From assembly GCF_001650195.1 (NCBI RefSeq), contig NZ_LXYR01000038.1, positions 1 to 48,548 of the forward strand: a stretch of DNA of 48,548 bases, written 5' to 3'. A program made the position numbers and the translations under genes. The stretch is from Phormidesmis priestleyi BC1401. Lineage in GTDB: Bacteria; Cyanobacteriota; Cyanobacteriia; Leptolyngbyales; Leptolyngbyaceae. Under the pieces are notes generated by a model, which did not search any database, was not told the origin of the DNA, and saw only the letters and a program-made list of their open reading frames with translations. Of this stretch, positions 1-48,548 are shown piece after piece (the first letter of the stretch is position 1; the number at the start of each line of letters is the position of its first letter).

Positions 1-342
1 GATTTGAGTGCCAGAAGATAGTCCTGTTCGATGGCATTCACCTCGTTTCGGGCAAGGTTGCCAGTGCCCACTGATTAAACGTCTCAATCCATCCCTGAGG
101 CTCGACTTGCAGAAAACTGTGCCGAAAGGTCGAATAGGACGGCATCACTTGCCTATTGGGTAAGTCCAGCAGATGACCAAACTCGATTGATGCTGGCAGC
201 AAAAGTCTGCCAAGGGGCGATACCCGCGGTAGCCGCACAGAAACCCCAGGAGGCTGAGAAATAGAATCATCCACCAGGGATGTCGGCGACCTTTGATCTT
301 TCGAGGGTCGGGAATTTGCTTTAATTGCTCCATGAGGGTCAT
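1..342 (-). pseudogene. ISAs1-family transposase remnant, frameshifted and internally deleted
   Basis: Three pieces of one transposase are visible on the minus strand. The N-terminal part (from 342) reads DPRKIKGRRHPWW followed by a hydrophobic stretch with LCGYRGYRPLADF, typical of the DDE_Tnp_1-associated domain of ISAs1 elements. A second frame continues with LPNRQVMPSYSTFRHSFLQV. At the window edge a third frame gives NEVNAIEQDYLLALK, which resembles the region near the second catalytic acidic residue. The central part between pieces two and three, which should hold the DGK motif and the first catalytic Asp, is missing. The gene is therefore dead through at least one frameshift and one internal deletion, and it runs off the left edge. 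The family call is from motif recognition. Confidence 0.75.
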
Positions 343-451
343 GGACTGAATCGATGAATCACTACTCAGTCCATCCTCATTTTCCTACGACTGAGCAGTA
401 TCTATTCAGTTCATTCTCATTTCCTTGCTCTTATATGAAACCACCCTGCTT

Positions 452-479
452 CTCTTTGGGGAGAAGGGTTGGCGAGGGC
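452..479. repeat. Half copy of the dispersed palindromic repeat
   Basis: Reads ctctttggggagaagggttg and on to gcgaggg. Its reverse complement matches the left arm of the full copies at 18349, 22361 and 35014. Only one arm is present. It lies in the 343-574 spacer between the transposase relic and the TetR gene. Confidence 0.55.
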
Positions 480-539
480 AATCCACATCTATCTTGAGTC
501 ACCGTCACTTCTCGTAACCGACATCCTCCTAAAGAAAAG

Positions 540-568
540 TTGACATCACTAGCTCTGCCCTTCAAAAT
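540..568 (+). promoter_or_regulatory. Candidate sigma-70 promoter of the TetR/efflux pair
   Basis: TTGACA at 540-545 is a perfect -35 box. After a 17-bp spacer CAAAAT at 563-568 matches 4 of 6 bases of TATAAT. Transcription from it would start near 575, which favours the ATG at 596 over the one at 575 as the TetR start. Seen by eye only. Confidence 0.4.
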
Positions 569-595
569 GTAAGTATGCGCTTGCATTATATAAAA

Positions 596-1225
596 ATGAC
601 TCATTCTAATCGAGGGGCAAAGACACGAGAACGATTACTCAAAGCCGCGATCGAGGTGTTTTCGATTGCCGGAGTCGTTGGTGCAACCACCCGCGAGATT
701 GCTCGCGTTGCTGAAGTCAACGAAGTCACCTTATTTCGTCACTTTCAAAGCAAAGAGCAGCTTTTGGCAGCCGTTGCTCAACACATTGCAGCGTTAAAAG
801 CAGAGGCGCTCGATCGCCAAGATGAATGGACGCAAGACCTCCAGTGTGATCTGCTGCATTATGCACAGATTCACAACGCGATGCTAGAAGAAAACGAAGC
901 CTTGATTCGGATGTTTATCGGCGAAGCAAAACGCCATCCAGACGCAGCGCTTCAGGTTTTACAGCAAGCGTTTTTACCCCTGCGAGACAAGCTAATTAAC
1001 TATCTCCGTCACGGTGTTGACCAAGGAAATGTCCGTCCTGATGTGGATTTATCCATCGCCGTTGATCAACTAACGGGGCTGCTGCTTGCAGGGATGTTGC
1101 GCCGTCACGTCATGCCTGTAGAACGAGGCTATTCCTCCGATCGCTATGTTAAAAGTTGCGTAGATTTGATGGTGCAAAGCCTCAGCCCAATCTCGCAGTC
1201 TTCTATCTATCCTCCTAACTCTTAA
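596..1225 (+). CDS. TetR/AcrR-family transcriptional regulator
   Basis: A 209-residue TetR-type repressor. The N-terminal helix-turn-helix spans about residues 27-50: GATTREIARVAEVNEVTLFR followed by HFQSKEQLL is the classical TetR_N signature. The rest is an all-helical ligand-binding domain with no recognisable ligand specificity. An upstream in-frame ATG at 575 would add seven residues (MRLHYIK). The ATG at 596 was chosen because the candidate promoter at 540-568 would otherwise leave no leader. The next gene, a drug-efflux-type MFS transporter, starts 21 bp after the stop on the same strand. By analogy with other TetR/efflux pairs this protein probably represses the two-gene operon and is released by a pump substrate; that is inference. 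Confidence 0.9.
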   Translation: MTHSNRGAKTRERLLKAAIEVFSIAGVVGATTREIARVAEVNEVTLFRHFQSKEQLLAAVAQHIAALKAEALDRQDEWTQDLQCDLLHYAQIHNAMLEENEALIRMFIGEAKRHPDAALQVLQQAFLPLRDKLINYLRHGVDQGNVRPDVDLSIAVDQLTGLLLAGMLRRHVMPVERGYSSDRYVKSCVDLMVQSLSPISQSSIYPPNS

Positions 1226-1246
1226 TTAATTCTGATTTAACTACAA

Positions 1247-2848
1247 ATGGCGACTACTCACGATCGTTCTAATCCACAGTCTGATAACCCTCAATCAGGC
1301 TACGTGCAAGGCTCTTTGAAATGGGCAATTGCATTTACGGCATCGCTGGGGGCAATTCTTGAAGTCATTGACACGAGCATTGTAAATGTCGCGCTCACCG
1401 ATATTCAAGCGACGCTAGGAGCAACCATTAGTGAAGTTGGTTGGGTCGTGACGGGCTACGCGATCGCCAACGTGGTTCTGATTCCTCTCTCGGCTTGGTT
1501 GGGAGATGTTTTTGGCAAAAAGACTTACTTTGTGTTTTCAATGGCTGGCTTTACGCTGGCTTCGGTGCTGTGTGGGTTTGCGACTAATCTGCCGATGTTG
1601 GTGATTGCCCGCATTCTTCAGGGTTTGTTTGGCGGCGGGCTGCTTGCCAAAGCTCAGGCAATTTTGTTTGAGACGTTTCCCCCGTCTGAGCAAGGACTGG
1701 CGCAAGCCGTGTTTGGAGTTGGCGTGATTGCAGGTCCGGCGATCGGTCCCACTCTGGGCGGCTATCTCACCGATACCTTAGGCTGGCGTTGGATCTTTTT
1801 TATCAACCTGCCGATCGGCATCGCGGCAGTGGTCATGGCGCTATTATTCTTGCCGTCCGATGCCGTCAAACGCAAAACAAAGCGTCAAAAAGTAGACTGG
1901 ACTGGCATCGCATTATTGATCGTAGCTGTGGGCAGCTTGCAGACCTTTCTTGAAGAAGGGGAGAAAAACGACTGGTTTAACTCCGGCTTCATTACTATCC
2001 TGGCTGTCTCTGCCGTGATCGGACTCGCACTATTCATATGGCGCGAACTCAGCATTGAAAATCCGGCAGTAGATCTGCGCGTGTTGCGGCACCGATCGCT
2101 AGCAGCAGGCAGTGTCTATTCTGGCATTTTGGGCATGGGACTCTATGGCGCACTGTTTGCCGTGCCCTTGTTTGCGCAAGGAGTGCTGAAATTTACTGCG
2201 ACGCAAACGGGCTGGCTGTTGGCTCCGGGTGCATTGGCATCGGCGATCGTCATGATTCTCCTCGGCAAGATTTCCTCAAAAGTCGATGCGCGAATTTTGA
2301 TCGCGATGGGCGCAGTCGGAACCACCCTAGTTATGTTTCAACTGGCGACTATCACCCCTCAAACGGGCACCAATGATCTGTTTCTGCCGCTCCTCTGGCG
2401 GGGAGCCGCAACGGTCTTGATGTTCTTACCGCTGAGTCTAGCAACGCTCGGTTCATTGCCCAAACAAGACATTTCTGCCGGGTCGGGGTTCTATAATCTG
2501 ACTCGTCAACTGGGGGGCAGCATCGGCATTGCCATTTTAACGACGCTATTGGCTCAACGAGAAGCCTTCCACAGAGACATTTTGTTGTCCAATCTCACCT
2601 CTTACGATCCGCAGACCAATGAACGCCTCAATGCGTTGACCGGGGCATTTCAAAGTCGTGGCGTTGATGCAGCAACGGCTCACCAGCAAGCACTCACCTC
2701 GCTGTCTCAATTAGTAAGTCAGCAAGCCGCAGTTTTGTCTTACGCAGATATCTTTCGATTCGTCGGCATTGTCTTCCTCTGTTCGCTGCCGTTACTCTTG
2801 TTTTTAGACAAGGGCGGCGCAAAAGCCAAGGCTCCGATCGCTCACTAA
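1247..2848 (+). CDS. DHA2-family (EmrB/QacA-like) MFS multidrug efflux transporter
   Basis: A 533-residue inner-membrane proton antiporter of the 14-helix DHA2 group. The first helix carries the DHA2 motif as DTSIVNVAL (residues 42-50). The motif A-like loop is GDVFGKK. Helix five has the antiporter motif C as GVIAGPAIGPTLGG. WRWIFFINLPIG is typical of EmrB-like proteins. The length matches the family. It sits 21 bp behind the TetR gene and is probably co-transcribed with it. No HlyD/EmrA-type membrane-fusion partner lies next to it, so it may export directly or use an unlinked partner. The substrate cannot be read from the sequence; lipophilic drugs or an endogenous metabolite are both possible. 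Confidence 0.9.
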   Translation: MATTHDRSNPQSDNPQSGYVQGSLKWAIAFTASLGAILEVIDTSIVNVALTDIQATLGATISEVGWVVTGYAIANVVLIPLSAWLGDVFGKKTYFVFSMAGFTLASVLCGFATNLPMLVIARILQGLFGGGLLAKAQAILFETFPPSEQGLAQAVFGVGVIAGPAIGPTLGGYLTDTLGWRWIFFINLPIGIAAVVMALLFLPSDAVKRKTKRQKVDWTGIALLIVAVGSLQTFLEEGEKNDWFNSGFITILAVSAVIGLALFIWRELSIENPAVDLRVLRHRSLAAGSVYSGILGMGLYGALFAVPLFAQGVLKFTATQTGWLLAPGALASAIVMILLGKISSKVDARILIAMGAVGTTLVMFQLATITPQTGTNDLFLPLLWRGAATVLMFLPLSLATLGSLPKQDISAGSGFYNLTRQLGGSIGIAILTTLLAQREAFHRDILLSNLTSYDPQTNERLNALTGAFQSRGVDAATAHQQALTSLSQLVSQQAAVLSYADIFRFVGIVFLCSLPLLLFLDKGGAKAKAPIAH

Positions 2849-3004
2849 TGATTCGAGATTAACGCGGCAGCCATTCCTATTGCTTCATACTTTGAAGCTG
2901 ACGCTGGTTATCGTGAAGTTGTTCAAAAGTGGGTAGTGGTTTATAAACGATTGCCTTAACATAGAACCTTGTGAACTGCAACTAGCAATAGAGAGGGTTA
3001 GAGA

Positions 3005-4369
3005 TTGGGTAGTCAAGCGATCGAAGACGAAGCGTGGAGCGCTCTTGAGAAATCTATTATTTATTATCGAGGAGAACCGATCGGCACGATCGCTGCCCTC
3101 GATCCAGAGATTGCAGCACTTAACTACGATCAGTGCTTTATTCGAGATTTTGTTTCTTCAGCCTTGCTTTTTTTAATCAAAGGCAGGTCTGAGATTGTTC
3201 GCAACTTTTTAGAAGTGACTCTGGTTTTACAGCCCAAAACAGGTCAGCTAGACTGCTCAAAACCGAGTCGTGGTTTAATGCCAGCCAGCTTTAAGATTCA
3301 GTCTTTTAATGGGCATGAATATTTAAAGGCTGACTTTGGCGACCACGCGATCGGGCGAGTAGCTCCGGCTGATGCGTGTTTGTGGTGGGTGATTTTGTTG
3401 CGCGCTTATGCGATCTCCACTCAAGACACCGATTTGTTTGAGCGCAGTGATTTTCAAGAAGGCATCCGCTTAGTGTTAGAGCTTTGTCTTGTCACTCGCT
3501 TTGATATGTATCCAATGGTGCTGGTGCCCGATGCGGCAAGTATGATCGATCGGCGGATGGGGCTTTATGGGCACCCACTTGATATTCAATCGCTGTTTTA
3601 TGCAGCGCTCAAAGCGAGTCTTGAGCTGTTGGTTCCCAATGAGGCAAATCAATTTATGATTCGAGCGGTGCAAAATCGCCTTGAGCCGCTAACTAAACAG
3701 ATTCGAGAAAATTATTGGCTAGACCCCGATCGCTTAAATGTGATTTATCGCTTTCAGGTTGAAGAATATGGAGAAGAAGCCCTTAATCAGTTCAATATTT
3801 ATTCAGACTCGATTCCGTTTTATCGATTAGCCAAGTGGTTGCCCGAAGCAGGAGGCTATCTCGCAGGTAATTTAGGTCCGTCACAGCTCGATTGTCGCTT
3901 CTTTTCGTTGGGGAACTTGATGGCGGTGATCTCTTCTTTGACTGACGAACAGCAGTCTCACAAAATTCTCAACTTGATCGAGTTGCGCTGGCACGACTTG
4001 GTAGGGCATATGCCGATGAAGTTGTGCTATCCCGCATTAGAAGACAGCGATTGGAGAACCGTGACAGGCGCAGACCCTAAAAATCGTCCGTGGTCTTATC
4101 ACAACGGCGGAAGCTGGCCCGTCTTGCTGTGGATGTTAGCCGCCGCCGCTAAAAAAATGGATCGGGGAGAACTGGCACACCACGCGATCGCCGTTGCCGA
4201 ACGCCGTCTAATGCAGGATCATTGGCCCGAATATTATGATGGTCCTGATGGTCGCTTGATCGGCAAAGAGGCGCGCAAATATCAAACCTGGACGATTACA
4301 GGTTATTTACTAGCAAAAGAATTGATTGCGAATCCTGCTCATCTTAAACTAATGATCTTCGATAGTTAG
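3005..4369 (+). CDS. Alkaline/neutral invertase, glycoside hydrolase family 100
   Basis: Hydrolyses sucrose to glucose and fructose in the cytoplasm at neutral pH. Cyanobacterial InvA-type enzymes are about 460-480 residues and this one has 454. Recognised family blocks are LNYDQCFIRDFV (from residue 39), MIDRRMGLYGHPLDIQSLFY, CRFFSLGNLMAVISSL, NRPWSYHNGGSWPVLLW and WPEYYDG with IGKEARKYQTW near the C-terminus. The start is a TTG at 3005: an in-frame TAG lies two codons upstream, a GAGAGG purine tract sits 8-9 bp before it, and the next methionine comes after the conserved RDF block. It stands alone, with no sucrose synthase or sucrose-phosphate synthase beside it. There is no signal peptide. 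Confidence 0.93.
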   Translation: MGSQAIEDEAWSALEKSIIYYRGEPIGTIAALDPEIAALNYDQCFIRDFVSSALLFLIKGRSEIVRNFLEVTLVLQPKTGQLDCSKPSRGLMPASFKIQSFNGHEYLKADFGDHAIGRVAPADACLWWVILLRAYAISTQDTDLFERSDFQEGIRLVLELCLVTRFDMYPMVLVPDAASMIDRRMGLYGHPLDIQSLFYAALKASLELLVPNEANQFMIRAVQNRLEPLTKQIRENYWLDPDRLNVIYRFQVEEYGEEALNQFNIYSDSIPFYRLAKWLPEAGGYLAGNLGPSQLDCRFFSLGNLMAVISSLTDEQQSHKILNLIELRWHDLVGHMPMKLCYPALEDSDWRTVTGADPKNRPWSYHNGGSWPVLLWMLAAAAKKMDRGELAHHAIAVAERRLMQDHWPEYYDGPDGRLIGKEARKYQTWTITGYLLAKELIANPAHLKLMIFDS

Positions 4370-4509
4370 AACATTGACAACGCATTTGACATCACTGTAG
4401 ATAAAAAATATTCCGCTGTAGTGAGGGAAGTGATGATAGCTAATGCCTAACCTGAACAATGAGACCAGAAGCTAATCAATGGCTTAAATTTTATGCAGGA
4501 AGCAACACA

Positions 4510-4974
4510 ATGAAAACAGGACAGTATTTCGCTCTAATCACAGGTATTTTCTTTCTCTCGTTTGGAATTTTGGGATTTATTCCAGGATTGCAGCACCCGA
4601 TTAACGTCATCGAAAACCACGGGGGCGTTGAGGTGCAGCTAGGCTATCTCTTCGGACTGTTTCCGATCAACGCCGCTGAGAATGGAGTCTATATTATTGT
4701 TGGAATTCTCGGACTTGTAGCCGCGATCGGGCTAGGCGGATCACGAATCTATGGTCGCGGACTTGCCCTCTTTTTTGGTCTGATCGCTGCCTTTGGATTG
4801 CTGCCAGGGTTTGACACCACGTTTGGGTTAATTCCTGTGTTTGGCAATGATGTTTGGCTACACGCGATCGTCGCGGCGATCTCATTCTATTTTGGGTTTA
4901 TCGATTCACCAGGGCTGCTAGAAATCGCCAGCAAGCCGCCAGCGGGTGCATTACCCGTCGATGTTCGTTCGTAA
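4510..4974 (+). CDS. DUF4383-domain four-helix membrane protein
   Basis: A small integral membrane protein of 154 residues. After MKTGQYFALITGIFFLSFG (first helix) it has LGYLFGLFPINAAEN, two further helices, and PVFGNDVWLHAIVAA in the last helix. These loops match the conserved pattern of DUF4383 proteins (GLFPVN near helix two, GNDVWLH before helix four). An earlier in-frame ATG at 4459 would add 17 residues, but the ATG at 4510 has an AGGA ribosome site at 4497-4500 at good spacing and begins directly with the first helix. The function of the family is unknown. The gene is convergent with the fibrillin gene; their stops are 12 bp apart and share a hairpin. Confidence 0.8.
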   Translation: MKTGQYFALITGIFFLSFGILGFIPGLQHPINVIENHGGVEVQLGYLFGLFPINAAENGVYIIVGILGLVAAIGLGGSRIYGRGLALFFGLIAAFGLLPGFDTTFGLIPVFGNDVWLHAIVAAISFYFGFIDSPGLLEIASKPPAGALPVDVRS

Positions 4975-4982
4975 GGAATTAA

Positions 4983-5005
4983 GGGTCAGGGGTTAAGCCT
5001 GACCC
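4983..5005. terminator. Hairpin between convergent genes (possible bidirectional terminator)
   Basis: GGGTCAGG (4983-4990) pairs perfectly with CCTGACCC (4998-5005) across a 7-nt loop. It starts 9 bp past the DUF4383 stop and contains the last codons and TGA stop of the opposing fibrillin gene. There is no strong T-run on either side, so intrinsic termination is plausible but unproven. Confidence 0.45.
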
Positions 5006-5585
5006 AAATTGCCAATCCGCCGCCTCGACCTCTAGCAGCGATTAAGTCGTCAGTGATCAAGAAGAACGCAAAGAAGGGGAGTTTGGCGATCGACTGCTCT
5101 GTGAATGGTGCTGATTTTGTTTTTCCTGATCGAAACCCTCCTGAGTAGAGGGCACGATCGAACACGCTAATCTGCATGTGCGTAAAGTCAAACGCCAGCA
5201 GATTTTTTTTGCCTAAATATCTCGCAGGACCTGTCAGCTTAAGGTTCAATCCACTCACCTGAATCTGATTGGTGATCTCTAGCGGATTAGATGCTAAATC
5301 ACTGACACGAAAGCCGATCGATGCGGGAGTCAATCGAGGCAGATAAAAGCCTTTGCCTAATGCAATTCCGCCTCTTTGTTTAAGTTTGCGAGTTCCCGTT
5401 GAAAAGCAGAGCCGCCACTCTCCCAGCAGGCTCTCTAATGGGTAAGATAATCGCTGCTGTTTGGCGACTTTCTCAGCTTTCAGCAAAGCATCCACCACTG
5501 CCTGAGGCTGAGGACGATCGCCGATCGCAACTTGTTTCAACACATCCTGATAGTCGGGCACGATCGTCGTTAATTCAACCGTCAT
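4986..5585 (-). CDS. PAP/fibrillin-family (plastid-lipid-associated protein-like) protein
   Basis: A 199-residue soluble protein of the PAP/fibrillin lipocalin-like family, which binds thylakoid or plastoglobule lipids in plants and is found in cyanobacteria. The N-terminal half has LESLLGEWRLCFSTGTRKLK, matching the family block LxGxWxLxYT. A central beta-rich part has LTGPARYLGKKNLLAFDF. The C-terminus ends in DDLIAARGRGGGLAIWVRL, the usual RGxxGGLxVW-type ending. The start ATG is preceded by AGGAG. It is monocistronic and convergent with the DUF4383 gene. A direct role in lipid binding or photoprotection is inferred from plant relatives. Confidence 0.75.
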   Translation of the reverse strand: MTVELTTIVPDYQDVLKQVAIGDRPQPQAVVDALLKAEKVAKQQRLSYPLESLLGEWRLCFSTGTRKLKQRGGIALGKGFYLPRLTPASIGFRVSDLASNPLEITNQIQVSGLNLKLTGPARYLGKKNLLAFDFTHMQISVFDRALYSGGFRSGKTKSAPFTEQSIAKLPFFAFFLITDDLIAARGRGGGLAIWVRLNP

Positions 5586-5632
5586 TCAGGCATCTCCTCA
5601 TTTTGGTTCCACCGCATAATTGGAGCGATCGC

Positions 5633-5872
5633 TTATTTCTGCTCGGCTAACCACGCTTCTAAATCAGCCAAATTAGAGAAATCCAGCAAGGCTTCGCCCA
5701 GCGATTCTAGTTGAATCAGAGGTAGAGCATCGATCTGAGATCGGGCTGCCTCTGGCACTTCTCCCACTCGTCGAGCTAGCAGTCGAAGAATCAGCGATCG
5801 TTGTCCCTGTTCTATGCCTTTGGTTTCAGCCCGCTGTTGCGTTGCCTGCTCCCACTCTAAAAAGGCTTCCAT
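5633..5872 (-). pseudogene. C-terminal fragment of an Rpn/DUF4351 nuclease-family protein
   Basis: Encodes 79 residues. GIEQGQRSLILRLLARRVGEV and the ending LGEALLDFSNLADLEAWLAEQ match the C-terminal DUF4351 tail common in cyanobacterial Rpn (PD-(D/E)XK, transposase_31-like) proteins. The N-terminal nuclease domain is absent. A related middle fragment lies just upstream on the same strand (5968-6198), in a different frame and separated by about 95 bp without recognisable coding. This fits one decayed gene. The fragment could still be translated from the ATG at 5872. Confidence 0.65.
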
Positions 5873-5967
5873 AGTGCCATGAGTGCCTCCTGTCCGCTAA
5901 AGTCTTCAATTCCACCCACATCTATTCTAACTTTCCAACTCGTCAGCAATCGTAGAATTCCATTCCG

Positions 5968-6198
5968 TCAAGGATGGTTAGTGGGCAACGCTAACACTTC
6001 TCGAATGGTTCTTTCTTGCGTCTGATCTCGCCCCAAAATTCTCAGCCATAACGTTTCCTCGGTTTCAGGAAGTTGGTCGATCTCGACGATCACCGTCTTG
6101 AAAATGTCTGCCGTGAAATAGACTCCTGGCATCCAATCAGATTTGAGAACATCGCCTGCATTGTCTATCAGAGGCTTGGAAAAGGAGTTTTGAGCCAT
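5968..6198 (-). pseudogene. Middle fragment of an Rpn/DUF4351-family protein
   Basis: Encodes 76 residues. LPETEETLWLRILGR and the following REVLALPTNHP match the middle of cyanobacterial Rpn/DUF4351 proteins, where the sequence normally continues past NHPF into a helical region; here a stop follows directly. The first 20 or so residues are unlike the usual nuclease start. With the 5633-5872 fragment it most likely represents a broken gene of about 300 codons. It lies 104 bp from the divergent P450 gene. Confidence 0.55.
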
Positions 6199-6302
6199 TG
6201 TAGAAATTTGAGACGTGCGATCGGACTATAGTCATGCGCCTTGCGGTGTCGCCAAGAATCGTTGATGATCGAGAGACAGACACACGCGGGATTTAGGCAC
6301 TT

Positions 6303-7655
6303 ATGCAATTACCCAACGGACCCAAAACTCCTCCCTGGCTGCAAACCCTACAGTGGATTTTTCGCCCCCTTGAAAGTCTAGATGCTCGCGCTCGTGATTA
6401 TGGCGACACCTATCGAGCATTAGGGCGACAGATGCCACCGTTGCTCTATTTCAGCAGCCCTGACGCGCTAGAAGCGATTTTCACCGCCAAGCTTGATCAG
6501 GTTAGCTCGGCAGAAGGCAATCAGATTTTAGAGCCACTGCTCGGCGAGAATGCGCTGATTTTGCTAGATGGCAAGCGCCACCAGCGTCAGAGACAGCTTT
6601 TGATGCCTCCGTTTCATGGCGATCGGATGCGATCGTATGGGTCGTTGATTCAAGATATCACGCAGCAAGTCAGCCGTCAGTGGGTTCCCGGTCAGCCATT
6701 TGTTGTGCGTTCTGCAATGCAGGAGATCTCGCTGCGGGTGATTCTCAGCACCGTGTTTGGTTTACACGAAGGGAAACGCTATGAGCAACTGCGGCAAGTA
6801 TTAGTCGAAATGCTAGAAGCATTCGGGTCGGCAACGGGTTTTATGTTGCTCTATTATCGAATTTTGCAAAAAGATTGGGGCGCTTGGAGTCCGTGGGGAC
6901 GGTTTTTGCGTCAAAAGCAGCAAATCAAGCAGTTGCTAACCGAAGAGATTGACGATCGCCGCGCTCACCCCGACCCCGATCGTACGGATATTTTGGCGTT
7001 GCTCCTCGCGGCACGAGACGAAACCGGAGAGCCGATGAGCGATGCCGAACTGCGAGATGAGCTGATGACCCTGCTGTTTGCGGGTCATGAAACCACCGCG
7101 TCTGCCCTGGCTTGGGCACTTTATTGGATCGCTCAACTGCCAGACGTTCGCAGCAAACTGAGGGCAGAACTCGATCGTCTCAGCCCTGATGCTGACCCCA
7201 TGACGATCGCGCGTCTCCCTTATTTGAGCGCTATTTGTCAGGAGACCCTGAGACTCTACCCGATCGCCATCAACGCCTTTCCGCGCATCGTCAAGCAACC
7301 GATGACTTTAATGGGCTACTCACTCGAACCGGGAACGATTTTGCTGCCGTCAATTTATCTGGCTCATCAGCGTCCTGATGTTTACCCAAACCCCAAGCAG
7401 TTTAGACCCGAGCGATTTTTAGAGCAGCAGTTTTCACCCTATGAATATCTGCCGTTTGGCGGCGGCGATCGACGCTGTATCGGGTCAGCCTTTGCGCTGT
7501 TTGAGATGAAGTTGGTTTTGGTCACGCTGTCACAGTTCGATTTAGCGTTAGTCAGTCGCAAGCCAATTAAACCTGTGCGTCGAGGGTTGACGATCGCGCC
7601 TCCGAGTCACCTAAAAATGGTTGTCAAGCGCTCAATTAGAGAGCAGCAAAATTAA
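6303..7655 (+). CDS. Cytochrome P450, CYP110-like
   Basis: A 450-residue haem-thiolate monooxygenase with all core P450 motifs. The I-helix oxygen-activation motif is AGHETT (residues 260-265). The K-helix ExxR is ETLR (E314, R317). The PERF region is RPERF. The haem-binding loop is FGGGDRRCIG (385-394) with Cys392 as axial ligand. The N-terminus (LPNGPKTPPWLQTLQWIFRP) resembles cyanobacterial CYP110 enzymes, which oxidise fatty acids, alkanes or terpenes; the substrate here is not deducible. There is no cleavable signal peptide. No ferredoxin or reductase is adjacent. The gene for the HD-like protein starts 26 bp downstream on the same strand, so the two may be co-transcribed. Confidence 0.92.
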   Translation: MQLPNGPKTPPWLQTLQWIFRPLESLDARARDYGDTYRALGRQMPPLLYFSSPDALEAIFTAKLDQVSSAEGNQILEPLLGENALILLDGKRHQRQRQLLMPPFHGDRMRSYGSLIQDITQQVSRQWVPGQPFVVRSAMQEISLRVILSTVFGLHEGKRYEQLRQVLVEMLEAFGSATGFMLLYYRILQKDWGAWSPWGRFLRQKQQIKQLLTEEIDDRRAHPDPDRTDILALLLAARDETGEPMSDAELRDELMTLLFAGHETTASALAWALYWIAQLPDVRSKLRAELDRLSPDADPMTIARLPYLSAICQETLRLYPIAINAFPRIVKQPMTLMGYSLEPGTILLPSIYLAHQRPDVYPNPKQFRPERFLEQQFSPYEYLPFGGGDRRCIGSAFALFEMKLVLVTLSQFDLALVSRKPIKPVRRGLTIAPPSHLKMVVKRSIREQQN

Positions 7656-7681
7656 CGAGCTCTGACTCCTGAGAAAAGGCT

Positions 7682-8707
7682 ATGATCACACAAGCATTAT
7701 TTGCATCTATGAATCGAGACTCTTCACAATCGTCTTTTCGTTATTTATACGACTCGTCAAATCTACCCCAGAGCATCGACGAGAGCATTGCTCAAATTAA
7801 AGCGTTTGCGTTGCAAGAGTTCGATCGAGAAGTCGTTGAGAAGCAGCTTTATTATCACAATCGGGAGCATCTAGAGAACGTTCGGCGGCGGTCAACCCTG
7901 ATTTTGCAAGCGATCGTTCCGACCTGGGAGGTATGGCTACAGCAGCAGGAACCCTCGATTGACCTGTCTCGAATCGAGTTACTGCTTGATTTATCGATCG
8001 CTGCTCACGACATGGTTCAAGTGTTCATTAGCCAATCTGATCTCCATGCAACGCGACGACGAGAACCCGGTGTCAGCGAACGGGCAAGCTTTGAGCGATT
8101 AGTGGAATACATCAACGCATTAAACCAGCAGTTGCAAAGACACGATCCTGACAGCCCAGCCCGATTAACCGATCGCGATATCGCGATTATTCGGGCAGCG
8201 ATCGGGGCAACGATCTGCACCTACGCTCCAACCGAGCAGGCGATCTACCAGGCTGATTTATATGATGTGCAGAATCCTCCCTCGATCGTGGCGCGCATTC
8301 TTGCCCTAGCAGACATCGGCGCACTGGGAATCGACGGCACCGAAGTCTATAGTCAGGAAGGAAGCCTTCTGTTTTTAGAAGAAAATTTAGACGTGATTCC
8401 GCTGCTTTTGGACGAAACTATTGATCGGTTAGAATCGGATAATTTGGCACTCTATCAAAATATTCAGCAGCGTTTATTAAAGCGTTGTCGGTTTCAGGTG
8501 AACTTTGCTAAAAGTCGGGCTGCACGGCTTAAGTCTGAGTTAGTGGGGTTTCCAGAAAGTACGATCGACACGCTGACTCATGACGTATTTCGATATTTGA
8601 ATCCGGCTACCATACAAGCGATCGAAGCCACCACACCCACGGCTGAAACCGCTTCGCTAAAGTCACTGCTTGAGTTTTTTGAGCTTGAACGATATCTCGA
8701 TCGTTAA
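7682..8707 (+). CDS. HD-domain-like metal-dependent phosphohydrolase family protein
   Basis: A 341-residue protein. YYHNREHLENV (His59, His63) followed by AAHDMVQ (His109-Asp110) has the spacing of an HD-type metal site: a first His in helix one and an HD pair in the next helices. Later residues DRDIAIIRAAIGATI and RILALADIGALGIDGTEV could complete the metal site and the helical core. HD proteins hydrolyse phosphate esters such as cyclic dinucleotides, nucleotides or (p)ppGpp, but nothing here fixes the substrate. It follows the P450 by 26 bp and ends 45 bp before the convergent amidohydrolase. The family call is by motif only; a regulatory role is inference. Confidence 0.6.
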   Translation: MITQALFASMNRDSSQSSFRYLYDSSNLPQSIDESIAQIKAFALQEFDREVVEKQLYYHNREHLENVRRRSTLILQAIVPTWEVWLQQQEPSIDLSRIELLLDLSIAAHDMVQVFISQSDLHATRRREPGVSERASFERLVEYINALNQQLQRHDPDSPARLTDRDIAIIRAAIGATICTYAPTEQAIYQADLYDVQNPPSIVARILALADIGALGIDGTEVYSQEGSLLFLEENLDVIPLLLDETIDRLESDNLALYQNIQQRLLKRCRFQVNFAKSRAARLKSELVGFPESTIDTLTHDVFRYLNPATIQAIEATTPTAETASLKSLLEFFELERYLDR

Positions 8708-8752
8708 GGTCGGTTCAGAATTGAAGACGAGATGCGTCAAAGTCTACACTGC

Positions 8753-9517
8753 TCAGTGCACCAAAGATGATCTGCTTTTAGAGGCTGTCTTGACTCCTTG
8801 AATCAGCCGCAGCAAATTTTTGCCTAAGATCAAAGCTTCCTGCTGGGGTGGTAAACCCAACAACCGAACTTTGTGTAGCTCAACTCCTGGATGCAGCCAA
8901 GGACCATCCGTGCCAAACAAAACTTTGTGGGCACCCCCGCGCTTTACTGCCTGCACGAGGTAATCAAACCGACGCACCCCAGAGGTGTCAGCATAGACAT
9001 TGGGGTAGCGATCGATTTGGTCGATAACTCGCAAATGAGCACGCCAGTCATCGGCAAAGCTGCCCAAGTGGGGAATGATGAAGTTGACATCGGGATATTG
9101 GGATGCCAACAGTTCAATTAAGTCGGTTTGACCTACTGGATCGTAGAGTAGCGGTATACCAAACGTCCGGGCAGCATCACATATTTCACGGGTTGCGGGT
9201 GCATCTATGCGATGCACTTTGATGCCGCAAAACTTCCAGCGGGTGACAGCCTCTCCGATGATTTGCTCAATGCGCCCTTTGTCTCGCTGGGCATGGACAA
9301 AGGCAAACCCAATCAAGCGATCGGGTTCACGGGCAACAATCTTCGCCGTGTTGGCATTCGCCTGCTGGTAGTTGCTGTGAAAGGGCGAAAAGATGACAGT
9401 CTTGTTAATTCCCGCCGCTTTTGCTCGTCGGAGATAGGTGCCCATAGGTGCATCAGTATCCCAGGGACCTGTGAGCAAGTCACCTTTCCCAGCGTGGCAA
9501 TGGCAGTCGATGATCAT
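8753..9517 (-). CDS. Amidohydrolase-2-family TIM-barrel hydrolase
   Basis: A 254-residue metal-dependent hydrolase of the COG2159 type. It opens with MIIDCHCHAG, the HxH metal motif (His6, His8) of the amidohydrolase superfamily. CGIKVHR gives a barrel strand with a Lys-x-His. FIIPHLGSF supplies a further His. KVLFGTDGPW near the C-terminus supplies the catalytic Asp. The protein is shorter than ACMSD-type decarboxylases (about 330 residues), as expected for the minimal members. The substrate is unknown. It is isolated, convergent with the HD-like gene. Confidence 0.8.
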   Translation of the reverse strand: MIIDCHCHAGKGDLLTGPWDTDAPMGTYLRRAKAAGINKTVIFSPFHSNYQQANANTAKIVAREPDRLIGFAFVHAQRDKGRIEQIIGEAVTRWKFCGIKVHRIDAPATREICDAARTFGIPLLYDPVGQTDLIELLASQYPDVNFIIPHLGSFADDWRAHLRVIDQIDRYPNVYADTSGVRRFDYLVQAVKRGGAHKVLFGTDGPWLHPGVELHKVRLLGLPPQQEALILGKNLLRLIQGVKTASKSRSSLVH

Positions 9518-9688
9518 GCTTTGTATCCTCTACGATGGAAGCATTCGGTTGGTGGCGAATGATGGCTGAACCTCACGAAAGACCCCATACTCGATCCCTT
9601 AGTGGACAGAGATCGAACTGTTGTTCAGCTTTCAGTAGATTTCTGCGTGAATACCACAATAAAGACTTTAAACTGAAGACTCTCGCCA

Positions 9689-10873
9689 TTATCTGATCTG
9701 TGCAAAAGGTCTAGTCTTCAAAGTCCTTGTGGTTGTGACAGAAGCCCTGCTACTTATCAGGCTACAGTCAAAAACTACCTTTCCAGAGACAGGAGTGCTA
9801 GCTCCACCCAGTAAATTCACAACTGTATTTCCGGGAGGAGGAGGCAACCTAAATAGGGGTTTTGTAGTTCCGTTAAGACTTGCATACATCTCAAATGCTG
9901 GAAAACTATCAACTTTTCCGTTAAACCCTACTTCGATAGTGCCACGGCTGGGTGAACAAAGTATCTCGATATTTCCCTCGTAGTCAATATCTGCCGCCAA
10001 ATTGACACAAGGATCACTCGCTGCTGCTTTGAGCGATAATTTGATTAGGAAGTCTCCAGATGGAAATGGAGGAGACGACGCAAAATTCTGAAACTTACAT
10101 CTCTTCATATCTGCTAAAGCGTTACAGGTTACGGCTCCTGTACTTTTGTTGATTTCCGTTGTCCCTGATGTTTGGTGGTTGGCACGAAGAAGCTTAGGCG
10201 ATACTAACTGAATTTCGGCGATCGATCTCATCCGCACACTCGCTGTAGGTCTATTGTCGAAGGTGCGCTGATCGGTCAGATAACCTAGCCGGAAGCAGTT
10301 GGGGTTGGTGGGGGTAGCCACTAAGGGACACGGGACTGCTGTTTTTCCTGCATGGGGTCCAGCCGGAACTGTAAATGTGTATCCCAAAACATCTCGTGGA
10401 ATGAACGCGTTGATCCAGATCAGAAGGTTGCCGCAAGAACTTGCGGGTGGTGGAGTTGGCGGAGTTGAAGGAGCGGAGATGAATAGTTGATCGAGCCGAC
10501 TCATCGTATTTCTGCCAACAATACCATCCACCTTCAAACCATACTTCTGCTGAAATTTGCGAACAGTGGCAGCCGTTTCAGCACTATAGATGCCATCGGG
10601 ACTACTACGCCGTCGGGTCGAAACTGGCATCGGAAAGCCTAAATCAATGAAGGCTTGCTGAAGTTTTTGTACCGCAAGCCCTTGCTCTCCTTGCCGCATG
10701 GGTGGACGATCGTTGGCGGCGGCTTGAAGGCGTGAATCATTCCGAAATCGCGGCGATCGCAGCACAACAGTCAATGCCTCTAGGTCAGGCATTGACTCAA
10801 AGCTTCTGTCGGCGCTAGATGCAGCATCTGAGGCGAAAGGAATTTCAAATAACCACTGGGTTTGCCTGTTCAT
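9689..10873 (-). CDS. Peptidoglycan-binding-domain protein with an unrecognised C-terminal domain
   Basis: 394 residues, last gene of the 16433-9689 operon. The N-terminal 56 residues begin MNRQTQWLFEIPFAS and are probably disordered. Residues 60-130 form a PG_binding_1 domain: MRQGEQGLAVQKLQQAFIDLG, DGIYSAETAATVRKFQQ and LKVDGIVGRNTMSRL. A Pro/Ser linker leads to about 240 residues with IWINAFIPRDVLGYTF, LGYLTDQRTFDNRPTASVRM and several Cys, weakly reminiscent of DUF3238, but that is uncertain. No classical signal peptide is present. The LFExP start is shared with the repeat protein at 15342-16433. An AGGA-type ribosome site precedes the ATG. A role at the cell wall is inferred from the domain alone. 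Confidence 0.75.
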   Translation of the reverse strand: MNRQTQWLFEIPFASDAASSADRSFESMPDLEALTVVLRSPRFRNDSRLQAAANDRPPMRQGEQGLAVQKLQQAFIDLGFPMPVSTRRRSSPDGIYSAETAATVRKFQQKYGLKVDGIVGRNTMSRLDQLFISAPSTPPTPPPASSCGNLLIWINAFIPRDVLGYTFTVPAGPHAGKTAVPCPLVATPTNPNCFRLGYLTDQRTFDNRPTASVRMRSIAEIQLVSPKLLRANHQTSGTTEINKSTGAVTCNALADMKRCKFQNFASSPPFPSGDFLIKLSLKAAASDPCVNLAADIDYEGNIEILCSPSRGTIEVGFNGKVDSFPAFEMYASLNGTTKPLFRLPPPPGNTVVNLLGGASTPVSGKVVFDCSLISSRASVTTTRTLKTRPFAQIR

Positions 10874-10905
10874 TACTGGTTCCTCAGGTTAAAGGACTGA
10901 CTGCT

Positions 10906-11136
10906 TTGTGTTTGAACCTCAATCAAGAGGCTCTGAACTCGACGAATGGAGTTCTGAACTCGACGAATGGAGTTCTGAGCCTGAACGACGAAGCTTTGAG
11001 CTTGAAACTTGGAGTTCAGACCCTAGACGATGGAGTGTGGAAGTCCATTCATGAGCTTCAGAACTCGGATGAGGTAGCTCTGAACTCAAACATTGGGCTT
11101 CTGAGCTTGAAGCGTGACATTCAGAACTCGATCGCC
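10906..11136. repeat. 21-bp tandem repeat array, about 11 units
   Basis: Ten consecutive 21-bp units fill 10927-11136 and a weaker eleventh covers 10906-10926. The core of the unit is TTCTGAACTCGACGAATGGA; units two and three start identically, the rest diverge at 4-10 positions. The array begins at the base next to the stop codon of the 386-residue gene (11137) and ends about 30 bp before the ATG of the next gene of the operon. Because 21 is a multiple of 3, the + strand stays open through the array (residues like LNSTNGV, LSLNDEA) in a 112-codon frame. I do not think it is a gene, since that frame starts inside the opposite coding region. Confidence 0.85.
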
Positions 11137-12297
11137 CTATCCCACGACTCTTTGTGACGGCATTATCCCGTTCGATCGCCCAAACACTGGATCGCGTCCC
11201 GCACCACTGGGAGGAGGACCCTGCATATAAACCTGGCGCGGCGGTGGGGTGGGACGATTCATCTGCATCCCTTCGGTGCTAGAGAGCCACTCTTCCGAGT
11301 ATTCGGCAATGCGATAGAGCAAGGTTTCAAAGTCGGTGCGGTTCTTTTGCAAGACGAAGGGTTCTGCCAGCCAGCGGATGATCTCGCGTCCGCTAACTGC
11401 CATACGATTCAGGGTGCTGGCGTGAACGGGTTCGTGGAAGTATTGCCACAGCACCAGTTCAATCATTTCCCAGGCGTTGTCTGCCCCAAACTGAGCCTTT
11501 AAGTCTTGAGATTCCAGCACTTTGAAGGCTTCTGCTAGTGCTTGACTGGTTTCTACTCGCAGCACGTTGATGTAGCCGTAGGAGGCATTTTTCATGTTGT
11601 TGCGGAGGTCAAGTCCGGCACGACGGACGATCGCCATCGACCCAAACGTTGGATCGTTTGCCCGTTCTCGAATCACATCGCTGATTCGCTTATCTCGCCA
11701 ATATTTGGCAACTTCGCCAATAAAGTGGCTAAACAACCCGTGAAACTGGGGATTGGGACGGGCACCTGCACCCGGATTGACCGTAGTGTAGCCGAAGACG
11801 CGGCGATATGCCTGCATTCTGTCGCGCTGGTGATAGCGCAGAATGTTGTGCTTATCAAAGCGGTAGAGTCCATAGGCTCCTTCGCCACTAGAGATCCGTA
11901 GGGTGCCAGCGCGGAACAGCTCTTGCAGCTTGTTGATGACGCGAAAGACACCGAGGCGCTCGTGGATGTAGAGGTAGTAGAGGTCGGCAGTCGCCAGAAT
12001 ACGATCGCTGGTGACCGTATCGTCATAATCCACTACGCCGCTCGATACCTGAGTATCGCCCAACTCTTTTGGCGAATCCTTACCCAACCCAATCAGGTCT
12101 GAGAGTCCGCCATCAGCGGGCATTCCCTTGCCGTTTTGGGATGCGTCGAACTTGCGGAGCTGGTCATCCACCATGCGGTTGAGCACCTCTGCCATTTGCG
12201 GATTGGCAGCCAGTTCGGGTCCCAGTTGCTCGATGGTGTTTTGCAGGAGGGAGGCAACGCGATCGTTACGCTGGTCATAGTCACGAGTCTTAGGCAT
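11137..12297 (-). CDS. Conserved-looking protein of unknown function, operon member
   Basis: 386 residues, not recognised. It is mostly helical and polar with no signal peptide or membrane segment. The N-terminal 90 residues are low in hydrophobics. A compact region follows from about residue 95 (TSDRILATADLYYLYIHERL) to 340. HEPVH at 288-292 formally fits HExxH, but the Pro makes a zinc helix doubtful. The C-terminal 50 residues are rich in Pro, Gly and Gln (RPTPPPRQVYMQGPPPSG). An AGGAAG ribosome site precedes the ATG. It is 63 bp behind the 469-residue gene and followed directly by the 21-bp array. Its position in the operon suggests work with the repeat, zincin-like and peptidoglycan-binding proteins. 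Confidence 0.8.
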   Translation of the reverse strand: MPKTRDYDQRNDRVASLLQNTIEQLGPELAANPQMAEVLNRMVDDQLRKFDASQNGKGMPADGGLSDLIGLGKDSPKELGDTQVSSGVVDYDDTVTSDRILATADLYYLYIHERLGVFRVINKLQELFRAGTLRISSGEGAYGLYRFDKHNILRYHQRDRMQAYRRVFGYTTVNPGAGARPNPQFHGLFSHFIGEVAKYWRDKRISDVIRERANDPTFGSMAIVRRAGLDLRNNMKNASYGYINVLRVETSQALAEAFKVLESQDLKAQFGADNAWEMIELVLWQYFHEPVHASTLNRMAVSGREIIRWLAEPFVLQKNRTDFETLLYRIAEYSEEWLSSTEGMQMNRPTPPPRQVYMQGPPPSGAGRDPVFGRSNGIMPSQRVVG

Positions 12298-12360
12298 GGG
12301 TTACTTCCTACTGTTTGAAGTTCGGGTTTGTAATGTTTCGACGCAAAGAGCAGATGGTGT

Positions 12361-13770
12361 TTAGATAAATCGGCTAGAGTCTGGAACACTCAGATCTGCT
12401 AAAGCATTGAGTTGAAAGACCAGTTCGCTGAGGCTTTGCTCGACGCGATCGAACGCCAAAATTCTGCTGAGATAACGCCCCTTAACCTGGTTTGCTGGAT
12501 TCTTGAGATAGTCGAGCACGATCGCAATCACCCAGAACAGGGTATCTGCTTGATCGGTGACAAAATCTAAGCCAAACCGCCCGGATGCTGCCAGAATTGA
12601 CGGAGCTTCAAGGCTGGTAAACCGCTCAACCCATTCACTAAAATCATTGACGGTGATGTCTGGAAGAGTAACTGCAATTTGTGTGGGATTGATTTGAAAT
12701 TCACTCAGCACTGAATCTGGAATACGGAGGCGAGGGGAGTTAGTTCCCAAAGTTGAGAATAGAGCGGCATCAGAACGCCGTTCACTTTCGGTAAAGCCAA
12801 CAGAGTCCATTGCTGCCATTAGGCTTGCATTGCTGTCAGAAATGACCGGAAGCATCACGCCCACGCGAGACAGGCGTTCGCTGTAGCCTGTTGAAATTAT
12901 TTCTGCCTCACTGACGAGAGTGAAACTCAGCCAAATGTCTTTTAAGGTCTTGACATAGTTTTTGACTAATTCATAAGCCGCAACTTGAGCTTCGTCTTCA
13001 ATTGTGACCAGGTTATTAAACGATCTTCGCTCATTCTGGTCGCCAAGCTGAGCAGCATCGCCAAGCTGGTTCAAGCTCCGCTCTAACGTGCTGAAGTAGA
13101 TGTTGACGCGAGCCGATCGCGGTTCATCCAGTCGCCCAAATTCTTCGACTAAACTGTTGAGTTGCGCCTGTACTAAGGAGCGCAGTGCTTCAACAGCATC
13201 GACATCAGCCACGGGATCGAAGGACTCAAACCCTTCTAAAACTCGCAGGGCATCGGCGACTAAAATGCTGGCTTGGCGGTAAAGATTTGCTTGCTCGACA
13301 GAAAGCTGCCCGGTGAGTGTGCCGTTCGTCGATGAGGGACTATCAGAGCTGCCGTTTGAAACAATGCTGCGACTCGGAGTGATAGCAATCTTGCCGCTTG
13401 TCACCACTGGAAAGGCTGAATTTAATGCCTTGACGAAGCTATCAGACCCGCGTCCGGGCGATCGCCCCAACACTTGAGTTAAAGCTCGCTCTACTTGTCG
13501 GGTCAAAGTGCTCTGAACGCTGGTTGCACTCGTATTACTTGAACCATTTTCGTAGGCAGTTGGCTCGTTGCTGGCTGTACGGCTCAAGGTTTGAGCAATT
13601 TTGTCGAGTTGACGAGCAGTGATGGTATTCGGATCGTTACCATCCCCGATCGGTGATTCGTTGAACAATACATCAATCAACGCTTTACGCAAAGCTCGGA
13701 GCGTTGTGGGTTGAGTACTCCACCGGATATCAGATTCTTTGGGGAGCGTTGTGGGAAGCGGAAAAGCCAT
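12361..13770 (-). CDS. Unknown 469-residue operon protein
   Basis: Not recognised. The protein is soluble and largely helical, without signal peptide, membrane helix or catalytic motif that I can name. It begins MAFPLPTTLPKESDIRWSTQ and has a Ser/Thr/Asn-rich low-complexity stretch around residues 140-160 (SIVSNGSSDSPSSTNGTLTG). Long helical blocks follow, for example VADALRVLEGFESFDPV. A GAGG ribosome site stands upstream of the ATG. It lies 118 bp after the zincin-like gene and 63 bp before the 386-residue gene, all on the minus strand. The regular spacing suggests one transcript. Low-complexity spacers between helical domains are compatible with a structural or secreted protein; this is speculation. 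Confidence 0.8.
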   Translation of the reverse strand: MAFPLPTTLPKESDIRWSTQPTTLRALRKALIDVLFNESPIGDGNDPNTITARQLDKIAQTLSRTASNEPTAYENGSSNTSATSVQSTLTRQVERALTQVLGRSPGRGSDSFVKALNSAFPVVTSGKIAITPSRSIVSNGSSDSPSSTNGTLTGQLSVEQANLYRQASILVADALRVLEGFESFDPVADVDAVEALRSLVQAQLNSLVEEFGRLDEPRSARVNIYFSTLERSLNQLGDAAQLGDQNERRSFNNLVTIEDEAQVAAYELVKNYVKTLKDIWLSFTLVSEAEIISTGYSERLSRVGVMLPVISDSNASLMAAMDSVGFTESERRSDAALFSTLGTNSPRLRIPDSVLSEFQINPTQIAVTLPDITVNDFSEWVERFTSLEAPSILAASGRFGLDFVTDQADTLFWVIAIVLDYLKNPANQVKGRYLSRILAFDRVEQSLSELVFQLNALADLSVPDSSRFI

Positions 13771-13888
13771 AGTTGCTAACCTCTAATTGACCGATCGGTT
13801 GATAGGGTTGAAAAATGAGTGTTGGTAGCAAGTCCAGCAAATGGGTCAGCTACTTGTAGTCAGTACCTTTAACAAACCTGCCTGTCCG

Positions 13889-15286
13889 TTACCGTCGTCC
13901 GAGCGTTCGATAAAAATTGTCGGTAATGGTTTGGGGTTTGGCGAGGCGAGAATCGAGAGCATGGCGGGCAGCGCTGATCATTAGCCGAACTGGGATAGTA
14001 CCCGGATCTTCACCTTTGGCGAGGCGTTGTCCGGCTTGCTGAATTAAATCCAACTGGGTAGGACCAAAATCCACGACTTGCGCCATTGATTTATTGCCAA
14101 ACTGGGGATGAGGCTGGAAGACCATCGTATCTACTGCTAGTTCAGCCGATCGATAGAAGGTTTTCATAAACTGGGGAGGAATGTCGGTTGCGCTGATGTT
14201 GGGGTAGAGGCGTTGCCAAACCCGCGTTAGATTAGATGCCATCTGGTCAAAACCAAGCCGTTTTAGCAGGATCAGGTTGATCAGCGTTCGCAGATAGGGT
14301 GTCGGATGGGCAGACAGAGGACTGAACAGCACCGTACTGGCAGGCGATCGCCCCACAACATCCATTAACGATTCGATCGCCGCCGGACCTCCCAGCACCA
14401 AGGCAAACATATCCGCCATCATTTCCTTGTGCCACTGTGCCCAAACTCGTGCCACTTCAGGAGGAATATGCCCGTCAGTGGTGAGCCGCTGATAGATCAG
14501 GGCGGGCATCACTTCCCACAAACCCAAGTCTGCCTGAAGATTGTGGGACACCTCGTGGAGCACACTTGACAGCGCCCACACGTTATCGAGCCGATGCTGA
14601 GGGATGACAATCAGCGGAAACAAGTTGGGGTTGTGCTGCAGTTTTTGCATCGGAACGCCCCGACGAATGGTATAGGGGCTGAAGCCGCTACTGGCATAGC
14701 TAAACGGTAACAGGCTCGGAGTGGGCTGTGCCGTGCCTAAACCCACATAGACCTTTTCATAGCAACCGATCGCGATGCGGTCGATCGCCCGCAATCGTTC
14801 GCCAAACGCCGACAATCGCTGCACAAACATATCAAAGTAGAAGTCCCAAATGCCCTCTAGGTAGAGCACTTGATCACCCACTTTTTGCTTACGCTCCAAC
14901 AGCAGACGGAGACGATCGCTGTTGGGTTCTCGGCGGGCTGCCTGCGCGGCTGCATCCACCCAACGGGCTTTCTCAATCAACTGAGTCCGAAACTTATCAA
15001 TCAGTCGATTTACCGCTTCAATATGCCCTTCACTAGGAGCCATCGGTGCCCTGCCAAACTCATCTTTGGCGAAAGGACGCAGCGACTTGGTATGACGACA
15101 TAAGTTGATTGCTTGAATATTCAGCCAGTTGTCTAACAGTTGCTGTTCGTGACGGGTTACTGCCCCTTGCAGATTGCTAGATGCACGGGTGACAGTGGGT
15201 TGATTAGTGACAGGCTGGGATGCGGGACTGGCTGCCGCTTTTTGCCCGTTTTGATTGGCGATCGGTGACGCTAAACTTGTCATCAT
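13889..15286 (-). CDS. Putative zinc metallopeptidase (HEVSH ... KEMMAD), operon member
   Basis: 465 residues. After a disordered Ala/Ser/Gln-rich N-terminus (to about 45) comes a helical region. Residues 244-248 read HEVSH within SSVLHEVSHNLQADLGLWEV, a good HExxH zinc helix. About 40 residues on, HKEMMADMFALVLGGPAAI (E287, D291) looks like the third-ligand helix of gluzincin-type peptidases. The family could not be named. There is no signal peptide. The protein starts with two Met codons behind AGGAAG. It follows the repeat protein by 55 bp. A protease beside a repetitive, possibly secreted protein could process it, or both could be effectors. Confidence 0.7.
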   Translation of the reverse strand: MMTSLASPIANQNGQKAAASPASQPVTNQPTVTRASSNLQGAVTRHEQQLLDNWLNIQAINLCRHTKSLRPFAKDEFGRAPMAPSEGHIEAVNRLIDKFRTQLIEKARWVDAAAQAARREPNSDRLRLLLERKQKVGDQVLYLEGIWDFYFDMFVQRLSAFGERLRAIDRIAIGCYEKVYVGLGTAQPTPSLLPFSYASSGFSPYTIRRGVPMQKLQHNPNLFPLIVIPQHRLDNVWALSSVLHEVSHNLQADLGLWEVMPALIYQRLTTDGHIPPEVARVWAQWHKEMMADMFALVLGGPAAIESLMDVVGRSPASTVLFSPLSAHPTPYLRTLINLILLKRLGFDQMASNLTRVWQRLYPNISATDIPPQFMKTFYRSAELAVDTMVFQPHPQFGNKSMAQVVDFGPTQLDLIQQAGQRLAKGEDPGTIPVRLMISAARHALDSRLAKPQTITDNFYRTLGRR

Positions 15287-15341
15287 TCTGCTTCCTTTGC
15301 TTTCTCAGCCCCTACAGCTAACTCCACACTCCTTGCACCTC

Positions 15342-16433
15342 CTAACGTCTTGCTGCACACTTCGGGCAGGGTGCTGTAGCGGCGTTAGCTCCGGCGCGGC
15401 GAGGATAGGGTGGGGCAGTGCGCTGGCGCAGCACAGCATTGCGGACGACCGCTCTCTGAACCGTTTGGGGATTGCTGAGAACTTTGTTTGTTGCGGCTGC
15501 CAAAGCTTTTATAGCGGTGGCGCTGTTAATCGGCTGACCCGATCGAGCGACCGCTTTGAGGGTGGCAACCGCTTGGCGCTGAATCGTGGGCACGGTCCGC
15601 AACAGTTGTTTCCCGGCAGGTCCTTGCTGACGCAGCATTTTGGTCAACTGCCCGGTGGCTTGAGTGAGCGCAGGCATGACCGGACGCAGTGCCCGTTTGC
15701 CGCCCATAATCGTGATGGTAATGGGTAAAGTTGCTGCGATCGCCGCTTCCGCTTCCCCTTCCATCGTCGATTCTGCTGCCTGCGCCGCCAAAAATTCTGT
15801 TAATGCTGCTTCGTGGGCAACCTCACTGTTCGACACTTCGGCTTCCATTTCGTTGTTGCCAAAAAACTCCATTTCCATCTGCTCGGCTTCCATTTCGCCT
15901 TCCTTCAGCAGTTGACCCATTAGCTGTCCGGCGAGGGGACCGACTATGGGTCCAACGCCGGGAATGAAGGTCAAAAGTTTGCTGCCTAACATGGGTGCGA
16001 GTCGCTTTGCTAAAGGACCCAGCACTTTTGCTGCTGATTTGATGCCCCGTCCAATACTGCGAAACGCCTTTTTAAAGAAAAACTCTCCTTCCTGGGCTGA
16101 CTCTGGATTGCTGTAATGATTCGTCTCCCACTCGTTTTCAAGCTCTGGGTTGCCGTAGTGATTCGTCTCCCACTCATTTTCAAGCTCTAGATTGCTGGAG
16201 TGACTAGGAGCTTCCCACTCGTTCTGTAATTCTGGATTGCTGTATTGGTTCGTCTCCCACTCGTTCTGTAATTCTGGGTTGCTGTAGTGATTAGAGCTTT
16301 CCCACTCATTTTCAAGCTCTGGATTGCTGTAGTGATTAGGGCTTTCCCACTCGTTTTCAAGCTCTGGGTTGCTATAGTGAGAGGCTTCATGGGAAGCAGG
16401 GGCTTCAAACAGTGCTTCGTATTGCAGTGCCAT
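15342..16433 (-). CDS. Acidic-repeat protein with glycine-rich hydrophobic core
   Basis: 363 residues, first gene of the operon. Residues 1-18 start MALQYEALFEAPASHEAS. Residues 19-118 are seven tandem units of 14-15 residues with consensus HYSNPELENEWETN; the last is degenerate. Residues 119-177 change character: a basic stretch (FFFKKAFRSIGRGIKSAAK) and then a hydrophobic Gly/Pro-rich run (LTFIPGVGPIVGPLAGQLMG) that looks like a membrane-active segment. Acidic Met/Glu-rich sequence follows (178-200), a second hydrophobic patch near 225-243, and a basic, Ala-rich C-terminal half ending PCPKCAARR with a CxxC pair (356, 359). No classical signal peptide. The ATG follows AGGAG. The function is unknown. 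Confidence 0.8.
   Translation of the reverse strand: MALQYEALFEAPASHEASHYSNPELENEWESPNHYSNPELENEWESSNHYSNPELQNEWETNQYSNPELQNEWEAPSHSSNLELENEWETNHYGNPELENEWETNHYSNPESAQEGEFFFKKAFRSIGRGIKSAAKVLGPLAKRLAPMLGSKLLTFIPGVGPIVGPLAGQLMGQLLKEGEMEAEQMEMEFFGNNEMEAEVSNSEVAHEAALTEFLAAQAAESTMEGEAEAAIAATLPITITIMGGKRALRPVMPALTQATGQLTKMLRQQGPAGKQLLRTVPTIQRQAVATLKAVARSGQPINSATAIKALAAATNKVLSNPQTVQRAVVRNAVLRQRTAPPYPRRAGANAATAPCPKCAARR
16077..16379 (-). repeat. Seven in-gene tandem repeats of 42-45 bp
   Basis: This DNA encodes the SNPELENEWE units of the repeat protein. Unit lengths alternate between 45 and 42 bp (15 or 14 codons). Units differ mostly at E/Q in the eighth position and in the last two to three residues (SPN, SSN, TN, APS). 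Near-identical DNA between units (for example ccactcgttttcaagctctg) suggests recent expansion by slippage or recombination. Confidence 0.9.
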
Positions 16434-16526
16434 ATTAAGTGATCTCCTGGGTTGTTGAACTAAGAGTGTTGCTGAAAAAACTTGTCACCTGTCTCAATGG
16501 GCAAGGGCGACCGAGCAAGTCGTCCG

Positions 16527-16916
16527 TTATGGAGACAGCGAATAAATGTGTCGAATCGATTCAATTAAAGACTGAGATGAAGTGACTTGCGTTTGATGAC
16601 AGTGCAATGCTCGCCAGTAAGCGATCGCCTCATTGCCCGTGGTTGTCAGCAGCAAAATTTTTAGATTGGGATAGCTGCTGAGGAATCGAAAGCAGTCTTC
16701 TGGTGGAGAATAGACATCATCAACCCCTAAGACTAAAACATCTGTTTCGGCGATCGCGGCATCAATCTCTTCCCATTCTTTAATGTCGCCGAGCAGTTTG
16801 ACATCAGGCTGCTGTTGAAGGGTTTGTTGTACCATTTCTGCAACCATCCCTGTAAGATTGGCGATTAGTACATGAATGACAGATGTTGTTCCATACCTGC
16901 TCCTATAAGAGTCCAT
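16527..16916 (-). CDS. Stand-alone degenerate receiver-domain protein
   Basis: 129 residues with the alternating beta/alpha pattern of a CheY-like receiver: VIHVLIANLTGMVAEMVQQT, then ETDVLVLGVDDVYSPPED, then LKILLLTTTGNEAIAYW. The acidic pair at the end of strand one is missing (LIANLT). The position of the phospho-acceptor after strand three is Gly64 (DVLVLG), with acids only two or three residues later. The switch Thr is kept. It is therefore probably a pseudo-receiver that does not take phosphate in the normal way. There is no output domain. AAGGAG precedes the ATG strongly. It lies between the repeat-protein operon and a LuxR-type regulator, all on the minus strand. Confidence 0.65.
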   Translation of the reverse strand: MDSYRSRYGTTSVIHVLIANLTGMVAEMVQQTLQQQPDVKLLGDIKEWEEIDAAIAETDVLVLGVDDVYSPPEDCFRFLSSYPNLKILLLTTTGNEAIAYWRALHCHQTQVTSSQSLIESIRHIYSLSP

Positions 16917-16966
16917 ACTGCACTCCTTTCGGTGACAAACGTTGACTTTTTGCAGTAGTCAATATT

Positions 16967-16981
16967 GGCTTAAGTTAAGCC
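16967..16981. promoter_or_regulatory. 15-bp palindrome upstream of the pseudo-receiver gene
   Basis: GGCTTAAGTTAAGCC is a perfect palindrome (7-bp arms, one central base) 51 bp upstream of the ATG at 16916. A dimeric regulator such as the neighbouring LuxR-type protein could bind it. No second copy was noticed in the window. Confidence 0.3.
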
Positions 16982-17105
16982 TCCAAGCGTTGTTGGCTTT
17001 CATTCAAAATGCTGATTTGAATACTCGTTATTCTGTCATAAGCAAAAGCTGATAGGCTATGGATCGAAGGACGAAGTTTTATTTCCTGTAATGATCCATT
17101 AGTTT

Positions 17106-17124
17106 GATCGATCTTAGATCGATC
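17106..17124. terminator. GATCGATC inverted repeat just after the LuxR-type gene
   Basis: GATCGATC, TTA, GATCGATC: 8-bp perfect arms around a 3-nt loop, starting 6 bp past the stop at 17131. There is no T-run in the gene's direction, so it may be a weak terminator or only a HIP1-related palindrome. Confidence 0.3.
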
Positions 17125-17130
17125 CTGCAA

Positions 17131-17871
17131 TCAAGAAGTCAGATTTAGCCAACCGTTGTTGAATGCCAGTTGAGCCGCGTCCCTGCGATATTTAACATTG
17201 AGCTTTCGCAAAATATTATGGACATGATGTTTCACAGTACGGACTTCGATAACTAACTCAGTTGCAATGTCGCGATCGCTCCGATCCTTTGCAACATAGT
17301 GCAACACTTCTAACTCACGGTGAGTCAGCGCAGGCTTTTCTTTCAATTGCTGTATCGCTTTTGATTGTGTGAGCCGATCGAACAGTTTAGCCGTGATTTC
17401 TGGTGAACAGTGAGCCACTCCGCGATACACCTGCTCAATCACCTGTATCACTTCTGCACTCGAAGCACTCTGCAACGTATAACCGTGAGTTCCTGCCTCA
17501 ATGCAGTCTAAAATCAAATCAGGGTCGTTTTGCAACTCAATCACCACGATGTAAGGAGAGGGCTGACGCGATCGCCACTCCTGAATCTGCGCGATTACCG
17601 CGCTGTGCCCCATCCCACTATCCAGCAGAACCAGATGGTTTGAGGAAGTTGTGACAGTGGAAACAAGATCGACATCAACAGCACTGCTCTTGACTCCATC
17701 CATCGATCGATGTTGCAGCATCAGAGTAAGGGCTTCACGCAGCAAATGACTATTACTGACGATACTAATATAGCTATCAGGTTGACTGAATAAATTTTGG
17801 GAAAATCGATGATCTGTGGAAATGGGTGCGGAGTTTTCGGCATACAAAAGGGGCAAGCTGACATTTTCCAT
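17131..17871 (-). CDS. NarL/LuxR-type response regulator with atypical receiver
   Basis: 246 residues. Receiver at about 33-150: the phospho-acceptor is kept in HLVLLDSGM (Asp84), but the acidic pair of strand one is replaced (SIVSNSHLL) and the conserved Lys of strand five is replaced in GYTLQSAS. The output is a GerE/LuxR helix-turn-helix at about 175-240: LTHRELEVLHYVAKDRSDRD, then VRTVKHHVHNILRKL. It is probably a DNA-binding regulator, but normal phosphorylation control is doubtful. No histidine kinase is adjacent. It lies upstream of and in the same direction as the pseudo-receiver gene, with a 214-bp gap holding two palindromes. AAGGA precedes the ATG. Confidence 0.85.
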   Translation of the reverse strand: MENVSLPLLYAENSAPISTDHRFSQNLFSQPDSYISIVSNSHLLREALTLMLQHRSMDGVKSSAVDVDLVSTVTTSSNHLVLLDSGMGHSAVIAQIQEWRSRQPSPYIVVIELQNDPDLILDCIEAGTHGYTLQSASSAEVIQVIEQVYRGVAHCSPEITAKLFDRLTQSKAIQQLKEKPALTHRELEVLHYVAKDRSDRDIATELVIEVRTVKHHVHNILRKLNVKYRRDAAQLAFNNGWLNLTS

Positions 17872-18490
17872 GACTTTTCCTTCAAGAATGTAGCGAGGTT
17901 CAGGGAATTAAGCAGTCTTTCTGTAGCAACAATCGTTCTCAGGCAAGGAACTGTTCATCACCTCAAGCGTCAAGAGTAGACTTCACACCCAGAACTAGTG
18001 TCATTCATGGCACCCAGCAATACTTTAGACGTGAACTGTGGACACAACTTGCTCGATCGCAAGCATTACGATCGCCTCCTAACCACACCCATGAGGGTGA
18101 TCTAGTCGGGAGTGCCACCACTATAGCAATCCTGTTCACGTCCCTATTCGTGAGCAAGATGCTCACATTACTTCTTATGGCTGTAGCCAACTAGATTAGG
18201 ACATTGCTGCACGTAAAATACCCGCCATTTGAACAAGGAGCTTAAGCTGAGATCTCGCCCCTAATTAAAACGCCCTCGTCTCTGATGTTCACCACAAAAG
18301 TAGCCCTCCTTGAATCTGGGCAGCCCTCCTCACAAAGTGGGGCAAGTCCTCGCCAACCCTTCTCCCCAAGGAGAAGGGAGCTAGAACCTCTTGTTCCCTC
18401 TCCTTGGGGAGAGGGCTAGGGTGAGGGCGAAGGATTCGTGCAGGAGTTCTAGTGAAATAGAGTTGCCATAGTCGCCGCTGGTCTGGGTCG
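17872..18490. other. 619-bp intergenic region
   Basis: No convincing gene. A minus-strand frame at 18005-18190 has no ribosome site or recognisable protein. The only structure noted is the palindromic repeat at 18349-18427. The part next to 17871 should hold the promoter of the LuxR-type gene; no clear boxes were seen. Confidence 0.6.
18349..18427. repeat. Dispersed palindromic repeat, copy 1
   Basis: About 80 bp. The left arm reads ctcgccaacccttctcccca, the right arm ccttggggagagggctaggg then tgaggg. The arms are inverted repeats about 30 bp long around a centre like gagctagaacctcttgtt. It lies 64 bp beyond the SulP gene's stop. Full copies are at 22361 and 35014. Confidence 0.85.
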
Positions 18491-20704
18491 TTAAGACGAC
18501 TGCAACAGATTCTTCAATTCTTGTTCACGATGTTGAAGACGCTCTGCTAATAGGTTCACCACAAATCGATGAATGTTTGAGGCTAACAGCGGGTCAGACG
18601 CTTCGATCTGCTCAAACGACTCAGTCGGCAGAAAATAAACCATGCTGGGCTTATCAGCAACCACCGATGCCATACGCAACGTCTTGCGATAGAGACCCAT
18701 TTCCCCGATCGTGTTCCCCACTGTGTAGGTACGAATGCGTTTTGTTTGCCCTTCACTCAAATCGAGCACCACACTTACCTGCCCAGAACCCACAAAATAT
18801 AGACCATCAAACGGGTCTCCCTGATGAAACAAATAGTCTCCTTCAGCAAAGAGACGCGACTCAAGCCGACTCATCAAACGATCGACCTGAACCGGATCTG
18901 AGAACCCTGACTTGAGATGCTCAGGGAGCGATCGGGCTTCTAGCTCACTCACATTGCTCTCCATGAGAATCTGCTGTTCACACCATTCAAGCCCCCGATC
19001 TAAATCGGCGAAGACGTGACAATAGGGGTCATCCGCTTCGAGACAGTCTCCTTGCTTGAGTCGCTGCATCGCGTCGTCAGACAGATTGGTAAACAGTAGA
19101 TGCACCCCTTTTGAGGAAGCGACTTGCTTGAGTTTGGCAAAACTGAGCACAGCGGAGGCATCTAAACCGCTCACGAGCCGAAAGTCTAAAATCACAAACC
19201 GAACTTCGGTCGCGTTGGGATGATCGAGGCGATCGCGGATCTCAGTCAGCAGTTTGTTGGCGGTGCCAAAAAAGATCAGTCCCTGCAGTTCTAGAACATA
19301 AATCTGTTCGCCTTGGGTGTCTAAGATGTCGAGTTCTTCAGAGTTTCGCAACACATTGCTGTGCTGAAATGCGCCTGACCCAACTCGCTTTGTCACCGAC
19401 AATCGACTGTAGTTGACCACAAACAGCACGATCGCGGCAAGCAACCCTACACTAATACCCTGCAGATAGCCGATGCTGCCCGTCACTACCACAATCAGCA
19501 CGATGATCGCATAGTCCGATCTCGAAAATTTGAACCACGCTTGATAGAGCCATTCATAAAAGAATTCCAGTCCGAGCAGCAGTGGAATGCCCACTAGAAC
19601 AAATTTGGGAACGAGCGAAAGCAGGGATGCGCCTCCGAGCAACGTGGCTAAACAAATTCCGGTAATCGTCCAGCCCACAATGCGTCGAGTGCCTCCTAGA
19701 TGATGAGCCAGCGTGTTTTCTCCCGAACTGGCGAACCCGCCAATGCCACCCCCCAAACCAGATGCGATCGAGGCAGCCCCTGCCACTTTTAGCTCATAGT
19801 TGAGATCGAGATCGCGAGAGGCAGCAAGCTCGATGCCGTTTGCGTTGAGCAGCAGCGCCATCGATTCTATGAGCCAGAGTGCAGCTAAACTCGGCACCTG
19901 CTGCAAAACAACGCCCCAATTTGCCTGAGTCAACGCTGGAATCGTCGTAAAACGATAAAGACTGCCAGGGGGAAGGGTGCCTAACAGCAAACCGTTCTCG
20001 GTAGCTTGCTCGATCGAGGTGCCCGTCATCGCTAAGGCAATATAAAACAGCACAAACGCGATCGCGATAATACTAGGGATGACTAAAAAGTGGTCGATCA
20101 TCTGAGGAATCGCAAACATCGCGACTGCAAAGATCAGCGCTGGCACCCACTGAAGCAACACGTTAGGCTGCACGAACGCTGACAGGGTTAAGTGGTGAAA
20201 GTCAAGCCCTTCGATCGAGTGCATTGCCCCTTGAACTAATAGCACGCCTGTTCCTGCAAGAAAGCCGCCCACGATTGGGTAGGGAATATAGCGAACAAAG
20301 CCGCCTAGCTTGAACCGACCTAGCAGGGTAAAAATAATGCCACCCACCACGGCGTACACCACAATTGTCGCCGTGAGCGTTAATAATTTATCTTCAACCG
20401 AGGCATTGGGCATCTGGTCAAGAATTTGTCGGGCAACCAAACTTAAGACTGGGATGCTCGGCTCTGAAACGGTTCCCACAATGGCAGGATAAGCGCTGAA
20501 CGCCGTCACGATCGCGCTGACGACGGTTGAGCTAAACAGCAGTAGCCCTGTGCCAAACGGGACTGCATTTGAGAAGGCTCCAGAGAAGATGACAGAGGCA
20601 AATGAGACGCTTGTAATCACGGTCAAAAGCCCCATCGTGCCGCCTGTCGTGAGATTCAAGAGAAGAGGATTAACAGTGGGTTTAGAATGCGCTTTGGTAG
20701 CCAC
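18491..20704 (-). CDS. SulP-family anion transporter with STAS and cyclic-nucleotide-binding domains
   Basis: 737 residues. About 430 N-terminal residues form the multi-helix SulP/SLC26 permease (for example YIPYPIVGGFLAGTGVLLVQ, and GGGIGGFASSGENTLAHHLG). A STAS domain follows at about 460-575, with the LVSGLDASAVLSF loop. A cNMP-binding domain covers about 612-730: ESRLFAEGDYLFHQGDPFDG, then IGEMGLYRKTLRMAS, which keeps the Glu and Arg of the phosphate-binding cassette. Family members move sulfate, bicarbonate or other anions; the substrate is not readable. The start is GTG at 20704. It is divergent from the MscS gene, which has the same C-terminal domain type. Direct cyclic-nucleotide control is possible but not shown. 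Confidence 0.9.
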   Translation of the reverse strand: MATKAHSKPTVNPLLLNLTTGGTMGLLTVITSVSFASVIFSGAFSNAVPFGTGLLLFSSTVVSAIVTAFSAYPAIVGTVSEPSIPVLSLVARQILDQMPNASVEDKLLTLTATIVVYAVVGGIIFTLLGRFKLGGFVRYIPYPIVGGFLAGTGVLLVQGAMHSIEGLDFHHLTLSAFVQPNVLLQWVPALIFAVAMFAIPQMIDHFLVIPSIIAIAFVLFYIALAMTGTSIEQATENGLLLGTLPPGSLYRFTTIPALTQANWGVVLQQVPSLAALWLIESMALLLNANGIELAASRDLDLNYELKVAGAASIASGLGGGIGGFASSGENTLAHHLGGTRRIVGWTITGICLATLLGGASLLSLVPKFVLVGIPLLLGLEFFYEWLYQAWFKFSRSDYAIIVLIVVVTGSIGYLQGISVGLLAAIVLFVVNYSRLSVTKRVGSGAFQHSNVLRNSEELDILDTQGEQIYVLELQGLIFFGTANKLLTEIRDRLDHPNATEVRFVILDFRLVSGLDASAVLSFAKLKQVASSKGVHLLFTNLSDDAMQRLKQGDCLEADDPYCHVFADLDRGLEWCEQQILMESNVSELEARSLPEHLKSGFSDPVQVDRLMSRLESRLFAEGDYLFHQGDPFDGLYFVGSGQVSVVLDLSEGQTKRIRTYTVGNTIGEMGLYRKTLRMASVVADKPSMVYFLPTESFEQIEASDPLLASNIHRFVVNLLAERLQHREQELKNLLQSS

Positions 20705-20881
20705 TTTTTACAACTATAAAATTACAAATTGTGATAGCATTTTTGCATGACTTACTAATATTACAATCACTCGCAAGTAGACATTTCTAACTAAATTTTG
20801 CATCCATCTCAGGACATAAGAATTAGACTATCTTTAAATGGTTAACGGGTTGACAAAAGCGATCGATAGGAGCGCTTAATC
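20705..20881. promoter_or_regulatory. Shared divergent promoter region of the SulP and MscS genes
   Basis: 177 bp, strongly AT-rich (tacaactataaaattacaaa near 20710), between two divergent genes that both end in cNMP-binding domains. The MscS side ends with AGGAG at 20868-20872, 9 bp before its ATG. No clear CRP-type palindrome was found by eye. Confidence 0.5.
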
Positions 20882-22336
20882 ATGGAGTTGCAGTCTGCCT
20901 TCACATGGACGATTCTGCAAATTAAACGGTTTCTTCAAGACTTGTTAAGTGCTTTTAACAGCAGTTTGTTTACGTTTGCAGGAGAAAAATTTTCACTCGG
21001 CTTAGTCGTTGAGCTGATTGTTCAAGTGATCATTGTCGTGATCTTGGCAAATGCGGTTAAGCAATTGCTAAGACAACGGATCTTACCGCGCTTTAAGCTA
21101 GAAATTGGCACACGAGAGTCATTATCAGCGATTACTGGTTACATTGTTACAGTGATTGGCTTTTTTATAGTGCTAGAGACGGCTGGCATCAATCTAAGTT
21201 CGCTTGCAGTGTTTGCGGGTGCGATTGGCATCGGGGTTGGCATTGGGCTGCAAAACTTGTCGAGCCAGTTTATCAGCGGCTTAACGCTTCTGTTTGAGCA
21301 ACCCATCAAAGTGGGCGACTATATTGAGGTCGATAATCTTGCCGGAACAGTCGAAGGAATTGCGATTCGTGCAACCACTATTCGCACGATTAACGGCGTG
21401 TTTGTGATTGTGCCCAACAGTCGGTTTCTCGACACCAAAGTCGTCAACTGGAGCTATCGCGACCCCAACTGTCGAATTGAGATTCCGGTGCGGGTGGCTG
21501 AAGAAAATGACTCGCTGACGGTGCTAGAGGCGTTGCTGTCAGCCGCTCGTCAAGAGCCGAGAGTTTTACCGTCTCCATCACCAGAGGTTTACTTTAAAGG
21601 AATTGAAGACGGTGCGTTGAAGTTTGATCTCACGGTGTGGATTGGCAACCCGATCGAGATGGATTCGATTAAAAGTGCCCTGCGATTTTTGATTGAGGCA
21701 GAATTTCGCGATCGTGCCATTAATCCAAAAATGGTAACGGGTCTGACGATCGAGAATCTGCCCTCACTGGCAGCCCTACTGCAAACTCCTCACCAAGTCA
21801 ATGGATTGGCAAAACAGGTCGAAGTAGAAGCCCCAATCGCAGGACGGATGCTGCGCGATTTGCTGCAAAAAGTCAGCTATTTTCAGCAATGTGGCGAGGT
21901 TGAGCTGCGGCAGGTGATCGAGAAAGGCTATCGTAAAAAACTGACGATCGGAGAAACCATTTGTCGAGAATCTGATCCCGGTGACTCGTTTTATATCATC
22001 TTGTCAGGCTCGGTTGAGGTGTTTGTCGAATCGATTTCAAAACAGGTCGCCGTTCGTCGATCGGGTGAGTTTATCGGTGAGATGTCATTGCTGATGGGCA
22101 CCCCGCGCACTGCTACGCTACGAACTTTAGAAGAAACGATTTTGTTTGTGGTTGACCACAATAACCTGCAAAGTTTGTTAAAAAATCATCAAGGGTTAGC
22201 CGATAAAATTGCAGAAGAGCTATCTCATCGCCAAGAAGCTTTAGAAAGTTTAGGAATCACGATCGAAGCCGCTCCAAAAGAAGATACCTCATTTCACCAA
22301 ATTCGCAAACGAATCCAATCCATCTTTGGAATCTAA
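20882..22336 (+). CDS. MscS-family mechanosensitive channel with C-terminal cyclic-nucleotide-binding domain
   Basis: 484 residues. Transmembrane helices lie at about 40-65 and 80-105, followed by the pore helix AGAIGIGVGIGLQNLSSQFI (from residue 112) typical of MscS TM3. The beta domain has PIKVGDYIEV and TIRTINGVFVIVPNS. From about 330 a cNMP-binding domain follows: TICRESDPGDSFYIILSGSV, then GEFIGEMSLLMGTPRTAT, with the conserved Glu and Arg of the binding cassette. MscS-CNMP fusions are known channels, thought to combine tension and ligand gating. It opens to the cytoplasm side and protects against osmotic down-shock. It is divergent from the SulP-CNMP gene and upstream of the Wsp-like operon with its adenylyl cyclase. 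Confidence 0.92.
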   Translation: MELQSAFTWTILQIKRFLQDLLSAFNSSLFTFAGEKFSLGLVVELIVQVIIVVILANAVKQLLRQRILPRFKLEIGTRESLSAITGYIVTVIGFFIVLETAGINLSSLAVFAGAIGIGVGIGLQNLSSQFISGLTLLFEQPIKVGDYIEVDNLAGTVEGIAIRATTIRTINGVFVIVPNSRFLDTKVVNWSYRDPNCRIEIPVRVAEENDSLTVLEALLSAARQEPRVLPSPSPEVYFKGIEDGALKFDLTVWIGNPIEMDSIKSALRFLIEAEFRDRAINPKMVTGLTIENLPSLAALLQTPHQVNGLAKQVEVEAPIAGRMLRDLLQKVSYFQQCGEVELRQVIEKGYRKKLTIGETICRESDPGDSFYIILSGSVEVFVESISKQVAVRRSGEFIGEMSLLMGTPRTATLRTLEETILFVVDHNNLQSLLKNHQGLADKIAEELSHRQEALESLGITIEAAPKEDTSFHQIRKRIQSIFGI

Positions 22337-22360
22337 ACTTCGGCGTTGCTAATAAATTTT

Positions 22361-22446
22361 GCCCTCATCCCCAACCCTTCTCCTTGGGGAGAAGGGAGCT
22401 AGAACTCTTGTCCCCTCTCCTTTGGGGAGAGGGCTAGGGTGAGGGT
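22361..22446. repeat. Dispersed palindromic repeat, copy 2
   Basis: Begins gccctcatccccaacccttc and ends gggctagggtgaggg. Same arms and centre (gagctagaactcttgtcccc) as copies 1 and 3. It starts 24 bp after the MscS stop codon and could act as a terminator. Confidence 0.85.
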
Positions 22447-22590
22447 AAAATTGGGGTCTCATCAATAGATTCAGCACTGCCTAAATTTCCAGCTTTGGGG
22501 CGATGTCAAGCAAGATTTACTAGGGGATGATTGTAGAGTCCTTGTTGATGACACTCAAAACGAGATGCGCTGTTCTCGATCGCCTAACTC

Positions 22591-23070
22591 ATGCTAATGC
22601 TCCTGTTCCAAGCTGGCGATAACTTCTATGCCATCGATAGCGCTCAAGTGGTCGAGGTGATTCCGATCGTAACGCTCAGACCTCTCAATCACGTTCCCGA
22701 ATATATTGCGGGCGTGTTCAATTATCGAGGCAACTTAGTTCCGGTTGTTGATTTGTGTCGGTTGCTTCATCACACCGATTGCCGTTCCCGTTTTAGTACC
22801 CGCATTATGATGGTTTACTATCCCACCAGTGACGGCACTCGGCAGTGGTTAGGACTCATGGCAGAACGCGTCACCGAAACCCTCAACCGACCCGACCTAG
22901 ATGCAAAAAACACGGCTCAAGTGAGCGATGTGCCCTACTTAGGCAACCTATTTATGGACGAGAAAGGCATGATCCAGCAGATTCACTGGCAGCATTTAGT
23001 GTCAGATGACCGCTCTGCATCTCTGTTTATTCAAGAAAGCGTTGAGGCAAATGGTGCAAGACGCGATTGA
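22591..23070 (+). CDS. CheW-domain coupling protein (WspB-like)
   Basis: 159 residues, a single CheW domain. MLLFQAGDNFYAIDSAQVVE starts the first barrel, PEYIAGVFNYRGNLVPVVDL is the classical CheW block, and the ending matches the second barrel. CheW proteins bridge chemoreceptors and the CheA kinase at the membrane array. It is the first gene of a seven-gene operon whose order resembles Pseudomonas wsp (receptor, coupling proteins, methyltransferase, kinase, methylesterase, output), with the receptor third rather than first. The start could be 22591 or the Met two codons on. The CheR gene overlaps its 3' end by 20 bp. Confidence 0.88.
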   Translation: MLMLLFQAGDNFYAIDSAQVVEVIPIVTLRPLNHVPEYIAGVFNYRGNLVPVVDLCRLLHHTDCRSRFSTRIMMVYYPTSDGTRQWLGLMAERVTETLNRPDLDAKNTAQVSDVPYLGNLFMDEKGMIQQIHWQHLVSDDRSASLFIQESVEANGARRD

Positions 23071-24232
23071 GGCTCTGCTAAAGCAGAAAATCGGGCTAGA
23101 TGCCGAGAGCATTGGGTCGAGAACGATCGCTCACGCAGTCGAACAGCGGCGGTTAACGTGTGGGTTGCCCGATCGAGCCGCTTATCTCTTACACTTACAA
23201 ACCTCACCCCAAGAGTTGGAAAACCTGATCGAAACGGTCGTTGTGCCCGAAACCTGGTTTTTTCGCGATCGAGAGCCGTTTGTCTATCTCAGTCAATTTG
23301 TCACTCAATGGCGATCTGCCCATCCCGCCAGCGTATTTCGGGTTCTCAGTGCACCTTGCTCAACCGGAGAGGAGCCTTACTCGATCGCCATCACGCTGCT
23401 CAAGGCTGGGTTGACTCCGGCTCAGTTTCACATCGACGCGGTGGATGTCAGCAAACGGGCGCTTCTCAAGGCAACGCAGGGCATTTATCGGCAAATATCG
23501 TTTCGAGGAGGCGGGTTGCCTGAGCAGTCACGCTACTTTCAGTCGGTCGCCAATGGGCAAGAGATTCGCCCCTTCGTGCGGGATACTGTGAGCTTTCGAT
23601 CGGAGAATCTCCTCAATCCCGGTTTTTTGTCTCAAGAGGCTTATCACACAATTTTCTGTCGCAATCTTCTGATTTACCTCGATCGTGACTCCCGAATTCA
23701 GCTAGTTCAGAGGTTGGATTACGCTCTAGCTCCATCGGGTTTACTGTTTGTGGGATCGCCCGAAATGCCGCAGGTCAACGCCGATCACTTCACGCCGATT
23801 CGCCACCCCTTTGCATTTGGCTACCACAAACAAAATCGCGTCGTCGATCGTCCGCTGCCCCCGATCGCTCATCCTCCGCAAACGATTTCGGTTCCGGTTC
23901 CTGCGTCTGCTCCTATCTCTGAGCCTACCGAGTTGGCAACCGCCCAGCAGCTTGCCAACCGAGGACACCTTATAGAAGCGATCGCCGTGTGCCAATCCCA
24001 TTTGAGAGCGCATCCGACAGACGCTCAAGCCCATGTGCTGTTAGGCGAAATTCATCAAGGTCTCAATCAATCTGAGCAAGCCGAACAAGCGTTTCAGAAA
24101 GCGATTTACCTCAACCCCAGTGCCTATGAAGCGATGACTCATTTGGCGTTGTTAAAAGAACAAAAGGGCGATCGAGCGGGGGCAACTCTTTTAAAGCAGC
24201 GCATTCAGCGATTGCTCAACACTCAACGTTAG
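23051..24232 (+). CDS. CheR-type receptor methyltransferase with TPR repeats (WspC-like)
   Basis: 393 residues. The N-terminal CheR domain has VVPETWFFRDREPF and the SAM-binding loop APCSTGEEPYSIAI (about residue 95-110), then the inserted beta subdomain and YHTIFCRNLLIYLDRDSRIQ. After a Pro-rich linker, two to three tetratricopeptide repeats run from about 300: LANRGHLIEAIAVCQSHL and NQSEQAEQAFQKAIYLNPSA. It methylates glutamates of the MCP encoded next. CheR with TPRs is typical of WspC. The ATG at 23051 (MVQDAIEALL) was chosen; it lies inside the end of the CheW gene, pointing to translational coupling. A longer start at 23006 would add residues unlike CheR. Confidence 0.9.
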   Translation: MVQDAIEALLKQKIGLDAESIGSRTIAHAVEQRRLTCGLPDRAAYLLHLQTSPQELENLIETVVVPETWFFRDREPFVYLSQFVTQWRSAHPASVFRVLSAPCSTGEEPYSIAITLLKAGLTPAQFHIDAVDVSKRALLKATQGIYRQISFRGGGLPEQSRYFQSVANGQEIRPFVRDTVSFRSENLLNPGFLSQEAYHTIFCRNLLIYLDRDSRIQLVQRLDYALAPSGLLFVGSPEMPQVNADHFTPIRHPFAFGYHKQNRVVDRPLPPIAHPPQTISVPVPASAPISEPTELATAQQLANRGHLIEAIAVCQSHLRAHPTDAQAHVLLGEIHQGLNQSEQAEQAFQKAIYLNPSAYEAMTHLALLKEQKGDRAGATLLKQRIQRLLNTQR

Positions 24233-24322
24233 AAAGTTCGAGTATCGTGGATATCGAGCGAAGGGGAGGCAGTGACCACAGCTACGCTACTCTAGAAATG
24301 GGTATTGGTAGGCTGGTCTTAG

Positions 24323-25939
24323 ATGTTAAATCGCTGGAAAATTAGCACTCAAATCGCTGCGGGGTTTGCCCTGGGCTTAACCGTCTTCTCGATCATTGGC
24401 ATTGTCTCTTATCGGGGCACACAGCAACTCGTTTCAGCCGCTCGTCAAGAAAAGTACACCTATCAAGTGTTGGGTGAGTTAGAAGAGATTCTTTCGCTGA
24501 TCAAAGATGTCGAAACGGGGCAACGGGGCTATTTGCTGACCAATGGCACTCGCTATCTCGCTCCCTACAATCAAGCACGAACTGCGATTCAATCGAGAAT
24601 TGGAGAGTTGAGACAGACCGTTAGAGACAATCCAACTCAGCAAAATTATGTTCAGACTTTAGAACCGCTCGTCAATCAAAAGCTCGCCGAACTCGATTCG
24701 ACCATTCGCCTCAAGCAAAATGGACAATCGGCGGCTGCACTCAAAGTCGTGAAAACAGACGAGGGCAAGCGGTTGATGGATCAGATTCGAGACGTGATAG
24801 CTCGGATGGAATCCGGAGAGCGCGATCTATTGCAGACCCGATCGCAGATTGCTGACAGGTCTGCCCAACGCACTCTTAACAGCATTCTCTATGGGATGCC
24901 GTTTGCGATTTTGCTGCTGGCTCTGATCGGCGTGATTCTCAATCGTCAGATTGCCCGTCCGCTCAATCTAGCTTCAAAAGTGGCTCAACAGGTTGCAGAT
25001 GGCGATTTGACTCAAGCGATCGCTGCTACCAGAGACACCACCGAAGTGGGGCAATTGATGACCGCGTTTCAACGAATGACCAAGAGTTTGAATGCTTTGA
25101 TTGCACAGGCACAAAAATCTGGCATTCAAATCAGCACGTCTACGACTCAGATCGCAGCGGCAGGCAGACAGCTTGAAGCAACGGTGAATGAGCAAGTTGC
25201 ATCCATGCACGAAGTCAATGCCACCTCTCGACAAATTGCGTCAACCGCAGGCGAGTTAGCAAAATCGATGGATGGAGTGGCTGAGACAGCGCGCACCACG
25301 ACTGAAGCAGCTACTAGCAGCCAAATGAATCTAGAAAGAATGCAGCTTGCAATGCAAAATTTAGTGCTGGCGACTAGCTCGATTTCGTCAAAGTTAACTG
25401 TGATGGATGAGAAAGCGAATAATATTAATACGGTCGTGACTACGATTACTAAAGTCGCCGATCAAACCAATTTACTATCGCTGAATGCCGCGATCGAAGC
25501 CGAAAAAGCCGGAGAGTATGGAGCCGGATTTGCGGTTGTGGCACGAGAAATTCGTCGTCTTGCCGATCAGTCGGCGGTCGCCACCCTTGAGATTGAGCAA
25601 ATGGTGAAAGGAATGCAATCGTCGGTGTCTCAGGGCGTGATGGAGGTCGATAAATTTAGCAGAGAAGTCAGGCAATATGTTGATGATGTCGGAGATATCA
25701 GCGGACAAATTGCCGGATTCATCCAAAATGTGCAGGGGTTAACGCCGCAGTTTGGGGCAGTCAGTCAACGCATGGATGAACAATATCGCGGGGCAGAACA
25801 GATTAGTTTAGCGATCGGGCAACTCAGCGATGCGTCTTATCAAACGGTGCAATCGCTGCAGGAAACCAACAATGCGCTGACTCAGTTAAATGACGCGGCT
25901 CAAGGCTTGCAGCGAGAAATTTCTCAATTCAAGGTGTAG
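24323..25939 (+). CDS. CHASE3-HAMP methyl-accepting chemoreceptor (WspA-like)
   Basis: 538 residues. TM1 at about 8-30. A periplasmic CHASE3 domain at about 40-185 has IKDVETGQRGYLLTNGTRYL. TM2 is about 188-208, and HAMP about 210-262 (NRQIARPLNLASKVAQQVAD). The cytoplasmic signalling coiled coil contains the hairpin tip VADQTNLLSLNAAIEAEKAG (near 379-398). This is the sensory input of the operon; CHASE3 receptors sense unknown, often surface- or stress-related cues. It is 90 bp downstream of CheR and 7 bp before the next CheW gene. The domain order equals a standard membrane receptor, so it should cluster with CheW and CheA. Confidence 0.93.
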   Translation: MLNRWKISTQIAAGFALGLTVFSIIGIVSYRGTQQLVSAARQEKYTYQVLGELEEILSLIKDVETGQRGYLLTNGTRYLAPYNQARTAIQSRIGELRQTVRDNPTQQNYVQTLEPLVNQKLAELDSTIRLKQNGQSAAALKVVKTDEGKRLMDQIRDVIARMESGERDLLQTRSQIADRSAQRTLNSILYGMPFAILLLALIGVILNRQIARPLNLASKVAQQVADGDLTQAIAATRDTTEVGQLMTAFQRMTKSLNALIAQAQKSGIQISTSTTQIAAAGRQLEATVNEQVASMHEVNATSRQIASTAGELAKSMDGVAETARTTTEAATSSQMNLERMQLAMQNLVLATSSISSKLTVMDEKANNINTVVTTITKVADQTNLLSLNAAIEAEKAGEYGAGFAVVAREIRRLADQSAVATLEIEQMVKGMQSSVSQGVMEVDKFSREVRQYVDDVGDISGQIAGFIQNVQGLTPQFGAVSQRMDEQYRGAEQISLAIGQLSDASYQTVQSLQETNNALTQLNDAAQGLQREISQFKV

Positions 25940-25946
25940 TCACGGT

Positions 25947-26636
25947 ATGGATTCTATTGATGATTGCTGGAATCAGATTGGCGTTTGGGGCGATCGCTCT
26001 TGCCCTCAGCTAGAGACGGTGATTCACTGTCGCAACTGCCCGGTGTATGCGACAGCGGGGCGCAATTTGCTAGAGCGAGACGTTCCGATCGAGTATCTTG
26101 ACGAGTGGACAGCCACGATCGCCACTCCTTTAGACGAAGCGGTAAAAACGCTGAATTTCGCAGAGGGCGATCGCGATTCTGCAACCGGAAGCAACACCCT
26201 ATCTGTGATTCTATTTCGGCTCGGAGATGAGCAGTTTGCCTTATCGGTTGGAGTGCTCCACGAAGTTACGCATCCGGGTGCGGTTCACAGGCTGCCTCAT
26301 CGCACTAACGACTCGTTTTTGGGACTGATTAACATTCGAGGCGAGATTTTGATGACCCTATCGTTGAGTCATTTTCTCGGTCTAAAGACGGTGGAGAATT
26401 CTTCGTCTCTCAGTCGGCTTTTGGTGGTGGGACACCACGATCGCAAGTGGGTGTTTCCGGTGGATGAAGTGCATCGAATCCATCGTGTTGAGGCAAGTGA
26501 GCTAAAAGCGGTGCCTGTCGTCGTCTCTCAATCGAGTGAATCTTACACCCAAGGGATTATTGACTGGCAGAGCAAAAAGGTGAATTATTTGGACGCTGAC
26601 CTGTTGTTTTACACGCTTGAGCGCAGGATTTTGTGA
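25947..26636 (+). CDS. Second CheW-domain protein with Cys-rich N-terminus (WspD-like)
   Basis: 229 residues from the ATG at 25947. The first 40 residues hold CWNQIGVWGDRSCPQLETVI followed by HCRNCPVY, the Cys-containing signature of WspD proteins. The CheW domain follows: VILFRLGDEQFALSVGVLHE and DSFLGLINIRGEILMTLSLS. The cysteine pattern (Cys near 7, 19, 29 and 32) might bind a metal or be redox-active; that is not established. An earlier in-frame ATG at 25890 lies inside the MCP gene and was rejected. The stop TGA (26634-26636) shares its last base with the ATG of the kinase gene, indicating tight coupling. Confidence 0.9.
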   Translation: MDSIDDCWNQIGVWGDRSCPQLETVIHCRNCPVYATAGRNLLERDVPIEYLDEWTATIATPLDEAVKTLNFAEGDRDSATGSNTLSVILFRLGDEQFALSVGVLHEVTHPGAVHRLPHRTNDSFLGLINIRGEILMTLSLSHFLGLKTVENSSSLSRLLVVGHHDRKWVFPVDEVHRIHRVEASELKAVPVVVSQSSESYTQGIIDWQSKKVNYLDADLLFYTLERRIL

Positions 26637-29440
26637 TGAGCAATGGAGACTCTATGCGCGATTACTCCATGCTGGGTCTGTTTTGTCAAGAAGTGGAGAC
26701 TCAGGTCAAATCTCTGAAGCAAAGTCTGTCAATTTTAAAGCAGCAGCCTTCTCAGGAGGGCGAATTAGATACGGCGATGCGATCGCTCCACGCGATCGCC
26801 GGGTCTGCTCAACTCATCGAAATCGATGTCGCCGCCACGCTGTCTGAGCAGATGAGAGTTTGCTTAATCGCCGTGCAGAGTGGCTCAACGCCCTTGGCTG
26901 ATGCGCTGGTCGATCGCCTCCTCCACGCTGGGGATCTGCTGATTGAAATCAGTGCCGCGACTAGCGATGGAACGTTAGAGAATTGGTTGTCACAACACTC
27001 GGAGGATTTGGCACAGACGCAGACAGCGATCGCGGAGGGTGACAAAGCGGCTATTCCCCCCGCCCTCCCACAAAGGGCGACGGAGCCAGAACATTCGATT
27101 TCATCTGATCACCCAAAACCAAATCCGCCTTCGCTGCTTTTAGATAGCTCGATGATGGAGTTATTTCGGCTCGAAGTCGAAGCACAGGCGACGCTCTTAA
27201 ACAATGGGCTGCTGGCGCTAGAATCTCAGTCTCACTCTGCTCAAGAATTAGAGGCATTGATGCGGGCGGCTCACTCGGTCAAAGGTGCCGCTCGCATTGT
27301 GGGATTGGATGCCGCCGTTCAGCTTGCCCATGTAATGGAAGACTGCTTTGTTGCGGCTCAAGCTCACACCATCACGTTGAACAGCGATCGCGCCGATGTG
27401 CTGCTGCGGGGCGTTGATTTGCTTCAGAGTCTCAGTCAGGTGAGCGACGCTGATTTACCCAACTGGTTGACAAACCATGACTCAGAGTTTCAAACAGTGC
27501 GATCGACGATCGAGGCAATTCGCAATGCAGAAGGAACGGCGGCGATTCAAACTTTAAAGGCTGATTTCGTTCCAGCGCTCGCTCCTGCTGAATCGACTCC
27601 CACTGCTCACGAGCCTGAAAATCCGCTGAGTCCGGCTTCTGGAGAGATAAGCCCTGCTGACGCGGCGGCGGCTCAGGAGCGCGTTGTGCGAGTCAGTGCA
27701 GACAATCTCAATCGCATGATGGGACTGGCTGGAGAATCTTTAATCGAAGCTAATTGGCTGCCACCGTTTGCAGATTCTCTGATGGTGCTCAAATCGCGAC
27801 AGCTAGAACTGTCTAAAAACCTAGAGCGATTGCAGCAAAACGCGATGCTCAACCCAGATCTCGATCAAGATTCTAAATCATTGATCGATGCGACTCGTCA
27901 ACGCGACCAAGAATGCCGCGACCTGCTCAACGATCGCTTGACCGAACTCGAAGAATTTATTCGACGATCGGCAAATCTCTCCGATCGCCTCTATCGAGAA
28001 GTGATCACCTCCCATATGCGTCCGTTTATGGATGGGGTGCAGGGGTTTCCGCGCATGGTCAGAGATCTGGCTCGCACCGTCAACAAGCAAGTCAAATTGG
28101 AGATTGTCGGCAAATCAACGTCGGTCGATCGAGACATTCTCAAAAAGCTCGAAGCGCCTCTCACCCACATTTTGCGAAATGCCGTTGACCACGGAATCGA
28201 ACTGCCAGAAGAGCGCATCGCGGCGGGAAAGCCTGCCGAAGGAACCGTTCGAGTCGAGGCAATGCACCGGGGCGGAATGTTGGCGATTACCATTTCTGAT
28301 GACGGCAAGGGCATCACTCCGATCGCGTTACGTCAACAGATTATCAACAAACAGTTAGCCGCGCCCAAAGTCGTCGCCAAGTTGACCGACGCTGAACTGA
28401 TGGAGTTTCTGTTCTTACCCGGATTTTCGATGAGCAAACAGGTGACAGAACTCTCTGGTCGAGGCGTAGGCTTAGACATTGCCCAAAGCATGGCGCAAGA
28501 AGTGGGAGGCACCGTGAGAGCGGCTTCCCAAGTGGGGAAAGGCAGCAGTTTTTATTTTCAATTGCCCCTGACGCTCTCCGTTGTGCGGACGTTGCTCGTC
28601 GAGATTTCTGGAGAAGCCTATGCGTTTCCTCTGGCGCGCATCGATCAGATCATCACCGTTCAGCCCTCAGAGATTTCCATCGTCGAAAATCGGCAATATT
28701 TCACGCTGGATGGGATAAATATCGGTCTAATTCCGGTGCATCAAGTGCTCGATTTGCCTCCGCCCGCCTCGTCGCCCTCCCCGCTTTGGGTGGTGGTGAT
28801 TAGCGATCAATCTAACACCTATGGATTGGTGATCGATCGCTGTCTCGGAGAACGCGAACTGGTCGTGCGTCCGCTCGATGCTCGCCTGGGCAAAGTGCCC
28901 GATATTAGTGCAGCCGCCCTGATGGGAGACGGGTCACTCGTGCTGATTGTGGATGTGTCTGACCTGGTACGATCGACCAACGCACTGCTCAACAGTGGAT
29001 CGATCGCCAGAGTCGCTGAATCGTCTAACAAGACTCCTGAAGGAATCATTCTTAATGACTCTGCGCCCCAAGAGAAGCGAATATTAGTCGTAGACGACTC
29101 GATCACGGTGCGAGAAATGGAGCGCAAACTGCTGCAAAATCGCGGCTATGTCGTCGAAGTTGCCGTTGATGGAATGGAAGGCTGGAACGCGATACGATCG
29201 TCTCCCTACGATTTAGTGATTAGCGATATTGATATGCCCCGAATGAACGGAATTGAACTGATTAAAGAAATTAAACGGCATCCGCGACTGGGTTCAACTC
29301 CCGTGATTGTGGTGTCTTATCGCGATCGGGAAGACGATCGCATTCAAGGCTTAGAAGCCGGGGCAAACTACTATCTCACCAAAAGTAGTTTTCATGACGA
29401 CACGCTGATTCGAGCCGTCGTGGATTTAATTGGTGAATGA
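26636..29440 (+). CDS. CheA-type hybrid histidine kinase with C-terminal receiver (WspE-like)
   Basis: 934 residues. A canonical phosphotransfer domain is centred on His213 (LMRAAHSVKGAARIVGL). A preceding Hpt-like domain has His52 in MRSLHAIAGSAQLIEI but has lost the conserved Lys. The dimerisation region follows (VSADNLNRMMGLAGE). The HATPase has LRNAVDHGIELPEER and ISDDGKGITP. A CheW-like P5 domain begins near LSVVRTLLVEISGEAYAFPL. The receiver at about 815-934 has RILVVDDS and phospho-acceptor Asp864 (LVISDIDMPRMNG). It phosphorylates the CheB and cyclase receivers and probably its own receiver. A GTG at 26633 is an alternative start one codon upstream. Confidence 0.93.
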   Translation: MSNGDSMRDYSMLGLFCQEVETQVKSLKQSLSILKQQPSQEGELDTAMRSLHAIAGSAQLIEIDVAATLSEQMRVCLIAVQSGSTPLADALVDRLLHAGDLLIEISAATSDGTLENWLSQHSEDLAQTQTAIAEGDKAAIPPALPQRATEPEHSISSDHPKPNPPSLLLDSSMMELFRLEVEAQATLLNNGLLALESQSHSAQELEALMRAAHSVKGAARIVGLDAAVQLAHVMEDCFVAAQAHTITLNSDRADVLLRGVDLLQSLSQVSDADLPNWLTNHDSEFQTVRSTIEAIRNAEGTAAIQTLKADFVPALAPAESTPTAHEPENPLSPASGEISPADAAAAQERVVRVSADNLNRMMGLAGESLIEANWLPPFADSLMVLKSRQLELSKNLERLQQNAMLNPDLDQDSKSLIDATRQRDQECRDLLNDRLTELEEFIRRSANLSDRLYREVITSHMRPFMDGVQGFPRMVRDLARTVNKQVKLEIVGKSTSVDRDILKKLEAPLTHILRNAVDHGIELPEERIAAGKPAEGTVRVEAMHRGGMLAITISDDGKGITPIALRQQIINKQLAAPKVVAKLTDAELMEFLFLPGFSMSKQVTELSGRGVGLDIAQSMAQEVGGTVRAASQVGKGSSFYFQLPLTLSVVRTLLVEISGEAYAFPLARIDQIITVQPSEISIVENRQYFTLDGINIGLIPVHQVLDLPPPASSPSPLWVVVISDQSNTYGLVIDRCLGERELVVRPLDARLGKVPDISAAALMGDGSLVLIVDVSDLVRSTNALLNSGSIARVAESSNKTPEGIILNDSAPQEKRILVVDDSITVREMERKLLQNRGYVVEVAVDGMEGWNAIRSSPYDLVISDIDMPRMNGIELIKEIKRHPRLGSTPVIVVSYRDREDDRIQGLEAGANYYLTKSSFHDDTLIRAVVDLIGE

Positions 29441-29443
29441 CCT

Positions 29444-30469
29444 ATGAAAATCGCCATTGTCAACGATATGTTTATCGCCATCGAAGCGCTGCGACGAGTG
29501 CTGATGACGATCGCCGAGCATGAGATTGTGTGGATTGCCAAAGACGGGGCTGAAGCCGTTGCTAAATGCGCCAAAAACACCCCTGATCTGATCTTAATGG
29601 ATCTGATCATGCCCGTCATGGATGGCGTTGAGGCAACTCGACAAATCATGAAGCGATCGCCCTGTGCCATTTTGATCGTCACCGCCAGCATTGAACAAAA
29701 TTCTGCAAAAGTCTTTGAAGCGATGGGATATGGCGCACTTGATGCGGTTAACACTCCCGTTTTGGGCAATCAAGGCACCCCCGGAGCCGCCCTAGCTCTA
29801 CTCGGAAAAATTGCCTCGATCGCCAAGCTGAACGGCAAATCTCCTCCGCCCCTTTCCTTTCCCTCTCCCCCCTCTTCGGTGTCCTTTTCTTCTTCTACGC
29901 TGCCTTCTCTAATCGCGATTGGCTCCTCTACAGGTGGACCGAAAGCCCTCTCCGCGATTCTCTCTCGTCTGCCCGCCAACTTGGGAGCCGCGATCGTCAT
30001 CGTTCAGCACGTCGATGCTCAATTTGCGGAAGGCATGGTTGACTGGCTCAATCAACTCACGCCCCTGACGGTTAAAAAAGCTTCAGTGGGCGATCGTCCC
30101 CAAAAGGGCATCGTCCTGGTTGCCTGCACCAATGATCATCTCTGTCTTCAGGTAAACCAGACGCTAAACTACGTCAGAGAGCCGATCGAGTATCCTTACC
30201 GCCCGTCGATCGACGTGTTTTTTAAGAGTGTTGCTCACTATTGGACATCGAGAGGAATAGCGGTGTTGCTAACTGGGATGGGGCGAGACGGGGCTGAAGG
30301 GCTGCGGCTGCTGCGAAGTGTGGGTTGGCACACGATCGCGCAAGATAAAGTAAGCTGTGCGGTTTATGGAATGCCAAAAGCGGCGGCTGAATTAAATGCG
30401 GCGGTTGAGGTGTTAAACCCGGACGCGATCGCAACCACACTTCTACAGCGCACCCGTCTAAACCGTTAA
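29444..30469 (+). CDS. CheB-type receptor methylesterase (WspF-like)
   Basis: 341 residues. The receiver at 1-120 has phospho-acceptor Asp53 ([20 protein letters not shown]). A Pro/Ser-rich linker (about 130-155) follows. The CheB catalytic domain has Ser161/Ser162 in [11 protein letters not shown], His189 in [12 protein letters not shown] and Asp282 in [13 protein letters not shown], the full Ser-His-Asp triad. It removes methyl groups from the MCP at 24323 and provides adaptation against CheR. It starts 3 bp after the kinase gene. In wsp systems loss of WspF leaves the array constitutively active; the same would be expected here if the pathway is analogous. Confidence 0.94.
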
Positions 30470-30484
30470 GACTTTATTCTCGAT

Positions 30485-31975
30485 ATGGATGAATCCATCA
30501 CAGTGCTTTTAATTGACGACCAATCGATCATTGGCGAAGCCGTGCGGCGAATGTTAGAGGCTGAACCGGATATCACGTTTCACTACTGTGATGACCCGAC
30601 TCAAGCGCTCAAGATGGTTAGAGAGTGCCAGCCCACGGTGATCTTGCAAGATTTGGTCATGCCCCAAATGGATGGGCTGCTGCTGGTGCGGTTTTTACGA
30701 TCGCACGATGCCCCAACTTACCAGATTCCGCTGATCGTGCTGTCGAGTAAAGAAGAGCCGCTGATCAAAGCTCAAGCGTTTGAACTGGGCGCAAATGATT
30801 ATCTAGTAAAGCTGCCCGATCGCGTCGAACTGCTCGCCCGAATTCGCTATCACTCTAGAGCCTACACAAACCTACTCAAGCGCCAAGAAGCCGAGGCACT
30901 GCTGCGCGACGAAAACCTGCGGCAATCCCTCTACATTCAGCAAGTAGACAAATTGACTCAGGCGGCTGCAACGGTTGAGCAAGATACCTTTGCGGCGGAG
31001 AGTTTGAGCGATGTCGTCGATCGCAATGATGAGTTAGGACAACTTGCACGAGTCTTTACTCAAATGGTGAGAACGGTCAAAAATCGTGAACAGGAATTGA
31101 AACGGTTAAATGATTCCTTTGCTCGATTTTTTCCGGGCGAATATCTCAAATTTCTTCGCAAAGACAGCGTAACCGACGTGCAGCTTGGCGATTATGTCAG
31201 CAAAATGATGGCAGTGATGTTTAGCGACATCCGATCGTTTACCACCATGTCAGAAACGATGACCCCCCGCGAAAACTTTGACTTCGTAAATGCTTACTTA
31301 AAGCGCGTCAGTCCAGAAATTCGCAATCACTATGGCATCATCGTCAAGTTTTTGGGAGACGGCATGATGGCGGTGTTTCCTGATGGGGCAGATGATGCCG
31401 TGGCGGCAGGTGTCGCCAAACAGCAGCGAGTGCAGGAGTACAATCAGCAGCGCAAGACGAGGGGCGATTTACCCATTCAGGTGGGCATCGGCATTCACGT
31501 TGGGCAGATGATGTTAGGCATGGTCGGCGAAGCCAATCGCATTCAGGGCGACGCGTTTTCAGATAACGTTAACCTGACATCGCGACTAGAGGGGTTGACT
31601 AAATTTTATGGCGTGGCGATGTTGATTTCAGGTCAGACGTTAGAACATTTGAGCAACCCCGATCGCTATCAAATTCGCTTTTTAGATCGGGCGATCGTCA
31701 AGGGTCGAAATGAAGCGATTTCAGTCTATGAAGTGTTAGACGCTGAGGTTGAAGAAGTGCGATCGCTAAAGCTGCAAACCCAACCCGACTTCGATCGCGG
31801 AGTCAAGTGCTATGGCGATCGAGCCATCCAGGATGCAAAAGTTTGTTTTGAGCAAGTGTTAGCAATTCATCCGGCTGATAAGACGGCAAAACTTTATTTA
31901 GAACGAGTGGAATGGCTGATCGAGAATGGCATCCCCGATAACTGGAGTGAAGCATGGGTGTTTAGTGAAAAATGA
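30485..31975 (+). CDS. WspR-like receiver fused to a class III adenylyl cyclase
   Basis: 496 residues, last gene of the operon, 15 bp after CheB. The receiver (1-125) has VLLIDDQSIIGEAVRRML, phospho-acceptor Asp56 (ILQDLVMPQMDGL) and LVKLPDRVELLARIRYHSRA, very like WspR. A helical linker follows (130-215). The class III cyclase domain at about 235-420 has metal-binding Asp248 (MFSDIRSFTTMSE) and Asp292 (FLGDGMMAVFP), Lys288 and Asp356 at the adenine-specifying positions, and the transition-state pair Asn363/Arg367 (NLTSR). All catalytic residues are present, so it should make cAMP. A TPR-like helical tail covers about 425-496. WspR itself carries a GGDEF domain, so the output here is exchanged. 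Confidence 0.93.
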   Translation: MDESITVLLIDDQSIIGEAVRRMLEAEPDITFHYCDDPTQALKMVRECQPTVILQDLVMPQMDGLLLVRFLRSHDAPTYQIPLIVLSSKEEPLIKAQAFELGANDYLVKLPDRVELLARIRYHSRAYTNLLKRQEAEALLRDENLRQSLYIQQVDKLTQAAATVEQDTFAAESLSDVVDRNDELGQLARVFTQMVRTVKNREQELKRLNDSFARFFPGEYLKFLRKDSVTDVQLGDYVSKMMAVMFSDIRSFTTMSETMTPRENFDFVNAYLKRVSPEIRNHYGIIVKFLGDGMMAVFPDGADDAVAAGVAKQQRVQEYNQQRKTRGDLPIQVGIGIHVGQMMLGMVGEANRIQGDAFSDNVNLTSRLEGLTKFYGVAMLISGQTLEHLSNPDRYQIRFLDRAIVKGRNEAISVYEVLDAEVEEVRSLKLQTQPDFDRGVKCYGDRAIQDAKVCFEQVLAIHPADKTAKLYLERVEWLIENGIPDNWSEAWVFSEK

Positions 31976-32495
31976 TTCACACAACGTCATGCTAGATGTA
32001 TTGCGAGGGCAGTGTGAAGATACTGGCTTTCGGGACAAGCTACACGAAACCCACAGAAAGTACGTCTCTGTTGACTAAACTGACTGTGCATCCAGCGAGT
32101 TAAGTTGTGTTGTCATTTTCAATCTAGGGTTAACAACGTTAGTCGTTTTGTATATCTCTGAGTTTGGTTTAGCGTTTATTGATCCTAAACAAGCAGGCTC
32201 AATTAAAGTCAATTTGCGCAGGTGGGCTTCGGCTCCGCTCAACCTGTTAGAACTTCTGGCTTTGAGGGTTGAGGGGAGCCGAAACGCATCTTACCATTAA
32301 TTCTATCTACCTACTTACACTGAGTCAGCAAAATAAACTTTAGAGGCTCGATCGAACCTATTCGACCAGTTATTAGGTTAAGAGATTCCACAGATTTGTT
32401 AACCGATTGTTTCTATTTACTACAACTTGTGACAGATTCAGAATTCGTGTTGATGAGCCAAACTTAGACCCAACAAGTCATCGGCGATATTCACT
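31976..32495. other. 520-bp intergenic region before the phosphoketolase operon
   Basis: No supported gene. A 29-codon frame at 31989-32078 (MLDVLRGQCEDTGFRDKLHE...) has no ribosome site and no family I know; it may be a gene relic. The hairpin at 32228-32283 is the clearest structure. The AT-rich stretch after 32300 probably carries the promoter of the phosphoketolase gene. Confidence 0.6.
32228..32283. repeat. Inverted repeat of the TTCGGCTCCGCTCAACC type
   Basis: TTCGGCTCCGCTCAACC (32228-32244) is the inverse of GGTTGAGGGGAGCCGAA (32267-32283) at 16 of 17 positions, with a 22-nt loop. Similar palindromes are scattered in cyanobacterial intergenic DNA (from memory). A single copy was seen in this window. 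Confidence 0.7.
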
Positions 32496-34994
32496 ATGAC
32501 AGTTGCAAACTCAATTCCAGCCAAAGCTGCTCTCTCTCCAGAAGACCTGCAAAAGATAGATGCTTACTGGCGAGCCGCTAACTATCTGTCAGTTGGGCAA
32601 ATTTATCTACGAGACAATCCTTTACTCAAAGAGCCGCTCAAGTTAGAACACGTCAAACCGCGGTTGCTCGGTCATTGGGGCACAACGCCGGGGCTAAATT
32701 TCATTTATGCTCACATGAATCGCTTGATCAAACGCTACGATTTGAATGCGATTTATGTTGCAGGTCCGGGTCATGGCGGACCGGGAATAGTGGCAAACAC
32801 TTATTTAGAGGGCACCTACAGCGAGTTTTACTCCGACATCACGCCAGACGAAGAGGGGATGCAAAAACTGTTCTTGCAGTTCTCCTATCCGGGCGGAATT
32901 CCGAGTCATGCGGCTCCTGAAACACCTGGCTCGATCCACGAAGGCGGTGAGTTGGGCTATGCCCTGGTTCACTCTTATGGTGCGGTGTTTGACAATCCTG
33001 ATTTGTTTGTTTGCTGTGTCGTTGGCGATGGCGAAGCTGAGACAGGTCCATTAGCGGCAAGCTGGCATTCTAATAAATTTATCAATCCCGCTAGAGATGG
33101 GGTAGTGTTGCCAATTTTACATTTGAATGGTTATAAGATCGCGAATCCAACCATTTTAGCAAGGTTGAGCGATCGAGAACTCGAACACCTGTTCATCGGC
33201 TATGGCTACAAACCCTATTTTGTCGAAGGGAACGATCCCGCCCTAATGCACCCCCTGATGGCGGAAACGCTGGATACGATCGTCACCGAAATTCAGGGCA
33301 TTCAGCGAGAAGCCCGAACACATGGCTTCAGCGATCGTCCTCAATATCCGATGATTGTGATGCGGACTCCGAAGGGGTGGACGGGTCCTAAAGTCGTCGA
33401 TGGGATTCAAATTGAGAACACGTTTCGAGCGCATCAGGTGCCACTCGCGGAACTGGCAAGCAAACCAGAACACCTGCGAATGCTGGAATCGTGGATGAAA
33501 GGCTATAAGCCCGAAGAACTCTTTGATCAGATGGGCAAACTGATTCCCGAACTGGCAGAATTGGCTCCGGTGGGCGATCGCCGCATGGGGGCAAATCCTC
33601 ACGCCAATGGTGGGTTATTGCTCAAAGATCTGAGACTGCCGGACTTTAGAGAGTATGCGATCGATACCAAAGATCCCGGCACTGTCGAAGCGGAATCGAC
33701 TCGCGTGTTGGGACTATTTCTACGCGACGTGATGAACTTGAACGCAGAGCAGCGCAACTTCCGAGTGCTGAGTCCTGACGAGAACAACTCAAATAGATTG
33801 ACTGCTATTTTGGATGCTACTGATCGGGTGTGGGCTGCCGAGATGTTACCGGGTGATGATCATCTGTCTCGCGATGGTCGCGTCATGGAAGTGTTGAGTG
33901 AGCATCTCTGTCAAGGATGGCTCGAAGGCTATCTGCTCACAGGTCGCCACGGCTTTTTCTCGTGCTATGAGGCGTTTATTCACATCGTTGACTCGATGTT
34001 TAATCAACACGCCAAGTGGCTCGAAGCCTGTCGTCATATCCCCTGGAGGAAGCCGATCGCCTCGCTCAATTATTTACTCACGTCTCACGTTTGGCGACAA
34101 GATCACAACGGATTTACGCACCAAGATCCGGGCTTTTTAGATGTTGTGATGAATAAAAAAGCCACGATCGTGCGGATTTATCTGCCACCCGATGCCAACA
34201 CACTGCTCTCGGTTGCCGATCACTGTCTCCGCAGTCGTCACTATGTGAATGTGATTGTCGCTGGCAAACAACCCGAACTGCAGTGGCTGGATATGGATGC
34301 AGCGGTCAAACACTGCACTGCTGGGCTGGGCATCTGGTCATGGGCAAGCAACGATCAAGACTGCGAACCCGATGTGGTGATGGCGTGTGCTGGAGATGTT
34401 CCAACATTAGAGACGCTGGCAGCCGTTGACTTTTTGCGGCTGCATTTCCCAGATCTCAAGATTCGCGTAGTCAACGTTGTGGACTTAATGACGCTGCAAC
34501 CGCAAACCGAACATCCTCACGGCATCTCCGATCGAGAGTTCGACTCAATTTTCACCACCGATAAGCCCGTCATCTTCGCGTTTCACGCCTATCCTTATCT
34601 GATTCATCGCTTGACTTATCGCCGCACCAATCACGAGAATATACATGTACGCGGCTATAAAGAAGAGGGAACCACAACGACCCCCTTTGATATGGTGGTG
34701 TTGAATGACCTCGATCGCTTCCATTTAGCGCAAGATGTCATCGATCGAGTGCCCAAGTTAGGCACCCGTGCCGCTTATGTAAAACAAGCGATTCGGGACA
34801 AGCTGATCGATCATAAGCATTACATCATCAAACACGGTGAAGATATGCCAGAGGTGACTGATTGGAAATGGAAGTACTACAGTGGCTCAAACGCTGATAA
34901 AACCCAGTCGAAAACGCAGGTAAAACAAATCAGTCAAAAAGACGCGATCGCCGCGGGTGAAATGGATGACTCGTCCGCCTCGAATCACTCATAG
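32496..34994 (+). CDS. xfp: Phosphoketolase (xylulose-5-phosphate/fructose-6-phosphate)
   Basis: 832 residues, close to the usual 790-830. A thiamine-diphosphate enzyme that splits xylulose 5-phosphate or fructose 6-phosphate with phosphate to acetyl-phosphate plus glyceraldehyde 3-phosphate or erythrose 4-phosphate. Conserved blocks: [28 protein letters not shown] (about 90-97), [20 protein letters not shown], the ThDP motif region [20 protein letters not shown] (from about 176), [20 protein letters not shown] and [16 protein letters not shown]. The last 35 residues are a polar tail. It heads the operon with a phosphatase and acetate kinase, which together convert acetyl-phosphate to acetate and ATP. 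A palindromic repeat lies 20 bp behind it, which may attenuate the downstream genes. Confidence 0.96.
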
Positions 34995-35013
34995 CGTAAG
35001 GTTAACTTATGTT

Positions 35014-35099
35014 AGCCCTCACCCCCAACCCCTCTCCCCAAGGAGAGGGGAGCTAGAAATCTTGTTCCCTCTCCTTGGGGAGAGGGCTAGGGTGAGGGC
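35014..35099. repeat. Dispersed palindromic repeat, copy 3
   Basis: The most regular copy. Left arm: gccctcacccccaacccctc then tccccaaggagagggg. Centre: agctagaaatcttgtt. Right arm: ccctctccttggggagaggg then ctagggtgaggg. It starts 20 bp after the phosphoketolase stop, between it and the phosphatase gene. Confidence 0.88.
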
Positions 35100-35162
35100 T
35101 AATTCGTCGCACTATACCCGGATTCAGCAACCTCTCTTAATTCACTCCACCCTAAATACCCA

Positions 35163-35801
35163 ATGAGCCTCAGAATCTATTTTCTACGTCACGGACAAAC
35201 CCCATTTAGTCGCGAAAATAGCTATTGTGGTGCCCTCGATCCTGAGTTGACAGACGAGGGCATTCAAATGGCAGAAGCGTTTGCCATCGCCTATCAAGCG
35301 ACTCCCTGGACAGCCGTTTTTGTCAGCCCGATGAAACGGACGATCGCAACCGCAAAACCTCTCTGTGATGCCATTGCAATCGATATGCAACTGCGAGACG
35401 GATTGAAAGAAATTAAATATGGTAAATGGGAAGGCGAAACCGTTGAAGCCGTTCAGATTAACTATTCAGAAGACTATGTTAAATGGCTGGCAGAACCCGC
35501 TTGGAACGCTCCGACAGGCGGAGAAACGGCGGTTGAAATTGCCAACCGATCGTCGTCAGTGATTACTGAAATTCTACAGCACTATACCGATGGCAATGTC
35601 TTGGTCGTGTCGCACAAAGCCACCATTCGGATTATTTTATGTAGCTTATTGGGCGTTGATTTAGGGCGGTTTCGCACTCGCATTGCGGCTCCGGTTGCGT
35701 CGGTGAGTGTGGTGAAGTTCGATCGCCACGGTCCATTATTAGAGCGACTGGGCGATCGCAATCACTTGAGTGAAGCGTTGCGAAACCTGCAAGGAACATG
35801 A
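35163..35801 (+). CDS. Histidine phosphatase (phosphoglycerate-mutase-like) family protein
   Basis: 212 residues. RIYFLRHGQTPFSREN carries the catalytic RHG motif with His10. FVSPMKRTIATAKPL supplies the second phosphate-binding Arg. ELKEIKYGKWEGE-type sequence (DGLKEIKYGKWEGE) supplies the acid loop. VLVVSHKATIRIILCSLLG supplies the second His. It is a cofactor-independent phosphatase of the CobC/GpmB group. Between phosphoketolase and acetate kinase, with its stop overlapping the ackA start by 4 bp (ATGA), it probably acts on a sugar phosphate or intermediate of the same pathway. Which one is not deducible. Confidence 0.9.
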   Translation: MSLRIYFLRHGQTPFSRENSYCGALDPELTDEGIQMAEAFAIAYQATPWTAVFVSPMKRTIATAKPLCDAIAIDMQLRDGLKEIKYGKWEGETVEAVQINYSEDYVKWLAEPAWNAPTGGETAVEIANRSSSVITEILQHYTDGNVLVVSHKATIRIILCSLLGVDLGRFRTRIAAPVASVSVVKFDRHGPLLERLGDRNHLSEALRNLQGT

Positions 35802-37018
35802 AGATATTAGTGCTGAATGCTGGCTCAAGTAGTCAAAAAAGCTGTCTTTATGAGTTGGGTGACGAGTTGCCCGATCAGCCGCTACAGCCGATTTGGGAAG
35901 CTAAAGTCGATTGGACTCATCACCAAGGCGTTGCAGAAATCGAGGTCAAAACCCAGCACGGAGCGACTCTAAAAGGAGAGAGTCCGGGCGATCGCTCTAC
36001 GGTGATTGCCCATATGCTTAACTTGCTTTGGAGTGGCGACACCCAGGTCATTGAGCAACCTTCAGATATTGATGTGGTCGGTCATCGAGTCGTTCATGGT
36101 GGGCAAGATTATCGAGAAAGTGTCCGAGTCACCGCAGAGGTAAAGGCAGCGATCGCTCGTCTCGCTATTTTCGCCCCGGTTCACAATCCAGCCAATCTAG
36201 AGGGCATTAACGCGATCGAGAAAGCCCTCGGCTCGGTGCCGCAGATTGCCGTTTTTGACACGGCGTTTCACTCTGATTTGCCTTTGGCGACTCAAGTTTA
36301 TCCAATTCCCTACAAGTGGTTTGAGCGAGGCATTCAGCGCTACGGATTTCACGGCATCAGTCATCGCTATTGCGCCGATCGTGCCGCCCAACTTTTGCAC
36401 CGTGACCTGTCAGATTTGCGTTTGATCACCTGTCATTTAGGAAATGGCTGCTCGTTAGCCGCGATTCGTGACGGTCACAGCGTCGATACCACGATGGGCT
36501 TTACCCCGCTAGAAGGCTTGATGATGGGTGCTCGATCGGGTTCAGTCGATCCTGGAATCTTAATCTATTTATTGCGGCAGGAAGGATTTAATGCAGACAC
36601 CCTCGACCAGATGCTCAACCAAGAATCTGGCTTAAAAGGAGTCTCTGGAGTGTCTGCCGATATGCGACAAATTAGAGCGGCGATCGAGCAAAACAAGCCT
36701 CGTGCAAAGCTGGCATTTGATGTTTACATTCATCGGCTGCGTGCTCAAATTGGATCAATGCTGCCCAGTTTAAGCCGATTGGATGCGCTAGTCTTCACGG
36801 CTGGCGTGGGGGAGAACAGTCCAGAGGTTCGGGCATCTACCTGTGAAGCGTTTGAGTTTTTAGGATTGAAACTGGATGACTCAAAAAATAGTCACAATCC
36901 CAAAGATCAAGATATTGCAACGCTGGACTCAACAATTCGAGTATTGGTGATTAAAACTCAAGAAGATTGGGCGATCGCACAAGAATGTTGGAGAATGCTC
37001 AATCATTCAGTGAACTAA
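35798..37018 (+). CDS. ackA: Acetate kinase
   Basis: 406 residues, normal length. It interconverts acetyl-phosphate + ADP and acetate + ATP. It starts with KILVLNAGSSSQKSCLYEL (phosphate-1 motif). Further blocks: VVGHRVVHGG, FDTAFHSDLPLATQVYPIPY, RYGFHGISHRY, CHLGNGCSLAAI, then DTTMGFTPLEGLMMGARSGS and FTAGVGENSPEVR. The gene overlaps the phosphatase stop by 4 bp. It consumes the acetyl-phosphate made by phosphoketolase and so yields one ATP. Its last 155 bp and the following 80 bp are duplicated in degraded form at 41373-41608. Confidence 0.96.
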   Translation: MKILVLNAGSSSQKSCLYELGDELPDQPLQPIWEAKVDWTHHQGVAEIEVKTQHGATLKGESPGDRSTVIAHMLNLLWSGDTQVIEQPSDIDVVGHRVVHGGQDYRESVRVTAEVKAAIARLAIFAPVHNPANLEGINAIEKALGSVPQIAVFDTAFHSDLPLATQVYPIPYKWFERGIQRYGFHGISHRYCADRAAQLLHRDLSDLRLITCHLGNGCSLAAIRDGHSVDTTMGFTPLEGLMMGARSGSVDPGILIYLLRQEGFNADTLDQMLNQESGLKGVSGVSADMRQIRAAIEQNKPRAKLAFDVYIHRLRAQIGSMLPSLSRLDALVFTAGVGENSPEVRASTCEAFEFLGLKLDDSKNSHNPKDQDIATLDSTIRVLVIKTQEDWAIAQECWRMLNHSVN

Positions 37019-37098
37019 ATCACTCGCACTTTTGGATTAGGAAGATGACGATAGTGAGCCAACTTTGCTTCGATTTCTTGCAGTTGCGCCAACGGTAA
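36864..37098. repeat. Direct duplication, copy A (ackA 3' end plus MSMEG_0570 3' end)
   Basis: This 235-bp segment aligns without large gaps to 41373-41608; identity is about 80-85 % by eye. It covers the last 51 codons of ackA and, in the opposite direction, the last 25 codons of an MSMEG_0570-like gene. Here ackA is intact and the other gene is a stub; in copy B it is the reverse. Confidence 0.85.
37015..37092 (-). pseudogene. 3' stub of an MSMEG_0570-family gene
   Basis: The minus strand reads LAQLQEIEAKLAHYRHLPNP then KVRVI and a stop at 37015-37017, inside the ackA stop region. The intact gene at 41512-41799 has LGQLQEIEVKSAQYRHLSDP then KVRVI. Only the last 25 codons survive. Just beyond, at about 37092, the similarity switches to hicB upstream sequence. 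Confidence 0.85.
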
Positions 37099-37167
37099 AA
37101 GTTCTCATCTACATCCTAAATCTAGCGACTCGATCCTAACCAAAAATTGGAATTATCGAGAGGTTTC
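37093..37167. repeat. Partial duplicate of the hicB 5' end and leader
   Basis: cggtaaaagttctcat at 37093-37108 equals 37663-37678, the first codons of hicB on the minus strand, and similarity continues through the leader to 37167 (matching up to about 37739) with roughly 80 % identity by eye. It is a stub of a second hicB copy joined to the MSMEG_0570 stub through a short microhomology (AACGGTAAA/AACGCTAAA). Confidence 0.75.
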
Positions 37168-37241
37168 AGTGTGAACTACTCGCATTTTAGCCTCCTTGAC
37201 AAGGCTGTTTGATCGTTTGACTTGAGGGCACATCTCAGTCT

Positions 37242-37465
37242 TTAACGCATCTTCAGCATCTCCTCAATTGCTAGCTCAATATCGCTTGCGATTTGCCGCA
37301 GCAGCTTAGGAGAAATATCGCGCCCTTTGTGAAACGGAACCGTCGTTGCTCGACCATCTTCGTGCCGAAACTGCTTGTGTGAACCTTTCTGACGCACTTC
37401 CACAAATTTAAGATTCTCTAAATCCGAACAACTTCTTGTGGCTTCAAAACAGGAATATTGCTCAC
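37242..37465 (-). pseudogene. hicA: HicA toxin gene with a one-base frameshift
   Basis: Starting at GTG 37465, the frame reads SNIPVLKPQEVVRI and then hits TAG (37418-37420). In the next frame the rest of a HicA protein follows: LKFVEVRQKGSHKQFRHEDG, RATTVPFHKGRDI, then SPKLLRQIASDIEL, ending at TAA 37242-37244. The DNA cggatttagag lacks one T compared with the expected att-tta-gag. HicA is a small double-stranded-RNA-binding mRNA interferase whose catalytic His lies in the GSHK motif, which is still encoded. The frameshift should abolish the toxin unless it is corrected by slippage. It starts 3 bp after the hicB stop. Confidence 0.8.
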
Positions 37466-37468
37466 CGC

Positions 37469-37678
37469 CTACCCAACCACAATTTGCTGAGTCCCGATAA
37501 ACTCCGTGCTGAATACAACTTGTTCGTCTTCCAGCAGCATCTCAATTACTTCTCGCAGGTTCTCGTGTAACTCATCCAAAGTTTCACCTTGAGAATGCGC
37601 TCCGGGGAAGCCGGGGACGTAGCCAACATATAGGCTTGTATCGGAATCTCGCTCAACGATCGCGGTAAAAGTTCTCAT
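37469..37678 (-). CDS. hicB: HicB-family antitoxin
   Basis: 69 residues from the ATG at 37678 (MRTFTAIVERDSDTSLYVGY, then VPGFPGAHSQGETLDELHEN). This is the partial RNase H fold of HicB antitoxins, which neutralise HicA and often repress their own promoter. There is no added DNA-binding tail. The chosen start has AGGAAG 10 bp upstream; an upstream extension to 37765 lacks family similarity. hicB comes before hicA, as in many cyanobacterial pairs. With hicA frameshifted, the antitoxin is probably an orphan here. Confidence 0.88.
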   Translation of the reverse strand: MRTFTAIVERDSDTSLYVGYVPGFPGAHSQGETLDELHENLREVIEMLLEDEQVVFSTEFIGTQQIVVG

Positions 37679-37857
37679 CCCACTTCCTAACTCTAGCGCC
37701 TCGATTCTAACCAAGAATGGGAATTGCTGAAAGGGTTTAGAACGAAGTAGATTTACGACCTGCACATCACAAGCTCAGTTCCCTGCATTTTAACTTGAGC
37801 AATCACTCGTCCGCTTCAGAGACTACTCTGCTCTGTGAAACACACTTTTCCTAAAGC

Positions 37858-38256
37858 TTATTCAATGAACTCAATATTTTGGAAGGTCTTTACTTTATCA
37901 GCAAGCACCGTCTCTTTCAAAACCCTCTCGTAGAAAGGGTGAAAAGATTCCATCCTAATAAAAAAGAAGATCTCATCATATGAACTCAACTTGATATTAA
38001 AATCTTGAACGATAATCCCTTTTTTTTGCGGCGTAACAGTATCAGGATGCTTTTCGTACCAGACATGACGCTCGTTTGATAGATAGACTCCGTAGAGATC
38101 GGATAGAACACCCCAAATCACATTTTGCTCTTGACACCTCTTCATAAATTGCTGAATGCCAGCGCTCGTGTACAACTTATCAGGTGTAACTGTAATGTCA
38201 GTTCCTTTAAGATTAGGCTCCTTTTCTTTAGAGCAGTGGGTTAAGTACACGCGCAT
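37858..38256 (-). CDS. Small DUF6884-like protein
   Basis: 132 residues. VYLTHCSKEKEPNLKGT near the start, KLYTSAGIQQFMKRCQEQ, and VIWGVLSDLYGVYLSNER follow the pattern of DUF6884/YaaA-like proteins (a CSKxK start, LYxS, then W-x-L-S-x-x-Y-G). The function is unknown; some relatives sit in mobile or defence regions. It lies alone in a low-density stretch next to the hicBA remnant. The sequence is lower in GC than its neighbours by eye, which fits acquisition by transfer. Confidence 0.55.
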   Translation of the reverse strand: MRVYLTHCSKEKEPNLKGTDITVTPDKLYTSAGIQQFMKRCQEQNVIWGVLSDLYGVYLSNERHVWYEKHPDTVTPQKKGIIVQDFNIKLSSYDEIFFFIRMESFHPFYERVLKETVLADKVKTFQNIEFIE

Positions 38257-38411
38257 GGCTCTAGATCATCCTCAACTTTCACTAAAAGACTTAATAAAAT
38301 CGCCTTACTAACATCCTTAAGATTAATTCATTAAACGGTTATTGGCTAGGCTTTCTCACCTTCTGTGTAACTTTTATGCAACCTTGCTGAAGCAGTAATT
38401 AATGGATCACG

Positions 38412-38451
38412 TTGGAGCGATCAACCACTCTACTTTCTTAGATCGCTCCAA
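38412..38451. repeat. Perfect 11-bp inverted repeat
   Basis: TTGGAGCGATC (38412-38422) and GATCGCTCCAA (38441-38451) flank an 18-nt loop. It could form a stem-loop. There is no T-run and no gene directly upstream on either strand that it would obviously terminate. Confidence 0.6.
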
Positions 38452-38623
38452 CTCTCCAAGAAACCGACCCGCGATCGCCACACTCCCAAAACTGCATAAA
38501 CCTCAAATCGTCTCCCTACTGATGACGTGTAAGGGGCATTATGTCTTTTAAAGATATCTGGATCGTGCAGCTTCCGGCGGATAGTGTGTATGTGTTGACC
38601 CTACAAGCGCCGATTTCGCTGAC

Positions 38624-38680
38624 CATTCAGCCAAAGTGACCCGTGTCAGATTCAGTCCCGATGGTCAAACTCTTGAATAA
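38624..38680 (+). pseudogene. WD40-repeat gene relic
   Basis: Reads HSAKVTRVRFSPDGQTLE then TAA. H-x-x-x-V-x-x-V-x-F-S-P-D-G-x-x-L is the start of a WD40 blade, common in large cyanobacterial WD40 proteins. Only 18 codons remain and no start or neighbouring blades are visible. Confidence 0.6.
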
Positions 38681-38735
38681 TTTGTGAATAAGGTCTACCT
38701 TAATCAGAGCTATTAGAAGGGAGTAGATTTAAGTG

Positions 38736-39074
38736 ATGTCTAAACTATCCACTAAGCTGTCTATTTTGCTATCCGTCGTCACCGGATTGGTCATCGTCGG
38801 TTTGCAGTTTTTCTGGGCAAAACCTGCTCTGTCTACGATTCCAGATTCAGCCGCTTTTAACCTACCCTCGATCGTGGCGACTGCTGCTGCTCCTCCTTCC
38901 CTCGTACCAGCCGTCTTAGGAGGCAAACCTGTTTATGTACTTTATATGACTCGTAGCTCAGACCGGGTGCTAGTGCGCTGTTATCCGGGCTATCAGCCGT
39001 CCATCAAGATTCAATCGATGGGTGGGGCAAACGCGGCTAAAGAAGGGGTTATGACCTGCAACTCGCCTGCCTAG
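38736..39074 (+). CDS. Small exported or membrane-anchored protein of unknown function
   Basis: 112 residues from the ATG at 38736 (a GTG one codon earlier is possible); GAAGGGAG lies 13-20 bp upstream. The N-terminus MSKLSTKLSILLSVVTGLVI followed by VGLQFFWAKPALS looks like a signal peptide with an AxA-like end near residue 33, or an anchor. The mature part is rich in Ala/Pro (ATAAAPPSLVP), then VYVLYMTRSSDRVLVRCYPG and a short tail with one more Cys. The two Cys (CYPG, MTCN) could form a disulfide in the periplasm. No family recognised; no operon partners. Confidence 0.6.
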   Translation: MSKLSTKLSILLSVVTGLVIVGLQFFWAKPALSTIPDSAAFNLPSIVATAAAPPSLVPAVLGGKPVYVLYMTRSSDRVLVRCYPGYQPSIKIQSMGGANAAKEGVMTCNSPA

Positions 39075-39140
39075 AAGAATGCAGTGGGCGATCACTGAGT
39101 CATCATGCAAAAATCATAAGCGTCCTTTATCGATCGTGCT

Positions 39141-39923
39141 ATGCCGCGCCTGAGCCATATTTTTGTGTTTCCGATCAAATCGTTGGATGGCGTTTCAGTG
39201 ACTCACACCACGATTTTACAAGGTGGATCTCTGACGCACGATCGGGAATTTGTGATCGTCGATCGCGACCACAAATGGGTCAATGGCAAACGCACCGCAA
39301 AAATCCATCAGATTCGGTCGCAGTTTAATCTCAACGCTAGAATCGTGACGCTTTCGATTCGGGGCAACCATCCGGTTAGCTTTCATCTCGATTATGCACG
39401 TCCGGCAATCGCTGCCTGGTTCAGTGACTTTTTCGGCTTTCCGGTCAGCCTTCAGCAAGACACCATTACTGGGTTTCCAGACGATCCCAGTTCACCCGGA
39501 CCGACGATCATCAGCACTGCCACGATCGAGCAGGTTGCTTCCTGGTTTCCCGACCTTTCAGTTGAGGACATCCGAAGCCGCTTTCGCACCAATTTAGAAC
39601 TAACCGACGTTCCTGCATTTTGGGAAGACCGTCTATATTCTGAGAATGACCCGATCGAGTTTCGTTTAGGCGAGGTGCAACTTCAAGGCATCAACCCCTG
39701 CCAGCGATGTGTAGTGCCGACTCGCAGCGCAATCTCTGGGGTAAAAACGCCTCAGTTTCAAAAAACATTTGGACTGAAGCGCAAAGAAGAATTTCCAACC
39801 TGGGCAGCCGCTTCGCGCTTTAACCATTTCTATCGGTTAGCTGTCAACACCCGCATCGCTGCCTCTGAAACTGGGAAACGCTTGCAGGTCGGCGACCCGA
39901 TCGAGACCGTGCTCACTGGCTAG
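39141..39923 (+). CDS. MOSC-domain protein (YcbX-like)
   Basis: 260 residues. The N-terminal MOSC_N beta-barrel is clear in LSHIFVFPIKSLDGVSVT and GGSLTHDREFVIVDRDHKWV. The C-terminal MOSC domain has RFRTNLELTDVPAFWEDRL and the Cys motif GINPCQRCVVPTRS; the Cys of this motif is thought to bind sulfur or the molybdenum cofactor. YcbX-type proteins are molybdenum-cofactor enzymes that reduce N-hydroxylated bases and related compounds in other bacteria. The 2Fe-2S domain present in E. coli YcbX is missing, as in many short homologues. It stands alone. Confidence 0.87.
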   Translation: MPRLSHIFVFPIKSLDGVSVTHTTILQGGSLTHDREFVIVDRDHKWVNGKRTAKIHQIRSQFNLNARIVTLSIRGNHPVSFHLDYARPAIAAWFSDFFGFPVSLQQDTITGFPDDPSSPGPTIISTATIEQVASWFPDLSVEDIRSRFRTNLELTDVPAFWEDRLYSENDPIEFRLGEVQLQGINPCQRCVVPTRSAISGVKTPQFQKTFGLKRKEEFPTWAAASRFNHFYRLAVNTRIAASETGKRLQVGDPIETVLTG

Positions 39924-39991
39924 GACATGTTTTAAACCTCTTGTTCTTGTTTTACAAGTTCTCAAAACTAAATCGTACTGAGGTAGGAACA

Positions 39992-40084
39992 ATGCTAGGA
40001 CTACGTTTAGAAGAAACAAGAGTTTACCAAGAAGCAAAAGCGGAAGGAGAGCAAATTGGAGAACAGAACGCCAAACTAAGCTAA
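39992..40084 (+). pseudogene. Rpn-family protein relic
   Basis: 30 codons: MLGLRLEETRVYQEAKAEGE followed by QIGEQNAKLS and a stop. LEETRVYQEAKAEG matches the helical tail of cyanobacterial Rpn (PD-(D/E)XK) proteins. In the next frame KLIRVMLQIY continues, so the tail was also frameshifted. GAGGTAGGAAC just upstream could serve as a ribosome site. Confidence 0.5.
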
Positions 40085-40317
40085 TTCGGGTAATGCTACA
40101 GATCTATTGTTGTCATCTAAACGGATAGACCCAACTCAACTCAAACGGGGGCTGTCTAAATAAACAGGGGTAAGTGAATAACTCGAATAAGGGAGCCGAC
40201 CCAAAGAGGTGATTGCCGACTCCCTAATGCCCAACTTTCTAGAGTTGAATGGTGATTTTGTTGTGCAATTCCTCCACTTGAATCAGTGAACCATTACCCA
40301 GAACGATGTTGAACTTC

Positions 40318-41372
40318 GGCTTTGTTGAATGAATCTAAAAAAGGGCAGACTTGAGTTTGAGAAAGCCATCAACTAAGCTGAAACCCGATAGTTATTGGGT
40401 TTCGCGATCTGGATCATGCGATTGAGCGCGGCACACTTGATGAACAACTCCACGGCTTGATTGCCAAAATCACGCGAACTCAGACCACCCCCAAAGATCG
40501 TCTTGAAGCGGAACATTGTTGTTTCTGCCAAAGAACGGCGATGATAGTCGCTCTCCTGTTTCCAAACTTTCCGCCCGACTTTACGAATCCGACGGAGGTT
40601 ATCATCTCGGTTGTGACGCTCTCCTTGAGCGTTGCCATGCTTCCAGATTTTGGCTCCGCGACGGGGTGGAATGGTTGCCCTCGCTTTGCCTTCTCGAATG
40701 GCATCGTAGCATTGCCGTTGGTCATAGGCTCCGTCCCCTGACACTTGCTCAATGTCGCCCTCGATTTGACCCAACGATTCGGGCGGCACTTGCCCATCAC
40801 TAGATGTCATTCGTCGTGACAAAAGCGGCTAAAATCTCCTCGGTTTGTGCATCGATTCCGAGATGAAGTTTACGCCAAGTTCGCCGCTTACTGATGCCGC
40901 GTTTTCCACTCGTCTTCTCCATACACTTTCATCCCGGTTGAGTCTACCACCACATGCCTCGCTTCTGTTTTCGGCAGCACGGGGAGGTCAATCGACAGGT
41001 TATCTAGTCGCCGTGACAGCGTACTTTGGTCAGACACGAACAGGTCAATGCCCATCAACTCAAAAATCGATTCTACAAATCCCTGTCATTGCCGCCCTGC
41101 CAATCCATAAATCGATTTCAGCGTCACCATCGTGATGATTGCTAAATCGCCGTACAGCAACGAAGCACCCGGTTTACCGCTTAGGTTTGGCACAATCCAT
41201 ACCTCTAGAACCGACTCATCGACCCAGAACGTCAGGCTGCCTCTCTGTTTCAATCCAGCGTTATACTCAGCCCAGTTGCGGATGCGGTAGCTCTTTGCTG
41301 TAAGGGTTTGTGAGGTGGTACTTCAAACCTATCACGTCGCCCTTCTGCAACCCCTATTCATGCAACAACGCC
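40318..41372 (-). mobile_element. Decayed IS5-family (IS903-group) insertion sequence
   Basis: Terminal inverted repeats: GGCTTTGTTGAATGAAT at 40318-40334, and the inverse of GGCGTTGTTGCATGAAT at 41356-41372; they match at 15 of 17 positions. The left one is nearly identical to the IS903 end I remember (GGCTTTGTTGAATAAATC). The element is 1055 bp, the size of IS903. The flanking 9-mers (ttgaacttc and gattgaaac) are not a target duplication, so one side has been rearranged. The right end touches the ackA relic exactly. Confidence 0.8.
40373..41340 (-). pseudogene. IS903-like transposase with several frameshifts and stops
   Basis: The C-terminal 149 codons (40373-40822) are open: VSGDGAYDQRQCYDAI holds a catalytic DDE-type Asp, ESDYHRRSLAETTMFRFKTI the catalytic Glu helix of IS5 transposases, and NRMIQIAKPNNY the end. 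Upstream pieces appear in different frames: KQRGSLTFWVDESV, YGDLAIITMVTLKSIYGLAG, GFVESIFELMGIDLFVSDQS, then VVVDSTGMKVYGEDEW and RTWRKLHLGIDAQTEEILAA. At least three frameshifts or stops separate them, so the product is non-functional. Confidence 0.8.
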
Positions 41373-41514
41373 GATTGAAACTAGATCACTCAAAAAACAT
41401 CCACAATCTTAAAGATCAAGATATTGTAAAGTCAGATTCAACAATTTGAGTATTGGTGATTCAAACTCAAAAAGATTGGGAGATTGCACAAGAACATTAG
41501 AGAATGCTCAATCA
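41373..41514 (+). pseudogene. Degraded 3' fragment of acetate kinase
   Basis: Starts with gattgaaactagatcactc next to the IS end and follows ackA codons from about 356 to the stop. An in-frame TGA replaces the CGA codon (acaatttgagta against acaattcgagta). The fragment overlaps the stop codon of the MSMEG_0570-family gene on the other strand. Confidence 0.85.
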
Positions 41515-41608
41515 TTCAATGAACTGAATCACTCGCACTTTTGGATCAGAGAGGTGACGATATTGAGCAGATTTCACCTCGATTTCTTGCAGTTGTCCCA
41601 ACGCTAAA
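41373..41608. repeat. Direct duplication, copy B
   Basis: Partner of 36864-37098 (about 80-85 % identity by eye). In this copy the MSMEG_0570-like gene is intact and ackA is the stub. Its left edge coincides with the right end of the IS903-like element. Confidence 0.85.
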
Positions 41609-41799
41609 CCACATGGTCTGCCATATTTTAATTGAACTCGATCGCTGGCGATTTGCAGTGCTTCTCTCGATCTCTGAACAAAATCATCCAAATCATACTC
41701 AGTATCAGGAATAAAATAATCCTTAATCACTAGAGAAGGAGAATAACAGGTTTCTTGAGAACCATCAGACCATTGAATTTGAAACCGTATTTCTGGCAT
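41512..41799 (-). CDS. MSMEG_0570-family nitrogen-starvation-response protein
   Basis: 95 residues: MPEIRFQIQWSDGSQETCYS, SLVIKDYFIPDTEYDLDDFV, and a C-terminus QLQEIEVKSAQYRHLSDPKV. This small protein is a standard member of the Nit1C nitrilase cluster of cyanobacteria, mycobacteria and pseudomonads. Its biochemical role is unknown. It is the last gene of the cluster here, 14 bp behind the glycosyltransferase gene on the same strand. Its stop lies inside an ackA relic that converges on it, and a 25-codon stub of a second copy lies beside the intact ackA gene (37015-37092). Confidence 0.85.
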   Translation of the reverse strand: MPEIRFQIQWSDGSQETCYSPSLVIKDYFIPDTEYDLDDFVQRSREALQIASDRVQLKYGRPCGLALGQLQEIEVKSAQYRHLSDPKVRVIQFIE

Positions 41800-41813
41800 A
41801 AGTTTAATAGAAA

Positions 41814-42977
41814 TTAGTACAAGTCAGTCTTGATATTTGTAATTTGATTTTGATAGTAATGCAAATGCATTTTAGCGGAGTTTTCCCAGGTATAGCGAGA
41901 CAAAATAGATTGGCTCTGCTGCATTAATAAACGGGAGACATTGGGCTGGATAACTGATCGCATAGCCTGGGCGATCGCGTCAGTCGAGTCTGGAGACACT
42001 AACAGCGCTTGAGTCTCTGAGAGGAACTCAGTAAACGGCGGCTGATTTGAGGTGATCACAGGCAGACCCGACGCGATCGCTTCCAGCACGACTAACCCCC
42101 ACCCTTCTTTTGTCGATGGAAACACAAACGCATCCGCCGTTCTGTATAAAATGGGCAGTTCGGCATCAGAAACCACTCCAGGTAAGATGAGCGATCGTCC
42201 GATTTGAATGTCTAACCGATCGGCGAGGGCAAAGAAATCATCTCGATACGTCTGATAGTCAAACAGCATCGCTCCTCCCGCAATCACCAACTGAGCCGTC
42301 GGATAGTCTTCTAACACTTGCCCAAACGCTTGCAGGAGCCGAATCGAGTTCTTTCGATGCTCGATACCCCCAACGGTTAAATAAATTGGGGAACCACTTA
42401 AGCCTAATTGTTCTTTGAGTGATGATTCTAACCCGCTGGCGATCGGCGAAAATCTCTCTAAATTGACCCCGTTAATCACTCGCGGAGCATGAATGCGATA
42501 TTGTCGCTGAATCTCTTTTTGCCAGCAATCGCTCACACAAAGACAGAGATTGGCATTCCGAATCGATCGGTCTTGACATTGCTGAAGATAATGGCTGCTG
42601 TAATCCTCAATATGATGAATCGTTCGCACAAACGAGGAAATCTGTTGCTGCTGAACGAGCTTTGCTAACGCATTGGCACTAATGCAATCTTGAGCGTGAT
42701 AAACATCATAAACGGATTGGAGTTGACTCAAATAAGACACAAATTCTTGAATGCGCTGTTGAATTAGTTGGTCGATGTCGATCGGTGCAGCTTGAGCAGG
42801 CACCAAATCATAATCACAAGACGACGTATAGTCGAATCCCTTCCCGTCTTTATCTAACGCATAGACACAAACATAATGACCCAATTTATGCAGCGCCTCT
42901 GCTAACTCTAGAGTATGAATGACGCTTCCTCTAGGCTTTGTCGAGTAAGTCAATAAAGCGATTCGGTATAGAGTCAT
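41814..42977 (-). CDS. MSMEG_0565-family GT4 glycosyltransferase
   Basis: 387 residues. GT-B fold glycosyltransferase. The N-terminal domain has LLTYSTKPRGSVIHTLELAE, VYHAQDCISANALAKL and RTIHHIEDYSSHYLQQC. The C-terminal Glycos_transf_1 domain has YLTVGGIEHRKNSIRLLQAF and the donor-binding E-x7-E motif in FPSTKEGWGLVVLEAIASGL. This combination (SVIHTLELAEALH, HHIEDY) is specific to the glycosyltransferase of the Nit1C cluster. The acceptor and sugar donor are unknown. Its start overlaps the preceding membrane-protein gene by 4 bp, and the MSMEG_0570-like gene follows by 14 bp, so it remains in the operon. Confidence 0.9.
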   Translation of the reverse strand: MTLYRIALLTYSTKPRGSVIHTLELAEALHKLGHYVCVYALDKDGKGFDYTSSCDYDLVPAQAAPIDIDQLIQQRIQEFVSYLSQLQSVYDVYHAQDCISANALAKLVQQQQISSFVRTIHHIEDYSSHYLQQCQDRSIRNANLCLCVSDCWQKEIQRQYRIHAPRVINGVNLERFSPIASGLESSLKEQLGLSGSPIYLTVGGIEHRKNSIRLLQAFGQVLEDYPTAQLVIAGGAMLFDYQTYRDDFFALADRLDIQIGRSLILPGVVSDAELPILYRTADAFVFPSTKEGWGLVVLEAIASGLPVITSNQPPFTEFLSETQALLVSPDSTDAIAQAMRSVIQPNVSRLLMQQSQSILSRYTWENSAKMHLHYYQNQITNIKTDLY

Positions 42978-43729
42978 TGATCCTGTCCAATTTTGGTTCT
43001 ATATTCTGGTGAAACCCGAATACACTGGGGATCAAGAAAATCTATTAAGTCAATCAGCCTATTCTGAATTAGAACGAGTCTTTTTTCCCGAACCTTTGAC
43101 TTGTTACCTATCAGCTCAATATTATCTCTTAATTGCGCGAACCAACGTGCAAACTCTGGATCGCTCATCTTTGTCACAAAGGTAGCGTAACCCATACATT
43201 CATAGCCGCGTGAGTTGTCTACAGATCGCGGCACTAGCACAACTTCCCCGATTGCACGTTGTTCACCGTTATAAAGTCGGAAGATGTTTCCATATCCGCC
43301 CGATCCAAATGCCTTATTAATATTAAACAGCAATTCACTCAAGCGGCGGTTGGTCTCAAGATCACCTAAATCTAGAAACTGAACCTCTCTTCGCAGAATC
43401 TCGACCCATCCTAGGTACTCTGCGATAACGTATAGTGTGTTTTGAATTGCGTAGTCTTTATGAGCAGGAGAGCGCTGATAGGCATACTGTAGGAATTCCT
43501 GCTGATGAATGTTGAATAGTCTACTCTGAAGATCAATGGCTGATCGTAACAGTGGATCTCGATACTTTGACATTAAGGCAGTCGTCTGCGCCTCACGCGA
43601 TTCAGTCTCACGTCGTTTAGCAAGCCGATCGACAAGTTGTGCGGCGCGAGTTTGACCGTAAATACTAATACTGGCACTAATAACCGCAACGATCGCAGCG
43701 ATAATCGCAGTAATAATTTCGGGTTTCAT
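42974..43729 (-). CDS. Membrane-anchored protein of unknown function inserted in the Nit1C cluster
   Basis: 251 residues from the ATG at 43729 (a TTG one codon before is possible). One N-terminal membrane helix (ITAIIAAIVAVISASISIYG) is followed by a charged helix (TRAAQLVDRLAKRRETESRE) and a soluble domain with YRDPLLRSAIDLQSRLFNI, AEYLGWVEILRREVQFLDLG and GYATFVTKMSDPEFARWF. Proteins of this shape occur widely as hypothetical membrane proteins; none of the known Nit1C families match. The 4-bp overlap with the glycosyltransferase gene suggests coupled translation despite being an insertion into the usual gene order. Confidence 0.7.
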   Translation of the reverse strand: MKPEIITAIIAAIVAVISASISIYGQTRAAQLVDRLAKRRETESREAQTTALMSKYRDPLLRSAIDLQSRLFNIHQQEFLQYAYQRSPAHKDYAIQNTLYVIAEYLGWVEILRREVQFLDLGDLETNRRLSELLFNINKAFGSGGYGNIFRLYNGEQRAIGEVVLVPRSVDNSRGYECMGYATFVTKMSDPEFARWFAQLRDNIELIGNKSKVREKRLVLIQNRLIDLIDFLDPQCIRVSPEYRTKIGQDQ

Positions 43730-43876
43730 CAAACTTGCTTCACCTGATACGCTTTTGCTTTTCCTTGCTTGGGCTGGAGGTTTAGAATTTCTCTAACCCC
43801 TTCCTTGGAGACAATATGATGACTCGCTTAGATGCATTCCTCAAAATCAAGGTTGACTAGCACGTTATTAGCTTAT

Positions 43877-44842
43877 CTACCCCTGAGAAAAACCTGTTAG
43901 TCTCTGGCGAGATAAGTCCCAGAACATAGCAGACTCTTCAGCCAATCGTAGCACCAGTTCTCGACCAACCTGCATCTCTCCAACGACTTCACAGACTAAG
44001 CTTTGCTGATGAAAACAGGATTGAATTGCTGACACCTGATCGGGACGAACGCTCAACAAAAAACCATAACTGGGAAAGCTAATTAGCCACTGTTCAAGCG
44101 ATAGCGCTTTGGGGTAGGGCATTAAATCTAAATCTAAGATGGCTCCACAGCCAGACGTTTCGAGCAACATTAAAAGCGTTCCGATGATTCCGCCTGCGCT
44201 GATGTCTTTGCCAGCGTCACAGAGTCCGGTTTCTGCTAGGTGTGGCAGGAGTGCTAGATTTTCACGAAGTTGGACAGGATCGGCAGTGGTTGCAGCATTC
44301 CAGAAGGGATAGGTGGGGTGAGGGGTGCCGCGAAAGTCAGCAACCATGAGGAGTTGATCGCCCGATCGCGCGTTAAAGCTCGAAATCAATCGCGTCGCCC
44401 GTCCTAAAATTGCTACTGACAAAGCATTGTAGGGGCTGTGACAATTGGTGTGACCTCCCACGATCGGAACTCGATACGCCGCAGCCGCAGCCTTCATTCC
44501 ATCCCAAATTGCGGTAGTCAGATGAGTTGATTGGCTCCACAATGCGTCAACAATGGCGATCGGATGTCCGCCCATTGCAGTGATGTCACTCACATTCACC
44601 ATCACCGCACACCACCCCGCAAACCAGGGATCGGTTTCGACCAGTGAGGGCAACATTCCTTCAGCAGCTAACAGCAGATAGCCGCCTCGATCGGGGATAG
44701 CAGCGCAATCATCACCCAACAGCACCTCAGAAGATGTCCATTCTGTACCGACAGACAGCGCTTGTGATGCGGTTTGAATGTCCTGCTTTTGCACAAGACT
44801 GAGCGAGTGTCGCAGTCGATCTACAAGCGCCGATAATGTCAC
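43877..44842 (-). CDS. AIR-synthase-like protein, sll0787 family
   Basis: 321 residues of the PurM/ThiL/SelD superfamily. The ATP-binding N-terminus has LLGDDCAAIPDRGGYLLLAA and VMVNVSDITAMGGHPIAIVD. The C-terminal part has GHTNCHSPYNALSVAILG and AGKDISAGGIIGTLLMLLE, matching the superfamily DxSxGG turn. In mycobacteria the GNAT and AIR-synthase parts are one protein (MSMEG_0567); here and in Synechocystis (sll0786, sll0787) they are split. The gene overlaps the GNAT gene by 4 bp, which fits interaction of the two products. It would act as an ATP-dependent enzyme on an unknown substrate of the nitrilase pathway. Confidence 0.9.
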   Translation of the reverse strand: MTLSALVDRLRHSLSLVQKQDIQTASQALSVGTEWTSSEVLLGDDCAAIPDRGGYLLLAAEGMLPSLVETDPWFAGWCAVMVNVSDITAMGGHPIAIVDALWSQSTHLTTAIWDGMKAAAAAYRVPIVGGHTNCHSPYNALSVAILGRATRLISSFNARSGDQLLMVADFRGTPHPTYPFWNAATTADPVQLRENLALLPHLAETGLCDAGKDISAGGIIGTLLMLLETSGCGAILDLDLMPYPKALSLEQWLISFPSYGFLLSVRPDQVSAIQSCFHQQSLVCEVVGEMQVGRELVLRLAEESAMFWDLSRQRLTGFSQG

Positions 44843-45330
44843 GATGCCTCCCGTAGAGACAGGACTGGACGAGTTTCTGAGCTTGGAGGGTAGAAATTGA
44901 GGTCAGCTTCCATGAGGTGATGAGGACGATCGCAGATTGAGAGTTCCTCCAACGATTGCCAGTGAAACCGCTCAAAAAATCGTACATTCTGCAACTGCAC
45001 AGTCGCTAAAAATCGGTGACATCCCCAACTGTTTGCAGTCGTGACGGCCTTATAGATCAGTCCTTTGCCGATTTGCCAGCCTTTGCGATAGTCCGAGTGC
45101 GTCCCTAACCTGCCGCCATACCAGATGCCAGGTGAGACTTCATAGATTCGCACTACGCCGATCACTTGTTGAGTATCGGGAGCGATCGCCACGATCGGGT
45201 AAGCAATTTGATCAATATGGTCTCGATCGTCGCCCTCAAAAATCTGCTGTTCTTCAGCAAAAATCGAGCGACGCAGTGTAAAATAATCGTCAATTTCTTG
45301 AGAATCGGCTGCTAGTTTGAATTGGTACAT
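44839..45330 (-). CDS. GNAT N-acetyltransferase of the Nit1C cluster (MSMEG_0567 N-terminal / sll0786 type)
   Basis: 163 residues. FTLRRSIFAEEQQIFEGDDR opens the domain, then YPIVAIAPDTQQVIGVVRIY and GIWYGGRLGTHSDYRKGWQI, where the Gly-rich loop is the acetyl-CoA binding motif (RxxGxG/A type). NSWGCHRFLATVQLQNVRFF continues the fold. The end is ELSICDRPHHLMEADLNFYP, the usual signature of this Nit1C acetyltransferase. It starts 4 bp upstream of and overlaps the AIR-synthase-like gene, and follows the radical SAM gene by 3 bp. The substrate is unknown. Confidence 0.9.
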   Translation of the reverse strand: MYQFKLAADSQEIDDYFTLRRSIFAEEQQIFEGDDRDHIDQIAYPIVAIAPDTQQVIGVVRIYEVSPGIWYGGRLGTHSDYRKGWQIGKGLIYKAVTTANSWGCHRFLATVQLQNVRFFERFHWQSLEELSICDRPHHLMEADLNFYPPSSETRPVLSLREAS

Positions 45331-45333
45331 GAA

Positions 45334-46419
45334 TCAAGATTCAAAGTTAGAAATCGCTGAACAGGCACCACACTTTGCACAGCCTGCTTTCATGTCTGCG
45401 GATGACATTCCGGCTTGTTTGAGTCGGGCACCGATGCGTTCGTAGAGGGTGAACATTAACTCACTTTCTGGAGCAGGATGATTAGCAAGCGGCGTTCCTG
45501 TAATGGGAACAAACGGTACGACAAACGGATACACCCCAGTTTGAATCAAGCGATCGCTCATCTCTAGTAAAGTGTCCAAACTGTCCCCCAATCCAGCTAG
45601 TAGATAAGTGCTGACTTGTCCCCAGCCAAACACGTTGACAGCAGCAGCAAACGCCTCGAAGTAATACTCGACGGGCACGGTTGCTTTACCTGGCATAATC
45701 TTCGCCCGAACTTGCGGATCTGCCGCTTCTAAGTGCATTCCTAAACTGTCAATGCCTGCTGCCTTCATCCGATCGAACCAGACAAAATCATCCGGTGGCT
45801 CACACTGCGCCTGAATGGGAAGATTGACCTTGGCTTTGATGGCGGCAGCGCACTCGCTCAGATAGGCGGCTCCGCGATCGCTTGTGTTGGGCGTTCCGCT
45901 TGTCATCACTAAATGCTTGACTCCATCGAGCCGAACGGCTGCTTCCGCGACTTCAGCGAGTTGAGCCGGAGTCTTACGAGCAATGGTTCTGCCAGACTCT
46001 AGAGATTGCCCGATCGCGCAAAATTGGCATGAAGTTGCAGTATCCCCATAGCGAATGCAGGTTTGCAGAACAGTAGTCGCTAACACGTCGCGGCTATGCA
46101 ATAGAGCAATCTTCCAGTAGGGAATGCCGTCGGTTGTTGTGAGGTCATAAAACTGAGGTTTGCGCGGAAAGCTAATCGACGAAACCGCTTCTCCGTGCCG
46201 TTCTAGCGTCAATTCTGCTGATGAATTGTTGCGGATGGTGTAGGGCGATCGAGCTGCCAAACTGTTGTAGATCGGCACCATTACTGTTGTGCCATCTACT
46301 GTCACCGCTTTGTGATCAGAAGGACCTGCCCCGCCTCTGCGTCCCGATGCACCTTGCTCGTCGTCAACCAACTTCAGCCCGTGTGACTGAAGTTCAGTAA
46401 TCAATGTTTGTTTGTTCAT
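45334..46419 (-). CDS. MSMEG_0568-family radical SAM protein
   Basis: 361 residues. The iron-sulfur cysteines are Cys121, Cys131 and Cys134 ([18 protein letters not shown]), a C-x9-C-x2-C spacing longer than the usual C-x3-C-x2-C. Downstream, [16 protein letters not shown] carries the SAM-binding GGE-like loop region, and [16 protein letters not shown] the following strand. The C-terminus ends [14 protein letters not shown], a second Cys cluster. This is the radical SAM enzyme of the Nit1C cluster; its reaction is not known. It overlaps the NTF2-like gene by 4 bp (46416-46419) and precedes the GNAT gene by 3 bp. Confidence 0.92.
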
Positions 46420-46850
46420 AGACTGGGTTTACGCTCCCATCGAAACAGCCGTTCAGACTCTTGAATCGAGACATCGTTAATGCTGGCTTCTCGCCGTCGC
46501 ATCAAGCCGTTCTCAGCAAACTCCCACTGTTCATTTCCGTAAGAGCGATACCAGTTGTTTGCGTCGTCGTGCCACTCATATTCAAAGCGGACAGAGATGC
46601 GATCGGCGCTGAAACTCCAAAGTTCTTTTTTCAAACGGTAGTCTAATTCTTTTGCCCACTTGCGCTTGAGAAACTCGCGGATTGCATATCGCCCGCTTAA
46701 AAATTCAGACCGATTGCGCCACTGAGAATCTTCGGTATATGCCAGAGCCACTTTATCGGGATTTCGGGTATTCCAAGCATCTTCTGCGGCTTGCACCTTG
46801 GCTGTTGCCGTCTCAAGTGTGAACGGTGGTAGCGGCGGTTTTGTTTCCAT
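46416..46850 (-). CDS. DUF1348 / SnoaL-like NTF2-fold protein
   Basis: 144 residues from [40 protein letters not shown] then [20 protein letters not shown] matches DUF1348, a compact NTF2-like cone fold used by small hydrolases, isomerases or binding proteins. [20 protein letters not shown] and [20 protein letters not shown] complete the family pattern. It is not part of the classic Nit1C set as I know it, yet its end overlaps the radical SAM start by 4 bp and it follows the nitrilase by 77 bp. A longer start at 46925 would add residues without family similarity. A role as an extra enzyme of the pathway is inference. Confidence 0.85.
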
Positions 46851-46927
46851 AATTAATGTAGTGGACAATCTATTTGCCAATACCGTAGAGACGTTTCGGT
46901 GGAACGTCTCCCCAAATGTTTGCAATA

Positions 46928-47932
46928 TCAGATAGCAGAAGTCAGATTTTGATAAACAACGCTATCACCTTCAGATTTATGAACACCGTTTGAATGATTT
47001 TGCAATGGTGTCATCACTGACCACAAGTTAGAATTGTGCTGTAGTTGCAGTAAATCGGGTCGAGAATAATGCCCGATCGAGTCCATCATGCGTTTGCGTT
47101 TGGTGATTAGTGAAAAATCGAGATCCGCGATCGCCATTCCTTCCCCATCCACGATCGGCGGACAAAGGTGGGTGCCTTCAGGTCCAATAATGGCGGTAAA
47201 ACAACCTCCTTTCAGCGCTTTTTGCAGCGACTCATCTGGCGTGATTTGTGCCACTTGCTCAGGCGACAGCCAACCTGTAGAATTCACTACAAAGCAGCCT
47301 GACTCTAAAGCATGATGGCGAATCGTCACCTCGATCTGATCGGCGAAGATCTGACCGACCAGCGAACCCGGAAACTGAGCACAGTGAATCTGTTCAGACT
47401 GTGCCATCAGCGCAAATCGAGCTAGCGGATTGTAATGCTCCCAGCAGGCGAGGGCACCAAGTTTTCCGATCGCGCTATCCACGACCTTCAGCCCAGCACC
47501 GTCGCCTTGCCCCCACACCATGCGCTCGTGATAAGTGGGTGTAATTTTGCGCCGTTTAAGCAGCAGACTGCCATCGGCATCAAATACAAGCTGAGTGTTA
47601 TAGAGAGAGCCACCGTCGCGCTCGTTGATGCCCAGCACCACGACGATCGAGTGCGATCGCGCCGCCTGACTTACCGCGTCCGTCGCCGGACTGGGTACCT
47701 CTACCGCCTCCTCGTACAGTCGCATGTGTTCTTTGCCCATCAAGACGGGCGGTTGCACAAACGAAAAATAGGGATAATAGGGGACGAACGTTTCGGGAAA
47801 CACGACGAGTTGGGCACCTTCTTTAGCAGCATTCTCGATCGCGTGCAGCACCTTCTCGATCGTGCCCTCTCGACTAAATAAAACCGGACTGATTTGAACG
47901 GCTGCTGCCCGAACAATACGCGAATAATCCAC
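46928..47932 (-). CDS. Nitrilase of the Nit1C cluster (sll0784-like)
   Basis: 334 residues, a branch-1 nitrilase hydrolysing nitriles R-CN to acids and ammonia. The catalytic triad is Glu47 ([20 protein letters not shown]), Lys129 ([15 protein letters not shown]) and Cys163 ([12 protein letters not shown]). Members of Nit1 are needed for cyanide assimilation in some pseudomonads (cyanotrophic growth) according to published work; the cyanobacterial substrate is open. The start is GTG at 47932 with an excellent AGGAGG 6 bp upstream. It lies 48 bp after the sll0783-like gene. The C-terminal 35 residues are polar, of the spiral-type tail found in nitrilases. Confidence 0.95.
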
Positions 47933-47980
47933 AGTGTCCTCCTGAGAAAAGCGTTGAAAAGTCCCCTAACTCAGAAATGC

Positions 47981-48466
47981 CTAGAGCGTCCAAGTGTCGA
48001 GAATAAACGCGCCATCTTTGCGGTGCATTAAAATGATATCTAATACGTCGAGAGGACTAATCGGGCGAATGCCAGGAATCAACGAAGGTTCACCGTGACC
48101 ATACAACGCTTGCAATGCGAAACGACACGCATAAACCTTGCCACCCTCAGACATAAATTTACTGATTTGGTTATTAAAATTCTGCTGCCCTGGGAATGGT
48201 TCGTCACCAATTTTAGGAAAGCCGCGCTGAATCCCCAAGGTTACGCCGGGACCATACAGTAAAATCGAGGTTTCAAACCCTTTACGAAGTAGACGAGTAG
48301 CTTGTAATAAATTGACCAGCCCGATCGAGCCTTCAAACGCAACCGTGTGGAATGTGACTAACGCTTTCTCACCCGGATCGGCTTTGACATCTGGGAAGAC
48401 TTTTTCTTCATAATCAACAAAGAAATCGCCAACTTGATGAGCGGGAGCAGTTATAGCCACTGCCAC
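47981..48466 (-). CDS. sll0783 / MSMEG_0572-family nitrogen-starvation-response protein
   Basis: 161 residues: [60 protein letters not shown], and [20 protein letters not shown] near the C-terminus. The fold looks DsrE-like: alternating strands, a short Cys (Cys112-like, VYACRFA) in the expected place. In Synechocystis sll0783 is strongly induced in nitrogen starvation and its loss impairs polyhydroxybutyrate formation (established knowledge from memory). The start is GTG at 48466; in the overlapping ATG frame a stop follows soon. It lies 5 bp after the stop of another gene at the window edge. Confidence 0.9.
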
Positions 48467-48471
48467 ATTGG

Positions 48472-48548
48472 TTAGGACGCAGCTTGTTTAAGAACAAATT
48501 CTACCGCATCGCGTAGGTTGTCCGAGTCGCGCAACTGCTTGCGAATAC
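48472..48548 (-). CDS. 3' end of an upstream gene of the Nit1C operon (partial)
   Basis: The minus-strand frame gives [20 protein letters not shown] then QAAS and a stop at 48472-48474, only 5 bp before the sll0783-like start. The remaining gene lies outside the window. It is helical and charged; the family cannot be named from 24 residues. The spacing says it belongs to the same transcript; a regulator or another Nit1C member is possible. Confidence 0.5.

Follow-up and report, generated by a model that had tools for sequence, protein, structure and literature searches.

A Wsp-type chemosensory operon with a putative adenylyl cyclase as its response regulator in Phormidesmis priestleyi BC1401

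The cyanobacterium Phormidesmis priestleyi BC1401 carries a seven-gene Wsp-like operon, which probably encodes a Wsp-type chemosensory pathway with an adenylyl cyclase serving as its own response regulator. The output predicted for this pathway is likely cAMP. The operon lies at positions 22591–31975 of contig NZ_LXYR01000038.1, which was analyzed over its full 48,548 nucleotides (the window). Open reading frame (ORF) calls and Pfam searches showed that all genes are co-directional, in the order CheW, CheR-TPR, CHASE3 receptor, second CheW, CheA-REC kinase, CheB, and receiver-class III cyclase (Table 1). Taken from the first start codon of each ORF, the spacing along the operon is −65, 90, −50, −4, 3, and 15 bp; the real starts of the CheR-TPR gene and the second CheW gene are perhaps the Met codons at 23051 and 25947, respectively. 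Promoter-like sites occurred at chance level (13 versus 11.0) and terminator-like sites were rarer than chance (5 versus 12.6), and neither enters the argument.

Table 1. Genes of the operon and its two upstream neighbors in the window, with their Pfam matches.
Feature	Position	Strand	Pfam matches
SulP-family anion transporter, STAS and C-terminal cyclic-nucleotide-binding domain	18491..20704	-	Sulfate_transp 1.5e-22, STAS 1.9e-10, cNMP_binding 6.9e-20
MscS-type mechanosensitive channel, C-terminal cyclic-nucleotide-binding domain, bCNG-like	20882..22336	+	MS_channel_2nd 8e-23, cNMP_binding 1.3e-20
CheW, WspB-like	22591..23070	+	CheW 5.9e-20
CheR-TPR methyltransferase, WspC-like	23006..24232	+	CheR 6.3e-39, TPR
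CHASE3-HAMP-MCPsignal receptor, WspA-like	24323..25939	+	CHASE3 8.8e-41, HAMP, MCPsignal
Second CheW, WspD-type Cys-rich N-terminus	25890..26636	+	CheW 3.5e-24
CheA-REC hybrid kinase, WspE-like	26633..29440	+	Hpt (2 stretches), HATPase_c, CheW, Response_reg
CheB methylesterase, WspF-like	29444..30469	+	Response_reg, CheB_methylest 2.6e-58
Output response regulator, receiver-cyclase	30485..31975	+	Response_reg 5.8e-21, Guanylate_cyc 3.7e-19

An operon with a cyclase output has been known in this genome since 2016. The accessible sections of Chrismas et al. 2016 (PMC4971617) describe a cluster of the same genome, genes, and order, wspBCADEF, in which the place of WspR is taken by a class 3 adenylate cyclase. 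There, WspR was searched for elsewhere, two receiver-GGDEF proteins were marked as putative WspR, with high-confidence WspR-like matches from structural modelling, and the regulators and effectors were called unclear. The same sections leave the channel and the SulP transporter unnamed and do not discuss the catalytic residues or other outputs; by position, the MscS-type channel is the 'cyclic nucleotide binding protein' of that paper. For clusters of the ACF class with a CheR-TPR, the available part of Garcia-Fontana et al. 2012 (PMC3447774) lists a mononucleotidyl cyclase, histidine kinase, GGDEF, and protein phosphatase among the response-regulator outputs, as a general class in which this operon, the WspR-type receiver, and the neighbors are not singled out. 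Beyond the parts available of these two papers, no other description of an adenylyl cyclase output in a Wsp-type operon was found in a search that had most subscription journals outside its scope, so the effector linkage and the output survey may already have been published; the sections at hand of PMC10581220, PMC4560390, and PMC12286601 contained no such operon. The possible cAMP-binding neighbors and the swapping of output genes in cyanobacteria appear to be new. The reading proposed here bears on the question, left by the available sections of the 2016 paper (PMC4971617), of which response regulator the operon uses. If confirmed, it would mean that a model surface-sensing pathway can switch its second messenger by the exchange of one domain, and it would offer, as a case open to test, an array of chemosensory proteins that writes cAMP beside cAMP-binding membrane proteins.

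All of the WspB-, WspC-, WspA-, WspD-, WspE-, and WspF-like genes named in a first-pass annotation of this DNA were recovered by ORF calls, Pfam, and identity to Wsp proteins, which amounts to the Wsp gene set of CheW, CheR-TPR, MCP, CheW (WspD), CheA-REC, and CheB. The WspB-like CheW shows 32.5–38.5% identity with the WspB proteins of Azoarcus and Mesorhizobium, and the CheR-TPR protein, receptor, kinase, and CheB share 38–42%, 34–39%, 48–50%, and 54–58% identity with WspC, WspA, WspE, and WspF, respectively. The second CheW has a WspD-type, Cys-rich N-terminus (DCWNQIGVWGDRSCPQL...IHCRNCPVYA), which aligns with that of WspD from three proteobacteria. In a CheB tree, 58 Wsp-type rows, including five proteobacterial WspF, formed one clade that was split from three other CheB by a branch of 2.19 with support 100/99; these three long-branched rows were the only outgroup, making the rooting of the Wsp group unreliable. 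The tree omits L014, L016, L034–L040, L089, L090, and L093, which lack CheB or are non-orthologues or duplicates. In NCBIfam, only CheB scored above cut-off; for the kinase, CheB, and the two response regulators, this covers the best 25 families.

Judged by this homology, the chassis of the operon is Wsp. Its CheW, CheR-TPR, receptor, WspD-type CheW, CheA-REC, CheB, and WspR-type receiver are all homologous to those of the proteobacterial Wsp systems of Pseudomonas and others. The output, however, is a class III cyclase, where proteobacterial Wsp has a GGDEF domain that makes c-di-GMP; as Guanylate_cyc stands in the place of GGDEF, this is a Wsp-type chassis and strictly no Wsp pathway. The receptor gene is third in the operon, whereas it is first in Wsp of Azoarcus and Mesorhizobium, with which it was compared. 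In addition, the kinase carries, unlike proteobacterial Wsp, an extra N-terminal Hpt-like domain (His53) ahead of the regular Hpt (His214), and this extra domain has no Lys at the HxxKG position.

The output protein consists of a WspR-type receiver, a long helix, a HAMP-like linker (with a HAMP match under the Pfam cut-off), a class III cyclase domain, and a C-terminal helical tail. A WspR-like receiver with Asp56 had been claimed, and Asp56 is indeed present within ILQDLV, with LVKLPD at 107–112. Among the best 60 of 230 PDB matches, those to the WspR structures 3i5a and 3bre ranked first (E about 1e-47), and the next receiver was that of PleD (6e-16). Identity to WspR of Azoarcus is 61%. The claim of an intact class III cyclase also held for every residue: Lys288, Asp356, Asn363, and Arg367 are in place, as are the metal aspartates, which had not been numbered and correspond to Asp248 and Asp292. 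We take Asp248 and Asp292 to bind metal, Lys288 and Asp356 to specify adenine as the adenylyl pair, and Asn363 and Arg367 to serve the transition state; together these make up the residue set of a class III adenylyl cyclase. The six residues were kept in 37 of 37 rows of the window's cyclase type (type 1; 34 distinct) within a set of 41 response-regulator rows, of which 4 were of a second cyclase type and three pairs were identical. At the Asp356 column, CyaB and OaPAC, which are adenylyl cyclases, carry Thr, so Asp is not the sole adenylyl-type residue at that position. A structure model of the output protein, of middling confidence (mean pLDDT 77, pTM 0.55) and used for fold assignment only, gave WspR as the best Foldseek match by E-value, followed by Cya2 and other class III cyclases. 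Besides this one, the genome encodes four class III cyclases, so cAMP would not be private to the Wsp-type pathway. The placement of these paralogues in a cyclase tree, which omits L008, L089, L090, and L093 (truncated ORF or duplicates), is unsure on the same grounds as the CheB tree.

The sequence establishes which parts are present, that they descend from Wsp, that a single WspR-type receiver was found in the genome, and that the adenylyl-type residues are intact and conserved; the signal flow would be as follows. The CHASE3-HAMP, WspA-like membrane receptor and the two CheW proteins would control the CheA-REC kinase, with receptor methylation set by CheR-TPR and CheB. The kinase would phosphorylate Asp56 of the output protein, and the receiver, via the long helix and the HAMP-like segment, would alter how active the cyclase dimer is, and with it the presumed cAMP level. 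Activation is assumed as the sign of control, by analogy with WspR. WspA responds to surface contact or envelope stress, and by analogy the stimulus may be the same here. With less weight, the nearest cAMP receivers would be the MscS-type channel next to the operon and the divergently oriented SulP transporter.

Two cyclic-nucleotide-binding neighbors, on which the first-pass annotation was silent, lie just upstream of the operon. The channel ends 254 bp before the first CheW gene and combines an MscS pore and beta domain with a cNMP-binding domain (motif GEMSLLMGTPRTAT), which matches PKG, PKA, and SthK in the PDB; the SulP protein has a phosphate-binding-cassette-like motif, GEMGLYRKTLRMAS. 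Channels of the bCNG group join the MscS fold to a cyclic-nucleotide-binding domain, the same domain make-up as that of the gene at 20882–22336, and were reportedly treated by Caldwell in 2010 and Malcolm in 2012. No link of a bCNG channel to a Wsp-type pathway was found in the open literature searched. Both neighbors are plausible candidates for cAMP effectors. The channel motif, PR(T/S)A, presumably does not discriminate between cAMP and cGMP.

Among the best 80 of 103 relatives, an MscS-CNBD gene match was found in 10 loci, with only an end piece in L022. Of 28 orthologue loci, 4 contained a channel ORF, 1 more a channel end piece, and 5 a SulP gene or piece, together 8 loci; many of the stretches end at contig ends. 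The distance from channel to first CheW was 9 bp in L007, 74 bp in L011, and 53 bp in L027, and SulP relatives, mostly cut by stretch ends, adjoin the operon in L007, L008, L010, L011, and L019. Neither gene was present in the 1.1–2.2 kb 5' of the first chassis gene in ten loci (L018, L020, L021, L023, L024, L028, L030–L033), among which L032 is the operon of Calothrix sp. PCC 7103. The proteins 5' of the first CheW matched no Pfam family in L020, L023, L024, and L028, and showed a weak HD match only in L030; L110 and L111 likewise gave no Pfam family. In P. priestleyi ULC007 (L013), the closest relative with the locus, WD40 and FHA genes precede the receptor, and CheW1, CheR, and the channel are all absent upstream of it. 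The linkage is thus lineage-bound: it recurs in the Leptolyngbya-type lineage and Moorena and is missing from Nostocales-type loci. Related loci in these counts are not independent of one another.

Several other explanations need to be weighed. The true output might be c-di-GMP, made by one of the two receiver-GGDEF proteins encoded on contigs 21 and 62 (C21 and C62), with the cyclase as a passenger. The published structural modelling, in the part of the paper available, gave these proteins high-confidence WspR-like matches (PMC4971617). However, their receivers share 25% identity with the operon receiver and 26–27% with Azoarcus WspR, to which the operon receiver is far closer. Neither is among the 26 places found in the genome at E<=1e-8 with the output receiver, itself included; identity at the remaining 25 does not exceed 37%. 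By these comparisons, no WspR-type receiver besides that of the output protein was found in the genome, and as WspR-type receiver-GGDEF genes flanked 0 of the 30 CheB places of Wsp type found across 386 cyanobacterial genomes, we give a true WspR elsewhere in the genome low odds and regard a c-di-GMP output as very improbable. That the receiver-cyclase gene merely sits beside an unrelated che operon is harder still to credit. Two orthologues are found without a chassis (L014 and L016), but CheB lies immediately 5' of the cyclase in the other 26 of 28 orthologue loci from other genomes, an operon association beyond chance; moreover, the output receiver is WspR-type, and other outputs with such receivers fill the same slot. 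A cyclase that is specific for guanylyl substrates, promiscuous, or of low activity, with a messenger that is cGMP or scarce, is also unlikely, if less so. Specificity is predicted here from residues, the Foldseek match that follows WspR is Cya2, a structure with guanylyl cyclase in its title, and the channel motif PRTA is also compatible with cGMP-binding proteins such as PKG. However, the columns of Lys288 and Asp356, the adenylyl pair, hold Glu and Gly in Cya2, and all six residues are unchanged across the 34 distinct type-1 sequences.

The strongest contender, which we consider a serious one though somewhat short of probable, accepts that the pathway makes cAMP, but for a cell-wide pool and CRP-type regulators, the CNBD neighbors being neighbors and nothing else. 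Nine of the 11 cNMP-binding domains in the genome lie elsewhere, the channel is absent at E<=1e-50 from six operon-bearing genomes in which four candidates each were scored (G064, G072, G074, G127, G306, and G328), and L095 has a different two-CNBD protein nearby in its stead. Against this stand the linkage itself, which recurs in the Leptolyngbya-type lineage and in Moorena, and the CHASE2-cyclase genes that lie in tandem with MscS-CNBD genes in MAGs from two further phyla (L056 and L061). The linked SulP stretches, furthermore, are 60–80% identical to the SulP of the window, whereas none above 40% was found outside its own genome in the 386 genomes, with two candidates scored per genome.

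A wider reading, which we put forward tentatively, is one of output swapping. The cyanobacterial Wsp chassis may be a plug-in sensor whose WspR-type receiver would have been fused repeatedly to varied outputs, namely class III cyclases of two distantly related kinds, histidine kinases, and PP2C/SpoIIE phosphatases with SiaB/SiaC-like partners, and in this sample not to GGDEF. At the same time, in the Leptolyngbya-type lineage and Moorena, cAMP would directly gate the neighboring mechanosensitive channel, and in the former also the anion transporter. Sensing of the surface or the envelope would in this way tune ion flow without transcription. The first-pass annotation had suggested a survey of wsp-like operons for cyclase-type terminal genes, and such outputs did turn up. 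At the 30 Wsp-type CheB places, the output was a window-type cyclase in 9, another cyclase in 4, a histidine kinase in 8, a PP2C/SpoIIE phosphatase in 4, and a receiver-GGDEF in 0, with none adjacent in 5; as only the best few first-look candidates (2, 4, or 5) were scored per genome, absences are not strict. Locus L130 was left out of the analysis. All 16 non-type-1 output proteins were confirmed by Pfam, and these other outputs, too, carry WspR-type receivers. When output labels were placed on the CheB tree, the histidine kinase label required one change, at a weakly supported branch (62/57).

The first-pass annotation had described a Wsp-type operon whose last protein ends in a cyclase, and ORF calls and Pfam searches bore this out, with all parts present over the interval given in the table. 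The starts of the CheR and second CheW ORFs as called probably lie too early, judging from the sequence. Each residue named in the cyclase protein (Asp56 of the receiver, Lys288, Asp356, Asn363, and Arg367) was found in place by alignment, which also identifies Asp248 and Asp292 as the metal aspartates. The observation of the operon was confirmed, and its interpretation, a Wsp-type pathway with an adenylyl cyclase output, is likely right.

Features of the operon and its surroundings in the window
Feature	Position	Strand or orientation	Remarks	Basis
SulP transporter with STAS and cNMP-binding domains	18491-20704	divergent		Pfam
MscS-type channel with terminal cNMP-binding domain	20882-22336		upstream of the operon	Pfam
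Wsp-like operon, seven genes	22591-31975	+	CheW, CheR-TPR, CHASE3-HAMP receptor, second CheW, CheA-REC kinase, CheB, receiver-class III cyclase	ORFs and Pfam
Extra N-terminal Hpt-like domain of CheA	26633-27130		CheA residues 1-165	

The core of this finding is already in print for the same genome, Phormidesmis priestleyi BC1401 (5,551,896 bases, 213 contigs), of which the window forms contig C38: Chrismas et al. 2016 (PMC4971617) describe a wspBCADEF cluster in which a class 3 adenylate cyclase takes the place of WspR. They mark two receiver-GGDEF proteins away from the operon as putative WspR homologs, and term the response regulators and effectors of the Wsp-like cluster unclear. Mononucleotidyl cyclase is already among the output domains given for CheR-TPR clusters in the relevant part of Garcia-Fontana et al. 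2012 (PMC3447774). New, as far as the literature searched tells, are the case made from the receiver, the finding that the key residues are conserved, the identification of two neighbors with cNMP-binding domains, and the survey of outputs.

Aligned to their proteobacterial counterparts, the chassis proteins showed identities of 34-39% to WspA, 32.5-38.5% to WspB, and 38-42% to WspC (two species each), 37-41% to WspD and 48-50% to WspE (three species each), and, for CheB, 54-58% to WspF (two species). In a plasmid collection, 160 records matched CheB; among the 40 listed, 20 did so at 50-58% identity and the next at 36%, and many of the same records contained matches to the WspR-type receiver (56-64%). 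All 58 Wsp-type rows fell together in a CheB tree (support 100/99), the five proteobacterial rows among them formed one group (100/94), and the best PDB match of the receiver was WspR, with an E-value near 1e-47 that lies roughly thirty orders of magnitude ahead of the second-ranked receiver. Because of these identities, plasmid matches, tree, and PDB match, we consider the chassis, on sequence grounds, to be Wsp, but the output not: instead of the GGDEF output of a strict Wsp system, the operon contains a class III cyclase. The extra Hpt-like domain of CheA is absent from the three proteobacterial WspE proteins compared; as it lacks the HxxKG lysine, and its histidine is itself substituted in L007, L011, L027, and L094 (loci in other genomes), it resembles a second Hpt undergoing decay.

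Within the own genome, 26 places matched the operon receiver at E<=1e-8, and all 25 besides the receiver itself were at most 37% identical to it. Receiver-GGDEF proteins are encoded on two other contigs, C21 and C62; their receivers are 25% identical to that of the operon and 26-27% identical to WspR of Azoarcus, whereas identity between the operon receiver and this WspR reaches 61%. These comparisons favor the cyclase as the cognate output.

As for the product, we take Lys288 and Asp356 to be the adenylyl pair. These alignment columns are occupied by Glu and Gly in the guanylyl cyclase Cya2 and by Lys and Thr in CyaB and OaPAC, both adenylyl cyclases. Six catalytic or adenine-type residues were invariant in 37 of 37 rows (34 distinct) of the window's cyclase type (type-1), and a predicted structure (27 sequences, mean pLDDT 77) matched WspR first by E-value, then class III cyclases. 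The predicted product is cAMP.

A contig scan recovered 28 loci (L006-L033) with full-length or near-full-length orthologs of the receiver-cyclase, 68-92% identical, and CheB lies directly upstream in 26 of them. The full-length protein of this ortholog group was present in nine of 386 sampled cyanobacterial genomes, the own genome included. L006, a cyclase-carrying MAG contig labelled Tatlockia, clusters with Chlorogloea in the CheB tree and is, by its sequence, probably misbinned. A MAG contig labelled Klebsiella pneumoniae (L064) also carries a cyclase. Cyclases of Anaerolineales and other Chloroflexota (L041, L043-L050) show 49-59% identity across the linker, the cyclase domain, and the tail at the C-terminus; the WspR-type receiver lies outside the matched stretches.

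The output slot beside Wsp-type CheB varies. With at least 55% identity required, 27 of the 386 genomes yielded 30 places with a CheB of this type; the surroundings of all 30 (own, L086-L096, L110-L127) were read, and every output other than the type-1 cyclase was confirmed by Pfam. The slot contained a type-1 receiver-cyclase at 9 places, a receiver-histidine kinase at 8, a receiver-PP2C (SpoIIE) at 4, and a second, distantly related cyclase type with the same adenylyl residues at 4, while no WspR-type receiver adjoined CheB at 5. A WspR-type receiver-GGDEF stood beside CheB at none of the 30; GGDEF proteins without such a receiver occurred in two stretches (L088, L117). At two of the type-1 places, L091 and L094, CheB and the cyclase are separated by an additional receptor gene. 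Label changes in the CheB tree numbered four for the type-1 and two for the second cyclase, three for PP2C, and one for the histidine kinase, and the two cyclase types lie far apart in a cyclase tree.

All four PP2C loci (L086-L088, L112) have DUF6272 and STAS-like proteins nearby, the latter assigned by similarity only in L112. The order in L086-L088 is phosphatase, CheB, DUF6272, STAS, and a GGDEF protein comes next in L088. This recalls the SiaABCD switch, with a SiaA match far below the cut-off; possibly, a Wsp chassis drives a Sia-type partner switch here. Among the other loci, the slot of L126 (genome G027) contains a receiver-histidine kinase, not a cyclase; dynamin-TerB and lipase genes adjoin CheB in two kinase-type loci (L119:11274-13883 and L120:11442-12458); and a gene with a below-cut-off match to a ligand-gated ion channel binding domain (L113:8473-9537) directly follows a CheB without adjacent output regulator.

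The MscS-type channel and the SulP transporter are candidate receivers of the pathway's signal. They account for 2 of the 11 cNMP-binding domains of the own genome, and both retain the Glu and Arg that presumably serve in the phosphate-binding cassette. Both genes are placed as in the window in L007 and L011; SulP lies beside the operon in L010 and L019, the channel does so in L027, and a SulP piece is found on the rearranged contig L008. Moorena stretches contain the channel (L026, L034, L035, L037) or its end piece (L022). Counting against an effector link, either gene, or a piece, occurs at only 8 of the 28 ortholog loci. Neither was found in the 1.1-2.2 kb 5' of the first chassis gene at ten loci, mostly Nostocales, nor was the channel found at E<=1e-50 in six operon-bearing genomes by a genome-wide search scoring 4 candidates per genome. 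In P. priestleyi ULC007, other genes take the place of the operon's upstream half. The 254 bp between channel and first CheW in the window (22337-22590) include a palindromic GC-rich repeat, which we take to be of a type frequently encountered in cyanobacteria as a mobile repeat. In a scan keeping the best 80 of 103 relatives, channels of this type matched in 10 of 80 loci, including the L022 piece and two MAGs from other phyla, Eisenbacteria (L056:523-4336) and Fermentibacteria (L061:8711-12275), in which a CHASE2-class III cyclase stands in tandem with the channel.
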